64,000 nucleotides of DNA from Candidatus Eremiobacterota bacterium (GTDB lineage Bacteria > Vulcanimicrobiota > Vulcanimicrobiia > Vulcanimicrobiales > Vulcanimicrobiaceae). Location: NCBI GenBank assembly GCA_019240525.1, contig JAFAYE010000001.1, forward strand, positions 2,019,300 through 2,083,299, in the 5' to 3' direction. Shown here piece by piece: positions 1-64,000 of this stretch. The stretch's first letter is position 1. Each line of letters opens with the position of its first letter. The notes below the pieces were generated by a model. The model saw nothing but the letters and a program-made list of their open reading frames with translations. It did not search any database and was not told where the DNA came from. The translations under genes were made by a program, and so were the position numbers.

Positions 1-834
1 GACGACGATCGTCGAGGCCCAACCAGGCGTGTAACCGGGCGGAGTCAAGCTAAAGAGCTTGAACGCGATCACGATCAAGGCGTAGACGAACGCGATGGCG
101 CTGACGACAAATCCGAAGTATGAGGCAAAGCGCAGCGGAATGTCGGAGAACGACGTGATCCCGTCCATTGCGAAGCGAAACATTTTGCCGAGCGGATATT
201 TCGTGGCGCCCGAATATCGAATGTCGCGATCGTACTCGATCGCCGTTTGGTTGAAACCGACCCAGCTGACCATGCCGCGCAAGAATCGATTGCGTTCCGG
301 CGAGCGGCGCAGGGCGTCGACGACGCGCCGGCTCATCAAGCGGAAATCGCCCGTATCGAGCGGTATCGCGACCTTCGTCAACCGCCGGATGATGCGGTAG
401 AACGCGCCGGCGGTGAACAGCTTGAAACGGCTCTCGCCCGGACGCGCCTTGCGAACGGCGTAGACGACGTCGTAGCCCTCGCGCCACTTTCGCAAGAAGG
501 CATCGATCAGCTCGGGCGGGTCTTGCAGATCGCCGTCCATCAAGACGACCGCATCGCCCCGCGCGATGTCGAGACCGGCCGTGGCGGCGAGCTGATGGCC
601 GAAGTTGCGCGAGAGATTGACCAGCACGACGTGCGGCCGCCGTTCGAGTACGCGCCGCACGGCGGCCGCCGTTTCGTCGCGGCTGCCATCGTTGACGAGC
701 ACGATCTCGCTATCGACCTCGGTACCAAGACGATCCAGGACGTGACCGATCCGCTCGAGCAAGGGCGCGACGTTCGCGGCCTCGTTGTAGAGCGGCACGA
801 CGATACTGAGCAAGGGACGCGCGGCGGGTGCCAT
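1..834 (-). CDS. GT2 polyprenyl-phosphate glycosyltransferase (GtrB/DPM1-like), 3' end cut by window edge
   Basis: Inverting GT2 enzyme that likely transfers a sugar from a nucleotide sugar to a polyprenyl phosphate at the inner membrane. The 278 visible codons start at an ATG at 834 and run off the left edge with no stop. Residues 8-20 form the first GT-A strand (LSIVVPLYNE); then come VNDGSRDET and the metal-binding DGDLQDPPE near residue 100. An arginine-rich stretch and FRLMSR follow, as in GtrB-type enzymes. A hydrophobic segment at about 240-258 is the first of the two C-terminal membrane helices usual in this family; the second lies outside. It diverges from the lipoprotein gene at 878 across a 43-bp gap. 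The family is clear; the sugar cannot be read. Confidence 0.88.
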   Translation of the reverse strand, partial: MAPAARPLLSIVVPLYNEAANVAPLLERIGHVLDRLGTEVDSEIVLVNDGSRDETAAAVRRVLERRPHVVLVNLSRNFGHQLAATAGLDIARGDAVVLMDGDLQDPPELIDAFLRKWREGYDVVYAVRKARPGESRFKLFTAGAFYRIIRRLTKVAIPLDTGDFRLMSRRVVDALRRSPERNRFLRGMVSWVGFNQTAIEYDRDIRYSGATKYPLGKMFRFAMDGITSFSDIPLRFASYFGFVVSAIAFVYALIVIAFKLFSLTPPGYTPGWASTIVV

Positions 835-877
835 TCAGACAAGGATTTTCAACGTCGCGGGGGCAGAACCAGCCGAC

Positions 878-1429
878 ATGTTCAAAGTGCGGCTTTGGAT
901 TGCGCTCGTGCTCGCACTTGTGGGCTGCAGCCATACCGCTCGCGTCACAGCTTCGCACCCGCCTGCCGGGGGCCGGCCGCGCGCTTCCGTTACCGCTCCT
1001 TCGACACCGGCCGCCTCACCGGCGGCGACGTCGGCCGCCACTTCAACGGCGCCGGTGGTCACTCCATCGAGCGTTTCTTCCGCGAGCGGTAAGCAGGCGA
1101 CGGTGCTTCCGCCGGCGCCCAAGAAAGTTGCACGGCTATTGCCGGCCGCTGCGCCGCAGATACTCGGCGTCGCGATCAGCGAGACCTTGGTGCATCCGGG
1201 CGATCGAGTTTTTGGGCGAGTGGTGACGACGTCGAATGTCGCCAGCGTCGAAGCGCGGATCGGCGGATACGCGGTGAGCCTTGCAAAAGTCGGTGTCGGA
1301 CGGTTCGAGTTGACCTACACCGTCGGCCCGCTGCCCTGGTTTGTCCACGGTAATTTTACGATGCAGGTCATCGCTCACAATACGCGCGGCGATACGGTGA
1401 CCCGCGATGTTCCGCTCACCGTTCGATGA
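878..1429 (+). CDS. Putative lipoprotein with Pro/Ala/Thr-rich linker and Ig-like C-terminus
   Basis: Unrecognised 183-residue exported protein. The N-terminus is a type II signal peptide: MFKVR, a hydrophobic core, then the lipobox LVGC with the acylated Cys near residue 17. Residues 25-75 are a low-complexity Ala/Pro/Ser/Thr linker, and a lysine-containing stretch leads to a compact domain at about 92-183. That domain has the alternating pattern of a single beta-sandwich (VHPGDRVFGRV, then a hydrophobic strand series ending in VPLTVR) and may be Ig-like. About 200 bp without a recognisable gene follow before the convergent DUF2079 gene. The role is unknown; envelope anchoring is inferred from the lipobox. 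Confidence 0.72.
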   Translation: MFKVRLWIALVLALVGCSHTARVTASHPPAGGRPRASVTAPSTPAASPAATSAATSTAPVVTPSSVSSASGKQATVLPPAPKKVARLLPAAAPQILGVAISETLVHPGDRVFGRVVTTSNVASVEARIGGYAVSLAKVGVGRFELTYTVGPLPWFVHGNFTMQVIAHNTRGDTVTRDVPLTVR

Positions 1430-1632
1430 GCTGCGTCACAGACATGGGCTATTCTAATCTAACGTCTACGCATTAACGGAGCGGCGCATGCTATAGTGCG
1501 CTCGCGAACAGAGCGCGGACGCACGACAATTGCAGGGCTACCATATAGAAAGTCGGCGCGTCCCCGGTTCGTCGAGTGCACGCGACGGCAGGCGGGCTAC
1601 CGCCGTTGCGTGCCCTCGTCTTTATCGACGGT

Positions 1633-3045
1633 TCAGCGCGCCGGAGTGGTTCTTTGGAGAACGACGATGTCGTCGCGATCGCTGATCACCGTGTAGCGGC
1701 CATCATCAACGGCTCGCCGTACTGCGGGTTCGTCCACGGCGTGGGATCGCGGCGAATAGTGCGTTCGGTCGTAAACGAACCACCGTTGCCCGCCAAAGCC
1801 GATGGAGGCTTTCGGGTCGAGGGCGAGATGCGCGAAGATTTCATCTTGTGCCCCGACATCGGCTTGGCGAGGCAGCCTCGCGAGCGTTCGTTCCAGCAAT
1901 ACGTCGTGCGCGTTTGGGAAGCGGTAGAGGAAATACCAGTACTCCATCGGACTGGCAAAAATGGTGATCCATATGGATGCGGCGGTCCCGGCAGCCACCA
2001 GCCATTTTACGAAGTGCGGTCGAAGGGCGGCTAGCCGAGAAGCGCCGTCCACGAATCCGGCCAACGCATAGCCGGTGACGAGCGCGCTGTAGTGTGCTCC
2101 CGGCACCATCGTAATCGGCTGGTGAGCGGCAAAGATTTCCACGAACCCCGGAATCATGAAAAGCCCATAACGCGAGAGGCACGGAAGAAAGGCGAGCGGC
2201 ACGAGCATGATCGCGAGATAACGTAATCGCGCGAGCAGCACGGTTCCGATCGAAGTGCGCCATTCTCCGTGCGCGGCGCTCCAGTCGAAGAACCGTAACG
2301 ATTCGTACGCGGCATGGGAGTCGATCGCGGGACGCACCAATGCAAAATAGAGAACCGCCATAGCAACGGCCATTCCGCAAACCAGTAAACCGATGCGCTT
2401 TGCCGTGCCGTCTCGCGCAGTTACTGCGAAGAGCGCGCCGTTAACCGCGAGAACGACAAACTGATCCTCCTTGGTACAAAGCAGCAGGAGCGCCGCGCAG
2501 ACGCCCATCGACCAGCGGCGTCGATCCAGAGCGTAGACGAGCGTGGCGGAAAGGAGCGGTACGAAGGCCATCTCGTGAAAATCGCCGACGCCATTTGCGC
2601 AGAGCGTTGGATAGATCGCGGCAACCACGACCAATGCAAAGGCCGGCGCCGTCGTGAAACGCGTCCGGGCGAGAGCCCAAATCGGAAAGACGACCGCCGC
2701 GACCGCGATCGCCTGGAGATACTGGAGTCCGAGCGGGCCGAAGATACGCACAAAGGGCCACCCGATCGCAATGATGGGCGACCAATGGACCAGCAAATGA
2801 TTGGTGCCGCCTTCGGCCGTGCTCGAGAATCCGTGAGGGAGGCCGGCGATGACCTGGCTGAAGATGCCGAGATCGACGCCGTTGCGGAAGATCGCGTAGC
2901 GCCAGTAGGTAATCGTGCACAGCGCCGTAGCCAACACGGCAAAGGGGACCCACGCCAATCGGTGAGTGGGCGGCGTTACTGCGGTGGTTGCGGGCAGTTC
3001 GACGGCGGGCGCGAATGGCCGCCCGGCTCTGGCGGCGGTAAGCAC
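1633..3045 (-). CDS. DUF2079 family polytopic membrane protein
   Basis: Predicted multi-pass inner-membrane protein with the DUF2079 signature: an N-terminal helix followed by WRYAIFRNGVDLGIFSQ, then repeated hydrophobic helices and a C-terminal soluble part. Members resemble GT-C glycosyltransferases in topology, but their function is not established. The listed start is a GTG at 3045, which overlaps the upstream gene by 70 nt and gives a 29-residue hydrophilic tail ahead of the first helix. A TTG at 2958, just after the upstream stop, would start directly at the first helix (AWVPFAVLA) and is a good alternative. Neither has a clear Shine-Dalgarno. It is the last gene of a minus-strand trio with an exported protein and an LptD-like protein, suggesting envelope polymer work. 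Confidence 0.8.
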   Translation of the reverse strand: MLTAARAGRPFAPAVELPATTAVTPPTHRLAWVPFAVLATALCTITYWRYAIFRNGVDLGIFSQVIAGLPHGFSSTAEGGTNHLLVHWSPIIAIGWPFVRIFGPLGLQYLQAIAVAAVVFPIWALARTRFTTAPAFALVVVAAIYPTLCANGVGDFHEMAFVPLLSATLVYALDRRRWSMGVCAALLLLCTKEDQFVVLAVNGALFAVTARDGTAKRIGLLVCGMAVAMAVLYFALVRPAIDSHAAYESLRFFDWSAAHGEWRTSIGTVLLARLRYLAIMLVPLAFLPCLSRYGLFMIPGFVEIFAAHQPITMVPGAHYSALVTGYALAGFVDGASRLAALRPHFVKWLVAAGTAASIWITIFASPMEYWYFLYRFPNAHDVLLERTLARLPRQADVGAQDEIFAHLALDPKASIGFGGQRWFVYDRTHYSPRSHAVDEPAVRRAVDDGRYTVISDRDDIVVLQRTTPAR

Positions 3046-3866
3046 GGCGGGAGATTGGGGAACGGTGCGGGGTTATACGGCGTCGGCATGATCTGCGGCT
3101 GGACTTGCTGCACGCCGCCGGCAACCGAATCTTGCCACGCGTAGACGGTATCGCGAATCACGCGCACGTCGGCATTGGTGATGATGAGCTGACGCGGCGG
3201 GCGTTGCAAGCCGTTCTGTGCGGACTCCTGCGACTGGAATGTGCCGCGATCGTAGAGATAGCGGAAGATCGTCCCGGAGTTGTAACGGCGAGTAATCTGA
3301 TAGTGCAGCGCGTCCACCCGGTCCATTGGTATGGCCTGGGCGTTCCAGCCGCTGACGTCATTCGTAATGTAAACGCTCGACGTGAACGGCGTATTCGGCG
3401 GCACCTGCACGATGAACGTCACCAGCACCGGCTTGCCGGAGAACTGCACGATCGAGGCGACCGACGACGGCCCTCCCAAATCGTTGGGCTCCGGCGTGAC
3501 GACATTGCGCAAGAGATCCGGATTTGGTACGGGCGTCGAAAGCGCGACTGCGAAACGCGAAACGTCGTCGAAGCTGCCCTCCGGCGGCAATGGCGAGCGC
3601 GAAAGATCGAGCTCGGTGACCGTGCCCGAGGGATCGAAGGTCGCTCGCGCCCAAACGCGCGGCGCCGGACGGATCGAACTCGCGGCGCCGGTCTTCGCGT
3701 CCCTGAGCACGATATCGTGCGCCACGCGGAAACCGTCGCCGGTTGTGAAGAAGACGTAGCCGTCTTGATAGGCTAAGAGCTGCCCGCTGACGACGACCGG
3801 CGGTCCGGCCGCTAAGAGCGTCATCGCCAGTGCCGCAATGGCGATTGAAAGAATCGCGCGTTTCAT
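2976..3866 (-). CDS. Exported protein of unknown function with possible carbohydrate-binding-like fold and Pro-rich tail
   Basis: 296-residue secreted protein. Residues 1-20 are a Sec signal peptide (MKRAILSIAIAALAMTLLAA). The body has a beta-rich N-terminal half. At about 145-215 a module with VLVTFIVQVPPNTPFTSSV, NDVSGWN and FRYLYDRG resembles the starch-binding/CBM20-like or E-set modules that modify glycosyl hydrolases; this likeness is judged by eye. The last 50 residues are Pro-rich with three Cys. The ATG overlaps the stop of the upstream outer-membrane protein (ATGA), so the two are translationally coupled. The function is not known. The coupling suggests a periplasmic partner of that outer-membrane protein. 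Confidence 0.72.
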   Translation of the reverse strand: MKRAILSIAIAALAMTLLAAGPPVVVSGQLLAYQDGYVFFTTGDGFRVAHDIVLRDAKTGAASSIRPAPRVWARATFDPSGTVTELDLSRSPLPPEGSFDDVSRFAVALSTPVPNPDLLRNVVTPEPNDLGGPSSVASIVQFSGKPVLVTFIVQVPPNTPFTSSVYITNDVSGWNAQAIPMDRVDALHYQITRRYNSGTIFRYLYDRGTFQSQESAQNGLQRPPRQLIITNADVRVIRDTVYAWQDSVAGGVQQVQPQIMPTPYNPAPFPNLPPCLPPPEPGGHSRPPSNCPQPPQ

Positions 3867-5788
3867 ATCGGCAAGATCTGCACGACGAAGCTGGGTTGCC
3901 AGAACGCGTCCCGGTAAGGATTGCCGTACCAGTAAAACGTTCGCGAAATGTCGGCGAGCGCGTGCGGGAAGATGACGAAGCGCACGTCCGCGGTTGCGTC
4001 GTACGGAGCTTCGCCGAGATACCAGTTGTAGAGCGGCTGTCCGAGAATGTTGTTCGGCGGTGGACCGAAGACGTTGGGAACGGGTATCGGAAAATCGTCG
4101 TGATGACGCACCAGCAGTGAAAAATTAAAGTTCGGCGTTGGGGTTTCGTTCAAGCCGAAGCTCGTCGTGCGCAAGGTCGAAATGCCGCGAAACGACGTGA
4201 AACTGAGCGGACAGTAGCTCGTGCCGACCGGCTCGCAGGGCAAATAGCCGCCGTGAATGTAGTGGTCGCCGACGTTCTGAATTTGGTAGCCGACGTACGT
4301 GTGAAGCGCGCGGTTGAACTGACGGCTGATCGTGAAATTCTCCTGGGTGTTGCTGATCCAGTGCGGCAACGAGTTCCACTGATACTGTTTGTTGAAGCTT
4401 GCGTTGAAGTAGTACGTCTCGTACGGGCTCTGCGCCAGATTGAGCTTCAGCGAGGGAGTGAACAGGTTGACGCCCAGGACGGTATTCCAAATCGTCGTGT
4501 AGACCGGGCAAAAATATTGCGGCGGATTCTTCACGCCGTACTGATTCGGACACGGAGCGCCATAGGCTTGCAGCCCGGGGGTCGGGATCGGCTTGAACTG
4601 CGGGTATCCCGGGAAACCGTTGAGGTACTGCCCTGCGCCAACCGAATCGTGGTTGAAACCGTAGCCTTCGTAAATCTGCTCGAAGAGCGGCAGATCGGCG
4701 ACTTTATTTTGAAAGCTCGTCGCGGTCAGCTGAACCTGCGTCGGATGGTTGAGGCTGCCGCCGATGGACTTGGGCTCCTCGAGCGAGCCGGGGCCGAGCA
4801 CGTTGTAGTTGGTAATCTGCGACGTCGCGGAAACGTAGGAGTGCGGCATTGCGTACGTCGCGTTCAAGAAGGTCGTCTGCTGCGCGGCGCGCGGCTCCGA
4901 AAGCCAATTCTGCTGCGCGTAGTATTGCGTAAAGCTTTGAATCTGAAACCGGCTGCCCAGCTTTTCGTAGAGCAGAAGGTTCCACCACTTTTCAGCGCGC
5001 GTCGCTGGATTCACGGAGAAGACGGCATATTCGTGGTCGCCGACTAGGTGCTGCTCGACCGAAAGATAGGTGTGATAGGTCGGGTCGTAGCGCGCGTGAA
5101 GCGCCGTCAGCGCGTTGGGGCTCCCGGCCATCGTCCAGGTCAGGTCAACGGTGGCACCGGAGAGCGTGTTCTGCGCGAAGTATTGATTCGACGAGAAGTT
5201 CACGACGTCGGTGCCGAGCGGAATCTCCGTCTGGCCCAGATAGGTGTGCGAGTTCACGAACCGCACGTAGGTTTTCGTTCCGATCACGGCGCCGCTCGCG
5301 GTAATGCTCGGGTTCTGGCTGATGATCGGAAAATAAAAAGTGTCGCCCGGCATCACGCGGCCTTTTACCGGATGCACGAGATCGCCGTCGAGGAACGTCC
5401 AGCGATCCGGCTCGCTGGTGATGGGAACGAAGTAGATGCGCCGGAAATCGAGGAAATCAGAGATCGCCGCTCCATGGACGGTTCCGCTCGCGTCGTGCAG
5501 CGTAACGTTGCCGGCGACCAGGAAGCGATTGAGTTTCAAGTCCATGGAGAACGAGTCGCCGGTCACGGTGAACCCGTCGCTCGTTCGCAGGTGCACGTTG
5601 CCGTCGGCTTCCATCAAGAAACGATCGTAGTAAAAGTCGATGCGATTCGCGGTCAGGTAGAGCACCGTTCTCGGCGGCGGGGCCGACGGCTGGGGTGCGG
5701 GTGCCGGGGTCGCAGCCGCGCGAGCGCAGGCGCACGCGAGAATCCACACGAGCGTTCCGAACGCCGCAGAGAGCGCGATACGTGGCAC
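3863..5788 (-). CDS. LptD/OstA-like outer-membrane beta-barrel protein
   Basis: 641-residue exported protein. A signal peptide (PRIALSAAFGTLVWILACACA) and a short Pro-rich spacer precede an OstA/LptA-type domain at about 45-150. This has the repeating pattern of the jelly-roll seen in LptA and the LptD N-terminus: FYYDRFLMEADGNVHLR, then VTGDSFSMDLKLNRFLVAGNVTL in two steps. The rest alternates Tyr/Phe/Gln-rich strands typical of a barrel and ends in SFVVQILPI. The start chosen is the GTG at 5788, preceded by AAAGG; a longer open frame upstream would run through deoB on the other strand. A role in lipid or polymer export to the outer membrane is inferred. Four Cys and a shorter barrel than classical LptD argue against a plain orthologue. 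Confidence 0.72.
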   Translation of the reverse strand: MPRIALSAAFGTLVWILACACARAAATPAPAPQPSAPPPRTVLYLTANRIDFYYDRFLMEADGNVHLRTSDGFTVTGDSFSMDLKLNRFLVAGNVTLHDASGTVHGAAISDFLDFRRIYFVPITSEPDRWTFLDGDLVHPVKGRVMPGDTFYFPIISQNPSITASGAVIGTKTYVRFVNSHTYLGQTEIPLGTDVVNFSSNQYFAQNTLSGATVDLTWTMAGSPNALTALHARYDPTYHTYLSVEQHLVGDHEYAVFSVNPATRAEKWWNLLLYEKLGSRFQIQSFTQYYAQQNWLSEPRAAQQTTFLNATYAMPHSYVSATSQITNYNVLGPGSLEEPKSIGGSLNHPTQVQLTATSFQNKVADLPLFEQIYEGYGFNHDSVGAGQYLNGFPGYPQFKPIPTPGLQAYGAPCPNQYGVKNPPQYFCPVYTTIWNTVLGVNLFTPSLKLNLAQSPYETYYFNASFNKQYQWNSLPHWISNTQENFTISRQFNRALHTYVGYQIQNVGDHYIHGGYLPCEPVGTSYCPLSFTSFRGISTLRTTSFGLNETPTPNFNFSLLVRHHDDFPIPVPNVFGPPPNNILGQPLYNWYLGEAPYDATADVRFVIFPHALADISRTFYWYGNPYRDAFWQPSFVVQILPI

Positions 5789-5840
5789 GTGCTGACCTTT
5801 TTGAGAGTAAGAACCGACTCCTTGAGGGAACCACGGCGCG

Positions 5841-6965
5841 ATGGCTCGCGCGGTCGTGATTGTGATCGATTCGGGCGGGATCGGAGCGCTTCCCGATGCC
5901 GGTCGGTATGACGATGCACCCGGCGCGAACACGATTGGCAACGTGGCGCGCCATCTCGGCACGCTACATTTGCCCAACTTCGAGCGTCTCGGCCTTGGCC
6001 TGCTTACCGACGTTGCGGGTGTGGCGCGGCCGAAGCAGCCTGGTGCGAGCGTCGCGCGCTTACGCGAGCGCAGCGCCGGCAAAGATACAATTACCGGACA
6101 TTGGGAAATGATGGGAATTGTTACGGCCGTTCCCTTTCCAACATATCCGAACGGCTTCCCCAGCGAAGTCGTCGAGGCGTTCGCGCAGATCACCGGCAAA
6201 AAGCCGCTCGGCAACACGACGGCATCGGGGACGGTGATTATCGAGGAACTCGGACCGCAGCACCTCCAGAGCGGCCGCCCCATACTCTACACCTCGGCGG
6301 ATTCCGTTTTCCAGATCGCTGCCCACGAAGCAATCGTCCCACTCGGAACGCTCTACGAGTGGAGCCGGCGGGCCCGTGAGATGCTGGTGGCGCCCCATAA
6401 CGTCAACCGGGTCATCGCCCGGCCGTTTACGGGCAAACCGGGGGCTTTCAGACGGACGCCGAATCGGAGAGACTATGCAATCGAGCCGCCTCCGAATTTG
6501 CTCGACCAGCTTCAACACGGACGCGTCGAGGTGCACGCGGTAGGAAAGATCAGCGATATCTACTGCGGGCGCGCGGTATCGTCGTCGGTTCGCGTCGCGG
6601 ATAATCGGGATGCGATCGAAAAAACATTCGGTTTGCTTGAAAAGGTCGATCACGGCTTCATCTTTGCTAACCTCAACGACTTCGATTCCAAGTACGGACA
6701 TCGCCGTGACGTACGCGGATATGGCGCGGCACTTGAAGAACTCGACACGATGCTGCCGGGCCTCGAGGAGCGGCTGCGGGACGGAGACCATATGATCCTC
6801 ACCGCCGATCACGGATGCGATCCGACGGCGCCGGGGACGGACCACACCCGCGAATACGTTCCGTTCCTTCATGTAAACCTAACGCGCGAAGGCGGCCGCG
6901 CCCTCGGCGACGTCGAAGGCCTCGACTTCGTAGGCCGGACCGTCAAGGAGGCGCTGTTGGGATGA
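5841..6965 (+). CDS. deoB: Phosphopentomutase
   Basis: Converts (deoxy)ribose 1-phosphate to the 5-phosphate in nucleoside salvage, in the cytoplasm. This is a full-length 374-residue alkaline-phosphatase-superfamily enzyme. Metal ligands are visible at IDSGGIGALPDA (residues 9-20), TADHGCDPT and the closing TDHTREYVP; the DeoB cap-domain run GKDTITGHWEMMG contains the phosphothreonine position. It starts at an ATG 52 bp from the divergent LptD-like gene and ends in ATGA shared with the next gene. Coupling to a polysaccharide-initiating transferase is unusual and may reflect only operon packing. Confidence 0.95.
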   Translation: MARAVVIVIDSGGIGALPDAGRYDDAPGANTIGNVARHLGTLHLPNFERLGLGLLTDVAGVARPKQPGASVARLRERSAGKDTITGHWEMMGIVTAVPFPTYPNGFPSEVVEAFAQITGKKPLGNTTASGTVIIEELGPQHLQSGRPILYTSADSVFQIAAHEAIVPLGTLYEWSRRAREMLVAPHNVNRVIARPFTGKPGAFRRTPNRRDYAIEPPPNLLDQLQHGRVEVHAVGKISDIYCGRAVSSSVRVADNRDAIEKTFGLLEKVDHGFIFANLNDFDSKYGHRRDVRGYGAALEELDTMLPGLEERLRDGDHMILTADHGCDPTAPGTDHTREYVPFLHVNLTREGGRALGDVEGLDFVGRTVKEALLG

Positions 6966-7624
6966 GGTTCTCCGGTGCGGTGCAGATGACGATGAGCGTA
7001 CCGGCAGGACGCTCGGTCCCATCGTGGTGGCCCTTCCTCAAGCGAAGCATCGACGTCATCGTCGGCTCGATGTTGCTTTTGATCGCGGCGCCGATTGTTG
7101 GGTTGGCGGCCCTGGCGATCGTTTGCATCGCCGGCGGGACTCCGTTTTTCACGCAAGAGCGCGTCGGGATGCACGGCCGACGCTTCAAGATGTTCAAACT
7201 GCGCACGATGGTCAACGGCGCGCACGATATGCGCCAAAGCGTCATGCACCTCAACGAGGTCGACGGACCGGTTTTCAAGATCCGCAACGATCCTCGCCTC
7301 CACCCGCTGGGGCGCTTCCTGCGACGAACCAGCATTGACGAGCTGCCGAATCTGATCAACGTCGTGCGTGGGGAAATGTCATTAGTGGGTCCGCGCCCGG
7401 CGCTGCCAAGTGAGGTGGAACACTACGACGCGCTCGCCCGGCGCCGGCTGAGCGTGCCCCAAGGCGTCACCTGCCTGTGGCAGATCAACGGACGCAGCGA
7501 CGTCTCGTTCGAGCATTGGATGGAGCTCGACAACAAATACGTCGACGAGTGGACGCCGCTGGGCGATTTGCTGATCGTTGCCAAGACAATTCCGGCGGTC
7601 TTAGGGAGGGACGGAGCACATTAG
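6962..7624 (+). CDS. Bacterial sugar transferase (WbaP/WcaJ family, initiating glycosyl-1-phosphate transferase)
   Basis: Adds the first sugar 1-phosphate to undecaprenyl phosphate to start a surface polysaccharide repeat. 220 residues cover the catalytic domain only: a membrane-inserted hairpin at about 28-50 (RSIDVIVGSMLLLIAAPIVG), then KMFKLRTM, FKIRNDPRLHPLGRFLRR, SIDELPNL and SLVGPRP, ending with the GVTCLWQINGRSD motif. No N-terminal four-helix or CoA-binding domain is present, so it is of the short (PglC/WbaP-catalytic) kind. The start ATG overlaps the deoB stop. It opens the polysaccharide locus; the sugar used cannot be read from sequence. Confidence 0.92.
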   Translation: MRFSGAVQMTMSVPAGRSVPSWWPFLKRSIDVIVGSMLLLIAAPIVGLAALAIVCIAGGTPFFTQERVGMHGRRFKMFKLRTMVNGAHDMRQSVMHLNEVDGPVFKIRNDPRLHPLGRFLRRTSIDELPNLINVVRGEMSLVGPRPALPSEVEHYDALARRRLSVPQGVTCLWQINGRSDVSFEHWMELDNKYVDEWTPLGDLLIVAKTIPAVLGRDGAH

Positions 7625-7703
7625 ATCGCCGCCGCACCTGCGTGTCGTCCCCGAACCTCGCCCGCGTCATCGGATCTCCATCGCGGGCTCGACATTTTTT
7701 ATC

Positions 7704-9248
7704 ATGGGTGCGACCTTCGCATCCACCTTACTCGGCTTCTTGCGCGAGGTCGTCAGCGCGCGCTATTACGGAACGCGCTGGGAGATGGATACGTTTCTTG
7801 CCGCGGCAACAATTCCGACGATTCTCTTCGGCGTCTTCAACGGCGCACTGGTGAGCGCGCTCGTCCCCACGTTCTCGGAATATCTGACGCATCGCAAGGA
7901 AGACGAGGCGTGGCGTCTGGCCAGCACGGTGCTCAACATCTTGGCGATCGTTTTGACGACCTGCGCGGTGCTTGGTTTCGTCACGGCGCGCTGGTACGTG
8001 CCGCTCATCGCGCACGGATTTCCGCGCCCGCAAATGGACGTCGCAATTCGCATGACGCGCTGGCTGATGCCGAGCATCGTTGCCGTGAGCTTGAGCGGCG
8101 TGCTCTCCGCGATGCTCTACGCCTACCATCGTTTCAAGGCCGCATCGCTGCTCGGCGTCGCCGTCAACGTGGTGACCATCGGTTGCGTCGTGCTTCTCAG
8201 TCACGGGATCGGGATCTACGCGCTCGTCTTAGGAACGGTGCTCGGATTGACCGCGCAGATGCTCGTGCAACTGCCCTCGTTTCTTTCGATCGGCAAGTAT
8301 CGGCTCATCATCGATCTGCACCATCCGGGCCTGCGCAAAATTTGGGTTCTGCTCGGACCGATCATCGTCGGTTCTGCCGCCGGGCAACTGGCGCTCTTCT
8401 TCGATCGATTCTTCGCTTCGACGTTGGCGCCGGGCTACATAGCCGGAATGAACTATGCGACCAAGCTCGTCAACTTTCCGCAGCAGATATTCGCAGCGGC
8501 GATCGCGACGGTCATCTTCCCGCTCCTCGCCGCGCAGTTTGCGCGCGAGAACCGGCGGGGGGTGGCGCGCAGCGTGGTTACCGGCCTTCGCCTCGTAAAC
8601 TTCATTACGATTCCCTCGGTCTGCGCGCTGATCGTGCTCGCGCACCCAATGGTGCAGGCGCTCTTCGAGCGCGGCACGTTTCAAGCCGGCGCAACCGACT
8701 TGACCGCGTCGCTGCTGCCCTACGCAGCCATCGGTTTGATCGCGCTCGGGGCCAACGTCGTGCTGACCCGCTGCTGCTTTGCCTGCCGCGAAACGCTCTG
8801 GCCGGTAACGATTTCGGTTGTCACCGTCATCGTGAACGTCTTGCTCTCGCTGGTATGGCTGCCGACGTTAGGCGCGCGCGGTTTGCTGCTCGCGAACTCG
8901 CTCAGTCAAAGCATGCAGGCGCTTCTCCTGTTGGTCGTAATCGCGCGCCTCGTTTCCGGGATCGATTGGGGAGCCTTGCTGCTCTCCTCCGGCAAGGTGC
9001 TCATCAGTTCGCTCGCGATGCTCTTGGCGCTGGGGTGGATCGGCGCGCTCGGCGTTACTCCCGAGGCCACGCTTGCTTCGCGCGCATGGTTTCTCTTCGG
9101 ACAGATCGGCATCGGCGGGACAGTCTTCGTCGCGGTAGCCCGCATGCTGGGAGTCGAAGAGCTCGATCTGGCCTGGCGGACCATCGTGGCGAAGTTCGAG
9201 CGAAACCTCGTCAGCCCGCCGGAGAACCGGGACGCCCCCATCGCCTGA
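7704..9248 (+). CDS. murJ: MurJ/MviN-type lipid II or polysaccharide flippase
   Basis: Polytopic MOP-superfamily flippase of 514 residues from the first ATG. It has about 14 hydrophobic helices and the MviN N-terminal signature LLGFLREVVSARYYG followed by MDTFLAAATIP. It moves lipid-linked peptidoglycan precursor or lipid-linked glycans across the inner membrane. The ATG at 7704 falls inside the first helix. In frame, 28 upstream codons continue it (…ISIAGSTFFI) back to an ATT at 7620 that overlaps the previous TAG, with GGGAGG about 11 nt before. No ATG, GTG or TTG exists there, so the true N-terminus is probably at that ATT or a CTG at 7641. Its setting in a polysaccharide locus leaves the substrate open. 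Confidence 0.88.
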   Translation: MGATFASTLLGFLREVVSARYYGTRWEMDTFLAAATIPTILFGVFNGALVSALVPTFSEYLTHRKEDEAWRLASTVLNILAIVLTTCAVLGFVTARWYVPLIAHGFPRPQMDVAIRMTRWLMPSIVAVSLSGVLSAMLYAYHRFKAASLLGVAVNVVTIGCVVLLSHGIGIYALVLGTVLGLTAQMLVQLPSFLSIGKYRLIIDLHHPGLRKIWVLLGPIIVGSAAGQLALFFDRFFASTLAPGYIAGMNYATKLVNFPQQIFAAAIATVIFPLLAAQFARENRRGVARSVVTGLRLVNFITIPSVCALIVLAHPMVQALFERGTFQAGATDLTASLLPYAAIGLIALGANVVLTRCCFACRETLWPVTISVVTVIVNVLLSLVWLPTLGARGLLLANSLSQSMQALLLLVVIARLVSGIDWGALLLSSGKVLISSLAMLLALGWIGALGVTPEATLASRAWFLFGQIGIGGTVFVAVARMLGVEELDLAWRTIVAKFERNLVSPPENRDAPIA

Positions 9249-9300
9249 GGGCGGGGCGTTGACTACAATCACCTTCCAAAGAGCAGGCTAGCTTTTTGCG

Positions 9301-10119
9301 ATGAGCCAACCTTCCAGCGCTATGCTCTCGGTTTTGATGCCCGCGTACAACGAGGCGCATTCGATTGCCGAAAACGTTTGCGAAACGGTCGAGACGATGC
9401 AGTTGCTCGGCAAAGCTTTTGAGATCGTCGTCATCGATGACGGAAGCCTGGACGGTACGCATGCCGCCGCGAGCAGCGTCTTGCGCGCGTGGCCCGACCA
9501 CGTGCGCGTCGTCCGTTGTTCGCGCAACGAGGGCAAAGGCAACGCGCTGATTTGCGGCGCGTGGTACTCCAAGGGCGAGTACGTCGCCTTCCTCGACGCC
9601 GACATGGACCTGCATCCCGAGCAGCTCGCGAGCTTCTTTGCGATCATGAAGTCACGCGACGCCGACGTGGTCATCGGCTCGAAGTTCCATCCGGCGTCGA
9701 AAGTGGATTACCCGCCGCTTCGCCGCGTTTACAGTTTCTTCTATTACATGCTGGTACGCACGCTCTTCGGTCTGCCGGTTCGTGACACTCAGACCGGCAT
9801 CAAGCTCTTCAAGCGCTCCGTCTTAGACCGAGTGCTGCCACGAGTCTTGGTCAAGCGGTTTGCGTTCGATCTCGAGCTGCTCGCCAACGTTCACCATTTG
9901 GGGTACCGAATTGTCGAGGCGCCGGTGACGGTGAACTTCCAGCGGGTGGGCAGCCGGCTGCGCCTCGGCGCCGTCTGGAACGTCTTTCTCGATACGCTCG
10001 CGATCTTTTACCGAATGAAAATTCTGCGCTACTACGATCGCCCGAATCGCGAGACCGTCGATCTCGACCGGGCCGCAGGCTCTCAGGAGATCGTGGTCCC
10101 CGTCGTTATCGGCGAATAA
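9301..10119 (+). CDS. GT2 glycosyltransferase (DPM1-like)
   Basis: 272-residue cytoplasmic or membrane-associated GT-A enzyme. Strand one LSVLMPAYNEAHS, then VIDDGSLDGTH, the DxD region FLDADMDLHPEQ near residues 97-108, and QTGIKLFKRSV match polyprenyl-phosphate mannose/glucose transferases. No C-terminal membrane helix pair is evident, unlike the GT2 at the left edge. The start ATG follows a T-rich stretch with no clear Shine-Dalgarno; an ATG 21 nt later (MLSVLMPAYNE) is an alternative. It lies 9 nt before the GT9 gene, so the two are probably one operon. Donor and acceptor are unknown. Confidence 0.88.
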   Translation: MSQPSSAMLSVLMPAYNEAHSIAENVCETVETMQLLGKAFEIVVIDDGSLDGTHAAASSVLRAWPDHVRVVRCSRNEGKGNALICGAWYSKGEYVAFLDADMDLHPEQLASFFAIMKSRDADVVIGSKFHPASKVDYPPLRRVYSFFYYMLVRTLFGLPVRDTQTGIKLFKRSVLDRVLPRVLVKRFAFDLELLANVHHLGYRIVEAPVTVNFQRVGSRLRLGAVWNVFLDTLAIFYRMKILRYYDRPNRETVDLDRAAGSQEIVVPVVIGE

Positions 10120-10127
10120 CCCGTCAC

Positions 10128-11204
10128 TTGGCTTCCGGTACCGCACTGGTGCTCTTGCTGCCAGGGCTCGGCGACGCCCTGGCCGCGGGACCAATCCTTC
10201 GTGGGTTGAGTCGCGACGAATGGACCGTCGACGCGCTGACGATGCACGAGCCGGTCAGCGAGTACTTGCGCGCGCTCGGCATCGTGCGCGACATTACCGA
10301 GCTGCCGATCCGGCCGACGGCGCGCGACGCGCTGCGGGCCGTCGGGTCGTTGCGCAAGCGACGGTACGATTGGTGCATTCTGCCCTTTCCGGCGACGCGC
10401 TGGCAGTATACGATCATCGCGCGCGGTGCCGGCGCGGCAAAGCTCTGGATGCACGAGTATGGCGGCGCGGCGAGTTTCATCGCCCGCACCTCGCGCAACG
10501 CCCGCGTCCCGCTGCGCGGCGGTCACCGCCTGGCAGAGAATCTTCGGCTCGCCCGCGCGCTGGGGGTTCGCGCCGGCGATGACGATCTCCGATATTGGGT
10601 TCCCGACGCGTGGCGCGCGCCGCGCGTAACCGGAACGCTCGGAGTCCATCCCGGCTCGATGGCCTGGAAAGGGAATGAGGTAAAGCGGTGGCCGTACGAG
10701 CGATTTGCCGATCTCGCGCGCGAACAAGCGTCACGCGGACGCAGCGTTCGGTTTTTTCTGGGTCCCCACGAAGAGCGTGAAGCGCAGCGTGCCGAGCGAG
10801 ATTTCCAGGCGAGCGAGGGAATCCGCATCATCCGCGAACCGCTCGCGCAAGCGGCTCGGCAACTCTCGGAATGCGAGGTCTTCGTCGGCAACGACGCCGG
10901 TTTCAGTCATCTCGCTTCGGGGCTTGGCGTGAAGACGCTCGCGCTGTACGGAATGACCAGCGAAGTGCGAGGAGCGCCGATCGGACCGGCGATTGCGCTG
11001 CGTCCATCGCTCTGTCCCGCCTGTCATGACGAAGGTCTGCGCGGCTTTGAATGCGTGCGCCGGATCGACTATCGGTGTATCGTTCGCGATATCGACTTCG
11101 ACGTCGTGCGCAAGCACGTCGACGACCTTTTCGATGCGGCGGCGGTCGAACAGCACCTCGCCTTGGAAGGTCCATTCCGCCTCTACGGAAAGGCTCACGC
11201 ATGA
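10128..11204 (+). CDS. GT9 (heptosyltransferase) family glycosyltransferase
   Basis: 358-residue GT-B enzyme of the family that includes the LPS heptosyltransferases WaaC and WaaF. The N-terminal Rossmann half opens with LLLPGLGDALAAGPIL; the C-terminal half carries GVHPGSMAWKG, the conserved FVGNDAGFSHLASGLG nucleotide-sugar loop and TLALYG. Four Cys sit near the C-terminus (CPACHDEG, FECVRRIDYRC), a pattern found in several GT9 proteins. It starts at TTG (10128), 9 nt after the GT2, and its stop overlaps the next ATG. It likely adds a core or polymer sugar at the inner face of the membrane; the sugar is not determined. Confidence 0.85.
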   Translation: MASGTALVLLLPGLGDALAAGPILRGLSRDEWTVDALTMHEPVSEYLRALGIVRDITELPIRPTARDALRAVGSLRKRRYDWCILPFPATRWQYTIIARGAGAAKLWMHEYGGAASFIARTSRNARVPLRGGHRLAENLRLARALGVRAGDDDLRYWVPDAWRAPRVTGTLGVHPGSMAWKGNEVKRWPYERFADLAREQASRGRSVRFFLGPHEEREAQRAERDFQASEGIRIIREPLAQAARQLSECEVFVGNDAGFSHLASGLGVKTLALYGMTSEVRGAPIGPAIALRPSLCPACHDEGLRGFECVRRIDYRCIVRDIDFDVVRKHVDDLFDAAAVEQHLALEGPFRLYGKAHA

Positions 11205-14200
11205 AGGAGCAGACGGCTCCGGCGAGGGCGCTGGATCGGCCGATACCGGCCACTTTGCAGCGGTGGCTCGTGCCGGCGCTCTTCGCTGCGCTCGCGTTGC
11301 TCGTTACGACCGGCTACGGTAGCGGCGTCCAGCTCAACGACGGTCAACCGGGATTGCACATCAATCCGCTGCGGTTTCTCGGGCGTCTGCTGCACGCGTG
11401 GAATCCGGATCTCGCGCTCGGCACCCACACCGGCTTCTGGGTGCCCTATCAAACGCCGTATTCGTGGATTTATGGATTTGCGCAGTTCGCGCACATCCCC
11501 CAAGATCTGGCGCAGCACGCCGCCGTTTTCTTCGTGTATCTCGGCTGCATCTGGTCGATGTACTTCTGCTTGCGCAGCGTCGCACCGTGGCTCGATGAGA
11601 TTTCACGCATCGCCGGTTCGGTCGCGTACCTCTTCAACATGTACGTCGCGCTGAACTCGCAAGCGCAGATCGTCTGGCTGCTGACCTACGGAACGCTCCC
11701 GGCAATGGTGGGAGTGACGGCGCGTGCGATCCGCGGTGAGATGAACTTGTGGCGGGCAACCTTGGCGATGGCCTTGCTCGTGCTCGTCGGCGCCGGCGTC
11801 AATCCGCCGCTGGTCGCGATCAACGCGATCGTTTTGGCGATTTTCGTCGTCGTCACGATTGTCTTCGATCCCAAACCTTCCGCCGCACTTCATCGAACGC
11901 TGCCCGTCATCGCGGCAGCTTTGGTCGCGGCGATTTTGATCAACCTCTATTGGTTCGTCCCCTTCGTCGACTATTTCCGCGGAGTTTGGCTCAACGGCGT
12001 CCTCAGCGAAGCGCCGTCGCTGCACAACGCGGCGACGTCGTTTGCGAACGTCTTGCGCGGACTGGGCCACTGGGCCACGTTCGTCTCGTTTGCCGGGCGC
12101 TGGTATTTTCCGTGGGCCGCCACCTATGCCTCGGGATTATTCAGCGCCTTACTCTGGTTCGTGCCGATCGTTGCGTTGGGCGGTATCGCCTTGCGTCGCA
12201 ATCAGCGTCCGATCACGCTGTTCTTTCTGCTCGTGACCATCGTTTCGGTCCCCATTGTCGTCGGTTACTATCACGACGAGCTCGGCGACGCGGTAACGAC
12301 GCCGCTCTACGACCAGTTCTATCGGAATTTTCCCGGATTTCAGATGTTTCGTTTCTCGTACAAATGGGTCGCGGGGGTCGAGTTCGGCATAAGCGGCCTC
12401 TACGGGTTGGCGTGCTTTGCGCTGCTCGGCGCGTTGCGCGAGCAGATTGCCAAACTCAGCGCGGTCGATCGACGCAACTGGGCGTGGCTGCCTTCCGGCG
12501 CCAGAACGGTGTTGATCGCGCTGCCGATTCTCGTCTTCATTCCGGTGGTTGTCAGCAAGATGAACTATCCAGGTGCGCCGGTCCCCGGCTGGGAGTATCG
12601 AGAAAGCGCATTGGTCGGAGCAAGTCAGCGCCAGCGCGTCGCGCTCTTTCCGACGCAGTTTCTCGAGCAGTTCGATTGGGGGAATCCGCAGTTCTACATC
12701 GAGGATTCGCTCGTCGAGCGCCCGTTGATCTATGGCTTATTGGGAAGCGAAGCATCGGAAGGCGCCGATATGTGGATTCGCCGTTCCTATCGGGCCACGC
12801 GCGAAGGTCTGGGATTTTCCGCCAACATGTTCCGCGCTATGGGCGTCGACACGATCTTGCAGCGCGACGACTTTATACCGGCAATTGATTTCAGTTCGCC
12901 GGGCGAATGGCGCTACAACAGCACCACCTTGACGCACGACTTGCTGCATCGAGTCATCGGCGCCTCGCCGATGCGGAGCGAAGGGCCGCTGCGGGTCTAT
13001 CATCTGGGCGGAGCGCTGCCGCTCTTTTACGGCGTCATCCATCCGGTCATCAGTACGCTTCCTACGTTTTCCGACGCATATTTGGGCGATGTGGACGCCA
13101 TGGCGAGCGGTAAGGCGCAGTTCGATCCTCCCACCCGCTCGAGCGATGAGTTTACGGCCGCGATGCAGTCGCTTTCACCAATTGTACCGGGCGCGCCCGA
13201 ACAAGTGCGCGATCTCGCCGTGAATGAGACGCTCGCGCGTGGCATCCGAGTGCATGCGGCGTCAGCCGATGCGGCGTGGCTGACGCAGTTCGCCGTGAAG
13301 ACGAGCGGCATCTATTCGATTTTTGCGCTCGATCAAGGGCTGCTGTTCGACCGCGCGCCGCCGCAGACACTGGAAATCGACGGCCAGTATCTTACGCTGC
13401 AAAGCGCGGGCGGCGCTTGGACGCAGTACTCCAACGTCGCTCTAACTCCGGGCAAGCACTGGGTCTCCGATGGCTACCTCGACCCGGATCTGGTCGTGGC
13501 CGTCGTGAACGCCGACGACTTGCGGGCTTGGGAAGATCGCATTGGCGCACTCGCCCGCGGGTTGCCGCAGAATCTTGCGATTTCAAGTCTGGTGTACGCA
13601 TCGCGAACCAGCATCGTGGTTCCGTCGTCGGGCGCGTATCGAGTGCGGGCAACGCCGGTTGGGCCGTTCGGACCCGACGGGCTGTTCACCACTCGCATTC
13701 TGCCGGGCTCGGCGGCGCGCGGCGCGTTCCCGGCGGATCTTGGCACGACGTTACCCTACGTCTTTGGCAGCGGCGTCGTGGGAACGTCGGCCTTGTTGGC
13801 TCCGCCCCAATGGTACCGCGACGACCCGTCCATCTACGATTGGCAACGGGGCGATCCGATTCCGTGGTTTCTTTTTGCGAGGCACGCCAGCGTGCGCGTG
13901 TTCGTGCCGGGACGCGCCGGCGCGCGCGTACAGGTAGCGATGCGCGTCAGCCGCCTGCAGGTATCGAATGCGATGACCGTCGGCGTCAAGGGCGACGCCT
14001 CGCAAACGGTAACGATCGGCGGTCCTTCGGCAGGCGATCGGCAATACGATACGATCGATCGGCTCGATGGCCCGGCGCCGGTTCCCGTCAACTTTGAACT
14101 CGGCTTGCATCCAGGGTGGAATGACGTTCGCTTCGATCTCCAAGCGCAGAACGGCGAGCGCGCGGATCTTGGTACGAACGTGATCTCCGCGGCGGTTGCG

Positions 14201-15091
14201 CCCGACCTTTCGTTCACGAAGTTGAAACCCACACTCTCGACGGCAACTCCCAAGCGCGACGATACCTTTACGGCGCTGCGGATCGCCACGCCGCGCGCGG
14301 GCCTCGAGGGCGATCCCGACCTCGTCGGCAACCTCGCCAACACCGCCGGGCGTGGTGCGGCGGTAGCGGTTGCACTGCAGCAAGGCGGCCACATCGTCTA
14401 CCGAGTCTTTCCGATCGCGCGCGAAGACTCGTTCGACGTCGCCTTCATGCACGCGTTTCCAAATGGTTGGGACGATGCGTCGGAGCGCGTCGTTGGAATC
14501 TGGTTGCTCGCCAATAGTCGTCACCCGAAACTCACCGGGCTCTCGTATAACTTGCACGCATTGCCCGCCGCCAACTTGCGGCACCCTCAGGCGCTGGCGG
14601 CGGTACCGATTCTTCTCGATGGAAAGCCCGTCGGCGCCGCGCCGATCGTGCTCAATCGGGGACGCCATATCGTGAGCAGCGGCGACCGGCAGGTTAAAAT
14701 CGGGCTGTTGACCGTGGAGCCGGTGTCGTTACCGCGCACGCGCGACTTTGGACTAGTCTGGCAGCGGCGCTCGGCGACTGCCGCCGACGTGACGGTCAAG
14801 AGCACGGCGAACTCGTTCCTATTGGTCTTCGGTGAGGCGTACCACCCCGAATGGCGCGCGACGCTCAACGGCACCGTGCTTCCCCACGTCATCGTCAATG
14901 GGGCGTCGAATGGCTGGATCGTGCCCAGCCTTCCCGACGGCGGGCTGATTCGGCTCACGTTTGCGGGCCAGCAATTGTACGTCATCTCGGCTGCGGTTTC
15001 GATTATCGCGCTGATCATCATGATGCTGTTGGCCTGGGCACCCGATCTTTGGCCGGTTCGCCGGCAGGGGTCGGGAGACGTTTCCGATTGA
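11201..15091 (+). CDS. Very large GT-C-like membrane protein (arabinofuranosyltransferase/DUF3367-like architecture)
   Basis: 1296-residue integral membrane protein. The first 430 residues hold about 11 helices. WNPDLALGTHTGFWVPYQT comes after the first helix, the position of the acidic catalytic loop in GT-C enzymes. Residues 430-1270 are a very long extracytoplasmic part made of several beta-rich modules. Near the end, EAYHPEWRATLNGTVLPH and a last helix (about 1262-1284) repeat the layout of actinobacterial alpha-(1,3)-arabinofuranosyltransferase-type proteins. The ATG overlaps the GT9 stop and the TGA overlaps the next start. It probably uses a polyprenyl-phosphate sugar on the outer face of the membrane; this is inferred from topology. 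Confidence 0.72.
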   Translation: MKEQTAPARALDRPIPATLQRWLVPALFAALALLVTTGYGSGVQLNDGQPGLHINPLRFLGRLLHAWNPDLALGTHTGFWVPYQTPYSWIYGFAQFAHIPQDLAQHAAVFFVYLGCIWSMYFCLRSVAPWLDEISRIAGSVAYLFNMYVALNSQAQIVWLLTYGTLPAMVGVTARAIRGEMNLWRATLAMALLVLVGAGVNPPLVAINAIVLAIFVVVTIVFDPKPSAALHRTLPVIAAALVAAILINLYWFVPFVDYFRGVWLNGVLSEAPSLHNAATSFANVLRGLGHWATFVSFAGRWYFPWAATYASGLFSALLWFVPIVALGGIALRRNQRPITLFFLLVTIVSVPIVVGYYHDELGDAVTTPLYDQFYRNFPGFQMFRFSYKWVAGVEFGISGLYGLACFALLGALREQIAKLSAVDRRNWAWLPSGARTVLIALPILVFIPVVVSKMNYPGAPVPGWEYRESALVGASQRQRVALFPTQFLEQFDWGNPQFYIEDSLVERPLIYGLLGSEASEGADMWIRRSYRATREGLGFSANMFRAMGVDTILQRDDFIPAIDFSSPGEWRYNSTTLTHDLLHRVIGASPMRSEGPLRVYHLGGALPLFYGVIHPVISTLPTFSDAYLGDVDAMASGKAQFDPPTRSSDEFTAAMQSLSPIVPGAPEQVRDLAVNETLARGIRVHAASADAAWLTQFAVKTSGIYSIFALDQGLLFDRAPPQTLEIDGQYLTLQSAGGAWTQYSNVALTPGKHWVSDGYLDPDLVVAVVNADDLRAWEDRIGALARGLPQNLAISSLVYASRTSIVVPSSGAYRVRATPVGPFGPDGLFTTRILPGSAARGAFPADLGTTLPYVFGSGVVGTSALLAPPQWYRDDPSIYDWQRGDPIPWFLFARHASVRVFVPGRAGARVQVAMRVSRLQVSNAMTVGVKGDASQTVTIGGPSAGDRQYDTIDRLDGPAPVPVNFELGLHPGWNDVRFDLQAQNGERADLGTNVISAAVAPDLSFTKLKPTLSTATPKRDDTFTALRIATPRAGLEGDPDLVGNLANTAGRGAAVAVALQQGGHIVYRVFPIAREDSFDVAFMHAFPNGWDDASERVVGIWLLANSRHPKLTGLSYNLHALPAANLRHPQALAAVPILLDGKPVGAAPIVLNRGRHIVSSGDRQVKIGLLTVEPVSLPRTRDFGLVWQRRSATAADVTVKSTANSFLLVFGEAYHPEWRATLNGTVLPHVIVNGASNGWIVPSLPDGGLIRLTFAGQQLYVISAAVSIIALIIMMLLAWAPDLWPVRRQGSGDVSD

Positions 15092-15903
15092 CTCGTTCGG
15101 CAATCGCGTGGGCGCTCGGTGGTGCTTTGCGATTTGCGGTTGCAACGTGCGTGGTTTCGCTGTTGCTTGCGACGACGCTCTCGGGTGAAGGCGCCGAACG
15201 TTTTGCGACGGCCGCGTATCTCTCTGCGATTTTTGCTGCCGTAGCGCTCGCGCTGAGCCGGTTCTTTCCCGCGGCAACCGTCGAGGATCGAACTGCGACC
15301 GAGCCGCCCACGCCGCTTTTTCCAAAGTTTCTTGGAAGATCGGTTGCCATCGTTCTCTTGCTGGGCATCGTCGCGGCGTTCGCGTCGGCTCCCGGCGCTG
15401 AGGCTCTCGTCCTTGGTACGTCGCTCGTACTCATCGTCATTGCGGCTCTGGAGCGTTCCGGCACCATTGCGTCGTTCAATCGAGCCCTGCGCGGAGGCGG
15501 TTTTCTCCGTGCCGCGGCGCGCTATGGAGTGGTGGCGGCCGTTGCCGCGCTCGTTGTTGCTGCGCTGCCGGGAAACGACAACGCCGACGCGTTTGCGTCG
15601 GTCGCTTTTCGTATCGCGGTGCTTGTAACGATCGCGCTCGCAATGTCGCTGCTTGCTCCGACGAAGGCAGGGGTCCTTGCGCGCCTGGCGTGCGCGCGCA
15701 CCGTGGAGAAGCTGGATCTCTTGACGCGCGCCCTCGTTTTCGAACGAGCGGCGACGTTCGCGGGTATCGCCGCCGTCGTTGCATTACTTCCCGCCAGCGT
15801 CATTCCGCAGCCCTATGACGAACCATTTGCGATTCTCGCATACATCGCAGCGATCGCCGCGGCGGTCGCCGTCGCCATGGAGTGCCGGCGATTGCGATCG
15901 TAA
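15088..15903 (+). CDS. Polytopic membrane protein of unknown function
   Basis: 271 residues, almost entirely hydrophobic, with about seven Ala/Val-rich helices and short polar loops. No catalytic motif was recognised. The TTG start at 15088 overlaps the TGA of the large membrane protein and has GGGAG about 10 nt upstream; the C-terminus overlaps the next gene by 22 nt. It is therefore tightly coupled between two large GT-C-like proteins and is plausibly an accessory subunit or a transport component of that system. The function is unknown. Confidence 0.65.
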   Translation: MTRSAIAWALGGALRFAVATCVVSLLLATTLSGEGAERFATAAYLSAIFAAVALALSRFFPAATVEDRTATEPPTPLFPKFLGRSVAIVLLLGIVAAFASAPGAEALVLGTSLVLIVIAALERSGTIASFNRALRGGGFLRAAARYGVVAAVAALVVAALPGNDNADAFASVAFRIAVLVTIALAMSLLAPTKAGVLARLACARTVEKLDLLTRALVFERAATFAGIAAVVALLPASVIPQPYDEPFAILAYIAAIAAAVAVAMECRRLRS

Positions 15904-18146
15904 ACGCCACTTCGCGCAAGGCGCCGGCGTTGGTCGCACTTGCGGCCGGTGTGACGTTCGCCGCCTTCATCGAGGCGAAGGGGATTCCAACGCTTCGTCA
16001 CGATTGGAACTGGCCGATCGATCGGGTCGCGATCTCATCGTTCGTTAGCTCGTCCGCGTACGGATGGCTCTCCGCCGGTCTGGGAACACCCAACCCGCAT
16101 CCAACGACGTATCTCATCGCCCTTCCCCTCGCCGCAGCCATGTGGCTGGTGGGACCTTTCGCGGCACTCGGAATGCTCTGCGTCGTAGTCGGTTACTCGT
16201 CGTTGCGCGCGGTCGCCTCGCTGGCCGCGCATTGGGATAACGCGTGGCCGGCCGTCGTCGGGATCGGCCTCTTCGCTCTCTTCAACCCGTGGGTGTACAA
16301 CGAGGTCGTCGCCGGACATCTGGTGATGGTGCTCGCATACGCTGGACTTTTGGGCCTCTTCGGCGAGATGCTGCGCGGGCGCAACGCGTCGCTCGTGCGC
16401 TTGGCGCTCTGGATCGTGCTGATAGAAGCTCAGCTCCAATTCTTTATCGTGGGCATGTTTGCGTTAGCGATTTTCGCCGGCGTAACGCGCAAATGGCAGC
16501 CCTTGCTCGCCGGCGCGATCGTCGTCTTGCCCTCGACGATTGGGCTTATTGCCGAGCGCGCGGCGCTTTTGGCAACGCCGTACAGCGTGGAATGGCAGAG
16601 CAATCAATCCGTACTCCCAATCCCATTGCTAACGCTCGGTGGTTACTTCGCCGGCTACGCCGGCCGGCTGGGGTTCGTTGCGTCGGCCGCGGTCGCGATC
16701 GTTCTCGCGCTCGCGATCGCCGGCGCAGTGCTTTCGCGCCGATCTCGTATTGTGTGGGCGGCGCCGGCAGCGATCGTTCTGTATGCCTTCGTGTCGGGCG
16801 TCCATGGCCCGCTCGCGGCACCCTATGCCTGGATCGTCCGCAATATCCCCGAGAGCGGGGTTTTTCGCGAGCTCTACGATTTGGCTGGAGTCTTTGCGGC
16901 GCTGCTTGCGGTGCTGGCCTGCGCGGCGACCGCGGCGTTCCGCCCGCTCGGCTACGCCGCGCTGGCCGCCGGAATCGCGCTGCCGATCAGTTGGGCGTTT
17001 GCGCCGCCGAGTGCATTGTGGATTGCATCCAACGCCTATCCGCATCCCGTGGTCGCCACACCACCCTTCGCGCGCGTTGCGCTGCTCCCGGCATTTCAGC
17101 CGCTTGGTCTGCGCAACGACGGCGGCGACGGCGCCGACCCCGATGCGTACGCCTACGGCGACCGCGTAACGCCGCTCAACGAGTACTTTCCAACGTACCC
17201 GGTCGACATGGCACTCGCGCGATACGAGCAATCCGGCAACGCTGACGATCTGCGCGCGCTCGGCGTCGCCGAGATCGTGCCGCGACCGTGGCTTGTGTCG
17301 CGGATGCGCGGAGGAATCGGTCTTGCAGCGTCGTCGCTGGAGCCCCCACGTTCGCGACGCGATGCCGCGGCAGTAGGTCGCCTCGATCGCTGGATGCCGT
17401 TGGTCGCGCAGTGCGATCGGGAGCGCATCGTCGATCTTGGCGCGCGCTTTGGCGCCTGCGATCTTTTCGCCGGAGATGTGGGTGACCAATCTTTTCGTCC
17501 CGTCGTTGCCCGCGGCGAATCGATTGATTCGCAATCCGCATGGATTGATGCCCGACTGGCGTTTGTCGAGCGGCCGGCGCTCGCGCAGCCGCTCGGAGGC
17601 GCTCTCACGCAGTCGGCGCTGCCCTTTCCTGTCGAACCGAACTCGTGGCTCGTTGCATACGTACGCGGCGCATTGTTCGCGTCCGACGGAACGCCGCTCG
17701 CGCATACCGCCGGATCGTTCGTTTGGGCGCACGTTCCGACAAACGTCGCGCTCGTCCGCTGCCTCGGCCTCTGCGAACTGGTTGCGCAAACCGTGGCGCG
17801 TCCCGTCATCCCGGCGCGGCAAGCCCGCACGCACGTGGCCGCGCTGCACTTTCGGCGGCTCGCGCCGTGGCTCTACGTCGTCGGAGGTCAATCGGATTCA
17901 GCCGCGCTGCTTCGATTCAACGAACGCTACGATTCCGGTTGGTTAGCGCTGAACGCCGGTCGCGTGCTGCGACACGTACGCGTCGCGGCCTGCGTGAATG
18001 GCTGGTTTCTCGAAGCCGCCTCGGGTCGCATCGTGCTGGTACAAATCGTCGCAGTCTTGCAATTGATCGCCGAGGTCGTGGGCATCTGCTGCGTCGTCTA
18101 TTTACTGAAGGCGCTCGCGACGATGCCGACGAAGCGCGTACGGTGA
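15882..18146 (+). CDS. Large GT-C-like membrane protein
   Basis: 754 residues from a GTG at 15882. About 12 helices fill residues 15-390, with the polar loop IPTLRHDWNWPIDRV after helix one, where GT-C enzymes carry their catalytic acidic residues. A further polar segment (FNPWVYNEVVAGH) follows. Residues 400-710 are a soluble, probably extracytoplasmic domain, closed by one more helix at about 722-745. The layout echoes the 1296-residue protein two genes upstream, and the pair may act on the same lipid-linked sugar. Its stop overlaps the GTG/ATG region of the DegT aminotransferase. A GT-C assignment rests on topology, not on a recognised family signature. Confidence 0.68.
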   Translation: MPAIAIVNATSRKAPALVALAAGVTFAAFIEAKGIPTLRHDWNWPIDRVAISSFVSSSAYGWLSAGLGTPNPHPTTYLIALPLAAAMWLVGPFAALGMLCVVVGYSSLRAVASLAAHWDNAWPAVVGIGLFALFNPWVYNEVVAGHLVMVLAYAGLLGLFGEMLRGRNASLVRLALWIVLIEAQLQFFIVGMFALAIFAGVTRKWQPLLAGAIVVLPSTIGLIAERAALLATPYSVEWQSNQSVLPIPLLTLGGYFAGYAGRLGFVASAAVAIVLALAIAGAVLSRRSRIVWAAPAAIVLYAFVSGVHGPLAAPYAWIVRNIPESGVFRELYDLAGVFAALLAVLACAATAAFRPLGYAALAAGIALPISWAFAPPSALWIASNAYPHPVVATPPFARVALLPAFQPLGLRNDGGDGADPDAYAYGDRVTPLNEYFPTYPVDMALARYEQSGNADDLRALGVAEIVPRPWLVSRMRGGIGLAASSLEPPRSRRDAAAVGRLDRWMPLVAQCDRERIVDLGARFGACDLFAGDVGDQSFRPVVARGESIDSQSAWIDARLAFVERPALAQPLGGALTQSALPFPVEPNSWLVAYVRGALFASDGTPLAHTAGSFVWAHVPTNVALVRCLGLCELVAQTVARPVIPARQARTHVAALHFRRLAPWLYVVGGQSDSAALLRFNERYDSGWLALNAGRVLRHVRVAACVNGWFLEAASGRIVLVQIVAVLQLIAEVVGICCVVYLLKALATMPTKRVR

Positions 18147-18148
18147 CG

Positions 18149-19264
18149 ATGCAAACGCTCGTTCCCTTTGTTGATTTGCGAGCCCAGTTCCGCGCGTTAC
18201 GCGAGGAGGTCGTCCCTCGCGTTATGGCGGTCATGGAAGACGCTTCATTTGTTCTCGGTCCCGACGTCGCGCGTTTCGAAGAAAACTTTGCTTCTTACTT
18301 GGACGCTCGTTATTGCGTCGGTGTCGAATCGGGGACGGCGGCGCTCCAGTTTGCCTTGGAAGCGCTGGAAATCGGGCCCGGCGACGACGTTATCGTGCCT
18401 GCCAATACGTACATCGCTTCTGCAAACGCCGTTTGGGCGACCGGGGCCCGCCCCGTTCTCGTCGATATCGATGCGACGTATTTTATGGATCCGGCGCTGT
18501 TGCAAGCAGCGCTAACGCCGCGTACCAAAGCCATCATGCCGGTGCACCTGTACGGACAGGCCGTTCCGATGGATCCCATCATGGAGTTTGCGAAGCGGCA
18601 TCGTTTACGCGTGATCGAAGATGCATGTCAGGCGCACGGTGCGCGCTGGAGAGGTCGCTGCGTCGGAACGTTTGGCGACGTCGGTTGCTTTAGTTTTTAT
18701 CCAGGAAAGAATCTCGGCGCCTATGGTGACGGGGGCGCCGTCGTGACCAACGACGGCGGTCTGGCCGATACCGTGCGGCTTTTGCGAGATTTCGGTCAGC
18801 GTAAAAAGTACGAGCACATTATCAGGGCCGGAAACGGCAGGCTCGATTCGATTCAGGCCGCGGTGCTCGACGTCAAGCTTCGCCATCTCGATGATTGGAA
18901 CGCCTCGCGCCGGCGCCACGCGCGCGCGTACGACGAGAAGCTTACGCGCATCGGAATCGCCCCGCCGCAGCGGCTTCACGACGAAGGACACGTCTATCAT
19001 CTTTACGTCATTGAAGTGGAGAACCGCGATCGTATCGCCGACACGCTTCGCGAACGCGGCATTGCCAGCGGCATTCACTATCCCATTCCCATTCATCTTC
19101 AACCCGCCTACGCCGATTTGGGTTTGTCGCGCGGCGCATTCGAGCGAACGGAGCGCAGTGCGGACCGTCTGCTCTCTTTACCGATGTTCCCGGAGCTGAC
19201 GCCCGAGCAGATCGACCTCGTCGTCGACGCTCTGGCGAGCTGTCGTCCGTCGCTGGTCGCTTAG
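18149..19264 (+). CDS. DegT/DnrJ/EryC1 family sugar aminotransferase
   Basis: PLP enzyme that aminates a nucleotide-linked keto sugar, or acts as a related sugar dehydratase. The 371-residue protein begins VPFVDLRAQF and has GVESGTAALQFALEAL, the DACQAHGA motif and the PLP lysine in SFYPGKNLGAYGDGG. The YHLYVIEVENRD and GIHYPIPIHLQPAY stretches are typical of the WbpE/ArnB group. An in-frame GTG at 18143 overlapping the previous stop is an alternative start. With the Gfo/Idh/MocA gene that follows, it forms the usual dehydrogenase/aminotransferase pair for making an amino sugar for the surface glycan. Confidence 0.92.
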   Translation: MQTLVPFVDLRAQFRALREEVVPRVMAVMEDASFVLGPDVARFEENFASYLDARYCVGVESGTAALQFALEALEIGPGDDVIVPANTYIASANAVWATGARPVLVDIDATYFMDPALLQAALTPRTKAIMPVHLYGQAVPMDPIMEFAKRHRLRVIEDACQAHGARWRGRCVGTFGDVGCFSFYPGKNLGAYGDGGAVVTNDGGLADTVRLLRDFGQRKKYEHIIRAGNGRLDSIQAAVLDVKLRHLDDWNASRRRHARAYDEKLTRIGIAPPQRLHDEGHVYHLYVIEVENRDRIADTLRERGIASGIHYPIPIHLQPAYADLGLSRGAFERTERSADRLLSLPMFPELTPEQIDLVVDALASCRPSLVA

Positions 19265-19287
19265 CCCTTCCTTCAGTCCCGAACTCA

Positions 19288-20304
19288 ATGCAAGACGCGC
19301 CACTGGGAGTTGCCGTGGTCGGTGCGGGATACTGGGGCCCGAACCTCGTGCGAAACTTTTCTGCGTCGCAGGAGTGGAGCGTTCGCGGGGTGGTCGAGCG
19401 CGATCCCGAGCGGCTCGAGCGCATCTTGCGGCTCTATCCGTTCATTCGCGGTTACTCCGAGATCGACGCGGTTCTCGCAGATCCCAATGTCGACGCAATC
19501 GCGCTGGCGACTCCGCCGCAGACACATCACGAGCTCGCGCTACGCGCCATCGGCGCGAAGAAGCACGTCCTCGTAGAGAAGCCATTGACGGAGCGGTCGG
19601 CCGACGCCGACGATCTGTGCGCACACGCCGCGCGTGCCGGCGTCGTTTTGATGACCGATCACACGTTTCTCTACACCGGGTCGGTCGAGAAGCTACGCGC
19701 GCTTCGAACCAGCGGCGAGCTCGGCAGCGTATACTACATCGATTCAACGCGGGTCAACCTCGGGCTCTTTCAAGAGAGCAACGTCGTTTGGGATTTGGCC
19801 CCGCACGATATATCGATTATCAATTACGTCTTGGAAGAGATTCCGGCGTCGGTCGCCCTTCAGCTCAACGCGTGCGTGCATCAAACCATACCCGACGTCG
19901 CGTTTTTGACGATGTGGTATCCCGGAGGCTGCCTGGCGCACGTTCATCTCAGCTGGCTGTCGCCCGTCAAGGTGCGCCGTACGATGATTGCGGGAAGCTT
20001 GAAGATGGCAGTCTGGGACGACGTCGAGCCGACTGAGAAAATCTATATTTACGACAAGGGAGTGGTGCTCGATCCCTCGAGCAAGACGTTGCAACAGCAG
20101 ATGGTATCGTACCGGCTGGGCGACCTCCACGTCCCCCTGGTCGACAACCGCGAAGCTCTCGGAAAGCTGGCGGCGGATTTTGCCTTGGCGATCCGCTCGG
20201 GGTCGCCCACGCGCTCCGACGGAACGTTTGGCGCCGCCGTCGTGCGCGTCATCGAAGCGGCATTGCGGTCGGCGGATTTGGGGGGCGCGAAGGTTGACGT
20301 ATGA
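19288..20304 (+). CDS. Gfo/Idh/MocA family oxidoreductase
   Basis: NAD(P)-dependent sugar dehydrogenase of 338 residues. The Rossmann motif VVGAGYWGPNLVRNF is at residues 9-23, and the family EKPLT motif is near residue 98. Residues 120-330 are the substrate domain, with LAPHDISII matching the conserved His/Asp catalytic area. It sits 23 nt after the DegT aminotransferase and overlaps the next GT2 by 4 nt. Together they suggest oxidation then transamination of a nucleotide sugar (WbpB/WbpE-like chemistry). The exact sugar is not determined. Confidence 0.9.
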   Translation: MQDAPLGVAVVGAGYWGPNLVRNFSASQEWSVRGVVERDPERLERILRLYPFIRGYSEIDAVLADPNVDAIALATPPQTHHELALRAIGAKKHVLVEKPLTERSADADDLCAHAARAGVVLMTDHTFLYTGSVEKLRALRTSGELGSVYYIDSTRVNLGLFQESNVVWDLAPHDISIINYVLEEIPASVALQLNACVHQTIPDVAFLTMWYPGGCLAHVHLSWLSPVKVRRTMIAGSLKMAVWDDVEPTEKIYIYDKGVVLDPSSKTLQQQMVSYRLGDLHVPLVDNREALGKLAADFALAIRSGSPTRSDGTFGAAVVRVIEAALRSADLGGAKVDV

Positions 20305-21359
20305 CGATAGATCCCGCATCGATTCGTTTTTCGTTGATCCTGCCGACGCTGAATGAAGCGGCACGCCTGCCGACCATTCTGGAATCGGTTCGACGGCAGC
20401 GCTATCGTCAGGACCTCATCGAGTTGCTTGTGGCCGACGGCGGCTCGACCGACGACACAATCGCCATTGCTCGCCGCTACGGCGCGCGTGTCATTCACAA
20501 CCCGCTGCGGCGCGCCGAGCCGGGGGCCGGAATATTATTGGAACAAGCCACCGGCGACGTCGCCGTGCTGCTCGCCGCCGACAACGTCTTCGCCGACGAG
20601 CATTTCTTGGAGGCCATGGCTCGGCCGTTCCGGGACCAAAGAATTGCGGCGGCCTTTCCCGCGCTGGTCAACACGGCGCAAGATGGAAGCACGGCGCGCT
20701 ATTTCAACGCGTTCACCGATCCGTTCAATCATTTCGTCTATGGCGGAGCGACCTCGCCCGCTTCGTACCGCCGTACGTATCGCGAAAAGCGGCGAACTCC
20801 CGATTACGTCGTCTACGATTTCGCCGCCGGGCCGCGACCTCTGATCGCGTTGGCGCAGGGCTTTGCGGTCCGTCTTCCATACCGAAAGCCGCTTGGAACC
20901 GATGAGGACGACATTGCGCCCGTCGAGATGCTGCTCGCCCAGGGTCTTGAGATCGCATTCGTGCAAAACGCGACGCTCGAGCATCACACCGTGCGCGACA
21001 TTGGCGATGCGCTGCGCAAATTCGGCCCCCGCTTTCGCGCACGAATGACGGATTCTGAACAGCCGGTTTGGCAGCGTTTCAAGGTTTCGACGCGCGGACG
21101 GCGGTTACGAACGTACCTCTGGCCGTTCTACTCTGTCAGCGTCATCTTTCCGACCCTTGCGGCCGTGGTGGGCGCCGTGCGCGAACGGCGCCGCGAGTGG
21201 CTCTATCATCCGTTCGTCAGCGCCGCGTTCGGATTCGAATTTTGGCGACAAGCAGGGATCGTTGCCTACGAGCGCTTGCGGCGCACTACCGCGCGTCGTG
21301 CGGCTCCCACGGCGTCGTTAGATCGTTCGGACCAATCGGTCCGCGATGGCGATAGATGA
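20301..21359 (+). CDS. GT2 glycosyltransferase
   Basis: 352-residue GT-A glycosyltransferase. It opens with FSLILPTLNEAARL, has LVADGGSTDDT and a metal-binding region around LLAADNVFADEHF. A C-terminal segment (LWPFYSVSVIFPTLAAVVG, about 272-290) may be membrane-associated. The last 25 residues are Arg/Thr/Ala-rich and are encoded by DNA that also encodes the end of a lipoprotein gene on the other strand (74-nt tail-to-tail overlap). The natural end may therefore have been extended by stop loss. It is the last plus-strand gene of the first polysaccharide block. Confidence 0.85.
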   Translation: MTIDPASIRFSLILPTLNEAARLPTILESVRRQRYRQDLIELLVADGGSTDDTIAIARRYGARVIHNPLRRAEPGAGILLEQATGDVAVLLAADNVFADEHFLEAMARPFRDQRIAAAFPALVNTAQDGSTARYFNAFTDPFNHFVYGGATSPASYRRTYREKRRTPDYVVYDFAAGPRPLIALAQGFAVRLPYRKPLGTDEDDIAPVEMLLAQGLEIAFVQNATLEHHTVRDIGDALRKFGPRFRARMTDSEQPVWQRFKVSTRGRRLRTYLWPFYSVSVIFPTLAAVVGAVRERRREWLYHPFVSAAFGFEFWRQAGIVAYERLRRTTARRAAPTASLDRSDQSVRDGDR

Positions 21360-21570
21360 AAAACTTACTATCCGGCCCGACGTAAATAGTGTCGAGCGTT
21401 AGCGGGTCTTGACCGTAGAAGACCACCGCATTGGCTGTCCGATCGTACACGGCGCGCCAACGGTAGCCGGAGGGCAAGTGATCGTAGCTATACTGCCCGA
21501 CCGGTTTGCATCCCGTCAACGCGGGCAACGCGCTCGCGAGCGCGAGCGCGAGCTGTATCGGTGACTTAAT
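21286..21570 (-). CDS. Small putative lipoprotein, apparently started by ATT
   Basis: 94-residue protein with a textbook lipoprotein signal: MKSPIQ, a run of Leu/Ala, then the lipobox ALTGC with Cys near residue 22. The mature part (YSYDHLPSGYRWRAVYD… FFIYRHRGPIGP) looks like a small folded domain and is not recognised. No ATG, GTG or TTG lies near the signal peptide. The codon giving the correct Lys-2 N-terminus is ATT at 21570-21568, overlapping the TAA of the upstream gene in the order TATTAAG. Start by coupling is inferred. The 3' end overlaps the convergent GT2 gene by 74 nt. Confidence 0.6.
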   Translation of the reverse strand: MKSPIQLALALASALPALTGCKPVGQYSYDHLPSGYRWRAVYDRTANAVVFYGQDPLTLDTIYVGPDSKFFIYRHRGPIGPNDLTTPWEPHDAR

Positions 21571-22051
21571 ACTCGCGGACGTTTCGCAGGCCGGCCGCCT
21601 TGAAGGCGGCCGCGACGGTTTGCGCGTCGGAGCCTGCATCGGAATAGAGCACGACGCTACGGCCGTCGGCCACCGCGTCGCCAAAATTTTCCCGCTCGTC
21701 TTCTGGGATTCCAAGGCCTTCGAGATAGCGAAGCGAGGCCGCCTCGTGGTGCGTAAACGATTCGAGCGTGGCTTGCGGGCCGGTGCCGCCGCTGCTGATT
21801 CCGGGCACCCCGGTGCCACCGGAATCCGGAAGCACGCCCGTGCCGTGGGTCATGTCGTCCGAGAGCGAGTTCGATTCCATGTCGGCGATGACGTCGACGA
21901 AGACCAGCTGCGTCGATTCGTCTTCGGGATCCGGCGCGTTCGCGCTGATCACCTTGACTCTACTCGGGTCGATCTGCTGCGCGGAGAGCGCGCTCTCCAG
22001 CGCCTGGTGATCGGAGTCTGGAAAGATGCCGACGACTAAACTTGTGGCCAC
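21566..22051 (-). CDS. Stress-protein-like small soluble protein
   Basis: 161 residues. A first ferredoxin-like half begins ATSLVVGIFPDSDHQALESAL and a Gly/Ser/Thr-rich centre (GTGVLPDSGGTGVPG) links to a second half. HHEAASLRYLEGLGIPEDER followed by FGDAVADGRSVVLY resembles the C-terminal part of YsnF/YflT-type general stress proteins; this is a by-eye similarity. It has no signal peptide. It follows the aminotransferase by 11 nt and overlaps the ATT of the small lipoprotein. As part of the ECF-sigma block, a stress role is plausible but inferred. Confidence 0.65.
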   Translation of the reverse strand: MATSLVVGIFPDSDHQALESALSAQQIDPSRVKVISANAPDPEDESTQLVFVDVIADMESNSLSDDMTHGTGVLPDSGGTGVPGISSGGTGPQATLESFTHHEAASLRYLEGLGIPEDERENFGDAVADGRSVVLYSDAGSDAQTVAAAFKAAGLRNVREY

Positions 22052-22062
22052 ATTGGGCTCCT

Positions 22063-23271
22063 CTAACGTTCGTACAGCCTGATGGCGTGGGCGAGCCGTT
22101 CGACGCCGACGCGGATATTCTTTTCCGAAGCGTTGGAGAAGTTCAGCCGCATGCCGTCGTGCACGTCGCGTGCAGGATAGAAGTTTACTCCCGGTACGAA
22201 GACCACTTTAGATTTGGCCGCGATTCGCAGCAGCTCGGTCGTGTCGATACCGGGCACCGTCACCCATAAGAACATGCCGCCCGCCGGACGCGTGAAGCGT
22301 GCGCCTTCGGGCATGAACTCGGCGAGTGCCTCAGCCATGACCCCGCGCCGGCTCGCATACGTCTGCGCGATCGCGCGTACGTGCGCGTCGAACGTTTCGC
22401 CGTCGCTGGCATACTCGTGAAACACGTACTGCGCGAACGTGCCGCTGTGCAGATCGGCTCCTTGTTTGGCAAGCACGATTTTCTCGCGGATTTCCTCGTC
22501 GGGAATGACCAGCCAGGCAACGCGCATACCGGGTGCCAAAATCTTGCTTCCCGTTCCGGAGTAAATAACGGGGGCGCTGCTTTGCAACGAAATGAGCGGA
22601 GGAAGATCGTTGCCTTCAAAGCGCAGCTCGCAATACGGATCGTCCTCGACGATCGGCAGATCGAAACGCTCGCAGACCCGAACGGTTCGCTCGCGCCGTT
22701 CGCGGGAGAGCGTGCGACCCGTCGGATTCTGGAAATTAGGAACGAGGTAAAGAAACTTCGGAAACGGATCGGCGCGTTCGAGCACGCGTTCGAGCGACTC
22801 GACGATCAAGCCGTCCTCGTCGGTCTCAACCGTGAGGTAACGCGCTTGATAAGCATCGAACGCTTGGATTGCTCCTAGATACGAAGGGTCTTCGATGACG
22901 ACGTGATCTCCCGGGTCGAGGAAGACCTTTCCGATCAGGTCGAGTCCCTGCTGCGAGCCGTTGACGATTTGTACGTTCTCGGCTTCGAAGATGCGTCCGA
23001 AGCGTCGCGTCAGCCGTTCGGCGACCCAGATCCTCATTTCGGGAATGCCCTCGGTGACGCTGTACTGAAGCGCGGCCGGCCCAACGCGCTCCATCACCGA
23101 GCGTGTCGCTTCGGCAATCGCGGTCGCCGGAAAGAGCTCCGGCGCGGGAAGACCACCGCCGAAGGAGATCACTTCGGGCTGTTGCGTGACCTTGAGCATC
23201 TCGCGAATCGTCGACGCGCGAAGGTGCGCCGTGCGCTGCGCGAACTGCGCCGCTCGCGAGATGGTGTTCAT
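22063..23271 (-). CDS. PLP-dependent class I/II aminotransferase (2-aminoadipate aminotransferase/LysN-like)
   Basis: 402-residue fold-type I aminotransferase. It has VISFGGGLPAPELFP near the N-terminus, QYSVTEGIPEMR, the VPNFQNPTGRTLS motif, DDPYCELRF and the PLP lysine in SGTGSKILAPGMR. This set matches the LysN/aromatic and branched-chain group without a fused GntR domain. It converts an amino acid to its 2-oxo acid in the cytoplasm; the substrate cannot be fixed from sequence, although this group often acts on lysine-pathway or branched-chain compounds. It is 13 nt downstream of the bactofilin-like gene on the same strand. Confidence 0.9.
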   Translation of the reverse strand: MNTISRAAQFAQRTAHLRASTIREMLKVTQQPEVISFGGGLPAPELFPATAIAEATRSVMERVGPAALQYSVTEGIPEMRIWVAERLTRRFGRIFEAENVQIVNGSQQGLDLIGKVFLDPGDHVVIEDPSYLGAIQAFDAYQARYLTVETDEDGLIVESLERVLERADPFPKFLYLVPNFQNPTGRTLSRERRERTVRVCERFDLPIVEDDPYCELRFEGNDLPPLISLQSSAPVIYSGTGSKILAPGMRVAWLVIPDEEIREKIVLAKQGADLHSGTFAQYVFHEYASDGETFDAHVRAIAQTYASRRGVMAEALAEFMPEGARFTRPAGGMFLWVTVPGIDTTELLRIAAKSKVVFVPGVNFYPARDVHDGMRLNFSNASEKNIRVGVERLAHAIRLYER

Positions 23272-23284
23272 TAGGGACGAATAG

Positions 23285-24142
23285 TTAGCTGGCAGCCATG
23301 GGGGGTCCGCTTATCGGGGCTCGCGCCCGCGGCGGGGCGGCCGGTCCGGCGAACGTTTCCCCGGCAAAGGACAAGATCGTCGCGCCCAAACCGATCAATC
23401 CGACCAAGATGAGCACCAAGGTGCCGACGACAGGCACGAGTTCCGCGGCGGTGATAAGCGCGATGCCGACGAGCAAGGCGATCAGCGGCGACGGGGTAGT
23501 CGAAGGGCTGAGCAGCTCGCAGAGACGGCGTCCGATCAACAACGCCAGCGCGGCGGTCCCCAGGAAGACACCGGCCAGAACGAAGACCAGCTCGAGCGGA
23601 ATGAGTGGGATGAGCAAAATGGTGATCGCCAGCAGAACCGCGAGCGGAATGATCGCAATGCAGCCGAGGATGCCGGCCGTTACGCTGAGACCGGGATGCC
23701 CTTCCAAGCGATCGAGAACCATCCGCGTCCGTAGCGGAAAGATCAGAAAAACCAGCAGCGCCAGCAGATTCCAGGAAAGCCGCCACAGCAGGCGATGGTC
23801 GGGAACGAGCGGGTTGTACGGGACCTCCGTCGGTGCCCAAGGCACGACGGCTTGGGCGACCGCGCCCCCGACTTGATTGATCTGCCCGGTGACGACACCG
23901 CCCGGGCGAGGGTCGTAGGTTCCGCCGACCACGTTGACGTCGCCCTCGACGATGCCGGCAATCGTGGCATCGCCGAAAATAACGGTGAGATCACCGTCAA
24001 CGACTTGACCCGGTTCGACGACAACGGAGCCGAAGTAGGTGCCGCCGTGGAAGATCGCCTGCGCCTGCGCCCACGCCGGAGCGGTGAGCAGTGCCGCGGC
24101 GACGACGAATACCGCGAGGGTTGCGCAAACGCGAAGCTTCAT
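23285..24142 (-). CDS. Exported membrane protein with bactofilin-like N-terminal repeats and five or more helices
   Basis: 285 residues. A signal peptide (MKLRVCATLAVFVVAAALLT) is followed by a short beta-helix-like stretch at about 35-85 with the bactofilin cadence: GSVVVEPGQVVDGDLTV, GIVEGDVNVVGG, GVVTGQINQVGG. Residues 110-270 hold several long hydrophobic helices. The tail is Pro/Ala-rich. The ATG overlaps the anti-sigma gene by 4 nt. Proteins of this layout often sit beside ECF sigma/anti-sigma pairs, so it is likely a regulon member or envelope sensor. Its biochemical role is unknown. Confidence 0.72.
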   Translation of the reverse strand: MKLRVCATLAVFVVAAALLTAPAWAQAQAIFHGGTYFGSVVVEPGQVVDGDLTVIFGDATIAGIVEGDVNVVGGTYDPRPGGVVTGQINQVGGAVAQAVVPWAPTEVPYNPLVPDHRLLWRLSWNLLALLVFLIFPLRTRMVLDRLEGHPGLSVTAGILGCIAIIPLAVLLAITILLIPLIPLELVFVLAGVFLGTAALALLIGRRLCELLSPSTTPSPLIALLVGIALITAAELVPVVGTLVLILVGLIGLGATILSFAGETFAGPAAPPRARAPISGPPMAAS

Positions 24143-24678
24143 GGCCGAGTCCCCCGGCGAAGATACGTTGCGAGCGCCGGATGGAAACGGCGATAACCGT
24201 AGATGAGGGCCGCGAGTAAGAAAAGATCGACGAGCAGCACGCCGCTGACGGCCGCAGCCGCAAGGGGGGTCGCTGGAGCGAGCGCATGTGCGGCCGCGGA
24301 GAACGCCGCCGCGTCGCGGGCGCTCTGCGCGACCGCGTCGCCCCACCAGCCGGCCAAGTCGCTCGAGCGCGCGAACGCGAAAATCGCCAGCCCCCAAACA
24401 GCGCCCAAGTACAGGAGAACTGCCAATCCCAACGAGGGCCGCCGCGGCTTGTGTGGCGGGGCGGCCGTTGCAGCCGACACGACCGCCGCGGTGAAGTCGG
24501 CGGCGACACCCGGAGGGCGGGCCGTCGTCAAGAGCGCGTCGACGACGCGCAGTTCTTGCAGCAGCCCGGCGCACGCCGGGCAAACGCCGAGATGCGCTCG
24601 CAGCGCGCGCGCCTCGCGCGGCCGTAGCGATCCTTCGATATAGGCGTCGAGCAATGGCTCACACCACGAGCATCGCAC
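24139..24678 (-). CDS. Zinc-finger anti-sigma factor
   Basis: 179-residue membrane-anchored regulator. The N-terminus has the zf-HC2/ZAS pattern: Cys-3 and Cys-6 (MRCSWC), then RAHLGVCPAC with the His-x3-Cys-x2-Cys motif at about residues 29-36. Two hydrophobic helices at about 83-103 and 140-160 anchor it in the inner membrane. The start overlaps the end of the upstream sigma gene by 20 nt, the usual sigma/anti-sigma coupling. It should hold that sigma factor inactive until an envelope signal arrives. Confidence 0.88.
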   Translation of the reverse strand: MRCSWCEPLLDAYIEGSLRPREARALRAHLGVCPACAGLLQELRVVDALLTTARPPGVAADFTAAVVSAATAAPPHKPRRPSLGLAVLLYLGAVWGLAIFAFARSSDLAGWWGDAVAQSARDAAAFSAAAHALAPATPLAAAAVSGVLLVDLFLLAALIYGYRRFHPALATYLRRGTRP

Positions 24679-25297
24679 GCACGCCTGCCTTCTGCGGAAC
24701 GGGAAGAGATTCTACGGCGCGATCCTCGCGCTCGCGCATTTTCTTTGTTAGCGCGATTTTACCGCGGTGAATGAGGGTCTTGACGTTGCCGAGCGAGAGT
24801 CCAAGCGTGCTGGCAATCGTCTGATATTCCATGTTGTCGAAGTATCGAAGCGCCAAGACCGCTCGCGTGCGCTCCGGCAGTTCGGCGAGTGCGGCGCGCA
24901 GCTCGCGCTCGGCCTCTTGCCGCAAGACGCCGCCCGCGGGATCGGCCTGCGGCGATAGATCGGGGAAGGCGCTTTCGAGCGATTGATCTTCTCCCAGCTC
25001 CTGAAGTTGGGGCGCGCGCAATGACTTGGCGAGATACGTCCGGATCACGTTTCGCGCAATCTGATAGATCCAGGTGGAAAACTTTCCGAGCTGGGGATTG
25101 AACGTTCCCAGATGCGCATAGGCGCGCAGAAAGGTTTCCTGGGATAGGTCGGCCGTCTCCGACGGGTTCCGTACGGTTGCGCCGATGAAGTTCGCGATGC
25201 CGCGCTTGTAGCGATCCACGAGTACGCCGAAGACCTCTCTTTCCCCGGAGCGCACTCGATGCACCAGAGCTTCGTCGCTCTGATCATGGAATGCCAT
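24659..25297 (-). CDS. ECF (group 4) RNA polymerase sigma factor
   Basis: 212-residue sigma-70 family protein. Region 2 spans about residues 25-95 (VLVDRYKRGIANFI, DLSQETFLRAY, FSTWIYQIARNVI) and region 4 about 130-185 (LAELPERTRAVLALRYF, MEYQTIASTLGLSLGNVKT). There is no region 3 or 1.1, as expected for RpoE-like ECF factors. The ATG at 25297 is preceded closely by GGGGGAG. The order sigma, anti-sigma, membrane protein indicates an autoregulated envelope-stress operon. The inducing signal and target promoters cannot be read here. Confidence 0.93.
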   Translation of the reverse strand: MAFHDQSDEALVHRVRSGEREVFGVLVDRYKRGIANFIGATVRNPSETADLSQETFLRAYAHLGTFNPQLGKFSTWIYQIARNVIRTYLAKSLRAPQLQELGEDQSLESAFPDLSPQADPAGGVLRQEAERELRAALAELPERTRAVLALRYFDNMEYQTIASTLGLSLGNVKTLIHRGKIALTKKMREREDRAVESLPVPQKAGVRAMLVV

Positions 25298-25328
25298 CAC
25301 TCCCCCGATTCGGTTCCTCTGGCTGCTC

Positions 25329-25871
25329 TTACCTCGGCTCCCCGACGTTTGTTGCAAGCGGCGGATTGGCGGCGTCGCGCGGGGAGAGAATTGGCCGGCG
25401 GCCGGCGAGCGGCCACTCGATGGCTAATTCGGCATCGTCCCAAGCGATTGCGCACTCCGCGGCGGGGTCATACGCCGCGCTTTGCTTGTAGGCGAAAAGC
25501 GTCTCGTCTTCGAGTGCCAGAAACCCGTGAAGAAAACCGCGCGGCACGAAGAGTTGTCGACCGTCGCCGGCGTTCAACGTCGCCGAAAACCACCGGCGAT
25601 AGGTGCTGCTGTTCGGGCGCAAATCCACGATCACGTCGAAAACGCTGCCGCGCACGACACCGACCAGTTTGGACATGCGACGGTCGCCATGGAGGCCGCG
25701 TAAGACGTCGCGGTGTGAGAGCGAAAGATTGTCCTGCACGAACTCTTCAGTAATACCGCAGCGACGATAGCGATCGCGCGAATAGGTTTCCGTGAAGAAA
25801 CCGCGTTCGTCGGCGAAAACGCGCGGCGTCAGCATTAGCGCGCCGGCGAGAGGTAATTCCTCGATCTGCAT
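25329..25871 (-). CDS. rfbC: dTDP-4-dehydrorhamnose 3,5-epimerase-type cupin
   Basis: 180-residue RmlC family enzyme that epimerises C3 and C5 of a dTDP-4-keto-6-deoxyhexose on the way to dTDP-rhamnose. Visible motifs are RVFADERGFFTETY, VQDNLSLSHRDVLRGLHGD with the catalytic His, and FVPRGFLHGFLAL. The chosen ATG at 25871 gives the standard N-terminus. It is divergent from the flippase gene at 25887 with only a 15-bp gap, so the promoters must lie within the coding regions. The reductase RmlD is encoded at 27194; RmlA and RmlB are not in the window. Confidence 0.9.
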   Translation of the reverse strand: MQIEELPLAGALMLTPRVFADERGFFTETYSRDRYRRCGITEEFVQDNLSLSHRDVLRGLHGDRRMSKLVGVVRGSVFDVIVDLRPNSSTYRRWFSATLNAGDGRQLFVPRGFLHGFLALEDETLFAYKQSAAYDPAAECAIAWDDAELAIEWPLAGRRPILSPRDAANPPLATNVGEPR

Positions 25872-25886
25872 GAGAACGAAGATACT

Positions 25887-27197
25887 ATGAACGGGAGCAT
25901 CAGTCCGCCCGGCACGTTTGTGCTCAGGCGCGGACTCGAGCGGCTTCGCGCGAGCGCGATGCTCAAACAGAGCTTGTTGGTCTTTGCGGCCAGCATGGTG
26001 CTCAACCTCTGCAATTTCATCGCGCACGCCGTAGCCAGCCGCGCGCTCGGCGTCACCGCGTACGGTGGCCTGTACGCGTTAATCAATGCCGCACTCATCG
26101 CTGCATTGCCGGCGGCGTTCGTCGGACCCGTCGTGGCGCAGCTCGCCGCCGAGTTTCGAGCGCTTCACGACGACGGACATTTGCGCGGCCTTACCGACGG
26201 CGTGGCCGATGGTTTCGCACGACTGGGATTGCTCTACATGGTGATCGCCGCGTTCGCGGCCATTCCGTTTTCGTGGTTCTTGCACGTACCGATCTGGACC
26301 GCGCAGTTCGTGGGCTTGATCGCCGGCGCGGCGCTCTATCTGAGTGCGTTGCGCGCCGTCGCGCAAGGAACGCAGGATTTCGCGGGTTATGCGCTCTCGA
26401 ACTCGATCGAAGGAATCGCGAAAGTTTTCGGCATCGTCCTACTGCTTGCGGTGGGACTGAAGCTCGGTGGCGGAATCATCGGATTTTTTGTCGGGCCGCT
26501 CTTCGCGCTGGGCTATCTTGCGTTACGACTGCGGCGGCGTTACGCCAACGCCGCTTCACACAGCGTTCGATACGACTGGCGGCGGATCGTCAATGCCAGC
26601 GCCGGCGCCGCCGCTTCCACGATTTCGCTCGCGCTCATCGGCTCGGCGGACGTCGTCTTGGTCAAACACTACTTTAGCCCGCACGCGGCGGGTCTTTACG
26701 CCGCCGCCGCCTTGGGCGGAAAAATACTGCTGTATGCCGTCGGTTTCATTCCGACCGTCCTGCTTCCACAGGCCGCCGATCGACACGCGCGCGGCGTACG
26801 GACGCGCGAGGTATTGACTGGAAGCTTATTGGTGTTTGGGCTCGTTGCGCTTTGCGGGCTCTCGGTCTTCAAATACTTCGGCGTCGAAGTCTTGCACGCG
26901 CTCGTTGGGCGTGCGTTCGATGCTGCGGCCCCGCTCTTAGTAACCTACGGACTCGCGATGGCGTTGCTGGCGCTGACGAACGCCTTGACGTTTTACGGCA
27001 TCGCGACCCATCGCTTGGCGTTCACCGTTCCTCTGCTGTTGAGTACGATTGGAACGCTCGTTGCGATCGTGGCGATCCATCCGACGCTTGCCGTGGTCGT
27101 CGAGATCCTTGTCGTGGGCAATGCTATTGGCGCGGTCGCCGTCGCAATCGCGCTGGTCTTGCAACGAAACACGAGCGGTCGACGGTCGACGGTGTGA
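25887..27197 (+). CDS. Wzx-like polysaccharide flippase (MOP superfamily)
   Basis: 436-residue polytopic protein with about 12 hydrophobic helices. It starts with a short cytoplasmic stretch and then SLLVFAASMVLNLCNFIAHA, followed by SRALGVTAYGGLYALINA, the pattern of Wzx/RfbX and related oligosaccharide exporters. It would move undecaprenyl-linked repeats across the inner membrane. It is distinct from the MurJ-like protein at 7704. The stop overlaps the GTG start of rmlD, tying it to deoxysugar synthesis. Confidence 0.85.
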   Translation: MNGSISPPGTFVLRRGLERLRASAMLKQSLLVFAASMVLNLCNFIAHAVASRALGVTAYGGLYALINAALIAALPAAFVGPVVAQLAAEFRALHDDGHLRGLTDGVADGFARLGLLYMVIAAFAAIPFSWFLHVPIWTAQFVGLIAGAALYLSALRAVAQGTQDFAGYALSNSIEGIAKVFGIVLLLAVGLKLGGGIIGFFVGPLFALGYLALRLRRRYANAASHSVRYDWRRIVNASAGAAASTISLALIGSADVVLVKHYFSPHAAGLYAAAALGGKILLYAVGFIPTVLLPQAADRHARGVRTREVLTGSLLVFGLVALCGLSVFKYFGVEVLHALVGRAFDAAAPLLVTYGLAMALLALTNALTFYGIATHRLAFTVPLLLSTIGTLVAIVAIHPTLAVVVEILVVGNAIGAVAVAIALVLQRNTSGRRSTV

Positions 27198-28045
27198 AGC
27201 GCGTCCTTTTGATCGGCGGTTCGGGCCAGCTGGGAACGGCGATCCGACTGCGCTGGAACGACTGGGAAATCGTCGCTCCGGCGCGCCGAGAGTTGGCGAT
27301 CGAGCAGCGCGGGCATCTCGTCGAGGCGCTCGATCGAATCCGGCCCGACGTGCTGATCAATGCCGCCGCGTTCCACGACGTGGACCGGTGTGAGACGCAC
27401 GCCTACGATGCCTTCGCGGTCAACGCATTCGCCGTCGGGGAAGCGGCGGAGCTCGCGGGGCGGCGCGAGGTGCTCTTCGTCACGATCAGCACCGACTACG
27501 TCTTCGACGGAAAAACGAGCGTGCCGTACGATGAAGAGGCGCCGGCGAATCCGTTATCGGTCTATGGCATGTCGAAGCGGACCGGCGAATATCTCGCGCT
27601 GCAGGGTGGCGAACGCTCTTTGGTCGTTCGGACGTGCGGTCTTTACGGCGTTGCTGCTTCGACGTCACGGCATCCGCTCATCGAACGCGTACTGTGGCGT
27701 TCCGCGGGGGGCGAGCCCGTGCGCATCGTCGACGACGTCGTTGCATCGCCGACCTTTGCCGGCGACCTTGCCTGGGCGCTGCGCCAGTTGATCGAAGCCG
27801 ACGCTTGCGGTCTGTACCATGCCGTTAATGACGGAGCGGTGAGCTGGTATGAGTTCGCGCGTATGGCGGCAAATTTCGCCGGCAAGAGCGTCTCGCTGGA
27901 GCCGATTTGCGCCGATCAATGGAAGGCCGCGGCGCCGCGTCCGCGCTTTTCGGCGTTGGCGAACGCAAAACTGGCGGCGCGCGATATCACGATGCCGTCG
28001 TGGCAGGCCGGAATTGCTGCCTACCTCGGCATTCAAGTAAGATAG
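27194..28045 (+). CDS. rmlD: dTDP-4-dehydrorhamnose reductase
   Basis: 283-residue extended short-chain dehydrogenase that reduces dTDP-4-keto-rhamnose to dTDP-L-rhamnose. The nucleotide motif GGSGQLGTAI is at residues 8-17. ISTDYVFDG, the catalytic YGMSK (Tyr-x3-Lys) and the substrate-region VRTCGLYG follow in normal order. The GTG start overlaps the flippase TGA. It supplies rhamnose with RfbC for the surface glycan. Confidence 0.9.
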   Translation: MKRVLLIGGSGQLGTAIRLRWNDWEIVAPARRELAIEQRGHLVEALDRIRPDVLINAAAFHDVDRCETHAYDAFAVNAFAVGEAAELAGRREVLFVTISTDYVFDGKTSVPYDEEAPANPLSVYGMSKRTGEYLALQGGERSLVVRTCGLYGVAASTSRHPLIERVLWRSAGGEPVRIVDDVVASPTFAGDLAWALRQLIEADACGLYHAVNDGAVSWYEFARMAANFAGKSVSLEPICADQWKAAAPRPRFSALANAKLAARDITMPSWQAGIAAYLGIQVR

Positions 28046-28051
28046 AGCACC

Positions 28052-29605
28052 ATGGAACTACGGATTGATCGCGAGTGCGTCGATCGTTGCCGGAAACTTG
28101 CCGGCGCAATTGCGGATCCGGTGGAAGACTTCATCGCGGCCCATTCCACGGTGTCGGTCGAACGGGCGGTCCTGCGATTACTTGGCGTCGACGGGGTCAC
28201 GGCGCAAGAGATCCCGCTCCCGAACGCGGTCGTGGACGCCATGCCGGCCGGTAGGCTCGAAGACGGCGTCGCGATGTGCTTTGGGAAAGGCTTGGCGGAG
28301 ACCGGTCTCGAGCCGCAAGCCTTCGCGCAGGCTCTCGCCGATGAACGCTATGCCTTCGAGCAGTTCGAGTCGACGCCCGGTGCAGCCGCGCGTGGCGCAT
28401 TGCGCCCGTATGTCGAGGCGGCACTCGCGCGCATTCGCGCGCAACGTGAGGCTCGCGAGTCCCGGTTGACGCGCCTGCCGCAGATGCCTACGCCGCTGCT
28501 CTACGTTATCGTTGCAAGCGGAAACATTTACGAGGATCGGACTGCGGCGGTCGCCGCCGCCGAGGCAGGGGCGCAAGTCATCGCGGTCATTCGCTCCACG
28601 GGACAATCGCTGCTCGATTTCGTGCCCTTCGGCCCCACGACCGAAGGCTTCGGCGGTACGTACGCCACGCAAGCGAACTTCGCGATCATGCGCGCCGCGC
28701 TCGACGACGTAAGCGAAAGACTCGGGCGTTACGTGATGCTCACCAACTATGCGAGCGGGCTCTGCATGCCGGAGATTGCGGTGATGGCAGCGCTCGAGCG
28801 GCTCGACATGCTGCTCAACGATTCGATGTACGGCATTCTCTTCCGCGACATCAATATGAAGCGCACGTTCGTCGATCAGCACTTTAGCCGAATGCTCAAT
28901 GCGTGCTCCGGAATTATCATCAATACCGGGGAGGACAACTATTTGACGACGGCCGACGCGGTCGAACAGGCCCCCGCAGTCTTGGCTTCGCAGTTTATCA
29001 ACGAAGAGTTCGCGCATCGCGCCGGGTTGCCGGACCGTCAAATCGGATTGGGCGACGCTTACGAAATCAATCCCGACCTCGAAGACAGTTTTCTCTTTCA
29101 GGTCGCGCAGGCGCAACTCGCGCGCGAAATTTTCCCCGGCGCGCCACTGAAGTATATGCCGCCGACCAAGCACATGACCGGCGACATTTTCAAAGGTCAG
29201 CTCATCGATGCCATGTTCAACCTTACATCGGTCATGACCGATCAAACCATTCACCTTTGCGGCATGTTGACCGAGGCTATTCACACGCCGTTCTTGGGCG
29301 ACCGAGTCCTTTCGCTCGAGAATGCGCGGTACATCATGAACGCGGCCCGGCACTTGGGTGACGAGATCGTCTTGCGGCCCGGCGGCGCCATCGAGCGCCG
29401 CGCCGAGTTGGTACTGCGCGAGTGTGCAGCGCTGCTCGATCGCGTGGCCGCGATGGGCCTGATGAAGGCAATCGAGGGTGCGACCTTCGCCGACGTGTCG
29501 CGGGCACCGGAGGGCGGGCGCGGCTTCGAGGGCGTCTTCGCCCGTTCGCCCGATTACTTCAATCCATTCGAGGAGGCACTCCGGCCCGCAGCGGTGCGGG
29601 CGTGA
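28052..29605 (+). CDS. kamD: Lysine 5,6-aminomutase alpha subunit
   Basis: Large subunit of the adenosylcobalamin- and PLP-dependent enzyme that moves the terminal amino group of D-lysine or beta-lysine to C5. At 517 residues it has the normal family length. Regions characteristic of KamD can be seen: VIVASGNIYEDRTAAVAAAEAG in two parts, GLCMPEIAVMAAL, DMLLNDSMYGILFRDINMKRT and KYMPPTKHMTGDIFKG. It starts 6 nt after rmlD and is followed by kamE with a 4-nt overlap. The usual lysine-fermentation genes (kdd, kce, kal, kamA) and the reactivating chaperone are absent here. Confidence 0.93.
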   Translation: MELRIDRECVDRCRKLAGAIADPVEDFIAAHSTVSVERAVLRLLGVDGVTAQEIPLPNAVVDAMPAGRLEDGVAMCFGKGLAETGLEPQAFAQALADERYAFEQFESTPGAAARGALRPYVEAALARIRAQREARESRLTRLPQMPTPLLYVIVASGNIYEDRTAAVAAAEAGAQVIAVIRSTGQSLLDFVPFGPTTEGFGGTYATQANFAIMRAALDDVSERLGRYVMLTNYASGLCMPEIAVMAALERLDMLLNDSMYGILFRDINMKRTFVDQHFSRMLNACSGIIINTGEDNYLTTADAVEQAPAVLASQFINEEFAHRAGLPDRQIGLGDAYEINPDLEDSFLFQVAQAQLAREIFPGAPLKYMPPTKHMTGDIFKGQLIDAMFNLTSVMTDQTIHLCGMLTEAIHTPFLGDRVLSLENARYIMNAARHLGDEIVLRPGGAIERRAELVLRECAALLDRVAAMGLMKAIEGATFADVSRAPEGGRGFEGVFARSPDYFNPFEEALRPAAVRA

Positions 29606-30348
29606 GCAATCTCGTGAAGCCGTACGGCGACACGCAGAACGACGGCAAAGTCCAGCTCTCGTTCACCTTGCCGGTTGAATGGAACGAAGCCGCCGATGAG
29701 GCGGCGCGCCAGCTGGTCGTCAAGATGGGTTTTACCGACGTTCACGTCGTCGATGGGCGGCGGATTGCGTCGGGGTTTTCGTTTTTTGTGCTCTACGCCA
29801 GCACGCCGCAAGCAATCGACGTCGAGGGCATTGCCGCGCCGTCGGTTCGCGCACACGCGATGACGATGGAAGAGATCGATGCCATCGTTGCGGAGCGGAT
29901 CGGACGAAAGATTCGCATTGCGGGTGCCTGTATCGGAACCGACGCGCACACGGTGGGCATCGATGCGATTCTCAACATGAAAGGCTATAAGGGCGACTAC
30001 GGGCTCGAGCGGTACCATATGTTTGAAACCTTCAATCTGGGCAGCCAAGTCGCCGTTGAGGAGCTGGTGCGATTCGCACAAGAGCGCGAGCTCGACGCGT
30101 TGCTCGCCTCGCAGGTCGTGACGCAAAAAGGTAGCGATGTGAAGAACTTCACCGCCTTGAGCGAGTTGCTCGAAGCTCAGGGTCTTCGCGACCGCATCGT
30201 TCTCATCTGCGGCGGACCGCGGGTCACCAACCGGTTAGCGAGCGAACTTGGATACGATGCCGGTTTCGGTCGCGGCACTCTTCCGAGCGAAGTCGCGGCA
30301 TTCATCGCGCTGACGCTCGACGATCGCCTGCGGCAAGCGTCGCGGTAG
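29602..30348 (+). CDS. kamE: Lysine 5,6-aminomutase beta subunit
   Basis: 248-residue small subunit that binds cobalamin and, through a lysine, PLP. An N-terminal dimerisation domain (VQLSFTLPVEWNEAADEAA, KMGFTDVHVVDG) is followed by a Rossmann B12 domain. That domain has the base-off motif GTDAHTVGIDAILNMKGYKG, containing Asp-x-His-x2-Gly, and later LICGGPRVTN. The GTG start overlaps the kamD stop. Both subunits look intact, so an active enzyme is expected when cobalamin is available. Confidence 0.92.
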   Translation: MSNLVKPYGDTQNDGKVQLSFTLPVEWNEAADEAARQLVVKMGFTDVHVVDGRRIASGFSFFVLYASTPQAIDVEGIAAPSVRAHAMTMEEIDAIVAERIGRKIRIAGACIGTDAHTVGIDAILNMKGYKGDYGLERYHMFETFNLGSQVAVEELVRFAQERELDALLASQVVTQKGSDVKNFTALSELLEAQGLRDRIVLICGGPRVTNRLASELGYDAGFGRGTLPSEVAAFIALTLDDRLRQASR

Positions 30349-30358
30349 AGGCCGATAG

Positions 30359-32218
<1,860 letters not shown>

Positions 32219-32229
<11 letters not shown>

Positions 32230-32977
32230 AGACGCCGCCATTCACGTTGAGCGTTTGGCCGGTGACATAATCTCCCTCGGAAACGAGGAAGCGAATCAAG
32301 GTCGCAACGTCACGCGGCTGACCGACGCGACGCATCGGGATCCGCTCGAGCAGTTTTGCGCGAACCTCGTCCGGAATCGAGCCCCACATCCCAGTCTCGA
32401 TAAAGCCCGGACAAACGGCATTGACGGTAACGTTGTTGCGGGCAACCTCGAGGGCTAACGTCCTGGTCAGCCCGATGATGCCGGCCTTCGCTGTCGCGTA
32501 ATTCGTTTGACCGAAATTACCGGCCTGCGCGACGAAAGAGGCGACGCTGACGATCCTTCCATAGCTGCGATCGAGCATCCCCGGAAGAGCCATCGCGCAC
32601 GCGTTGACGACTCCGCCCAGGTTGACGTCCATGACCTCCCGCCAATCTTGCGGCGACATTTTGACGAACCGGCGATCGCGTAAGATTCCGGCGTTGTTGA
32701 TCAAGATATCGAGCGAACCATACTGCCGAGAGATCTCTTCGCCCATGGCCGCTACCGCGGCCTGATCCGAAACGTCGCAGCGAATGCTCGTGGCCGTTCC
32801 ACCAGAATTCCGTATGGCAGCCGCGACGGCCTCAGCGCCGGCTTGGTCTTCGCGGTAGTTGACGACGACCGCCGCGCCGTGCCGCGCGAGTTCCTCGGCG
32901 ACGGCAGCGCCGATCCCTCGCGAGGCGCCAGTAACTAGCGCCGTCCGGCCTTCAAGAGCTTGCAGAACCGCCCTCAC
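32219..32977 (-). CDS. FabG-like 3-oxoacyl-ACP reductase / SDR
   Basis: 252-residue classical short-chain dehydrogenase. It has VTGASRGIGAAVAEELARHG, DILINNAGILRD, the catalytic Ser and NYATAKAGIIG (Tyr-x3-Lys), and VCPGFIETGM, closing with GQTLNVNGGVFIG. This is the FabG/PhaB pattern for reduction of beta-ketoacyl thioesters. The GTG start at 32977 overlaps the end of lpxA by 26 nt, so it is coupled to lipid A synthesis and may supply 3-hydroxyacyl chains. A role in acetoacetyl-CoA reduction is also possible given the thiolase 3 kb away. Confidence 0.85.
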
Positions 32978-33746
32978 CTTCGGCCACGGCGCGTCCGGTC
33001 TCGGCGTTTCGCGCGCGAAACTCTTCAACATACGAGAGCGCTTCCGGCGGCAGGGGCGCGTTCGATGCGCAAGCCGCCGCAATCGCATCGATGAGTTGCT
33101 GCGAAAAACCGTGCCGCCGAAGCCCGACGCTATTGACGCCTCGACAACGCGCCGGGTTGCCCGTCCACTTCAAGAACGGGGGGAGATCCTTGGCGACGAC
33201 GCTCGACATCCCCACCATCGAGAACGCGCCAATCGTCGTAAATTGATGGATCGTCGTTAGCAATCCGACCGTCGCGGCGTATTGAACTTCGGTGAATCCA
33301 CCGATTTGAACGCCGTTGGTCAAGGTGACTTTCGATCGGATGATCGTATCGTGAGAGACGTGACTGTACGACATGAAGTAGCAATGGTCTTCGATCAGCG
33401 TCTGGGTCGACGAAGGTTCGTGGACCGTCGTGTACTCCCGAAACGTGTTGTGGCTTCCGATTCGAATCGGCAGAAAACCGGTTTCTTTATACTCGTTGCG
33501 TTCGGTGGCGTACTGTGCGGCCGTACCGATCGTCGTGTGCGGCCCAAACCAGTTACCGTCGCCGATCTGAACGTTGCCAACGATGACGGCGAAGGGACCG
33601 ACAACATTGTTCTTTCCGACAACGACGTCGGGACCGACGACGGCCGACGAATGAAAGAAATTATCGCCAACCTGGATCATGCCGGGAAAGCGCGAGTGCA
33701 TGCGCGGATCGGACGTCATTGAGAAGTTCTCAGTAGCGCGTACCAT
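32952..33746 (-). CDS. lpxA: UDP-N-acetylglucosamine O-acyltransferase
   Basis: First enzyme of lipid A synthesis, transferring a 3-hydroxyacyl chain from ACP to UDP-GlcNAc. 264 residues with a left-handed beta-helix of hexapeptide repeats (IHSSAVVGPDVVVGKNNVVG-like), the catalytic-region SHVSHDTII, HQFTTIGAFSMVGM and the C-terminal WTGNPARCRGVNSVGLRRHG. The ATG at 33746 has AAGGA 8 nt upstream; an ATG at 33719 is weaker. Its presence supports a diderm, LPS-bearing cell. LpxB, LpxC and LpxD are not in the window. Confidence 0.92.
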   Translation of the reverse strand: MVRATENFSMTSDPRMHSRFPGMIQVGDNFFHSSAVVGPDVVVGKNNVVGPFAVIVGNVQIGDGNWFGPHTTIGTAAQYATERNEYKETGFLPIRIGSHNTFREYTTVHEPSSTQTLIEDHCYFMSYSHVSHDTIIRSKVTLTNGVQIGGFTEVQYAATVGLLTTIHQFTTIGAFSMVGMSSVVAKDLPPFLKWTGNPARCRGVNSVGLRRHGFSQQLIDAIAAACASNAPLPPEALSYVEEFRARNAETGRAVAEGEGGSASS

Positions 33747-33813
33747 TAAAGCTATCCTTCTGCGATTGCGCGCTCCAAGGGGCACGATTGGAAAACGGGT
33801 AAGACGGCGAAGC

Positions 33814-34413
33814 ATGGCTGACTCGGAGCAAGAAAAATTTCAAGCCTTCGTTTTTAGGAATCGCGGCGCGCTCCTCGCGTTTCCCGCCCTTGTCCTCGCC
33901 GCTTGCGGCCGGCCGAGTACGGCGAGCGCGCTTATCGGTCTTCCGATTGCGCTCGCCGGCGAACTCATCCGCTGTTGGGCGGTTGGCTATGCCGGGGTAA
34001 CGACCCGTAACGATGCGGTGACCGCGGCGAGTCTCGTTAGCGGCGGTCCGTACGCGCACGTCCGCAACCCGCTCTACGTCGGCAACTTCGTCACTGCCGC
34101 GGGCTTCGCGGTCGCCTTCACCGGAAGGAACTCGTTGCCGGCACGGTTCGCGCTCGTCGTGGGATCGCTCGCCGCCATGGCTGCCGTTTACGGGACGATC
34201 GTCCCGCACGAAGAGGCCTTCCTTCGCTCGCAGTTCGGCGACGAGTTCGACCGGTATTGCGAGCTCGTGCCTCCCATCGTACCGCAGCTCCAACCGATGG
34301 CCGACGGCAAGGGTCGGTGGAACCCCGAAGTTTTGCTCGCGGCCGAGAGTAAGACATTCGCGGTCTTCGGCGCGATGCTGGCGGCATTGATCGTGCGTTT
34401 GCGCAAGACGTAA
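33814..34413 (+). CDS. ICMT/PEMT-like membrane methyltransferase
   Basis: 199-residue protein with about four helices and the isoprenylcysteine carboxyl methyltransferase-like signature: GGPYAHVRNPLYVGNF, then VPHEEAFLRSQFGDEFDRYC near the C-terminus. These are the SAM-binding and Glu/Arg-rich motifs of bacterial members, which methylate lipids or small molecules. The ATG is at 33814, divergent from lpxA with a 67-bp gap. The substrate is unknown; proximity to lpxA suggests, but does not show, a lipid target. Confidence 0.82.
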   Translation: MADSEQEKFQAFVFRNRGALLAFPALVLAACGRPSTASALIGLPIALAGELIRCWAVGYAGVTTRNDAVTAASLVSGGPYAHVRNPLYVGNFVTAAGFAVAFTGRNSLPARFALVVGSLAAMAAVYGTIVPHEEAFLRSQFGDEFDRYCELVPPIVPQLQPMADGKGRWNPEVLLAAESKTFAVFGAMLAALIVRLRKT

Positions 34414-34420
34414 GACGGCG

Positions 34421-35284
34421 ATGGACGTTCGCCGGCGGCTAACGTTCGCGCTGATCGCGGCCGCGTGCGTTGCGCTGCTCGAATTCTGGGGTGCCGCGGC
34501 CTCTCACAGCCTGGCGTTGATGAGCGATGCCGTGCACGTTTGTACCGACGTCCTGGCCCTCGCCGTTGCCTTGATTGCCACGATCGGCGCGGCCCGCCCG
34601 GCCGATCCGCGGCGCACCTTCGGCTACGGTCGGATCGAAGTGCTCGGCGCGCTCCTGAACGGCACCTTGCTGCTCGTGGCGACGCTGGTGATCGTGTACG
34701 AGGCCGCCCGGCGTTTCGAAAACCCAATCGAGCCGGCAGCCATGTTGATGACCGCGGTTGCGGCGGTCGGTTTTGCGGTCAACGGCGGCGTCGGTTTACT
34801 TTTGCGACGAAGCAGCAGAAGCGATCTTAACGTGCGCGCGGCGCTCTTCCACGTTGTCGGCGACGCCCTCGGCGGTGCGGCGGTGATCGCCGGCGGCATC
34901 GCGATTGCAATAACGCATCGCGCTTGGATCGATCCGCTCCTGTCGCTCTTTGTCGCGACGATTATCGTCATCGGCGTGATGCGGGTCTTGCGCGACGCCA
35001 CGAACGTGTTGCTCGAAAGCGTCCCCAGCGACGTCGACTCCGCGGATCTGAGCCGCCACATCGGACGCATTCCGGGTGTCATCGGCGTTCACGACCTCCA
35101 CGTCTGGTCGATCGCCAGCGGCTCGCACGCGCTCAGCGCGCACGTGCAGCTCGACGATCGCCGCTTGAGTGAAGCAACCGAAGTGCTGCGCGACATCGAC
35201 GAATGCGTGAAGGCGCATTTCGGCATCGCCCACCTCACGATTCAGTTCGAGTGCGAGAATTGTCCGATCCCGGTCGAGCATTAG
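34421..35284 (+). CDS. Cation diffusion facilitator (CDF) efflux transporter
   Basis: 287-residue six-helix metal/proton antiporter. Helix 2 carries SDAVHVCTD and helix 5 HVVGDALGG, giving the His/Asp metal site (H-x3-D in both). The C-terminal cytoplasmic domain (SADLSRHIGRIPGVIGVHDLHVW in part) contains the metal-sensing His residues and ends in a Cys-containing FECENCPI. It exports Zn2+ or a similar divalent ion. It starts 7 nt after the methyltransferase, so the two may be cotranscribed. Confidence 0.93.
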   Translation: MDVRRRLTFALIAAACVALLEFWGAAASHSLALMSDAVHVCTDVLALAVALIATIGAARPADPRRTFGYGRIEVLGALLNGTLLLVATLVIVYEAARRFENPIEPAAMLMTAVAAVGFAVNGGVGLLLRRSSRSDLNVRAALFHVVGDALGGAAVIAGGIAIAITHRAWIDPLLSLFVATIIVIGVMRVLRDATNVLLESVPSDVDSADLSRHIGRIPGVIGVHDLHVWSIASGSHALSAHVQLDDRRLSEATEVLRDIDECVKAHFGIAHLTIQFECENCPIPVEH

Positions 35285-35329
35285 GACCGCTCCGAGGCCT
35301 TGCCGATTTCGAGGAGAAATTGCAGCCTC

Positions 35330-36670
35330 ATGACTGATATGAACTCCAAGGCCGTCGTCATTGGCATGGCGCGCACGCCCTTCGGCAAGCTCGGGGGAGC
35401 GCTCGCTCCACTTACGGCGACGACGCTTGGGGCGGTGGCCTTGACGGGTGCCATCGAGCGCGCCAAGATCGATCCCTCCGAAATCGAGCACGTCACTTTC
35501 GGCGAGGTCCTGCAGGCCGGCGTCGGACAGAATCCCGCCCGACAGGTGCTCTTCAAAGCGGGTCTCGCCAAGACGGTTACGGCCGATACCGTGAACAAGG
35601 TCTGCGCGTCGGGCCTGCTGGCGATCGTTAATGCGATGCGCTCGATCAACGCCGGTGCGAACGCGGTGGTCGCGGCCGGCGGTATGGAGTCTATGTCGAA
35701 TGCGCCCTATCTTTTGCGCGATGCGCGCTGGGGCTATCGCTTCGGCGATGGTGCGGTCGTCGACGCGATGATTTACGACGGGCTCTGGGACCAATACTTT
35801 CCGATGACGATGGCGACGCAAGGCAGCAAAGTCGCCGGCGAGCTCGGCTTGACGCGTGAAGAGCAGGATCGTTTTGCGTTCGAAAGTCATCGGCGCGCGG
35901 GAACCGCACATGCGGCCGGTCATTTCGCCGACGAAATCGTTCCCGTTAACGTCGCCAGCAAAGCGAAGGACAAGGTCGTCGTTGAAAAGCTCCCGCGACA
36001 GGGCCGCGCGCGCGTGCCCGCCGCGGTGGGTGCGCCGAGCAGTGTTTGGGAACACGAACCTTCGAACGAGTTCACGCTCGATTATCCGGCGTACGCACCG
36101 TTCGTTACCGGCGAAGTCGCGCACGTTGTGGTCGATCGCGACGAGGCGGTTCGCGGTGACGCGAGCCTCGAAGCACTGGCGAAGTTGCGTCCGCTCGAGC
36201 GCAACGGCACCGTGACGGCCGGCAACGCGCCCGGCGTGAACGACGGCGCCGCGGCGATGATTGTTTGCGACGCCGATTATGCGCGTGCGCACGGTTACGA
36301 GCCGCTGGCAACGGTCGTCGAGTATGCGACGGTCGCGTGGGATTCACCCTACATCGCCTTGACGCCGGCGATGGCCTCGCGCAAGCTCTTGGATAAAGCC
36401 GGATTACAGCACGGCGACATTGCCGTCTGGGAAATCAACGAAGCATTCGCCGCGGTCGCAATCGCCGCTTCCCGCCGGCTCGGCATCGAGGACGGTTTGA
36501 TCAATGCCTGGGGCGGTGCGGTCGCGATGGGGCACCCGATCGGCGCGTCGGGAACGCGCATCACCGCGACGGTTATCAACCAATTGCGCAAACGCGGCGG
36601 CGGCTTCGGTGTAGCAGCGATCTGCTCGGGCGGCGGTCAGGGCGATGCGTTGCTCGTTCGTGTGGATTAG
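35330..36670 (+). CDS. Thiolase (acetyl-CoA C-acyltransferase)
   Basis: 446-residue thiolase. Catalytic residues are visible: the nucleophilic Cys in NKVCASGLLA near residue 85, the NEAFA motif, His in GHPIGASGTR and the C-terminal Cys in AICSGGGQG. It condenses or cleaves acyl-CoA, as in acetoacetyl-CoA formation or beta-oxidation. It is longer than the usual 390-400 because of an insertion near residues 130-250. GAGGAG lies 13 nt before the ATG; an ATG 9 nt further on is an alternative. The stop TAG is in the same frame as, and only 3 nt before, the probable start of the acyl-CoA dehydrogenase. Confidence 0.93.
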   Translation: MTDMNSKAVVIGMARTPFGKLGGALAPLTATTLGAVALTGAIERAKIDPSEIEHVTFGEVLQAGVGQNPARQVLFKAGLAKTVTADTVNKVCASGLLAIVNAMRSINAGANAVVAAGGMESMSNAPYLLRDARWGYRFGDGAVVDAMIYDGLWDQYFPMTMATQGSKVAGELGLTREEQDRFAFESHRRAGTAHAAGHFADEIVPVNVASKAKDKVVVEKLPRQGRARVPAAVGAPSSVWEHEPSNEFTLDYPAYAPFVTGEVAHVVVDRDEAVRGDASLEALAKLRPLERNGTVTAGNAPGVNDGAAAMIVCDADYARAHGYEPLATVVEYATVAWDSPYIALTPAMASRKLLDKAGLQHGDIAVWEINEAFAAVAIAASRRLGIEDGLINAWGGAVAMGHPIGASGTRITATVINQLRKRGGGFGVAAICSGGGQGDALLVRVD

Positions 36671-36673
36671 ACG

Positions 36674-37834
36674 CTGCTGACGCAATCGCGGGCGCAGTTC
36701 GAGCTGACCGGCGAACAGCGCGCGATCGGCGCGCTGGCGGCGGAGATCGCGCAACGCGAGATCGCGCCGCACGTTGCCCGATGGGATCGCGAACACGTCT
36801 TTCCGCGCGAGCTCTATCGCAAGCTCACCGACGCCGGCCTGATGGGCATGCTGGTTCCCGAAGAGTACGGTGGTGCCGGCGCCGACTATCTTTCATACGC
36901 GCTGGCGGTTGAAGAGCTTGCACGCGTCGATGCCGGCACGGCGGTAACGGTTTCCGTACATTCGATGATCTGTTCGGCGATTCGCCGGCTCGGCACGACG
37001 GCGCAGCAAGAACGCTGGCTCCCGCAACTGGCGACGGGTGACGTGCTCGCCGGATTCGCACTGACCGAGTCGGACGCCGGTTCCGACGCCGCCGCGCTTC
37101 GCGCGACCGCGAAGCGCTCCGGCGATGGCTACGTTCTCGACGGCCGAAAACAATGGTGCAGCACGGGCAGCTATGCCGGCGTGATCATGGGCATGTTCCG
37201 TACCGGCGGCTCGGGCGCGCGCGGCGTCAGCGCGTTCCTGATCGAAGCCAATCTCGCGGGAATGGTCGTGGAACGCGTCACCGAAAAGCTCGGCATCCAC
37301 ACGAGCAACACCTGCGATTTGGCGTTCGACGGGGTGTACGTCGGCAGCGACGCGCTTTTGGGTGAAGAAGGTGCCGGATTCGGCAATGCGATGACGGCAT
37401 TAACCGCCGGCCGCATCGGAATCGCCGCGCAAGCGATCGGCATCCTCGCCGCTTGCCTCGACGAATCGGTGAAGTTCGCAAAGGAGCGGATCGCGTTCGG
37501 CAAACCGATCGGCGCCTTCGAAGGCGTTTCGTTCAAGATCGCGCAGATGGCCACCGATCTCGAGGCCGCGCGTATGCTCAACTACCGTGCGGCGGCGATG
37601 GCCGACGCCGGCGAAAGTTTCGCTCTTGCCGCGAGCAAAGCAAAACTCTTTGCCTCGACCGCCGCGCGCAAACATGCGGCCGAAGCGGTGCAGATTCACG
37701 GCGGCTACGGCTATACGAGCGAATTCGCCGTCGAACGTCACTACCGCGACGCGAAGATCACCGAGATTTACGAAGGTACCTCGGAGATCCAGCAGCTCAT
37801 CATCGCCCGCTCGTTGCTGGGACGGCTCGACTAG
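36674..37834 (+). CDS. Acyl-CoA dehydrogenase, probable CTG start
   Basis: FAD enzyme that oxidises an acyl-CoA to the 2-enoyl-CoA. 386 residues in the ACAD layout: [36 protein letters not shown], the [11 protein letters not shown] loop, [28 protein letters not shown] and the C-terminal [12 protein letters not shown] with [14 protein letters not shown]. The catalytic Glu lies in the last motif. The first ATG (36842) would remove 56 residues of the conserved N-terminal helical domain. The coding pattern runs back to the thiolase TAG, and only CTG codons (36674, 36677) can start it by conventional wobble. With the thiolase it suggests short-chain fatty acid or lysine/branched-chain catabolism. 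Confidence 0.9.
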
Positions 37835-37837
37835 CAA

Positions 37838-37865
37838 CAGGAGGCATTCTTTCGAACGCCTCCTG
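37838..37865 (+). other. Strong hairpin between acyl-CoA dehydrogenase and sucC
   Basis: CAGGAGGCATTC and GAACGCCTCCTG form a 12-bp stem with one mismatch around a TTTC loop. It begins 4 nt after the dehydrogenase stop. No T-run follows on either strand, so it is not a standard intrinsic terminator. It may stabilise a processed 3' end or limit read-through into sucC. The motif GGAGG on its 5' arm is not near a start codon. Confidence 0.5.
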
Positions 37866-37926
37866 CGATGTGCGACCAAAGAGGCAAGGGCCGTGTGATG
37901 GTCGTGCGCGAACGTGTCGCGCCGCT

Positions 37927-39096
37927 ATGAATCTCATGGAGTATCAGGGTAAGGAGCTTTTTCGGCGAGCCGGTATCGCCGTGCCGCGCGGTCGCCACGC
38001 GGCGACGCCCGGCGATGTTGGGGAGTTTCTCGGCGAGACGCCGGGCGATTGGGTCGTCAAAGCGCAAGTGCTCATGGGCGGTCGCGGCAAGGCGGGCAAG
38101 ATCAAGATGGCGAGCGGCGCCGAAAAAGGACGCAGCGTCGCCGAAGAGATCCTGGCGACGCCGATGCCGCCGAATCGCCAGAATCCCATTGGCGAGCCGA
38201 TCAAATCGTTGCTCGTCGAAGAGAAGCTCGAGATCGCGAAGGAAGCCTACTGCGCCATCACCATCGATCGCGCCGCGCGCCGGCCGGTAATTGTCGTTAG
38301 TCGTTTCGGCGGCATGGATATCGAAGAAGTAGCCGAGCATCATCCCGAGTCGATTGCGAAGTTCTATGTCGACACGACCATCGGCTATTCGCCCTTCATT
38401 GGAAGAGAGCTCGCGTTCCAAGCCGAGCTCGATCCGGGATATCGCAAGGAGTTTCCGGCGATCGTCGCATCGCTCTACGAGATTTTCTTCGCGTACGGCG
38501 CGAAACTGCTCGAGATCAATCCGCTGGCGCTCACGCGCGACGGCCGCGTGATCGCGTCGGATGCAAAAGTGGAGCTCGACGACGATGCGCTGTTTCGACA
38601 TCCCGAACTGCACGAATGGCGCTCCGCGCTGCCGCTCGACGAAGACGAGCTTCTCGCCGCGGAAGCAGGTATCGGCATACGCAATTTCCGCCGCTTCCCC
38701 GGCAGGGTCGGCACGATGGCGAACGGCGCGGGCCTGGCAATGGCGACGATGGACGCGGTCGCTAACGCCGGCGGCGAGGTCGCGGATTTTCTCGACGTGG
38801 GCGGCGGCGCGAACGCACAGCGCGTGCAAAATTGCTACGAGCTGGTCGTCAATAATACCGGCGCAAACGTTTTTTTCGTCAACATCTTCGGCGGAATCAC
38901 GCGCGGCGACGAAGTTGCGCGCGGAATCGTTGCCGCGATGGCGCAGACCTCGTCGCGCAAGATTCCGCTCGTGATTCGCTTGACCGGAACGAATGAAGAA
39001 GAAGGACGCCGCATTCTCAAAGAGGCCGCGATGACACCAGTCGAGACGATGGACGAAGGCGCGCGCGAAGCCGTCCGCCTCTCGCGGGAGGCGTAG
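37927..39096 (+). CDS. sucC: Succinyl-CoA synthetase (ADP-forming) beta subunit
   Basis: 389-residue ATP-grasp subunit of the TCA-cycle enzyme that interconverts succinyl-CoA and succinate with ADP/ATP. MNLMEYQGKELFRRAGI is the standard N-terminus. AQVLMGGRGKAGKIK contributes to the nucleotide site, LEINPLALTRDG is the ATP-grasp metal motif, and FFVNIFGGITRGDEVA sits in the ligase domain. sucD follows after 1 nt. The gene is separated from the upstream dehydrogenase by a hairpin and a 61-bp gap, so it probably has its own promoter. Confidence 0.96.
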   Translation: MNLMEYQGKELFRRAGIAVPRGRHAATPGDVGEFLGETPGDWVVKAQVLMGGRGKAGKIKMASGAEKGRSVAEEILATPMPPNRQNPIGEPIKSLLVEEKLEIAKEAYCAITIDRAARRPVIVVSRFGGMDIEEVAEHHPESIAKFYVDTTIGYSPFIGRELAFQAELDPGYRKEFPAIVASLYEIFFAYGAKLLEINPLALTRDGRVIASDAKVELDDDALFRHPELHEWRSALPLDEDELLAAEAGIGIRNFRRFPGRVGTMANGAGLAMATMDAVANAGGEVADFLDVGGGANAQRVQNCYELVVNNTGANVFFVNIFGGITRGDEVARGIVAAMAQTSSRKIPLVIRLTGTNEEEGRRILKEAAMTPVETMDEGAREAVRLSREA

Positions 39097-39097
39097 A

Positions 39098-39982
39098 ATG
39101 TCGATCTTCGTCGATAAGAACAGCAAGGTGATCGTGCAGGGCATCACCGGCGCCGAAGGCTCGTACCACACCGCACGCATGCACAAGTACGGGACCAATC
39201 TCGTGGGCGGCGTGACGCCGGGAAAGGGCGGCCAGAAGACCCCGCAAGGCCTGCCCGTCTTTAATACCGTGCGCGATGCCGTCGAGGCGACCGGGGCGAC
39301 CCATAGCTGCATTTTCGTTCCGCCGCCGTTTGCCGCCGATGCGCTCTACGAGGCCTACGATGCCGGAATCGGCTTTGCCGTCTGCATCACCGAGGGCGTC
39401 CCCGTTCACGATACGATCAAAGTGGTCGGCGCGACACCCGGCATGCGGATCATCGGTCCGAACTGCCCGGGGCTCGCGTCGCCGGGAAAGGCGCTCGTCG
39501 GCATCATGCCCGGCCACGTTTTTGCCCAAGGCAGTGTCGGCGTGGTCTCGCGATCGGGCACGCTGACCTATGAGGTCGTCGACTTGCTCACCCGCGCCGG
39601 CTTCGGTCAGTCGACCTGTATCGGCATCGGCGGCGACCCGATCATCGGCACGACCTTCGTCGAGTGCCTGCGCGAGTTTAAGAACGACCCTCAGACCGAT
39701 GCGGTGGTACTCTGCGGCGAGATCGGCGGCTCCGATGAGGAAGAGGCCGCGGCCTTCATCGCCTCGCATCTGCCCGAGCTTCCGGTCGTGGCCTTCATCG
39801 GGGGACGCAATGCCCCCCCGGGTAAGTCGCTGGGCCATGCCGGGGCGATCATCTCGGGGCGTTTCGGCACCCCCGAGAGTAAGATCGCGGCCTTCGAGGC
39901 GGCCGGCGTTCCGGTCGCCCAGCGCCCCTCGGAAATTCCGGCGATGCTCCGGGACCGCCTCGGCGCGCGAGCCTCCGCTTAA
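39098..39982 (+). CDS. sucD: Succinyl-CoA synthetase alpha subunit
   Basis: 294-residue CoA-binding subunit that carries the phosphohistidine. [18 protein letters not shown] opens the CoA-binding domain. [27 protein letters not shown] and [12 protein letters not shown] follow, and the active His is in [11 protein letters not shown] near residue 248. It pairs with sucC, 1 nt upstream. Length and all motifs are normal. Confidence 0.96.
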
Positions 39983-40139
39983 CAACGATTAAGGCTCTCG
40001 AAACAACCGAAGGAACCCACCCTTTCCTGAGCAAATCCTTGGAAGCAGTGGGTCACTCTGGTAAGTCCTCGCGCCACAAGGGCGCAGGCGCAGTGCGGCT
40101 CGCCTTTTGACAACTTCAAACGAATAGAGGGTTAAACGA
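39983..40139 (+). promoter_or_regulatory. Structured upstream region of the TonB-dependent receptor gene
   Basis: 157 bp without a gene. ACCCAC (40015) can pair with GTGGGT (40048), with inner TTCC/GGAA pairing. A second stem GCGCC-ACAAG-GGCGC is at 40071-40085. GAGGG lies 12 nt before the ATG. A TTGACA at 40107 has no fitting -10 upstream of the ribosome site, so the promoter is probably further up. The arrangement resembles a folded mRNA leader, but I could not match it to a known riboswitch class. Confidence 0.35.
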
Positions 40140-43100
40140 ATGAGTTCACATCGAACCCTCCGTCAAGTGGTCGTATCCGCGCTTGTAGCGGCGGCGTTTC
40201 TCAGCCAGGGAACATGGGCACTGGCTGGCGTCACCGGTAACATCGCGGGTACCGTCAAAGATGCTAACGGGGCTCCTGTTGCCGGCGTCCAAGTGCAGGC
40301 AACAGCGCCATCGCAAGCTTCGACCGTGACGACGGACGCGGGAGGTCACTTCGTGATCTTCTCGCTGAACCCCGATACCTACACGTTGAACCTTAGCAAG
40401 AATGGGTATCAAAGCATTTCCTATCCTGGCATCGTGGTCTTCGCCGACCAGACGCAACAAGAAGCGTTCACGATGTCGCCGGCGCTCCGAACGATCGCGC
40501 ACGTGACCTCAGCGGCCGCTGCAGCGCTCGTGAAATCGGGCGTTAGCTCTGACCTTTATCAGGTCGGTCAGGCGCAGATCCAAGCCTCCGCGGCCGTGGG
40601 CGGCGGCGGCAATCTCAACAACATCTACTCGTCGATCGCCACCACGCCGGGTTTGATCGTCGGCACCGGTGGAATGGGCTGGAATCAGCCAGTCGTCATT
40701 CACGGCTCAAATCCGTTTACGAGCGGATTCGAGTACGACGGTATTCCCGTTAACCGTGCCTTCGACAACTACACCGCCTCGACGGGCTCGAGTCTGGGTC
40801 TCCAGCAACTCGAAGTCTACACGGGCGGCGGCCCGTCGGCGATTTCGTCGAACGGCGTCTCTGGTTTCATCAACCAGGTCATTAAGACGGGTACCTACCC
40901 GGGATACGCCAACATCAACGGTGGCGTGGCGACCGAAGCCTTCTACCACCAACTCGGTGTGGAAGCCGGCGGCTCGACTCCCGATCGTAACTTCTCGTAC
41001 TACGTCGGCTTGAGCGGATACAATCAAGCCTACCGCTACGTGAACCAGCAGGACGGCTCGAATATCTTCACCGATAACTCGCCGTTCCAAGGATACGATT
41101 CGCTCGGCGAGGTCACCGGTGTCTTCGGCATCGGCGGCAACCCGTTTGGGATCGGCGTCTATCCGATCTGCTCGACCGCTAACGTCGGCAGCACCCCGAC
41201 CGAGTTTAGCCCGTTCTTCGATAAATGGCTGGCTCACCAGCTAAAGTTGCCGCCCGGGTCGATCACTTACGACAGCTATCTGCAGGCACCGACCGACCTC
41301 GCGCCGGGCTGTTTGCTTCCATATAGCGGGCTCATCGCCAATGTCGGGTTCATCAGCGATCGCGAAGATATCGCGAACTTCCACTTCGGTATCCCGCGTG
41401 CCAACGGTTTGCGCGACGACATCCAACTGCTCTGGAGCGCCTCAGCGCTACAGTCCAACTTCTTCTCGTCGCCGAACGACCTCGGCCCCGGAGCCAATCA
41501 GTGGGGACTCGACAAAGTCGGTTGGTACGGTCTCTCGCCGCAAGGCCTCGGGCTGACGCCCGGGTTCCAGGCGCGCTACAGCGACGCGCTAACCTACAAC
41601 CAGCCATTTGGAACGCAGATCGCAAGCTGCGCGACAGTCGATCCAATGACCGGTGCCTGTACCGGTGGCGAATCGGTCAGTCCGGTCGGGCAATATTTCC
41701 AACCGAATAGCCCCGCGCACTCATTTGGCGGAGTTATTCCTGGAAATCTTTCCGACCTGACCCACAACGACACCGGAATCGTCAAGGCCCAGTACACGCA
41801 TCCCCTCACCGAGAACTCGTACTTGCGCGCGTACGCGTACACGTTCTTCTCGGATTGGACCTTGGACGGACCGAACTCCGGTTCGACGCCGCTCGCGGGC
41901 GAGTTCCCGTACACCGGCGTTGCGCCGAACTACAACCTGATCACGCACTCGTCAGGTGGCGAGATCCAGTACGCCAACCAAATCAACGACCAGAACCTCT
42001 TGCAGATGACCGGCAACTACACGCAAGCCAACGTCATCCGCTTCAATAACGAAGGCTTCTTTGCCAACGGGACATCGCCGATCGGGCTGATCTCGGAAAA
42101 GAACGGGGTTTACTCGTGTTGGATTCCCTCGAATCCGAATGGGACCGGTCCTGCGCCGGGAACGTCAACGCCGTGCTTGCCGAACGGCCCCTGGCAGGGT
42201 ACCGCCGCGGGCGGACCGACCGGATTTGCGCCTCCTGGAAGCCCGGGAGCCAATGCCGGAGCCTACTGGGCAACTCTCTGGAACTACAACGCCTCGGGGC
42301 CGGCCAACTTGGTGAAACCGCAGTTCTATAACGGCGCAATCACCGACCAGATCCGCCCCAACGACAAGTTGCTCTTCGACCTGGGCGTTCGTTACGACAA
42401 CTTCACCTACAACATGCCGGCGGGCAATAGCGAGCCGCAGAACCCGTTCTACGCTCAGCAAATCAACGACTTCGTCTGCTACGACTACGCCACGAGCGCA
42501 GTGCTGACGAATCCGCTGGGTCCGGGCCAGGCTCCGCCTCCGTCACCGGTACTCACCTCGGGAGCATGCCCCGCGAAGGGCTATGTGCATCCCGGCTCGA
42601 CGAACCAACCCTTCACCTTGACCTACCCGACGTCGTACTCCCAGAACTACTGGGAACCGCGTTTCTCGGGAACCTACACGCAATCGCCGGACACGGTCTG
42701 GCGCTTCTCGGCAGGACGCTTTGCGGAGCCGCCGATTTCGGCGTCCGTCAACTACCTCTATAACGGCGGAAGCCCGGTGGGCTTCTGGTCGAACTTCATG
42801 AACTTCGGCTTCCTGTCGCCCTTCCACCCGATTGTTGGCCAGACGTCGGCTCAGTATAGCCTTTCGTACGAGCGTCACATGCGCGGTACGCAGTGGAGTC
42901 TCAAACTCACGCCGTTCTACAACCAACAGTCGAACTGGGAGCAGCAATCCTTCATCGGCGCGGGCTTCGTAACGCAAGTCCCCGTCGGCAAGGCCGAGTC
43001 GTACGGTTCGGAGTTGGCGCTAAACTACGGCGACTTCAGCCGCAACGGCTGGTCGGGCGTGCTCGCCCTGACCTACACCTACTCGGCGGTGCAGTTCCAA

Positions 43101-44033
43101 AATCTGCTCGGACCGAGCCAAATCGACCTCGTCAACGAGGCGATTCAAAACTACAATCAACTCACGAAGGCCGGCGGCGGAGCCGAGTGCTATGCCGGAG
43201 CGAACCTCCACAACGGAACCTTCGGTACGCCGGTATCGTGCAACAAGCGAAACGCGATCTACAACCAGTTCTACAACCAGCCGGCACAGGGATTGCTCAA
43301 TCCCTCGGGATGGTACGCACCGGGAACCTTGGCGCTCGGCGTCGCCGGCGTCAATAACAACCCGGGCTTCTACAATACTCCGTGGGTCGCAACGCTCGTG
43401 GCGAACTGGCGCCACGACCGGCTCGCCATCACTCCGAGCCTCCAGTTCGAATCGGGTGCGCCGTACGGCAGCCCGCTCGACGTCATCGGCGACGATCCGC
43501 GTACCTGTACGAACAATCAGGGCATGGACGGCGTTGCTGACAACGGGAACTTCGGTCAGCCCGGTAGCGCCAAGTGGTGCGATTACCGGACGGTCCTCTC
43601 CGCCTCGGCCTCGACGTCGAGCAAGTTCCCGTCAATCGGATACTTCTACATTCCTAACCCGCAGACGGGATCGTTTGCGTCGATCGGCCAGTTTACCGAG
43701 CCGGATATCCTGCTTGGAAACTTGCAAGCGACGTACGACATCTCGCCGAAGGTCAGGCTCCAACTAACCGCCGCGGGCATCTTCCATGCCTGTTTCGGCG
43801 GTACCGCGGAGCCCTGGACGGCGCAGTTCCCGGCCGGTGGGCCAACCTGCGGCTACCTGCCCAACGGCTTCGGCACGGCCAACGCCTTCAACGGCGTCAG
43901 TCCGTTCGATGCCAAGGCCAACGGGCTCGCGGCGCCCGCTTGGGAACCTGCGACCTATCTTCCCAAGACCAACAATACGAGCGGTGGTTACCTGCCGTTC
44001 AACCTCTTCATCAGCGGGCAGCTTCGCCTGTAA
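40140..44033 (+). CDS. TonB-dependent receptor with N-terminal carboxypeptidase-regulatory-like domain
   Basis: 1297-residue outer-membrane receptor. A signal peptide (about 1-29) is followed by a CarboxypepD_reg-like beta-sandwich at about 32-115 (GNIAGTVKDANGAPVAGVQV, TTDAGGHFVI). The plug domain at about 150-260 has GWNQPVVIHGSNPF and NGVSGFINQVIKTG. The remainder is a large Asn/Tyr/Gln/Pro-rich 22-strand-type barrel ending in PFNLFISGQLRL, with a terminal aromatic/hydrophobic strand. The layout matches Oar/SusC-like receptors of Acidobacteria and related phyla. The substrate is unknown; oligosaccharides or peptides are usual. A terminator follows directly. Confidence 0.9.
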   Translation: MSSHRTLRQVVVSALVAAAFLSQGTWALAGVTGNIAGTVKDANGAPVAGVQVQATAPSQASTVTTDAGGHFVIFSLNPDTYTLNLSKNGYQSISYPGIVVFADQTQQEAFTMSPALRTIAHVTSAAAAALVKSGVSSDLYQVGQAQIQASAAVGGGGNLNNIYSSIATTPGLIVGTGGMGWNQPVVIHGSNPFTSGFEYDGIPVNRAFDNYTASTGSSLGLQQLEVYTGGGPSAISSNGVSGFINQVIKTGTYPGYANINGGVATEAFYHQLGVEAGGSTPDRNFSYYVGLSGYNQAYRYVNQQDGSNIFTDNSPFQGYDSLGEVTGVFGIGGNPFGIGVYPICSTANVGSTPTEFSPFFDKWLAHQLKLPPGSITYDSYLQAPTDLAPGCLLPYSGLIANVGFISDREDIANFHFGIPRANGLRDDIQLLWSASALQSNFFSSPNDLGPGANQWGLDKVGWYGLSPQGLGLTPGFQARYSDALTYNQPFGTQIASCATVDPMTGACTGGESVSPVGQYFQPNSPAHSFGGVIPGNLSDLTHNDTGIVKAQYTHPLTENSYLRAYAYTFFSDWTLDGPNSGSTPLAGEFPYTGVAPNYNLITHSSGGEIQYANQINDQNLLQMTGNYTQANVIRFNNEGFFANGTSPIGLISEKNGVYSCWIPSNPNGTGPAPGTSTPCLPNGPWQGTAAGGPTGFAPPGSPGANAGAYWATLWNYNASGPANLVKPQFYNGAITDQIRPNDKLLFDLGVRYDNFTYNMPAGNSEPQNPFYAQQINDFVCYDYATSAVLTNPLGPGQAPPPSPVLTSGACPAKGYVHPGSTNQPFTLTYPTSYSQNYWEPRFSGTYTQSPDTVWRFSAGRFAEPPISASVNYLYNGGSPVGFWSNFMNFGFLSPFHPIVGQTSAQYSLSYERHMRGTQWSLKLTPFYNQQSNWEQQSFIGAGFVTQVPVGKAESYGSELALNYGDFSRNGWSGVLALTYTYSAVQFQNLLGPSQIDLVNEAIQNYNQLTKAGGGAECYAGANLHNGTFGTPVSCNKRNAIYNQFYNQPAQGLLNPSGWYAPGTLALGVAGVNNNPGFYNTPWVATLVANWRHDRLAITPSLQFESGAPYGSPLDVIGDDPRTCTNNQGMDGVADNGNFGQPGSAKWCDYRTVLSASASTSSKFPSIGYFYIPNPQTGSFASIGQFTEPDILLGNLQATYDISPKVRLQLTAAGIFHACFGGTAEPWTAQFPAGGPTCGYLPNGFGTANAFNGVSPFDAKANGLAAPAWEPATYLPKTNNTSGGYLPFNLFISGQLRL

Positions 44034-44057
44034 CGCTTCGAAGAGAGTAAAAACCGC

Positions 44058-44094
44058 AAGGGCCTGCCTCGGCAGGCCCTTCGCAATTTTTTTT
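44058..44094 (+). terminator. Intrinsic terminator after the TonB-dependent receptor
   Basis: AAGGGCCTGC pairs perfectly with GCAGGCCCTT around a CTCG loop. An eight-T run follows at 44087-44094, five nt after the stem. It lies 24 nt after the receptor stop and only a few nt before the next coding region, so the downstream pair needs its own promoter or read-through. Confidence 0.92.
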
Positions 44095-44113
44095 CGAATT
44101 GCGACGAAAGATA

Positions 44114-44980
44114 ATGCCCAGGCCCACGGCGCCGTTTTTGCTCGCGCTCTTCCTCGCGCTCGGTTCGACTCAACCGCTTTGTCTGACGGCATCGGCGAAT
44201 TCGTCGAGCGTCGCTTCGCCTGCGCCGACGAAGCCGCCGCAAATTTACTACGTCGTCGCGCGGCCGATCTGCTCGGAGCTGCAGCGCCATATCGCGCCGG
44301 CCATCGGAATGCTGTTGCAAAACGACGTAAGCATCTCGAAGAGCCCGCCAATTTTCAAAGAGTACATCCGGAACGCGTTCATGACCGCCGATCCCAAGTC
44401 GGCCTCAGACTCTTCGAACAACCCTTCGCCCGGACGCGACATGGCGCTCCAGCACATGGAAGCGCTCGTACCGAGGCTGGCGCAAAATGTCATTGCGGTG
44501 CAAAAAATCGTCGAGAACACGACGTTGGCAAACCCAACCGGCGATGCCGCCGACGACAAGCGATTGCAACAGATTCGCGAGGAGCTGATGAAGACGCTTG
44601 GGCTGCAGAGTGCCTCGCTCGACTTGATCAACGGATTTGTGACGACACAACAGTTGGGCGACATCCAGCACGCCGGTGAAGAGTATCTCGGCGCGCTGCA
44701 GGGGGGCGGAGTGGAGGCGACGGCAGCGCCGCCGCCGGGACCAAACGCGCTCATGCAAGATCCTAATCAGCCGGGACTACCGCCGAATCCGTACTCGTTC
44801 GACGTGCTCGCAATGCCCGGCTTGAGCGTCGGCTACAATCCCGTCTCGCGCATCGTCGACGCGCTGCAGTACATTCGTGGCGCAACCACGAGCCGTGAGA
44901 ATCAACTGGCGAGCACCGTATCAAGCGTCGCCGCGAGCTGCGGCGTCGCTCCCCAAGCGTCACCCACGAGGCATCCATGA
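44114..44980 (+). CDS. Exported protein of unknown function
   Basis: 288 residues with a signal peptide (PTAPFLLALFLALGS) and a Ser/Ala/Pro-rich spacer. A mostly helical domain follows at about 45-180 (YVVARPICSELQRHIAPAIG, ALQHMEALVPRLAQNVI, REELMKTLGLQSASLDLING). Pairs of Cys (PICSEL and a late ASCGV) may form a disulfide. The last third is Pro/Gly-rich. An upstream in-frame TTG at 44099 would add MRRKI but overlaps the terminator. It ends in ATGA shared with the next exported protein. No family was recognised. Confidence 0.7.
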   Translation: MPRPTAPFLLALFLALGSTQPLCLTASANSSSVASPAPTKPPQIYYVVARPICSELQRHIAPAIGMLLQNDVSISKSPPIFKEYIRNAFMTADPKSASDSSNNPSPGRDMALQHMEALVPRLAQNVIAVQKIVENTTLANPTGDAADDKRLQQIREELMKTLGLQSASLDLINGFVTTQQLGDIQHAGEEYLGALQGGGVEATAAPPPGPNALMQDPNQPGLPPNPYSFDVLAMPGLSVGYNPVSRIVDALQYIRGATTSRENQLASTVSSVAASCGVAPQASPTRHP

Positions 44981-45777
44981 AGCAGATTGTATTGGCTTGC
45001 GCCGTTTTGTGCGCTGTCGTACGCCCCTTGCCGAGCGCTGCCGTCGAGACCGCGCAGGTGCGCCATCTCGTCTACGCTTTCACCTTCGACGTGCGCCAAA
45101 CCGGCGAGGTGACCAACGATCCCGGCACGCCCGGTTTGGCGCTCGACGCTCCCGGTCCGGGGGGCCTGGGTGCGGACGGCACGGGCTCGAAGTCATCGCA
45201 AACGACCTACGCCGACGGCAACGGGCAAACGTATTCGGGTCACCAAGGCGACGCCGGGACGATTTCCGTCGAGCTCGTGCGCGAGCAGCCGGACAACGGG
45301 CGCGTCGTCAACGTGAGCGAGCAAGGAAGATACGGCCGCAACGCCGCCGCAGCGACCTGCGTCGTCTATAGCAACACCTACGTGATCTGCGATCCGAATG
45401 CGAAGGTAAACGCCGAAGAATACACGCTCTTGCGTTTTCTCGGAAAGTCATTTGTGGATCCAAACACGATCGATGCGAAGAATCACTGGCAGATCGCCGA
45501 CGACGTGCCGGCAATCAAAATCCAGGCCGACTATACGATTGCGAGCAACGACAAAGGGCTGATGAATATCGGCGAAACGCGCAGCGTCGATCAGCGCGAC
45601 GTTGGCACGCTCAAGTCGGCGATTCAGTCGAGTATCGTTTACGATTACAACCGGCTCGTGCCGATCCGCATCAACGAGTACGACACGCAGCGCCAATATG
45701 GCGGTTCTTCGGGCACGTCGACGTCAACCTATGAAACAACGTTGACGCTCGTTTCGGATTCGGCGACCAAACCATAG
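44977..45777 (+). CDS. Exported protein of unknown function
   Basis: 266-residue secreted protein with a signal peptide (MKQIVLACAVLCAVVRPLPS). A Gly-rich linker at about 50-95 is followed by beta-rich sequence (TISVELVREQPDNGRVVNVSE). Two Cys in TCVVYSNTYVICDP could form a disulfide, and the last part is Thr/Ser-rich (TSTYETTLTLVSD). It is coupled by a 4-nt overlap to the exported protein upstream; the two probably work together outside the inner membrane. The function is not known. The stop overlaps a possible small reading frame. Confidence 0.7.
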   Translation: MKQIVLACAVLCAVVRPLPSAAVETAQVRHLVYAFTFDVRQTGEVTNDPGTPGLALDAPGPGGLGADGTGSKSSQTTYADGNGQTYSGHQGDAGTISVELVREQPDNGRVVNVSEQGRYGRNAAAATCVVYSNTYVICDPNAKVNAEEYTLLRFLGKSFVDPNTIDAKNHWQIADDVPAIKIQADYTIASNDKGLMNIGETRSVDQRDVGTLKSAIQSSIVYDYNRLVPIRINEYDTQRQYGGSSGTSTSTYETTLTLVSDSATKP

Positions 45778-45986
45778 CGCAGTACGGCTATAAATGCGAA
45801 GACTGCGAGGTCGCGGTCTTTCCAACCACGACGCGAAGCGAGCTCGCTTGGCTCAAAGACCGGCTGCATGTGGTGCGTGAAGTTGCTCGCCACTCCCCTA
45901 ACGGTCTCGATACCTGGATGATGGACGGCCTCGCGTTTCTCGAGGAGCATCAAGGCCACAGCCTCGTTCTGGTCTCGCGTCGCTAG
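45774..45986 (+). CDS. Possible 70-residue CxxC protein with non-standard start
   Basis: The open frame from 45774 encodes AQYGYKCEDCEVAVFP, a single Cys-x2-Cys knuckle. A likely amphipathic helical part follows (ELAWLKDRLHVVREVARH, DGLAFLEEHQGHSLVLVSRR). Third-position GC is high and the composition is protein-like. There is no ATG, GTG or TTG before the Cys pair; the first plausible codon is ATA at 45774, overlapping the previous TAG. An opposite-strand frame here is less protein-like. A decayed or programmed extension of the upstream gene is also possible. Confidence 0.35.
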   Translation: MAQYGYKCEDCEVAVFPTTTRSELAWLKDRLHVVREVARHSPNGLDTWMMDGLAFLEEHQGHSLVLVSRR

Positions 45987-46025
45987 CATTACGGCGTATT
46001 TTTTCGCCATGATAGAATAGCCGCG

Positions 46026-46409
46026 ATGGAGCAGACGGTGCTTCCCTATCCAAAATGGTGGCTGGACCGGGCGGCCGAACGAAAGGCACTTCTCGACAGC
46101 GCGGTAGAGCGACTGGCCGTGCATTGCGCGCGCAATCCGACCATTGTGGAAGCGCTGGTCTTTGGTTCCCATGCGCTTGGCCGCGTGGGACCAAAGAGCG
46201 ATCTTGATGTTATGATTGTCCAGGAATCGAACGCTTCACAATCCACGCGGACAGCTAAGCTCTATGTAGAGCTCACCGATGCATTGGATATGGCGATCGA
46301 CCTTATCGTCTATACACCCGAAGAGTTCCGCCGCCTTTCCAAGACCAGAAACTTCGTGATCGAGGCCGTTGCGCATGGCCAGCGGATTTATGCAAGAACA
46401 TCCGCTTGA
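46026..46409 (+). CDS. MNT-type nucleotidyltransferase (HEPN/MNT antitoxin candidate)
   Basis: 127-residue minimal nucleotidyltransferase of the Pol-beta superfamily. The motif GSHALGRVGPKSDLDVMIV has the Gly-Ser and Asp-x-Asp metal site, and a third acidic residue lies in DMAIDLIVY. In characterised MNT/HEPN modules this protein adds AMP to, and silences, a HEPN RNase partner. The next gene, overlapping by 20 nt, is such a HEPN protein. A toxin-antitoxin role is therefore likely; other MNT/HEPN pairs have unknown roles. Confidence 0.85.
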   Translation: MEQTVLPYPKWWLDRAAERKALLDSAVERLAVHCARNPTIVEALVFGSHALGRVGPKSDLDVMIVQESNASQSTRTAKLYVELTDALDMAIDLIVYTPEEFRRLSKTRNFVIEAVAHGQRIYARTSA

Positions 46410-46833
46410 GCAGGCTCGGCGCTGGTTTTCGCAGGCCAGTGCCGACTGTGATATCGCGGCGCGGGTTTTCAATGAGGAGCGCTACGATTTGACGCTCTTC
46501 CTGTGCCAGCAGTCGGCCGAAAAAGCTGTCAAATCGCTGCTTATTTGGTATTGCGGCGATTTTGCTCGGACCCACGTGATCAAGGATTTACTCGGTGAGC
46601 TACGTGCTGCAAACGCGCCGCTAACGGATCGGCTCGCCGGCCTTCACGCACTCGATGCCTATTATCAGTCGGCGCGCTGTCCCGACGCGCTTGGGGGAGC
46701 CGTACCTGCCTTCACGTTCCAACGAGAAGAGAGCGAACTCGCCCTCCAGCGTGTTCGAAAGGCAATCTCGATCGTGGGTGAAGTTCTCACAGACGCCGCA
46801 AGCGGCGGATCGGGGTTACTCCGGGATTCGTAG
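46390..46833 (+). CDS. HEPN-domain protein (MNT/HEPN toxin candidate)
   Basis: 147-residue four-helix HEPN domain: EQARRWFSQASADCDIAAR, LFLCQQSAEKAVKSLLIWYCG, THVIKDLLGELRA and LHALDAYYQSARCPDAL, the last matching the YYIPTRYPDA-like motif of PF05168. An Arg-x4-His pattern (RLAGLH) precedes the Tyr-Tyr, comparable to but not identical with the HepT RNase/AMPylation motif. The ATG at 46390 is chosen because it gives the usual N-terminus; earlier in-frame codons at 46369 and 46375 exist. Its end overlaps the convergent LysM gene by 18 nt. Confidence 0.82.
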   Translation: MQEHPLEQARRWFSQASADCDIAARVFNEERYDLTLFLCQQSAEKAVKSLLIWYCGDFARTHVIKDLLGELRAANAPLTDRLAGLHALDAYYQSARCPDALGGAVPAFTFQREESELALQRVRKAISIVGEVLTDAASGGSGLLRDS

Positions 46834-47097
46834 ACGCTCGCCCGGCTGAATGTTCCCGTTCTCGAGATGGTTCGCGTCGCTTATCCGGTCGACGGTTTCC
46901 TGGACGTCGGCGTTGGACTTGCCATGGGCCGCGGCGATTGCCCAAAGGGTATCGCCGGGATGGACGGTGACGACCGCGTAACGCTGGGCGGTGGCGGCAT
47001 AGAGCCGCACGCTCGAGAGGGTCGGAAGCGCGACCATGAGCCCAAGGGCCGCCAGCGCGATGGCCGGCATCAGCGTGAATCTCTTCCTTCTGCTCAT
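46816..47097 (-). CDS. LysM protein, YneA-like SOS cell-division inhibitor candidate
   Basis: 93 residues: a short basic N-terminus, one membrane helix at about 10-27 and a single extracytoplasmic LysM domain at about 42-92 (VVTVHPGDTLWAIAAAHG, then IQPGERLRIPE). This size and layout match YneA of Bacillus and Listeria, which blocks division during SOS and is encoded divergently beside lexA, exactly as here. AGGAGG lies 5 nt before the ATG. A promoter and an SOS box precede it. Function by orthology is inferred. Confidence 0.78.
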   Translation of the reverse strand: MSRRKRFTLMPAIALAALGLMVALPTLSSVRLYAATAQRYAVVTVHPGDTLWAIAAAHGKSNADVQETVDRISDANHLENGNIQPGERLRIPE

Positions 47098-47120
47098 TCT
47101 CTCCCTCCTATATGTTGTGC

Positions 47121-47134
47121 CAAACGCGTGTTCG
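47121..47134. promoter_or_regulatory. SOS box proximal to the LysM gene
   Basis: CAAACGCGTGTTCG has the inverted arms of the Gram-positive LexA operator (CGAAC-N4-GTTCG) with one mismatch. On the minus strand it lies just downstream of the -10 of the LysM gene, a position that would block transcription. Confidence 0.75.
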
Positions 47135-47142
47135 TCCCCAAT

Positions 47143-47173
47143 ATTTTACCACGGGCTCGCCCTGGAGTGTCAA
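47143..47173 (-). promoter_or_regulatory. Sigma-70-type promoter of the LysM gene
   Basis: Read on the minus strand: TTGACA (47173-47168), a 19-nt spacer, and TAAAAT (47148-47143) preceded by TGG, an extended -10. The start point would fall next to the SOS box at 47121-47134. Confidence 0.6.
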
Positions 47174-47180
47174 GGTATTC

Positions 47181-47194
47181 CGAACGTATGTTTG
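47181..47194. promoter_or_regulatory. SOS box proximal to lexA
   Basis: CGAACGTATGTTTG is a near-perfect match to the Bacillus-type LexA operator, differing by one base in the second arm. It overlaps TTGCCT (47192), a possible -35 for lexA with TAGGGT 17 nt further on. The arrangement fits lexA autorepression. Confidence 0.8.
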
Positions 47195-47268
47195 CCTTCT
47201 TTGACGATTTATGTTAGGGTTGTACCCGTCGCGAGTGCCATACGGTTGGCATTGTTACTTGGAGGTTT

Positions 47269-47889
47269 ATGCGCAAGGAGACAACGGAGAAGCCCGCCAC
47301 GGAACGGCAACGGCGCATTCTCGAGGTCATTCGGACGTTTACGGCCGAGCACGGCTATCCGCCGTCGGTTCGCGAGATCGGTGAGTTAGTCGGTCTTTCC
47401 TCCTCCTCGACGATTCACGCTCATCTCAAGGCTCTCGAACGGCGGGGCCTCATCTCGCGCGACCCCACGAAGCCTCGCGCTTTGCGTTCCGGCGGACTAC
47501 CGCCGATGCCCGAAACCCTCGTGGTGCCGATTTTGGGCCGCGTGGCCGCCGGCGTCCCGATCACCGCCCAGGAAGACGTTGAAGGCGAGTTCGTTCTGCC
47601 GACGGCCTTCGCGTCGCGCGGTTCCGATGCGTTTATGCTGCGTGTGAAGGGCGATTCGATGGTCGATGCCGCGATTCTCGACGGCGACCTCATCCTCGTT
47701 CGGCCGCAGCGCTCGGCCGACAACGGCGAGATCGTCGTCGCCATGCTCGACGGCGATGCGACCGTCAAACGTTACTATCGGGAGCCTGGGCGGATCCGGC
47801 TGCAGCCGGAGAATCAGACGATGGCGCCAATCTACGCGAGCGATGTCGAGATCGTCGGTCGCGTCGAAGCCGTCGTCCGCCGCCTCTAA
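47269..47889 (+). CDS. lexA: LexA SOS repressor
   Basis: 206-residue transcriptional repressor and self-cleaving peptidase. The winged-helix DNA-binding part (RQRRILEVIRTFTAEHGYPP, VREIGELVGLSSSSTIHAHL) occupies residues 13-75. The Ala-Gly cleavage site is in GRVAAGVPI near 95. The catalytic Ser is in KGDSMVDAAI and the Lys in ATVKRYYRE. GGAGG is spaced 5-6 nt before the ATG. It shares a 171-bp two-box control region with the LysM protein, so both are expected to be induced by RecA on DNA damage. Confidence 0.96.
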   Translation: MRKETTEKPATERQRRILEVIRTFTAEHGYPPSVREIGELVGLSSSSTIHAHLKALERRGLISRDPTKPRALRSGGLPPMPETLVVPILGRVAAGVPITAQEDVEGEFVLPTAFASRGSDAFMLRVKGDSMVDAAILDGDLILVRPQRSADNGEIVVAMLDGDATVKRYYREPGRIRLQPENQTMAPIYASDVEIVGRVEAVVRRL

Positions 47890-47935
47890 AGCCTCCGCGG
47901 TCTTTCGCGCTTTCGAAACTCGCGCGACGCCGTTG

Positions 47936-49069
47936 ATGCGGCGCGTCGGCGAGCTGCCCTTCGTCGTCGCCGTGCGTGAAGCGTTGCCGTGGAGTTTCAT
48001 CGGCCTTGCCGCGGCCTTCGTCGTTATCTTGGCCCTGCAGCTTCATGCAGGCACCGGCCGCTCGGCCCCGCTCGGTCTGCGCCTGGCTTCGGCGTTGCTG
48101 CCGGCCTTTGGCGTGATGGCGATGGCGCTCGTCGTGGTCTTGCCGATTCGGTTGGCGAAAGCGGCGCGGTACTCGCTGGCACCGCTGTTGGTGGGAAGTG
48201 TCGGCGGCTTCGCGCTCGCGCTCCCGCGACCGTTCGGGCCCAACCTCGTTGCGTACTTGCGATTCTTCGGTGCCTCGGGACTCTTCATCGCTATTCTCGC
48301 CTGCGGAATCGCGGCGGCGTGGATAGCGCTCGCGCGCCGCCGGTTACGCTCGCCCATCGCCGATTATGCCGGCGCGGCGCTCGGAATCGCGACCTTCGCC
48401 GCTTTGCTCGTCGTGCATTGGTCGCTTCCGGCGGCGATTGCTGCGGCGATGCAGCCGATTGCACGATTGGGCGACACGTATCTGGCGTTGATCGTCATCG
48501 TCGCCATCGAGACGTTGCTCTGGACGGCGGGAGTCCACGGCCCCGCCATGCTGGCGGCTATCGTGACGCCGGTCTACCTGACCATGCAAATGCAGAACAC
48601 GCACGCCTTCACCGTGCATACGCCGCTGCCGTATATCGTCGTGGTCTCGCTCTTCCTTTTCGTCTTTCCCGGCGGTGCGGGCGCGACGCTGCCGCTGGCA
48701 GCGCTGCTCGCGATCTCGCACGTTCCCCGGCTGCGCCGCGTTGGGCGCGCGACGCTTCTCCCCGCCCTGTTCAATTTGAACGAGCCGCTGCTCTTTGCCG
48801 CGCCGATCGTCTTCAATCCGCATCTCGTAGTGCCGTTCGTGGCGGCACCGATCGTATTGGCGACGGTCACATATGCGGTGGTCGCGATGGGACTCGTCTC
48901 ACGCGCCGCGTTCTACGTACCCTCTTCCGTGCCGACGTTCATCTCGACCTATCTCGCGACGCAAGACCTTCGCGCGCTTGCGCTTGTTGCGTTTAATATC
49001 GCGCTTGCCACGGTCATTTGGTATCCGTTCGTGCGCGCGTACGAACGCCATTTGCGCGAACAACAGTGA
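47936..49069 (+). CDS. PTS system EIIC component, orphan
   Basis: 377-residue polytopic protein of the lactose/cellobiose EIIC family: repeated helices, THAFTVHTPLPYIVVV, FVFPGGAGATLPLA and the signature ALFNLNEPLLFAAPIVFNPH. EIIC carries the sugar across the inner membrane with phosphorylation by EIIB. No EIIA, EIIB, HPr or EI gene is in the window. In-frame sequence upstream (VFRAFETRATPL) resembles the normal EIIC N-terminus, but only TTG 47933 and ATG 47936 are usual starts after lexA. An ATG inside the lexA end is another option. It may use unlinked PTS proteins or work without phosphorylation. Confidence 0.82.
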   Translation: MRRVGELPFVVAVREALPWSFIGLAAAFVVILALQLHAGTGRSAPLGLRLASALLPAFGVMAMALVVVLPIRLAKAARYSLAPLLVGSVGGFALALPRPFGPNLVAYLRFFGASGLFIAILACGIAAAWIALARRRLRSPIADYAGAALGIATFAALLVVHWSLPAAIAAAMQPIARLGDTYLALIVIVAIETLLWTAGVHGPAMLAAIVTPVYLTMQMQNTHAFTVHTPLPYIVVVSLFLFVFPGGAGATLPLAALLAISHVPRLRRVGRATLLPALFNLNEPLLFAAPIVFNPHLVVPFVAAPIVLATVTYAVVAMGLVSRAAFYVPSSVPTFISTYLATQDLRALALVAFNIALATVIWYPFVRAYERHLREQQ

Positions 49070-50313
49070 TCGAAGAGCTCTGCGAACGCTTCGGCGTGGG
49101 AGGACGCGTTCGCGCCGCAGGGATTACCGCGTACGGGCGCGTCGCGGCGTTGTCGTACGACGTACAGCGGCGCGTGGCAGCCAACGTGCTGCAAGCGTTC
49201 TTCGAAGAAGGTCTCGTCGAAAGCGATTTCGCCGGTTCGACGGGATACGGCTACGACGATGCCGCGCGCGTGCGCTACGAGTCGCTGCTGGCGCGCGTCT
49301 TGGGCGCGCAGCGCGCGCTTGCGCGCCTTTCGATCGTCAGCGGAACGCACGCCATCGTCGCGGCGCTTTCCGCCTGCACGCCGCCGGGGCGAACGCTGCT
49401 CTCGATCTCGGGGCCGCCCTACGATACATTACGCAATGCGATTTGCGCCGCGCCGCACGCCCTGGTCAGCGAGGGCGTCGTCTATCGCGAGATCGCGTTG
49501 ACCGGCGACGGCGACGTCGATCTTGGCGCGCTGCAAGAAACGCTGGCACAAGCGCCGGACGCGACCGTCTTCATTCAGCGCTCGCGTGGATACGCGCCGC
49601 GACCGTCGCTCTCCGTTGCGCAATGCGAGCGCGCAATCGAAGCGGTAAAACGCGTTGCGCCCGCGGCGCTCGTCCTCGTCGATAATTGCTACGGCGAGTT
49701 GGTGGAAGAACGAGAGCCGACGCACGTGGGCGCCGATCTCGTGATGGGCTCGCTCATCAAGAATCTCGGCGGTTCGCTCGCATCCGCCGGCGCCTATATT
49801 GCGGGCCGGGCGGATCTCATCGAACGCGTAGCTGCGCGTCTTTATGCACCCGGTTTGGGCGACGGGCTGGGACCGACGCTCGGTCTGGGACGTTCGCTCT
49901 TTCAGGGATTGTTCTTGGCGCCGCTGATCGTCGAGCAATCTCTGCGCGGACTCGATTTCATCGCCGCGCTCTTCGAAGAGCTCGGTTACCGCGTGGATCC
50001 CGCGCCGGGCGCACGCCGGACGGATATCGTGCAAGCGATTGCACTCGGCTCGTCCGAGCGCTTGCAGCGTTTCGCAGTCGGACTGCAAGGCGCGATGCCG
50101 GTGAACGCGCGGTTTCGCCCCGAGCCGGGGCCGGTGCCAGGTTATCGCCAGCCGGTGATTATGTCGTCGGGGGCCTTCGTCAGCGGCGCGACCATCGAGC
50201 TCTCATGCGACGCGCCGCTCCGCGAGCCGTACGAAGTCTACGTGCAAGGCGGTCTCAACGTCACCTACGCGTACGTCGGTGCGCTTTTTGCAGCGCGAGC
50301 CGTCGTCGGTTGA
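49066..50313 (+). CDS. Methionine gamma-lyase / aluminium-resistance family PLP enzyme
   Basis: 415-residue fold-type I PLP protein of the family named after methionine gamma-lyase and aluminium resistance (YnbB-like). Motifs are FAGSTGYGYDDAARVRYE, IVSGTHAIVAAL, VFIQRSRGYAPRPSL, VDNCYGELVEEREP and the PLP lysine in GSLIKNLGGSLA. FNxxGG-like NGxF binding is not seen. It is expected to cleave or rearrange a sulphur-containing amino acid; the family's true substrate is uncertain. The GTG start overlaps the EIIC stop. Confidence 0.88.
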   Translation: MIEELCERFGVGGRVRAAGITAYGRVAALSYDVQRRVAANVLQAFFEEGLVESDFAGSTGYGYDDAARVRYESLLARVLGAQRALARLSIVSGTHAIVAALSACTPPGRTLLSISGPPYDTLRNAICAAPHALVSEGVVYREIALTGDGDVDLGALQETLAQAPDATVFIQRSRGYAPRPSLSVAQCERAIEAVKRVAPAALVLVDNCYGELVEEREPTHVGADLVMGSLIKNLGGSLASAGAYIAGRADLIERVAARLYAPGLGDGLGPTLGLGRSLFQGLFLAPLIVEQSLRGLDFIAALFEELGYRVDPAPGARRTDIVQAIALGSSERLQRFAVGLQGAMPVNARFRPEPGPVPGYRQPVIMSSGAFVSGATIELSCDAPLREPYEVYVQGGLNVTYAYVGALFAARAVVG

Positions 50314-50314
50314 C

Positions 50315-50530
50315 TTATTGTGCGCGGTCGGTTCCGAGAAAACCGTAGAAGTAATAGCGGCGGCCGTCGGTGGTCGCGATCGCGACTCGCGTCTCTTCAA
50401 CCTCCGCCGAGGCAATGGTTTTGCCAGGGAGGCCTTCGAGAACCGCCTGGGCGTTGAGGAACTCCGCCGTGCGAAGGCGGTCGGGCTCGACCTCGATGAG
50501 GCCGAGAAGCTTGTCGATCCGGTCTTTCAT
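50315..50530 (-). CDS. Small hypothetical protein
   Basis: 71-residue soluble protein, MKDRIDKLLGLIEVEPDR at the N-terminus and a compact beta-rich C-terminal half (TIASAEVEETRVAIATTDG, YYFYGFLGT). No family was recognised and there is no signal peptide. It converges on the PLP enzyme with a 1-nt gap. Codon use is like its neighbours, supporting a real gene. Confidence 0.6.
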   Translation of the reverse strand: MKDRIDKLLGLIEVEPDRLRTAEFLNAQAVLEGLPGKTIASAEVEETRVAIATTDGRRYYFYGFLGTDRAQ

Positions 50531-50686
50531 GGTTCGTCATAGTAATCGGCAGTAACGGCGGCTCAGACAAGGGCCGCGCTCGACGCAGCGGTAACGAGGT
50601 CGGAGCGGGCGTATCTTTCGCTTGGGAGTGTGTGCGCCAGGGTATTTGCGCAACTCTTACAAGCTATCGGCTGTTAAAGAAAGGTT

Positions 50687-51022
50687 ATGACGATTTCGAA
50701 CGAGCCGATCGCGGTTCTGGACATCACCGCGACCACGCCCACCCGGGCGCTCTTGGAATCGACCGAACCGGTCTACGGCGGCTACGAGAACCGGCGCGGT
50801 GAGGTCGTGCTCTTCGGCAAAGAACTCGCCTATCGTGTCAATTTCAAGAATCAGACGCTACAAGAACGCCCGCAGTTGAATGCGGGCGCTCAGGAGCGTT
50901 ACGATGCTACAACGGCGGGCGAGCCTTTTGAGTATGCCCGCGCCACCTTTCGCCGATTGAGCCACGAGCAGATCGTTGAGATTTGCTCGTCGGGCCGCTT
51001 TCGGCTTACATCGAAGTACTAG
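50687..51022 (+). CDS. Small hypothetical protein
   Basis: 111 residues, soluble and acidic/basic mixed: PVYGGYENRRGEVVLFGKEL, VNFKNQTLQERPQLN and RRLSHEQIVEICSSGRFRL. AAAGG lies just before the ATG. A 156-bp gap upstream is free of genes and could hold its promoter, though no clear -35/-10 was chosen. It converges on a zinc-ribbon protein. The function is unknown. Confidence 0.65.
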   Translation: MTISNEPIAVLDITATTPTRALLESTEPVYGGYENRRGEVVLFGKELAYRVNFKNQTLQERPQLNAGAQERYDATTAGEPFEYARATFRRLSHEQIVEICSSGRFRLTSKY

Positions 51023-51024
51023 GG

Positions 51025-51041
51025 CTATCGGCTAGCGATAG
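51025..51041. other. Small palindromic hairpin between convergent genes
   Basis: CTATCG-GCTAG-CGATAG forms a 6-bp stem between the stops of the genes at 50687-51022 and 51032-51352 and overlaps the latter stop. No T-run is present, so any terminator role is weak. Confidence 0.35.
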
Positions 51042-51352
51042 GTCGATTGCTGCGACGCAAAGCAGTCGCGGCAGTAGACCGGTCGGCCGGTACGCGGCTC
51101 GAACGGTACCTCGGCAACGCCGCCGCACTTACTGCAGGTGGCTTTGAAGAGTTCGCGCCGGCTTCCGCCGCCCGCGCCGTAGCCGCCGCCGCCTCCGCGG
51201 CTTCCTCCACCGTTCCGGTGGGCTGCACGACAGTCGTCGCAGCGGCCAGGTTTATTTGCAAAACCCTTGCTGGCGAAAAACTCTTGCTGACCCGCGGTAA
51301 ATGTGAACGAGCGCCCGCAGTCGCGGCAGCTCAGGGTTTCGTCGGTATACAC
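51032..51352 (-). CDS. CxxC zinc-ribbon protein
   Basis: 106 residues with two zinc ribbons separated by a Gly/Arg-rich linker. The first (TLSCRDCGRSFTFTAGQQEF … GRCDDCRAAH) matches the small bacterial zinc-ribbon family PF13451. The second is TCSKCGGVAEVPFEP with YCRDCFASQ. The centre GGGSRGGGGGYGAGGGSRR is RGG-like and suggests RNA contact. It lies 20 nt after the IF-1 homologue on the same strand, hinting at a shared translation- or RNA-linked role. No experimental function is known to me. Confidence 0.85.
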   Translation of the reverse strand: MYTDETLSCRDCGRSFTFTAGQQEFFASKGFANKPGRCDDCRAAHRNGGGSRGGGGGYGAGGGSRRELFKATCSKCGGVAEVPFEPRTGRPVYCRDCFASQQSTYR

Positions 51353-51372
51353 TTAAAAAGATCTCCTAAATT

Positions 51373-51702
51373 CTATGGTGTTTGTTGTTCGGACCTTTGC
51401 GAGGTCCGGCGCTCTTCTCCGGCGCGATAGCGGTAGACGATTCGGCCCTTCGTTAAGTCGTAGGGCGAAATCTCGATCTCCACGCGGTCTCCGGGAAGAA
51501 TCTTGATTCGGTGGCGGCGTAGGCGTCCGGCGATATGCGCCAAGACGACGTGGCCGTTGTCCAGCTCGACGGAGAACGTCGTGCTCGGGAAGACTTGTTT
51601 GATGCTGCCGAAGACTTCGATGGGCGCTTCCTTGACACTTTGGGGAGCGGTGACCTTCGGGGTGCGCGGCTTTGATTTCCGGTTGCGATTGCGAATAGGG
51701 AT
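51373..51702 (-). CDS. infA: Translation initiation factor IF-1 homologue with N- and C-terminal extensions
   Basis: 109 residues from the best start. The S1/OB fold at about 33-95 is clearly IF-1: [62 protein letters not shown]-1 occupies the 30S A-site during initiation. Residues 1-30 are a basic extension and the last 15 a polar tail, both absent from standard 72-residue IF-1. GAGGAG (51716-51711) is 8 nt before an ATC codon at 51702, and no ATG, GTG or TTG lies in frame between it and the fold; ATT at 51696 is another option. A leader with a terminator precedes it. It may be a second IF-1. Confidence 0.8.
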
Positions 51703-51721
51703 AAGACGTACTCCTCGTTGT

Positions 51722-51777
51722 GAAGGCTCGAACGAATATAAAAAATCGAGCCTTCTGGGCGACGCGTGAGGCTCGAT
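51722..51777 (-). promoter_or_regulatory. Leader attenuator of infA: competing terminator and antiterminator stems
   Basis: On the minus strand ATCGAGCCT (from 51777) pairs with AGGCTCGAT (to 51745), followed by six T (51745-51740): an intrinsic terminator. The same 3' arm, GAAGGCTCGA (51755-51746), can instead pair perfectly for 10 bp with TCGAGCCTTC (51731-51722), ending 5 nt before the Shine-Dalgarno. No gene lies upstream on this strand, so the terminator is within the infA leader. Confidence 0.65.
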
Positions 51778-51832
51778 GAAACAGATAAATGCTTGTGAAT
51801 CGAAAGAACGCGCGTGAACTGAACTGTGGGCG

Positions 51833-51861
51833 ATTATCTCACAAGTCGCCCCTTGAAGCAA
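51833..51861 (-). promoter_or_regulatory. Candidate promoter of the infA leader
   Basis: Minus strand: TTGCTT (51861-51856), 17-nt spacer, GATAAT (51838-51833). Transcription would start about 50 nt before the terminator stem. The -35 is weak, so this is tentative. Confidence 0.4.
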
Positions 51862-51913
51862 ACGCCTCTACCGGTAGGAGGGGCGAGCAGCCGCTAGAGA
51901 AGGGCTGGCAGCC

Positions 51914-52207
51914 ATGTACCTGCTCGAAGTGCTGAGCGGTCCCCTCGACGGCAAAACCTGGCCGTTCGAGCGTGAGATCACGATCGGCCGCGACGACGCG
52001 CTCGCCGAGGCGTGCCTGGCCCTCGATCGCTACGTCTCGCGTGAGCACGCCCGCCTCGAGATCGAGGCCGAGGCGATTCGCCTCGTCGACCTTCGCAGCC
52101 GAAACGGCACGCGGCTCGGCGGCCATACGGTCGTCGGCGAGGTGCCGCTGCCCGTCGGCGTTCCCTTCGTAGTGGGACGAACCGTCCTCCGGGTGACGCG
52201 CGCGTAA
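51914..52207 (+). CDS. FHA-domain protein
   Basis: 97-residue single forkhead-associated domain that binds phosphothreonine peptides. Core motifs are ITIGRDDA, YVSREHARLE and RSRNGTRLGG in the normal order, covering the whole protein. AAGGG precedes the ATG. It is divergent from infA and 7 nt upstream of panC. A Ser/Thr kinase partner is expected elsewhere in the genome. Whether it belongs to the CoA operon functionally is unclear. Confidence 0.9.
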   Translation: MYLLEVLSGPLDGKTWPFEREITIGRDDALAEACLALDRYVSREHARLEIEAEAIRLVDLRSRNGTRLGGHTVVGEVPLPVGVPFVVGRTVLRVTRA

Positions 52208-52214
52208 TATCGTC

Positions 52215-53060
52215 GTGGAGCGAGTGGCTGCCATTTCGCGCGCGCGCGAGCTCTTCGCCGCGTCGCCGCGACCGCTTGGTTTTGTGCCGACCATGGGTGC
52301 GCTGCACGAAGGGCACCTCGCGCTCGTCGCACGAGCGCGCGAGCGGTGCGCGGCTCTCGGCGCGTCGGTCTTCGTCAATCCATTGCAGTTCGGGGCCGGG
52401 GAAGATCTCGCCCGATATCCGCGCGATATCGAGCGGGACTGCGCTCAACTCACGGCTGCCGGCGTCGACGTGCTGTTCGTGCCCGATGCCGGCGAAATGT
52501 ATCCGGCCGGCTTCGCCGCCGCGGTCGACGTGGGCCCACTCGGCGACGTCTTCGAGGGCGCGCTTCGGCCCGGGCACTTTCGCGGGGTGGCGACCGTGAT
52601 CGCCAAGCTGCTCAACATCGTGCGCCCCGACACCTTGATATTGGGGCAGAAGGACGCGCAGCAGATCGCGGTCGTGCGGCGCTTGGTCGCCGATCTCGAT
52701 TTCGGCGTCGCAATCGACATCGCACCGACGGTGCGCGAGCCCGACGGACTGGCGATGTCGAGCCGCAACGCCTATCTGGACCGAGCGCAGCGCGCACAAG
52801 CGCCCAGTCTCTATCGTGCTCTGGTGGCAACCCGCGACGCGCTCGAGCGCGGAGAGCCCAAACGCGAGGCGACCGCCGCCGGCAGAGCCGCGCTGAGCGC
52901 TTCGGCGCAGCTCGACTACCTCGACCTCGTCGATGCGCAGACATTCGATACGCTCGAGGAACCGCGCGAGTCCGCCATTATTGTCGCCGCCGCCCGATTT
53001 GGGGCGACGCGCCTGATCGATAACCTGTGGTTACGCCGTCCTTCGACAAGCTCAGGATGA
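52215..53060 (+). CDS. panC: Pantothenate synthetase
   Basis: Joins pantoate and beta-alanine with ATP to make pantothenate, the CoA precursor. 281 residues from a GTG, with GFVPTMGALHEGHLALV (HIGH-type), SVFVNPLQFGAGEDLARYPR, GHFRGVATVIAKLLN, LGQKDAQQ and the KMSKS-like GLAMSSRNAYL. The last residues RPSTSSG and the stop are encoded by the first copy of a 29-bp repeat, so the natural C-terminus has been overwritten. Start of the panC-coaBC-coaX run. Confidence 0.95.
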   Translation: MERVAAISRARELFAASPRPLGFVPTMGALHEGHLALVARARERCAALGASVFVNPLQFGAGEDLARYPRDIERDCAQLTAAGVDVLFVPDAGEMYPAGFAAAVDVGPLGDVFEGALRPGHFRGVATVIAKLLNIVRPDTLILGQKDAQQIAVVRRLVADLDFGVAIDIAPTVREPDGLAMSSRNAYLDRAQRAQAPSLYRALVATRDALERGEPKREATAAGRAALSASAQLDYLDLVDAQTFDTLEEPRESAIIVAAARFGATRLIDNLWLRRPSTSSG

Positions 53061-53123
53061 CACAATGTCCTTCGACAAGCTCAGGATGACACAATGTCCT
53101 TCGACAGGCTCAGGATGACACAA
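53037..53123 (+). repeat. Three tandem copies of a 29-bp repeat between panC and coaBC
   Basis: Units at 53037-53065, 53066-53094 and 53095-53123 share TGTCCTTCGACAAGCTCAGG followed by ATGACACAA. Copy 1 differs at its first base, copy 3 has AGGCTC for AAGCTC. Each unit ends AGGATGACACA before an ATG, so each is a Shine-Dalgarno plus start in a different frame; the third ATG is the coaBC start. The core is a dispersed repeat seen in many environmental bacterial genomes. Direct, head-to-tail, without spacers, so not CRISPR. Confidence 0.95.
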
Positions 53124-54310
53124 TGAAGGGGGCGCGGATTTTTTTGGGCGTGAGCGGCGGCATTGCCGCCTATAAGGCAGCCGCGTTGACGAGCACCTTG
53201 GTGCAGCGTGGGGCAATCGTTGACGTGGTCATGACCGCCGAGGCCGAGCACTTCGTGACGCCGTTGACCTTTGCGTCGCTGACGGCGCGGCCAGTCTATA
53301 CGTCGCTCTGGGACGCCCCCGAACGAATTCCCCACATTCGCCTCGTCCGCGAGGCACAAGTGGCGCTCGTGGTCCCCGCGACGGCGAATCTGATCGCGAA
53401 GCTCGCCGGCGGAATCGCCGACGATTTGCTGACAACGGCCTTGCTTGCCGCGCGCATTCCGCGAGTGCTTGCACCGGCAATGAACGAGGCGATGTACGAC
53501 GACGCAATCACGCAGCAGAACATCGCCGCGCTACGTTCGCGTGGTTACGAGTTTATCGATCCGGAGCGCGGGTTTTTGGCCGAGCGTGAAATCGGCGTCG
53601 GACGTTTGGCGACCGAAGAGCGAATTCTCGAACATCTCGAGCGCATGCTGGGGCGCGGGGAATCGCTGCGCGGTAAGCGCGTCGTGATTACCGGCGGCCC
53701 GACCCGCGAGCCGTTCGATCCCGTGCGATTTTTGAGCAACGCTTCGACCGGAGCGACGGCCATCGAACTGGCACGTGAGGCGGCGCTGCGCGGCGCCGCG
53801 GTCACATTGCTGCTCGGACCGACGCTGCTCGCACCGCCGAGCGGCGTTGATGTCGTACGCTTTAACACGGCGCAGCAACTATACGACCTGGCCTTGGCGC
53901 ATAGCACCGAAGCCGATCTGGTAATCGCCGCCGCCGCCGTGGGCGACTGGCGTCCCGCGCAACACTCGGAATCGAAGCTGCACAAAGGCGGCGAAACGAT
54001 GAGCGTGGATCTCGCACCCAATCCCGACGTGCTCGCCGCGATCGGCCAGCGCAAAGGATCGACTTTTCTCGTCGGTTTTGCCGCTGAAACGGACGATCAC
54101 GAGACGAGCGCGCGGCAAAAGCTGCGCGGAAAACATCTCGATGCCATCGCGGTGAATGACGTGCGCGACGAGCGCGGCTTCGGCACCGGCGAGAATTCGC
54201 TCGTCTTGCTCTGGGGCAACGACGGACGCCGCGATCTGGGTACGGCCGGTAAGGACGTTTTGGCCGCACGACTGCTCGATGCGCTGCAAGAGCTGATGCG
54301 ATGCTCTTAG
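53123..54310 (+). CDS. coaBC: Bifunctional phosphopantothenoylcysteine decarboxylase / phosphopantothenate-cysteine ligase
   Basis: 395-residue fusion catalysing two CoA steps. The CoaC half (1-180) is a flavoprotein with GVSGGIAAYKAAAL, a His in RIPHIRLV and PAMNEAMYDD. The CoaB half (187-395) has VITGGPTREPFDPVRFLSNAS, AAAVGDWRP and FLVGFAAETDD. The ATG is supplied by the third 29-bp repeat, which also gives AGGA 9 nt upstream. The end overlaps coaX by 10 nt. Confidence 0.95.
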   Translation: MKGARIFLGVSGGIAAYKAAALTSTLVQRGAIVDVVMTAEAEHFVTPLTFASLTARPVYTSLWDAPERIPHIRLVREAQVALVVPATANLIAKLAGGIADDLLTTALLAARIPRVLAPAMNEAMYDDAITQQNIAALRSRGYEFIDPERGFLAEREIGVGRLATEERILEHLERMLGRGESLRGKRVVITGGPTREPFDPVRFLSNASTGATAIELAREAALRGAAVTLLLGPTLLAPPSGVDVVRFNTAQQLYDLALAHSTEADLVIAAAAVGDWRPAQHSESKLHKGGETMSVDLAPNPDVLAAIGQRKGSTFLVGFAAETDDHETSARQKLRGKHLDAIAVNDVRDERGFGTGENSLVLLWGNDGRRDLGTAGKDVLAARLLDALQELMRCS

Positions 54311-55062
54311 TGATCGACGTCGGCAACACCGAAACCAAACTCGGCTGCTTCGACAACACTACGCTGCAGCAGACCTGGCGCGTCACCACCGAGCTGCGGC
54401 GCACACCCGACGAGTATGGCGTCTTCTTTACGCAGCTCTTTGCAACGAGCGATCTCAAGGCGAGCACGGTCGACGCGATTGCGATTGCCAGCGTCGTTCC
54501 GCAGCTCGACCTGGTGCTCGATACGGCTTGCCGGCGTTTTTTCGGGATCGCGCCGCGGTTTTTGCAGCCGCAGTCGCAGCAACTCATGAAGATCGCCACC
54601 GAGAATCCCGCCGAAGTCGGCGCCGATTTGGTCGCCGCGGCAATCGGCGGACGCGAGCGCTTCGGCGCTCCGTTGATCGTCGTGAGCTTCGGAACGGCAA
54701 CGGTCTTTATTGCCATCTCGAGTCAGGGTGAGTATCTCGGCGTTGCGATTGCGCCGGGAATCTTGGTCTCCATCGACGCGCTGATCGGGCGCACCGCCAA
54801 GCTTCCGCAGATCGCGTTGGAGGCGCCGGCACACGCGATTGGACGTAACACCAATGACGCCTTGCAGAGCGGCATCGTCTTTGGATTTGCCGGCCAGACC
54901 GAGGCGATCGTCGCGCGCATGCGCGGCGAAATGGGAGTTGAGGCGAAAGTCGTTGCCACCGGCGGCCTCGCCGACGTCGTCTTCAAGCAGACGCCCGTCA
55001 TCGGGGCGGTAGATCCGCACCTGAGTTTAGTGGGATTGGAGCTCTTTCATCGGAAATGCTAA
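54301..55062 (+). CDS. coaX: Type III pantothenate kinase
   Basis: 253-residue ASKHA-fold kinase that phosphorylates pantothenate and is not inhibited by CoA. It has LLVIDVGNTETKLG (phosphate loop), VGADLVAAAIGG, IVVSFGTATVF with the motif usually DxGTA (here Ser-Phe-Gly-Thr-Ala, so the Asp is replaced), and GVAIAPGILVSIDAL. The substituted Asp is unusual because it normally helps catalysis. Ends with TGGLADV. Coupled to coaBC. Confidence 0.9.
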   Translation: MLLVIDVGNTETKLGCFDNTTLQQTWRVTTELRRTPDEYGVFFTQLFATSDLKASTVDAIAIASVVPQLDLVLDTACRRFFGIAPRFLQPQSQQLMKIATENPAEVGADLVAAAIGGRERFGAPLIVVSFGTATVFIAISSQGEYLGVAIAPGILVSIDALIGRTAKLPQIALEAPAHAIGRNTNDALQSGIVFGFAGQTEAIVARMRGEMGVEAKVVATGGLADVVFKQTPVIGAVDPHLSLVGLELFHRKC

Positions 55063-55075
55063 ACTCCACACGACC

Positions 55076-56077
55076 ATGCGCCTCGCTCCGCTGAAGATCG
55101 GTCCGATCGAGATCTGGCCGCCACTCGTTCTGGCGCCCATGTCGGGCGTCACGAATCGAACCATGCGCGCCCTCTATCGTCCTTTTGGGCTCGGCCTCAC
55201 CGTGACCGAGTTCGTTTCGTCGAACGCGCTCAAATACGGCAGCGCGCGCACGCTGGAGATGATCGATCAGCACGGCCTCGAGAAGCCCGTATCGACGCAG
55301 TTGTGGGGTGACGATCCGGCAACCATGGCGCTCGCGGCCAAGGTCGTGCGCGAATGCGGGGCCGACATCGTCGACATCAACTTCGGCTGCCCGGCGCCGA
55401 AGGTGACCAAGACCAATGGCGGATCCGCGTGTCTGCGCGATCCGGATCGCTGCGAGGCAATCATGCGTGCCGTCGTCGGCGCGGTCGACTGCCCGGTGAC
55501 CATGAAGATGCGCTTGGGCTGGAGCGAGGACGCGCTGGTCTACGTCGACGTCGCGCGCCGCGCGCAGCGCAGCGGCGTTCGGGCCGTCACCCTACACGCG
55601 CGCACCGCCAAGCAGTTTTACAAAGGCGCGGCCGATTGGGAACACATCGCGCGTCTCAAGCGCGCGGTTGACATTCCCGTGATTGGCAACGGCGATCTCG
55701 ACGATCCGCACCTGGCGATGTCGCGCATGCGCGCAAGCGGTGTCGACGCGATCATGCTCGGGCGCGCGACGCTCGGTAATCCGTGGCTGATCGCGCAGAT
55801 TCGCGATCTGATGGAAGGTCGCAGCGCGCGCGCGCTTCCGGCACCGGACGATCGACTGCGCTTTGCGATCGTGCACTATCGCGCGATGGTCGACGAGCTT
55901 GGCGAAACGCGCGCCGTTCCCCAGATGCGTAAGCACGTCGCGCTCTATCTCAAAGGCATTCCGGGCGCGGCGATGCTACGCGAACGCATCATGCGCATCG
56001 AGCGCGCCGCCGACGCCATCGAGGTCATCGAACAGACGATCTCGCGCCTCGAAATGCTTGCGCGGGCCGCCGCATGA
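55076..56077 (+). CDS. dusB: tRNA-dihydrouridine synthase (DusB-like)
   Basis: FMN enzyme that reduces uridines in the tRNA D-loop. 333 residues: a TIM barrel with LAPMSGVTNRTMRAL, the DINFGCPAPKVTKTNGGSA motif containing the catalytic Cys region, TLHARTAKQFYKGAADWEH and VIGNGDLDD, plus a C-terminal helical domain (HYRAMVDELGETRAVPQMRKH). The start is 14 nt after coaX and the stop overlaps the aminotransferase ATG. DusB placement in a CoA operon is not functionally explained. Confidence 0.93.
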   Translation: MRLAPLKIGPIEIWPPLVLAPMSGVTNRTMRALYRPFGLGLTVTEFVSSNALKYGSARTLEMIDQHGLEKPVSTQLWGDDPATMALAAKVVRECGADIVDINFGCPAPKVTKTNGGSACLRDPDRCEAIMRAVVGAVDCPVTMKMRLGWSEDALVYVDVARRAQRSGVRAVTLHARTAKQFYKGAADWEHIARLKRAVDIPVIGNGDLDDPHLAMSRMRASGVDAIMLGRATLGNPWLIAQIRDLMEGRSARALPAPDDRLRFAIVHYRAMVDELGETRAVPQMRKHVALYLKGIPGAAMLRERIMRIERAADAIEVIEQTISRLEMLARAAA

Positions 56078-57357
56078 TCGACGAGCGTGCGGAGCTTTAC
56101 GGGGCGGCGACGGCGCAAGAACTCGCGGCCGAGGTGTACGAGAACTACAAAGAGTTCGTCAATCCGCCGCTCGCGCGGGTAATGAAGCTTTCGGGTTCGC
56201 CGGTCGAGGTGCGCGCCCGAGGATGCACGATTTGGGATCAGAACGGCAAGTCGTATCTCGATTTTGCCGGCGGGTATGGCGTCTTCACCTTGGGCTACTC
56301 GCATCCGCGCGTCGTCGAGGCGGTGCGCGCGCAAGTCGAGCGGATCGCCCTGTCGGGAAAGACGATGTTCAACGTGGTGCTCGGGCGCGCAGCGCGGCGG
56401 CTCGCCGAGCTGGCACCGGGAGACCTGCAGATCTCGTTCTGGTGCAACAGCGGGACCGAGGCGATCGAAGGTGCGATCAAGCTCGCGCGCGCCGCCACCG
56501 GCCGCGCCAAGATCGTCGGCACGGCCGACGCGTTTCACGGCAAGACTCTGGGCGCGCTCTCGGTCAGCGGGCGCGAAACGTTTCAAACGCCGTTTCGCCC
56601 GCTGCTCGCCGATTCGATCTCTGTGCCCTATGGCGTAACCGACGAGCTGGAAGATGCGCTGCGCGACGCGGCGGCCTTCGTCGTCGAACCGGTGCAGGGC
56701 GAGGGAGGCGTGCACGTTCCACCGGCAGGATATCTAGCTGAAGTGCGCGCCATTTGCGATCGAAGCGGAGCGCTCTTGATTGCCGATGAAATTCAAACCG
56801 GACTCGGACGCTGCGGCTATCGCTTTGCCTGCAATCGCGACGACGTCGTTCCCGACGTGATGACCTTGGCCAAAGGACTCTCCGGCGGCGTCGTTCCCGT
56901 CGGCGCGTTCGTTGCCCGCGCGGGGTGCTGGAGCCGCGCGTTCGGCAAAGCGCCGCTGCTCCACACGTCAACCTTCGGCGGCAGCGAGATCGCGTGTGCT
57001 GCGGCGCTGGCCTCAATGGACGTTCTCGAAGAAGAAGGCCTGGCCGAAAAAGCGCGCATACGCGGCGAGCAGCTGCTCGGCGGCGCGAGGGCAATCGCTG
57101 CCGAGTTTCCCGCGGTCGTTCGTGAAGCGCGCGGGCTTGGACTGTTGGTCGGCGTCGAACTGACGAGCGAAGGCTACGGTGGCTGGATCATTCCGGAAAT
57201 GCTCAAGCACGGCGTCACCGCCGCTTGGACCTTGAACGCCCAGCGGGTCATTCGGCTCGAGCCGCCGCTTATCGTGAGCGCCGGCGAAGTCGATCGCGCG
57301 CTGGAAGCTTTGCGCGCCGGCGTCGCGACTGCCTACGAAAAACTCGGAGCGCTCTGA
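56074..57357 (+). CDS. Class III (omega-amino/ornithine-type) aminotransferase
   Basis: 427-residue fold-type I PLP enzyme. YLDFAGGYGVFTLGYSHPRV, CNSGTEAIEGAIKLAR, AFHGKTLGALSVSGR, VEPVQGEGGVHVPPAGYL, IADEIQTGLGRCG and the PLP lysine in MTLAKGLSGG, then HTSTFGGSEIACAAAL, are all intact. Closest in pattern to putrescine, ornithine and 4-aminobutyrate aminotransferases. First of four coupled genes with an SRPBCC protein and two dehydrogenase-like proteins, a set of unknown purpose. The substrate could be an amine or a polyketide/fatty aldehyde-derived amine; not determinable here. Confidence 0.92.
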   Translation: MIDERAELYGAATAQELAAEVYENYKEFVNPPLARVMKLSGSPVEVRARGCTIWDQNGKSYLDFAGGYGVFTLGYSHPRVVEAVRAQVERIALSGKTMFNVVLGRAARRLAELAPGDLQISFWCNSGTEAIEGAIKLARAATGRAKIVGTADAFHGKTLGALSVSGRETFQTPFRPLLADSISVPYGVTDELEDALRDAAAFVVEPVQGEGGVHVPPAGYLAEVRAICDRSGALLIADEIQTGLGRCGYRFACNRDDVVPDVMTLAKGLSGGVVPVGAFVARAGCWSRAFGKAPLLHTSTFGGSEIACAAALASMDVLEEEGLAEKARIRGEQLLGGARAIAAEFPAVVREARGLGLLVGVELTSEGYGGWIIPEMLKHGVTAAWTLNAQRVIRLEPPLIVSAGEVDRALEALRAGVATAYEKLGAL

Positions 57358-57367
57358 TTCTCACGCG

Positions 57368-57814
57368 ATGCCGTATGTTGAGAGTACGATCGTGATCGAT
57401 GCCCCCGCCCGTCGCGTCTACGAGCTCGCGAAGGACCAAGAACGCTTTCCGCAGTTCATGCCCGACGTCGAAACGGTGACGATTCTGCAGCGTACTCCCG
57501 GCGGCGCAATTTCGCGCTGGAAGACCTTGGTCGAGGAAGCCCCGATCGAATGGACGGAAGACGATCGCTTCGATGACGAGGCACTGCGAATCGACTACAA
57601 GCTCATCGAGGGCGATCTCGATAAGTTCGAGGGCGCGTGGACGTTCGAGCACCGCGACGGCGTTACGCACGTGGTCCTTGGCGTCGACTACGATTTCGGC
57701 GTACCGACGCTCGCGGAGTTGATCGGTCCGACGCTGCAGAAAAAAGTTCGCGAGAACAGCGAGATGATGCTGGCCGCGCTTAAGCTGCAAGCCGAATCGC
57801 AGGACGCTCCGTGA
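57368..57814 (+). CDS. SRPBCC (START/COQ10-like) small-molecule-binding protein
   Basis: 148-residue helix-grip protein: YVESTIVIDAPARRVYELAK, RFPQFMPDVETVTIL, ISRWKTLVEEAPIEWTEDD and a long C-terminal helix (LIGPTLQKKVRENSEMMLAAL) that closes the hydrophobic cavity. The pattern is that of the polyketide cyclase/COQ10 group, which bind or shape hydrophobic ligands. It lies 10 nt after the aminotransferase and overlaps the next GTG by 4 nt. The ligand is unknown. Confidence 0.85.
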   Translation: MPYVESTIVIDAPARRVYELAKDQERFPQFMPDVETVTILQRTPGGAISRWKTLVEEAPIEWTEDDRFDDEALRIDYKLIEGDLDKFEGAWTFEHRDGVTHVVLGVDYDFGVPTLAELIGPTLQKKVRENSEMMLAALKLQAESQDAP

Positions 57815-58908
57815 ACAAGTTTTGCTTTGTCATCCATCCGCTCTCGTTCGACGACATCGCGCGCTACGAGCCGGGCGCGAAGGGCAAGGGTCAGGCGATC
57901 ATGCGCAAGATCATGGAGTGGATGCCGTCGTACGCCGCGGTGCACGTCACCGGAGTTCGCGCGCCGGACGGCCGCGAGACCGAAGGCTGGTTCGTCGCCG
58001 CGCCGTTGCTGCCGCAGCAGCTTCTCGAGTTTCCGCGTGAGGAAATCTACAGCCGCGTTTTGCGTGCGATCGAAATCGGCGCCGAGCTCGGTGCGCAAGT
58101 CGCGGGGCTCGGCGCCTACACCGCCGTCGTCGGCGACGCCGGCGTTACGATTAACGCGCGCTCGCCGATACCGGTCACCACCGGAAACTCGTTGACGATC
58201 GCCGCCGGCGTTCAAAGTCTTTTTCGCGGCGCGCGCGAGATGGCGATCGATCCGCGGGGTTCCACCGCGGTCGTTATCGGCGCAACGGGGTCGATCGGCA
58301 GCGCCTGCGCTCGCCTCATCGCTCCGCAAGTGCAGCGACTCATCTTGGTCGCGCGCAACGAGACGCGTCTGCGAAAGTTCCATCAGGAGAACGCCGCCGA
58401 GTTGCCGTGCGAGACTGAATATACGACCGACATTCCCAGCGCCGTGCGCAGGGCACAGTTGATTCTCACCGCCACGACCTCGACGCAGGACATCATCGAC
58501 CCCGGCGATCTGCGTACGGGCGCCGTTATCTGCGAGCTCTCGCTGCCGCACGACGTTAGCCGGCGGGTCGCGTCGCAACGACCCGACGTGTTGGTGATCG
58601 AGGGCGGAAATATGCTGGTGCCGGGAAACCCGCGCTTCGAACGCGTCCGCGAGCGCGGCACCGACTTCGATTTGAACCTGCCGCCGCGCACCGCGCTCGC
58701 ATGCATGAGCGAGACGATGATCCTTGCGCTCGAAGGGCGCCTCGAACCCTACACGCTCGGGCGCGGCATCGAGCTGCGCAAAGTGATCGAGATCGAAGCG
58801 ATGGCCGAGAGATGCGGCTTTACTCTGGCCGACATGCGCGCCTTCGACGCGGCGATCACCCCCGAACGAATCGCCGCTACGCGCGAAGCCGCGCTTGCAC
58901 GCTCGTGA
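57811..58908 (+). CDS. Long-chain acyl-ACP reductase-like / predicted amino-acid dehydrogenase (COG5322-like)
   Basis: 365 residues. An N-terminal domain (KFCFVIHPLSFDDIARYEPG, VTGVRAPDGRETEGWFVAAP, LGAYTAVVGDAGVTINAR, VTTGNSLTIAAG) precedes a Rossmann domain with VVIGATGSIGSACARLIAPQ. The order resembles cyanobacterial acyl-ACP reductase, which makes fatty aldehydes; the LGA-T-VVG and TTGN-T motifs align by eye. Whether the catalytic Cys of that enzyme is retained was not established. GTG start overlapping the SRPBCC stop; the end overlaps the next GTG. Likely NAD(P)H-dependent reduction of an acyl or keto group. Confidence 0.78.
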   Translation: MNKFCFVIHPLSFDDIARYEPGAKGKGQAIMRKIMEWMPSYAAVHVTGVRAPDGRETEGWFVAAPLLPQQLLEFPREEIYSRVLRAIEIGAELGAQVAGLGAYTAVVGDAGVTINARSPIPVTTGNSLTIAAGVQSLFRGAREMAIDPRGSTAVVIGATGSIGSACARLIAPQVQRLILVARNETRLRKFHQENAAELPCETEYTTDIPSAVRRAQLILTATTSTQDIIDPGDLRTGAVICELSLPHDVSRRVASQRPDVLVIEGGNMLVPGNPRFERVRERGTDFDLNLPPRTALACMSETMILALEGRLEPYTLGRGIELRKVIEIEAMAERCGFTLADMRAFDAAITPERIAATREAALARS

Positions 58909-59813
58909 AGCGCGTCGTTTCGGTGTCGTTGGGATCGAGCACGCGGGATCACCGCGCGCAGGTGACGTTGATGGGCGAAGAGTTCGACATTTCGCGCGTC
59001 GGCACCGACGGCAAACTCGACCTCGCAATCGCGATGGTGCGCGATCTCGACGGAAAGGCCGACGCAATCGGCTTAGGCGGCATCGACGTCTATCTCTATG
59101 CGGGTCGGCATCGGTATGCGCTGCGCGACGGATTACGACTGCTCGAGGCTGCAAAGGTGACTCCCGTCGTCGACGGCAGCGGCTTGAAGAACACGCTCGA
59201 GCGTAAAGCCGTGCGTTTCATGCAGGACGATCTGGGGATCGATCTGCGCGGGAAGCGCGTGCTCATGGTGAGCGCGCTCGACCGCTTCGGTATGGCCCAA
59301 GCCTTCGTCGACGCCGGCGCCGACGTGCTCTTCGGCGACTTCATCTTCGCGCTCGATAAAGACATGCCGGTTCGCGATCTTCACGAGTTCGAAACGATGG
59401 CCGAAAAGTATCTGCCCGACGCGTGCAAGCTGCCGTTTCAGTTTTTCTACCCCACCGGAAAGAAGCAAGAGAAGCCGCCCGAGCCCAAATATCCGCAATA
59501 CTACGAGCAAGCAGAAATCATCGCCGGCGACTTTCACTTCATGCGTCAGTTCATGCCCGCGCGCCTCGATGGGAAGATCGTGCTGACGAATACGGTCACC
59601 CACGCCAACGTGGAAGAGTTGGGCGCGCGCGGCGTCAAGCTGCTCGTCACCACCACGCCGGAGATTGCGGGACGATCGTTTGGGACGAACGTGCTCGAGG
59701 CCGCGCTCCTCGCGTTGCTGGGTAAGGCCTGGAGCGACGTGATACCGGCCGATTACGAGCGCCTGCTCCACGATTTGAGTTTACGGCCGCGGGTGGTCGA
59801 GCTTAACGCTTGA
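58905..59813 (+). CDS. 'Quinate 5-dehydrogenase'-annotated family protein of unknown function
   Basis: 302 residues. RVVSVSLGSSTRDHRAQVTL at the N-terminus, then GLGGIDVYLYAGRHRYALRD, TPVVDGSGLKNTLERKAVRF, KRVLMVSALDRFGMAQAFVD, DIIFAL-like GDFIFALDKDMP, AEIIAGDFHFMRQFMP and LLVTTTPEIAGRSFGTNVLE. From memory this matches a family labelled quinate 5-dehydrogenase in thermophilic Firmicutes, where it neighbours the same acyl-reductase-like gene. The label is not experimentally grounded as far as I know; no shikimate-pathway genes are near. Last gene of the operon. Confidence 0.75.
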   Translation: MKRVVSVSLGSSTRDHRAQVTLMGEEFDISRVGTDGKLDLAIAMVRDLDGKADAIGLGGIDVYLYAGRHRYALRDGLRLLEAAKVTPVVDGSGLKNTLERKAVRFMQDDLGIDLRGKRVLMVSALDRFGMAQAFVDAGADVLFGDFIFALDKDMPVRDLHEFETMAEKYLPDACKLPFQFFYPTGKKQEKPPEPKYPQYYEQAEIIAGDFHFMRQFMPARLDGKIVLTNTVTHANVEELGARGVKLLVTTTPEIAGRSFGTNVLEAALLALLGKAWSDVIPADYERLLHDLSLRPRVVELNA

Positions 59814-59888
59814 ATTTCGAAGCCCTCGGGTATACCCTTTGCCTGCGAACGCGCAGAGAAGGCCTTGGAGCCGCCCAATGAGAACAAC

Positions 59889-59917
59889 CGGCGCCAGCGT
59901 TCGGGAACGCCGTTTTT
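59889..59917 (+). terminator. Possible weak intrinsic terminator before greA
   Basis: CGGCG (59889) can pair with CGCCG (59908-59912), followed directly by five T. An alternative inner stem is GCGTT/AACGC. The stem is short, so the call is tentative. It would end the long panC operon 75-100 nt after its last gene. Confidence 0.4.
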
Positions 59918-59960
59918 AAAGCTGGGGCTCTCGTCATGAGCGCCCGTGAGGGTCTAGTAG

Positions 59961-60470
59961 TTGAACGACAAAGAAATCGTGCTGACCGCCGAGGGTCTGA
60001 CGAAGTTGGAACAGGAGCTCGACGAGCTCAAGACCGTCCATCGGCGCGAGGTCAACGATCGCATTCGCCAAGCCAAAGAGTATGGCGATTTGAGCGAAAA
60101 TGCGGAGTACGAAGACGCCAAACAGGAACAGGCCTTCATCGAAGGGCGCATTCTCAAGCTCGAAGCGATGATTCGCAATGCTCGCATCATTGACGAATCG
60201 GAGTACGCCGCCGACGAAGTGCATCTCGGCGCGATCGTTAAGGTGAAAGATCTCAAAAGTAACGACACCTACGAGTTCTCGATCGTCGGCTCGGCCGAAG
60301 CCGATCCCCCGCGTCAGCGCATCTCCAACGAATCGCCGCTCGGGAGCGCGCTCATGGGGCACAAGAAGGGCACGACCGTCGACGTTGCCACGCCGCGCGG
60401 ACTGGCAAAGTACAAGATAGAATCGATCAAGAGCAGCTCACCGAAGAAGGCTGCGAAAAAGGCCTCGTAA
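59961..60470 (+). CDS. greA: Transcription elongation factor GreA
   Basis: 169 residues. An N-terminal coiled coil (LTAEGLTKLEQELDELKTV, AKEYGDLSENAEYEDAKQEQ with the acidic tip that enters the RNA polymerase secondary channel) and a C-terminal FKBP-like domain (VGSAEADPPRQRISNESPLG, GTTVDVATPRG). Rescues backtracked polymerase. TTG start with GAGGG 8 nt upstream. A Lys/Ser-rich tail extends past the usual end. lysS follows 21 nt later. Confidence 0.96.
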   Translation: MNDKEIVLTAEGLTKLEQELDELKTVHRREVNDRIRQAKEYGDLSENAEYEDAKQEQAFIEGRILKLEAMIRNARIIDESEYAADEVHLGAIVKVKDLKSNDTYEFSIVGSAEADPPRQRISNESPLGSALMGHKKGTTVDVATPRGLAKYKIESIKSSSPKKAAKKAS

Positions 60471-60491
60471 GGCCGCCTTCGAGGAAAACGA

Positions 60492-61988
60492 TTGGACGAA
60501 CTCGGCAAGACCGAAGCGTCGCTCGTAGCGGCCAGACGTGAGAATCTGGCCGCTTTGCGTTCGCGGGGGAGCGATCCGTTCGCCGCCCGCCGCTTCGAAG
60601 TGCAGGCGACGGCCGCCGAACTGCTCGAGCGGTACGGTTTCCTGGTGCCTGGCCAAGACGCGAGCGCCGAAGGCTGGAGCCTCGCGGGGCGTCTTCTCTC
60701 GAAACGAACGATGGGCAAGACGAGTTTTGCCGATCTCGGCGACCGCTCGGGGAAGCTTCAGATCTACATCCGCAAAGAAGAAGTCGGCGAGTCGGCCTTT
60801 CGCGATTGGGCCGATCTCGATCGGGGCGATCTCATCGGCGTTCGCGGCTGGATGTTTCGTTCGAAGATGGGCGAGCTTACCTTGCACGTTACCGCGTTCT
60901 CGCCGCTGGGTAAGGCGCTCATGCCGTTGCCCGACAAGTGGCACGGCTTGCAAGACGTCGAGAAGCGGTACCGCCAGCGCTACGTCGATCTGATCGTCAA
61001 TCCCGACGTGCGCGATACGATGATCATGCGCAGCCGGCTGATCGCGGAAATGCGCCGCTTTATCGACTCGCACGGGTTTTACGAAGTCGAGACCCCGACA
61101 CTTCTGCACGTCGCCGGCGGCGCCGCAGCGCGGCCGTTCGTCACGCAATGCAACGCGCTCGATCACATCATGCAGCTGCGGATCGCCACCGAGCTCAACC
61201 TCAAGCGCCTCATCGTGGGCGGACTCGAGCGCGTCTACGAGATCGGCCGAATTTTTCGCAACGAAGGCATCGACACGACGCACAATCCCGAGTTCACGAT
61301 GTTGGAGCTCTACGCGGCCTACTGGGATGTCGGCGATATGATGGCATTCAATGAAGAGCTGATCGCGCACCTCGTTTCCATTGCGACCGACGGCGGCACC
61401 GAGCTTGCTTACGACGACGCCAGCATCTCGTTCGCGCGACCGTTCGCGCGCGTTGAATACCTGGACGCGATGGCGAGCTACAGCGACGGCAAGTATACCC
61501 GCGAGCGTTTGCTCGACGCCACGCAAGCGCAAGCGATTCTTCGCGAACTCGACATACCGGAGTCGCCCTCGCACGGTCACGCGCTCGACAAGATCTTCGA
61601 GCGCGTCGTCGAGCCGCACTTGAACGCGCCAACGTTTGTCACCGGCTATCCGGTGGTGATCTCGCCGCTATCGAAACGGCGCGCAGGCGACGAGGAGATC
61701 GTCGACCGATACGAACTGTTTTGCGGGCGCATGGAGATCTCCAACGCCTTTACCGAGCTCAACGATCCCGACGATCAGCGTGCGCGCTTCGCCGCCCAAG
61801 TCACCGAACGGGCCGCCGGCAACGACGAAATTCCCGAGCCCGATTGGGATTACGTCCGGGCGCTCGAGTACGGTATGCCGCCGACGGCCGGCATCGGCAT
61901 CGGCATCGACCGTCTGATTATGTTGTTGACCGGTCAACGATCGATCCGCGACGTCTTGCTCTTTCCGCTGCAGCGCCAGCACGGATGA
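60492..61988 (+). CDS. lysS: Lysyl-tRNA synthetase, class II
   Basis: 498 residues. An OB-fold anticodon-binding domain (GRLLSKRTMGKTSFADLGD, FRSKMGELTLHVTAFSPLGK) is followed by the class II core: motif 1 RRFIDSHGFYEVETPTL, motif 2 FRNEGIDTTHNPEFTMLELY and motif 3 GIGIGIDRLIMLLTG. Attaches lysine to tRNA. TTG start with GAGG 7 nt upstream. Stop overlaps the next ATG. Confidence 0.96.
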   Translation: MDELGKTEASLVAARRENLAALRSRGSDPFAARRFEVQATAAELLERYGFLVPGQDASAEGWSLAGRLLSKRTMGKTSFADLGDRSGKLQIYIRKEEVGESAFRDWADLDRGDLIGVRGWMFRSKMGELTLHVTAFSPLGKALMPLPDKWHGLQDVEKRYRQRYVDLIVNPDVRDTMIMRSRLIAEMRRFIDSHGFYEVETPTLLHVAGGAAARPFVTQCNALDHIMQLRIATELNLKRLIVGGLERVYEIGRIFRNEGIDTTHNPEFTMLELYAAYWDVGDMMAFNEELIAHLVSIATDGGTELAYDDASISFARPFARVEYLDAMASYSDGKYTRERLLDATQAQAILRELDIPESPSHGHALDKIFERVVEPHLNAPTFVTGYPVVISPLSKRRAGDEEIVDRYELFCGRMEISNAFTELNDPDDQRARFAAQVTERAAGNDEIPEPDWDYVRALEYGMPPTAGIGIGIDRLIMLLTGQRSIRDVLLFPLQRQHG

Positions 61989-62653
61989 TGCTGCGAGCGG
62001 CGTTCGTCACAACGATTCTGCTCGCCGTGATGACGGCGCCCTGCGCCGCCGCGACGCAACCGTACTACTATCTCAGCCCGAGGCAGCTCGACTTAACGGT
62101 ACTGCTGCCGCCGCCGCCCGACGCTGCGTCGGCCGAACAGCGTTCCGACGAAGAGCAGGTGGCGGCCGCCGTCGCAGCCCGCAGCCCCGCGGAACTTCTC
62201 GAAGCGCAAGAAGCTTCCAAACGCAGCGTCTTTTTCTTCGTCGCGTCGGTAGCGCCGCAGTTCACCGCGCAGCGTCTTCCGATCACGGCGCGATTCTTTT
62301 CCCGCGTGCGCTCCGACGTTGAAAATTTGATCGACTCGGCAAAGGCCTACTGGCAACGGCCGCGGCCCTACGGAGTGCAAAGACAGCGCGGATCGTATCC
62401 AAGCGGCCATGCTGCGTTCGCCGCATCGGCGGCGATCATACTCTCGCAATTGATTCCGTCCAAGCGCGACGCGATTTTCGCGCAGGCCCGCACGTTTGCC
62501 GAGAATCGAATTCTCTTAGGGCTGCACTATCCCAGTGACGTGGCCTCGGGTTGGACCGCGGGGACCTTGGCCGCCTACGTGATGATGCACGATCCCGCGT
62601 TTACGCGCGATTACGCCGCTGCCAAAGCGGAGCTTGCCCGAGCGAATCTCTGA
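61985..62653 (+). CDS. PAP2-superfamily acid phosphatase, exported
   Basis: 222 residues. A signal peptide (LRAAFVTTILLAVMTAPCAA) and a 90-residue lead, then the phosphatase triad: KAYWQRPRP (Lys-x6-Arg-Pro), YPSGHAAFA and ENRILLGLHYPSDVASG (Arg-x5-His-x3-Asp). This is the class A nonspecific acid phosphatase/PAP2 pattern. It acts on phosphomonoesters or lipid pyrophosphates in the periplasm. Two adjacent ATGs overlap the lysS stop. Its end overlaps the probable truA start. Confidence 0.9.
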   Translation: MMLRAAFVTTILLAVMTAPCAAATQPYYYLSPRQLDLTVLLPPPPDAASAEQRSDEEQVAAAVAARSPAELLEAQEASKRSVFFFVASVAPQFTAQRLPITARFFSRVRSDVENLIDSAKAYWQRPRPYGVQRQRGSYPSGHAAFAASAAIILSQLIPSKRDAIFAQARTFAENRILLGLHYPSDVASGWTAGTLAAYVMMHDPAFTRDYAAAKAELARANL

Positions 62654-63468
62654 CGAATCTTCGGTTGACCGTCGAATACGACGGGACGGATTTTTGCGGC
62701 TTTCAGTGGCAACCCAACCTTCGGACCGTTGCCGGCGTCTTGGAGATAACGCTCGCGCGTTTGTTTTCGCACCCCGTCAAACTTACCGCGGCCGGCCGAA
62801 CCGATGGCGGCGTTCATGCGACCGGGCAGGTCGTTTCGCTCGCGACCTCCGCCACGTTTCCGTTCGAACGACTCCTCCCCGCCCTGCAGGCGTTGCTGCC
62901 GGCCGATTGCAGCGTGCGCCGAGCCGAGGTCGTGCCGGAGGGCTTCTCCGCGCGCTTTTCGGCCGTCGAGCGGACCTATTGCTACGCAATCTCGAACCGG
63001 CGCGAGCCGAGTCCGTTGCTGAGCCGCTACGCCGCTCACGAATCCCAGCCGCTTGACCTTGCCGCGATGCGCGCGGCAGCGGAACACCTCGTCGGCGAGC
63101 ACGACTTTCGCTCGTTCAGCGCGCTCGGAGACGGAGCACCGACGACCATACGACGGGTTGGCCAGCTTCGCATCGCCGCCCGAGGCGAGCTGGTCGGCCT
63201 CCAGATTACGGCCGGGGGCTTCCTCCATCACATGGTCCGGACGATTGCCGGCACGCTGATCGAGTGCGGGGTTGGCCGCCGACGGCCGGCGGAAATGCCG
63301 GGGATCCTCGCGGCGCTCGACCGGCGCGCGGCCGGGGCTACGGCGCCGCCGCAGGGACTCTACCTGGCCGGCGTCCGCTACGCCGACGGCTATGACTCGT
63401 ACGCCGACCCTCCGGCCCTGCGCGGCTTCGCCGAGGCTGCGCTTGACGGCCCCTGCGCTTTCCCGTAG
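62650..63468 (+). CDS. truA: tRNA pseudouridine synthase A
   Basis: Makes pseudouridine at tRNA positions 38-40. 272 residues with LRLTVEYDGTDFCGFQWQPN, the catalytic Asp in LTAAGRTDGGVHATGQV and QITAGGFLHHMVRTIAGTL. The best N-terminus begins at a CTG (62650) overlapping the upstream TGA; a TTG at 62665 would lose five residues of the first strand but is a usual codon. Directly upstream of rplM and rpsI, the common truA-rplM-rpsI order. Confidence 0.93.
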   Translation: MTNLRLTVEYDGTDFCGFQWQPNLRTVAGVLEITLARLFSHPVKLTAAGRTDGGVHATGQVVSLATSATFPFERLLPALQALLPADCSVRRAEVVPEGFSARFSAVERTYCYAISNRREPSPLLSRYAAHESQPLDLAAMRAAAEHLVGEHDFRSFSALGDGAPTTIRRVGQLRIAARGELVGLQITAGGFLHHMVRTIAGTLIECGVGRRRPAEMPGILAALDRRAAGATAPPQGLYLAGVRYADGYDSYADPPALRGFAEAALDGPCAFP

Positions 63469-63474
63469 GATACC

Positions 63475-63915
63475 TTGGTTGTGCGCACCTACCAACAGAA
63501 AACGGCACAGACGCAGCACGAATGGTATCTCGTCGATGCGTCGGGAGAACGGCTCGGCACCCTTGCGGTGCGGATTGCGCGCGCGCTCTCGGGCAAGCAC
63601 AAGCCCACTTGGACCCCCCACATCGACGACGGCGACCACGTGATCGTCGTTAACGCCGATAAGGTAGAGCTCGGCGGTAACAAGTGGACGCAAAAACTTT
63701 ACTACCGCCATAGCAACTTTCCCGGCGGGCTGAAAGTGCAGACCGCGCGCGAAATCGCCGCGAAGCATCCCGAACGCCTAATCGAGAAGGCCGTACGCGG
63801 CATGCTCGCGACCAATCGCATGCGCGACGTGCAGCTCGGGCGCTTGAACGTCTATAGCGGGTCCGATCATCCGCACGAGGCGCAGAAGCCGGCGCCGCTT
63901 TCGTCGCTGCCGTAG
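63475..63915 (+). CDS. rplM: Ribosomal protein uL13
   Basis: 146 residues: HEWYLVDASGERLGTLAVRI, LSGKHKPTWTPHIDDGDHVI, NADKVELGGNKWTQKLYYRH and AVRGMLATNRMRDVQLGRLN are those of L13 of the 50S subunit. TTG start with AGGA close upstream; GTG at 63481 is an alternative. Six nt after truA. Followed by rpsI, whose Shine-Dalgarno overlaps this stop. Confidence 0.97.
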   Translation: MVVRTYQQKTAQTQHEWYLVDASGERLGTLAVRIARALSGKHKPTWTPHIDDGDHVIVVNADKVELGGNKWTQKLYYRHSNFPGGLKVQTAREIAAKHPERLIEKAVRGMLATNRMRDVQLGRLNVYSGSDHPHEAQKPAPLSSLP

Positions 63916-63923
63916 GAGTCATA

Positions 63924-64000
63924 TTGGAAAATACCGTCGACGTCATTCAATCGACCGGGCGCCGAAAACGCGCTGTCGCGCGCGTCAAACTTTCGCTCGG
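63924..64000 (+). CDS. rpsI: Ribosomal protein uS9, 5' part, cut by window edge
   Basis: 25 complete codons visible: ENTVDVIQSTGRRKRAVARV, the S9 signature TGRRK-x-AVARV. TTG start with AGGAG 5 nt upstream, overlapping the rplM stop. The remaining about 105 residues lie outside. Confidence 0.93.
   Translation, partial: MENTVDVIQSTGRRKRAVARVKLSL

Follow-up and report, generated by a model that had tools for sequence, protein, structure and literature searches.

A conserved four-gene cassette of Candidatus Eremiobacterota predicted to make long-chain alkylamines, probably for N-glyceroyl-alkylamine lipids

What might an aminotransferase, a hydrophobic-ligand protein, a reductase and a protein labelled 'quinate 5-dehydrogenase' make together? 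The question is raised by four intact open reading frames (ORFs), all on the plus strand of a Candidatus Eremiobacterota genome, within the 64,000-nucleotide stretch of DNA analysed here (the window). A first-pass annotation had described four adjacent genes in one direction, with 4-nt overlaps at two junctions and a 10-nt gap at the third, and the ORFs confirm this: 10 nt separate the aminotransferase (TA) gene from the SRPBCC gene, and the junctions of SRPBCC with the reductase (TR) and of TR with the 'quinate' protein (Q5) overlap by 4 nt each (GTGA). Absent from that annotation was a further overlap, in which the dusB stop and the TA start share 4 nt (ATGA, 56074-56077); the cassette is thus the tail of a panC-coaBC-coaX-dusB run (52215..56077, plus strand), which is supported by ORFs and a DusB equivalog match and whose order is conserved among relatives. 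Downstream, 147 nt beyond the cassette, begins greA-lysS (59961..61988, plus strand, from ORFs), in an order conserved across Eremiobacterota, Bacillota and Actinomycetota. The dusB-greA-lysS order is retained even where the cassette genes sit elsewhere and therefore looks ancestral. No RNA families or tRNAs were found in the window, and no pyrrole, PKS or NRPS genes were found beside the cassette. As to neighbours in other genomes, Q5 has APC permeases next to it in certain Eremiobacterota and Desulfotomaculia, and a glutamate symporter or APC permeases lie beside cassette genes in some genomes.

The answer we favour, with a probability of roughly 60%, is that the cassette converts an acyl thioester via an aldehyde into an alkylamine that feeds N-glyceroyl-alkylamine lipids. 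Families, catalytic residues, gene order and co-occurrence are read from sequence, and the substrates, the product and the roles of the SRPBCC protein and Q5 are inferred. In this scheme, the cassette would be a housekeeping pathway that produces long-chain alkylamines. TR would accept the fatty acyl chain of acyl-ACP (or CoA) on Cys298 and reduce it with NAD(P)H to the fatty aldehyde, which TA would turn into a primary alkylamine using PLP on Lys267 and an amino acid donor (likely Glu). The SRPBCC protein might bind or pass on the hydrophobic intermediate or the amine; Q5, with a fold like that of cyanobacterial acyl-ACP reductase (AAR) but incapable of Cys/NAD(P) chemistry, may work with TR or in the amine-using step. 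The alkylamine would most likely become the chain that is bound through an amide in N-glyceroyl-alkylamine (phospho)glycolipids, as in Deinococcus, Thermus and Moorella. Both the link to these lipids and the part given to Q5 are newly proposed here, and there are no product, lipid or enzyme data for Eremiobacterota.

TR (57811..58908, plus strand, GTG start, 365 aa) resembles acyl-thioester (acyl-ACP/CoA) reductases, namely AAR and the N-terminal part of PigE. Its top NCBIfam model is the PigE N-terminal domain (197 bits), and its PDB matches are PigE (4ppm, E=1e-36) and cyanobacterial AAR (6jzq, E=1.1e-14); similarity to glutamyl-tRNA reductase (GluTR) is weak. The comparison with AAR, suggested at the outset, holds as kinship but not as membership: the score against the long-chain acyl-ACP reductase model (AcACP_reductase, TIGR04058) is 79 bits (77.9 in the genome search) and the curated cut-off is 449.7. 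A GxxGxxG NAD(P)-binding motif (58279..58299, plus strand) comprises Gly157, Gly160 and Gly163, the first and last invariant and Gly160 nearly so among 26 TRs from three phyla. Cys298 (codon 58702..58704, plus strand), conserved in at least 90% of TRs, falls in the 'CxAE' of AAR and PigE and aligns with Cys294 of S. elongatus AAR and Cys296 of PigE, whose catalytic roles have been described (PMC9594044, PMC8341465). We predict on these grounds that TR converts a fatty acyl thioester to an aldehyde; enzyme data are lacking. A plasmid search with TR returned 17 matches, most of them carrying a class III aminotransferase annotation, and the best PigE-type matches among them, from prodigiosin-like clusters, served as reference TRs. 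PigE TRs form a fully supported branch separate from the cassette-type TRs, and the TR clades look vertical. Alkane synthesis of the cyanobacterial type was set aside, as TR scores far under the AAR cut-off and its partners are TA and SRPBCC.

TA (56074..57357, plus strand, ATG start, 427 aa) is a class III PLP aminotransferase (Pfam Aminotran_3, E=2e-95) resembling the transaminase domains of PigE and TamH. Its top NCBIfam model is the PigE C-terminal domain (414 bits), and its relatives in the PDB are putrescine aminotransferase and PigE (4ppm). The predicted PLP-binding lysine, Lys267 (codon 56872..56874, plus strand), is invariant in 14 cassette-type TAs, and the putative activity is conversion of a fatty aldehyde to an alkylamine. 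Between TA and TR lies the SRPBCC/START-like gene (57368..57814, plus strand, ATG start, 148 aa), which matches Polyketide_cyc (PF03364, E=2.6e-20). The nearest solved relative of its product is TTHA0849 of Thermus thermophilus HB8 (2d4r), aligned gaplessly over the full length (E=6.2e-23). The protein has a START/SRPBCC fold (Z 22.1 against 2d4r); a ligand cavity is only inferred.

The characterised systems closest to this pair are fused enzymes of pigment pathways. TamH and PigE have been found experimentally to convert acyl thioesters to amines (PMC9594044, PMC8341465). In the PtTamA/PtTamH system for tambjamine YP1 of Pseudoalteromonas tunicata, as in the cassette, a class III transaminase precedes an AAR-like thioester reductase with the Cys and GxxGxxG, and the route leads from acyl-ACP through aldehyde to amine (PMC9594044). 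However, PtTamH is a single fusion encoded in a pigment cluster that brings its own source of acyl-ACP, whereas the cassette encodes its enzymes separately, adds SRPBCC and Q5, and is core rather than accessory. Likewise, PigE of prodigiosin synthesis is the curated model that TA and TR each match best, with identical catalytic residues, yet it is a TR-TA fusion in a pigment cluster, and the window's genes are separate and set between coaX-dusB and greA-lysS. The scores of 414 bits for TA and 197 for TR, below the PigE equivalog cut-off of 850, together with the non-pigment context and the separate TR branch, place the cassette outside the PigE family, although it appears to work in a like manner. 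The first-pass annotation had inferred reductive amination of an acyl carbonyl to a lipid-like amine, and these best matches along with the TamH/PigE chemistry support it, albeit without biochemistry on the present proteins.

Q5 (58905..59813, plus strand, GTG start, 302 aa) is the least familiar member. It matched no Pfam or NCBIfam family, the shikimate dehydrogenase Pfam families included; a PDB sequence search returned nothing credible, and a plasmid collection gave no match. Its AlphaFold model (pLDDT 90) is closest in the PDB to AAR, the likeness covering most of the protein (Z 14.7, 247 residues aligned, 4.2 Å), the next unrelated class reaching Z 10.8. An alignment of 51 sequences has 55 invariant columns, none of them Cys, and there is no Cys at the expected catalytic position. 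The Rossmann NAD(P) glycine motif is also missing, and a conserved S/C-A-x-D-R-F-G-M stands in its place. AAR shares its fold and catalytic Cys with TR, and Q5 shares only the predicted fold. Profile-profile comparison of Q5 with TR (hhalign, shallow profiles) gave a probability of 2.3%, so that their likeness is visible by fold comparison only. A role as quinate/shikimate 5-dehydrogenase was rejected, there being no family match and no dehydrogenase motif and the fold being closest to AAR. The 'quinate' label is thus a misnomer, and the claim that each protein is intact by its motifs stands for TA, SRPBCC and TR but fails for Q5.

How far does the set extend? Q5 is present in 111 of the 118 genomes of the phylum Eremiobacterota, and the four genes occur in identical order in its deepest-branching families, at 41-60% protein identity. 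Bacillota have the set either as two separate pairs, Q5-TR and TA-SRPBCC, or as a TA-TR fusion (866-911 aa, in the TamH order) plus Q5; SRPBCC follows TA in seven loci, and in many genomes TA does not adjoin TR. Across the phylum of Desulfallas, Q5, TR and TA show strong co-occurrence. Q5 and TR are both present in 103 genomes, Q5 alone in 14, TR alone in two and neither in 30, and the two are adjacent in 79. For TR against specific TAs or fusions, the corresponding counts are 91 with both, 14 with TR only, four with TA only and 40 with neither; leaving out fusion-only genomes gives 71/14/4/40 (p=6e-17). We would note that the co-occurrence p-values are uncorrected for phylogeny, and that the TA score cut was chosen after the scores were seen. 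In an actinomycete class, 35 of 36 genomes have Q5, 34 have TR and 33 have TA (at least 417 bits), with a Q5-TA-(SRPBCC)-TR arrangement in 12 of the 36. The conserved order in deep families and the rearranged co-occurrence elsewhere indicate that the cassette is more than chance. The first-pass annotation had supposed conservation across phyla, with confinement to this lineage as the refuting outcome; co-occurrence beyond Eremiobacterota upholds the former and means that the latter was not met. It had also seen a fixed stoichiometric unit, which the split and fused sets of Bacillota contradict.

N-glyceroyl-alkylamine lipids have been known as chemical markers of Deinococcus and Thermus since 1985 and have more recently been reported in Bacillota. 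Their producers, among them Meiothermus, need a long-chain primary amine derived from fatty acid, and relatives of SRPBCC and of the TR family occur in Deinococcota. The N-glyceroyl alkylamine is the major phospholipid type of Thermus and Meiothermus, related to the D. radiodurans type (PMC3398001, PMC3035268). Such a lipid is present in Moorella thermoacetica, and the title of a 2025 paper calls it dominant in the lipidome of several Bacillota (PMC13274423). The lineages reported to have these lipids (Deinococcota, Moorella) overlap the cassette distribution, but this is indirect, as neither Deinococcota sequences nor Moorella genes were directly compared. A search with the acyl-ACP reductase family matched four of 14 control genomes, including both Deinococcota (Thermus composti and Deinobacterium chartae), which establishes presence and not orthology; the M. 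jannaschii control was likewise matched, and hemA matched all 14. One report places a 'quinate 5-dehydrogenase' family in 33 of 33 Deinococcus genomes and also in Thermus (PMC9425974); its identity with Q5 rests on the label. In the literature searched, where the original alkylamine-lipid papers are known via citing papers, we found no genes assigned to the alkylamine step, and the cassette contains no gene that we could identify for the glyceroyl amide or phosphatidyl transfer. The end product, not named in the first-pass annotation, is our own inference, and a likely one.

Other readings have to be weighed. The amine that TR and TA make, fatty or polyketide, might be meant for a different product, such as a secreted amine, a signal or a secondary metabolite, and not for a membrane lipid. 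The closest characterised relatives of the two enzymes, PigE and TamH, do belong to secondary metabolism, and permeases or a symporter adjoin the genes in some genomes; yet the genes are near-universal in one phylum and in an actinomycete class, their operon setting is a housekeeping one, the vertical-looking TR clades lie apart from PigE, and pyrrole, PKS or NRPS neighbours are absent, so that we find this unlikely, if still worth keeping in mind. The APC permeases beside Q5 and the resemblance of TA to putrescine aminotransferase could also be taken for the reverse direction, i.e. amine or polyamine catabolism, in which TA would deaminate an imported amine to an aldehyde and TR would convert it to an acyl thioester. 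We give this very little weight: the reductive direction is the known one for AAR and PigE reductases, most genomes have no permease in the cassette, and SRPBCC or SCP2 lipid-type proteins are present rather than catabolic dehydrogenases.

The aldehyde could instead serve another lipid (an ether lipid, alcohol, diol or hydrocarbon), TA being a mere neighbour or acting on another substrate. The homology of TR to AAR would allow this, as would the many Bacillota in which TA is not beside TR and the 14 TR-positive genomes without a matching TA. It is nevertheless improbable in view of the TA-TR fusions, the TR/TA co-occurrence, the place of TA within the cassette in two phyla, and the best match of both proteins to one bifunctional enzyme. 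Finally, haem synthesis offers a parallel in which an AAR-superfamily reductase, GluTR, hands its aldehyde product on to glutamate-1-semialdehyde aminomutase, a PLP enzyme of class III, from a tRNA substrate and through separate genes. An analogous tRNA-dependent pathway might be imagined from the weak similarity of TR to GluTR and the flanking dusB and lysS, but it is scarcely credible: the genome carries its own GluTR (388 bits), TR is far more similar to AAR/PigE, and the dusB-greA-lysS order looks ancestral, being kept also where the cassette genes lie elsewhere.

Within the alkylamine-lipid reading, we raise a further possibility, tentatively and with considerable doubt. Q5 might be a new type of enzyme that keeps the fold of acyl-ACP reductase, has given up both Cys and nucleotide chemistry, and performs the next core step (e.g. 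glyceroyl-alkylamine amide formation, or handover of the amine to phosphatidylglyceroyl transfer), or else TR's obligate partner. In that case, the cassette would be the long-missing set of genes behind N-glyceroyl-alkylamine membrane lipids in Eremiobacterota, Bacillota, Actinomycetota and Deinococcota alike.

If the proposed pathway is true, it would account for a highly conserved protein that carries a wrong quinate dehydrogenase label and offer stand-alone fatty-amine enzymes for biocatalysis. It would also provide a genetic marker for N-glyceroyl-alkylamine lipids, and predict their presence throughout uncultured phyla, Eremiobacterota among them.

The four open reading frames, which encode a class III aminotransferase (TA, 56074-57357), a START-like SRPBCC protein (57368-57814), an acyl-thioester-reductase-like protein (TR, 57811-58908) and a protein labelled 'quinate 5-dehydrogenase' (Q5, 58905-59813), lie where the first-pass annotation had placed them in this 2.8-Mb genome of Ca. 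Eremiobacterota, whose nearest named relatives found are MAGs of that phylum, with junctions that read as one 10-nt gap and two 4-nt overlaps. The upstream dusB overlaps the TA start by 4 nt, and the cassette thus extends the panC-coaBC-coaX-dusB run; greA-lysS is downstream.

The proposed conversion of an acyl carbonyl into a lipid-like amine is supported by the families of TA and TR. PigE, the reductase-transaminase of prodigiosin, is the top NCBIfam model for TA (414 bits), and its N-terminal half is that for TR (197 bits), with cyanobacterial acyl-ACP reductase (AAR) second at 79 bits; PDB searches with both proteins gave the same picture. TR retains the GxxGxxG motif and the Cys equivalent to the acyl-carrying Cys of AAR and PigE. 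In PigE and the tambjamine enzyme TamH, acyl thioester is converted to aldehyde and then to amine (PMC8341465, PMC9594044). The cassette chemistry would be a variant of the same kind, the variant itself being new. Cassette-type TRs, including those in TA-TR fusions, form a full-support branch separate from PigE, and Bacillota TAs of the TA-SRPBCC type fall on the cassette side of a TA tree in which several forks are unresolved. A Bacillota TR-TA fusion with the PigE domain order (L216 5081-7615) groups with PigE in both trees; its genome additionally has cassette-type genes.

What the sequences establish is family membership, catalytic residues, gene order and co-occurrence; activities are inferred from these, in that TR would reduce acyl-ACP to an aldehyde, which TA would convert to an alkylamine. 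The SRPBCC protein matches Pfam Polyketide_cyc, and among solved structures TTHA0849 of Thermus thermophilus HB8 is closest to it in both sequence and fold. It may carry the hydrophobic intermediate; in Desulfotomaculia, an SCP2-like protein adjoins Q5. Q5 itself might have a later step or a partner role.

The identity of Q5 deserves comment. Its quinate label could not be sustained: no Pfam or NCBIfam model matches it, and its Rossmann loop reads S/C-A-x-D-R-F-G-M. The predicted fold (AlphaFold pLDDT 90) has acyl-ACP reductase (Z 14.7) and the AAR-like carmabin domain (14.4) as its top matches, the rest scoring at most 10.8. No Cys is among the 55 invariant columns of a 51-sequence alignment. 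Q5 is accordingly not a quinate dehydrogenase, and not a functional AAR either. Sequence profiles alone give no link between Q5 and TR. In some Bacillota genomes there is a further Q5-like gene that has diverged strongly (215-220 bits versus ~478; G198 C1:1871875-1872750, G270 C53:134685-135560, G236 C6:1556-2431).

The suggestion that the set is conserved across phyla was borne out. Within Ca. Eremiobacterota, Q5 occurs in 111 and TR in 114 of 118 genomes, and the order TA-SRPBCC-TR-Q5-greA-lysS is kept in distant families, in one of which SRPBCC was undetected. One MAG (L093) is titled Chloroflexi yet groups within this phylum; taxonomy can therefore not be read reliably from record titles in this material. 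In the phylum of the Desulfallas-locus genome (G121), Q5 is found in 117/149 genomes and TR in 105/149 (both 103, Q5 only 14, TR only 2, neither 30), with TR directly behind Q5 in 79. A high-scoring TA or TA-TR fusion accompanies TR in 91 genomes (TA or fusion without TR 4, TR alone 14, neither 40). With fusion-only genomes left out, TA-TR co-occurrence has p=6e-17; co-occurrence p-values ignore phylogeny, and the TA cut-off was chosen after the scores had been seen. In the actinomycete class of Ca. Oleimmundimicrobium, Q5 is present in 35/36 genomes, TR in 34/36 and TA of at least 417 bits in 33/36, and 12 genomes have Q5-TA-gap-TR with a TA-TR spacing of 485-589 nt; in L089 the gap holds an SRPBCC gene. 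The idea of a fixed unit has to be given up: in seven Bacillota loci TA then SRPBCC (once with a gene between) stand apart from Q5-TR, and TA-TR fusions in the TamH domain order exist, that of L217 directly behind Q5.

Several neighbours were also observed. A 300-aa protein without a Pfam match adjoins Q5 at the expected TR position (L120 8940-9857 and a matching gene in L105); in L105 its match to TR is only weak and partial, and it is possibly a decayed or repurposed TR. A ~180-aa helix-turn-helix-like family (c9), without a Pfam match, precedes TR, Q5 or a TA-TR fusion in Bacillota and Actinomycetota (L089 407-1027, L152 5737-6267, L160 4326-4892, L217 4911-5444) and is perhaps a regulator of the pathway. 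In some Eremiobacterota, the gene immediately after Q5 encodes an APC-family amino acid permease, a weak side clue; in Desulfotomaculia such permeases follow Q5 plus the SCP2-like protein, an independent recurrence of this neighbourhood (L035 578-3878, L038 2939-4228, L080 928-3495; L086 9305-10660). Behind TA-SRPBCC, one genome has a glutamate-symporter family protein, an equally slight clue, and two Bacillota directly have a GT4 glycosyltransferase (L208 5292-6497, L214 7627-8769), which would fit, weakly, a glycosylated alkylamine lipid.

Moorella and Desulfotomaculia belong to the same GTDB phylum; Moorella was not identified among the genomes surveyed. In Thermus and Meiothermus, the headgroup amide of the main phospholipid is an N-glyceroyl alkylamine, which is related to that of Deinococcus (PMC3398001, PMC3035268). 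PMC13274423 reports N-glyceroyl alkylamine in Moorella thermoacetica and cites a study whose title has it dominant in several Bacillota lipidomes (Bale 2025). The alkylamines of D. radiodurans derive from fatty acids, to judge by the title of another study (Anderson and Huang 1992, cited in PMC9789136). A 'quinate 5-dehydrogenase'-labelled family, linked to Q5 by the label alone, occurs in 33/33 Deinococcus genomes of one study, and also in Thermus (PMC9425974). Acyl-ACP reductase family matches, scored for presence only, were found in just 4/14 control genomes, including both Deinococcota; mere cross-matching of GluTR is unlikely, since hemA matches in 14/14, with the caveat that M. jannaschii is among the positives.

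As far as searchable papers show, subscription papers excluded, both the inferred lipid assignment and the inferred role of Q5 are new. Since the inferred fatty-amine pathway is core and outside any cluster, a core product is expected; we propose that the cassette would make a long-chain alkylamine, probably for N-glyceroyl-alkylamine lipids.
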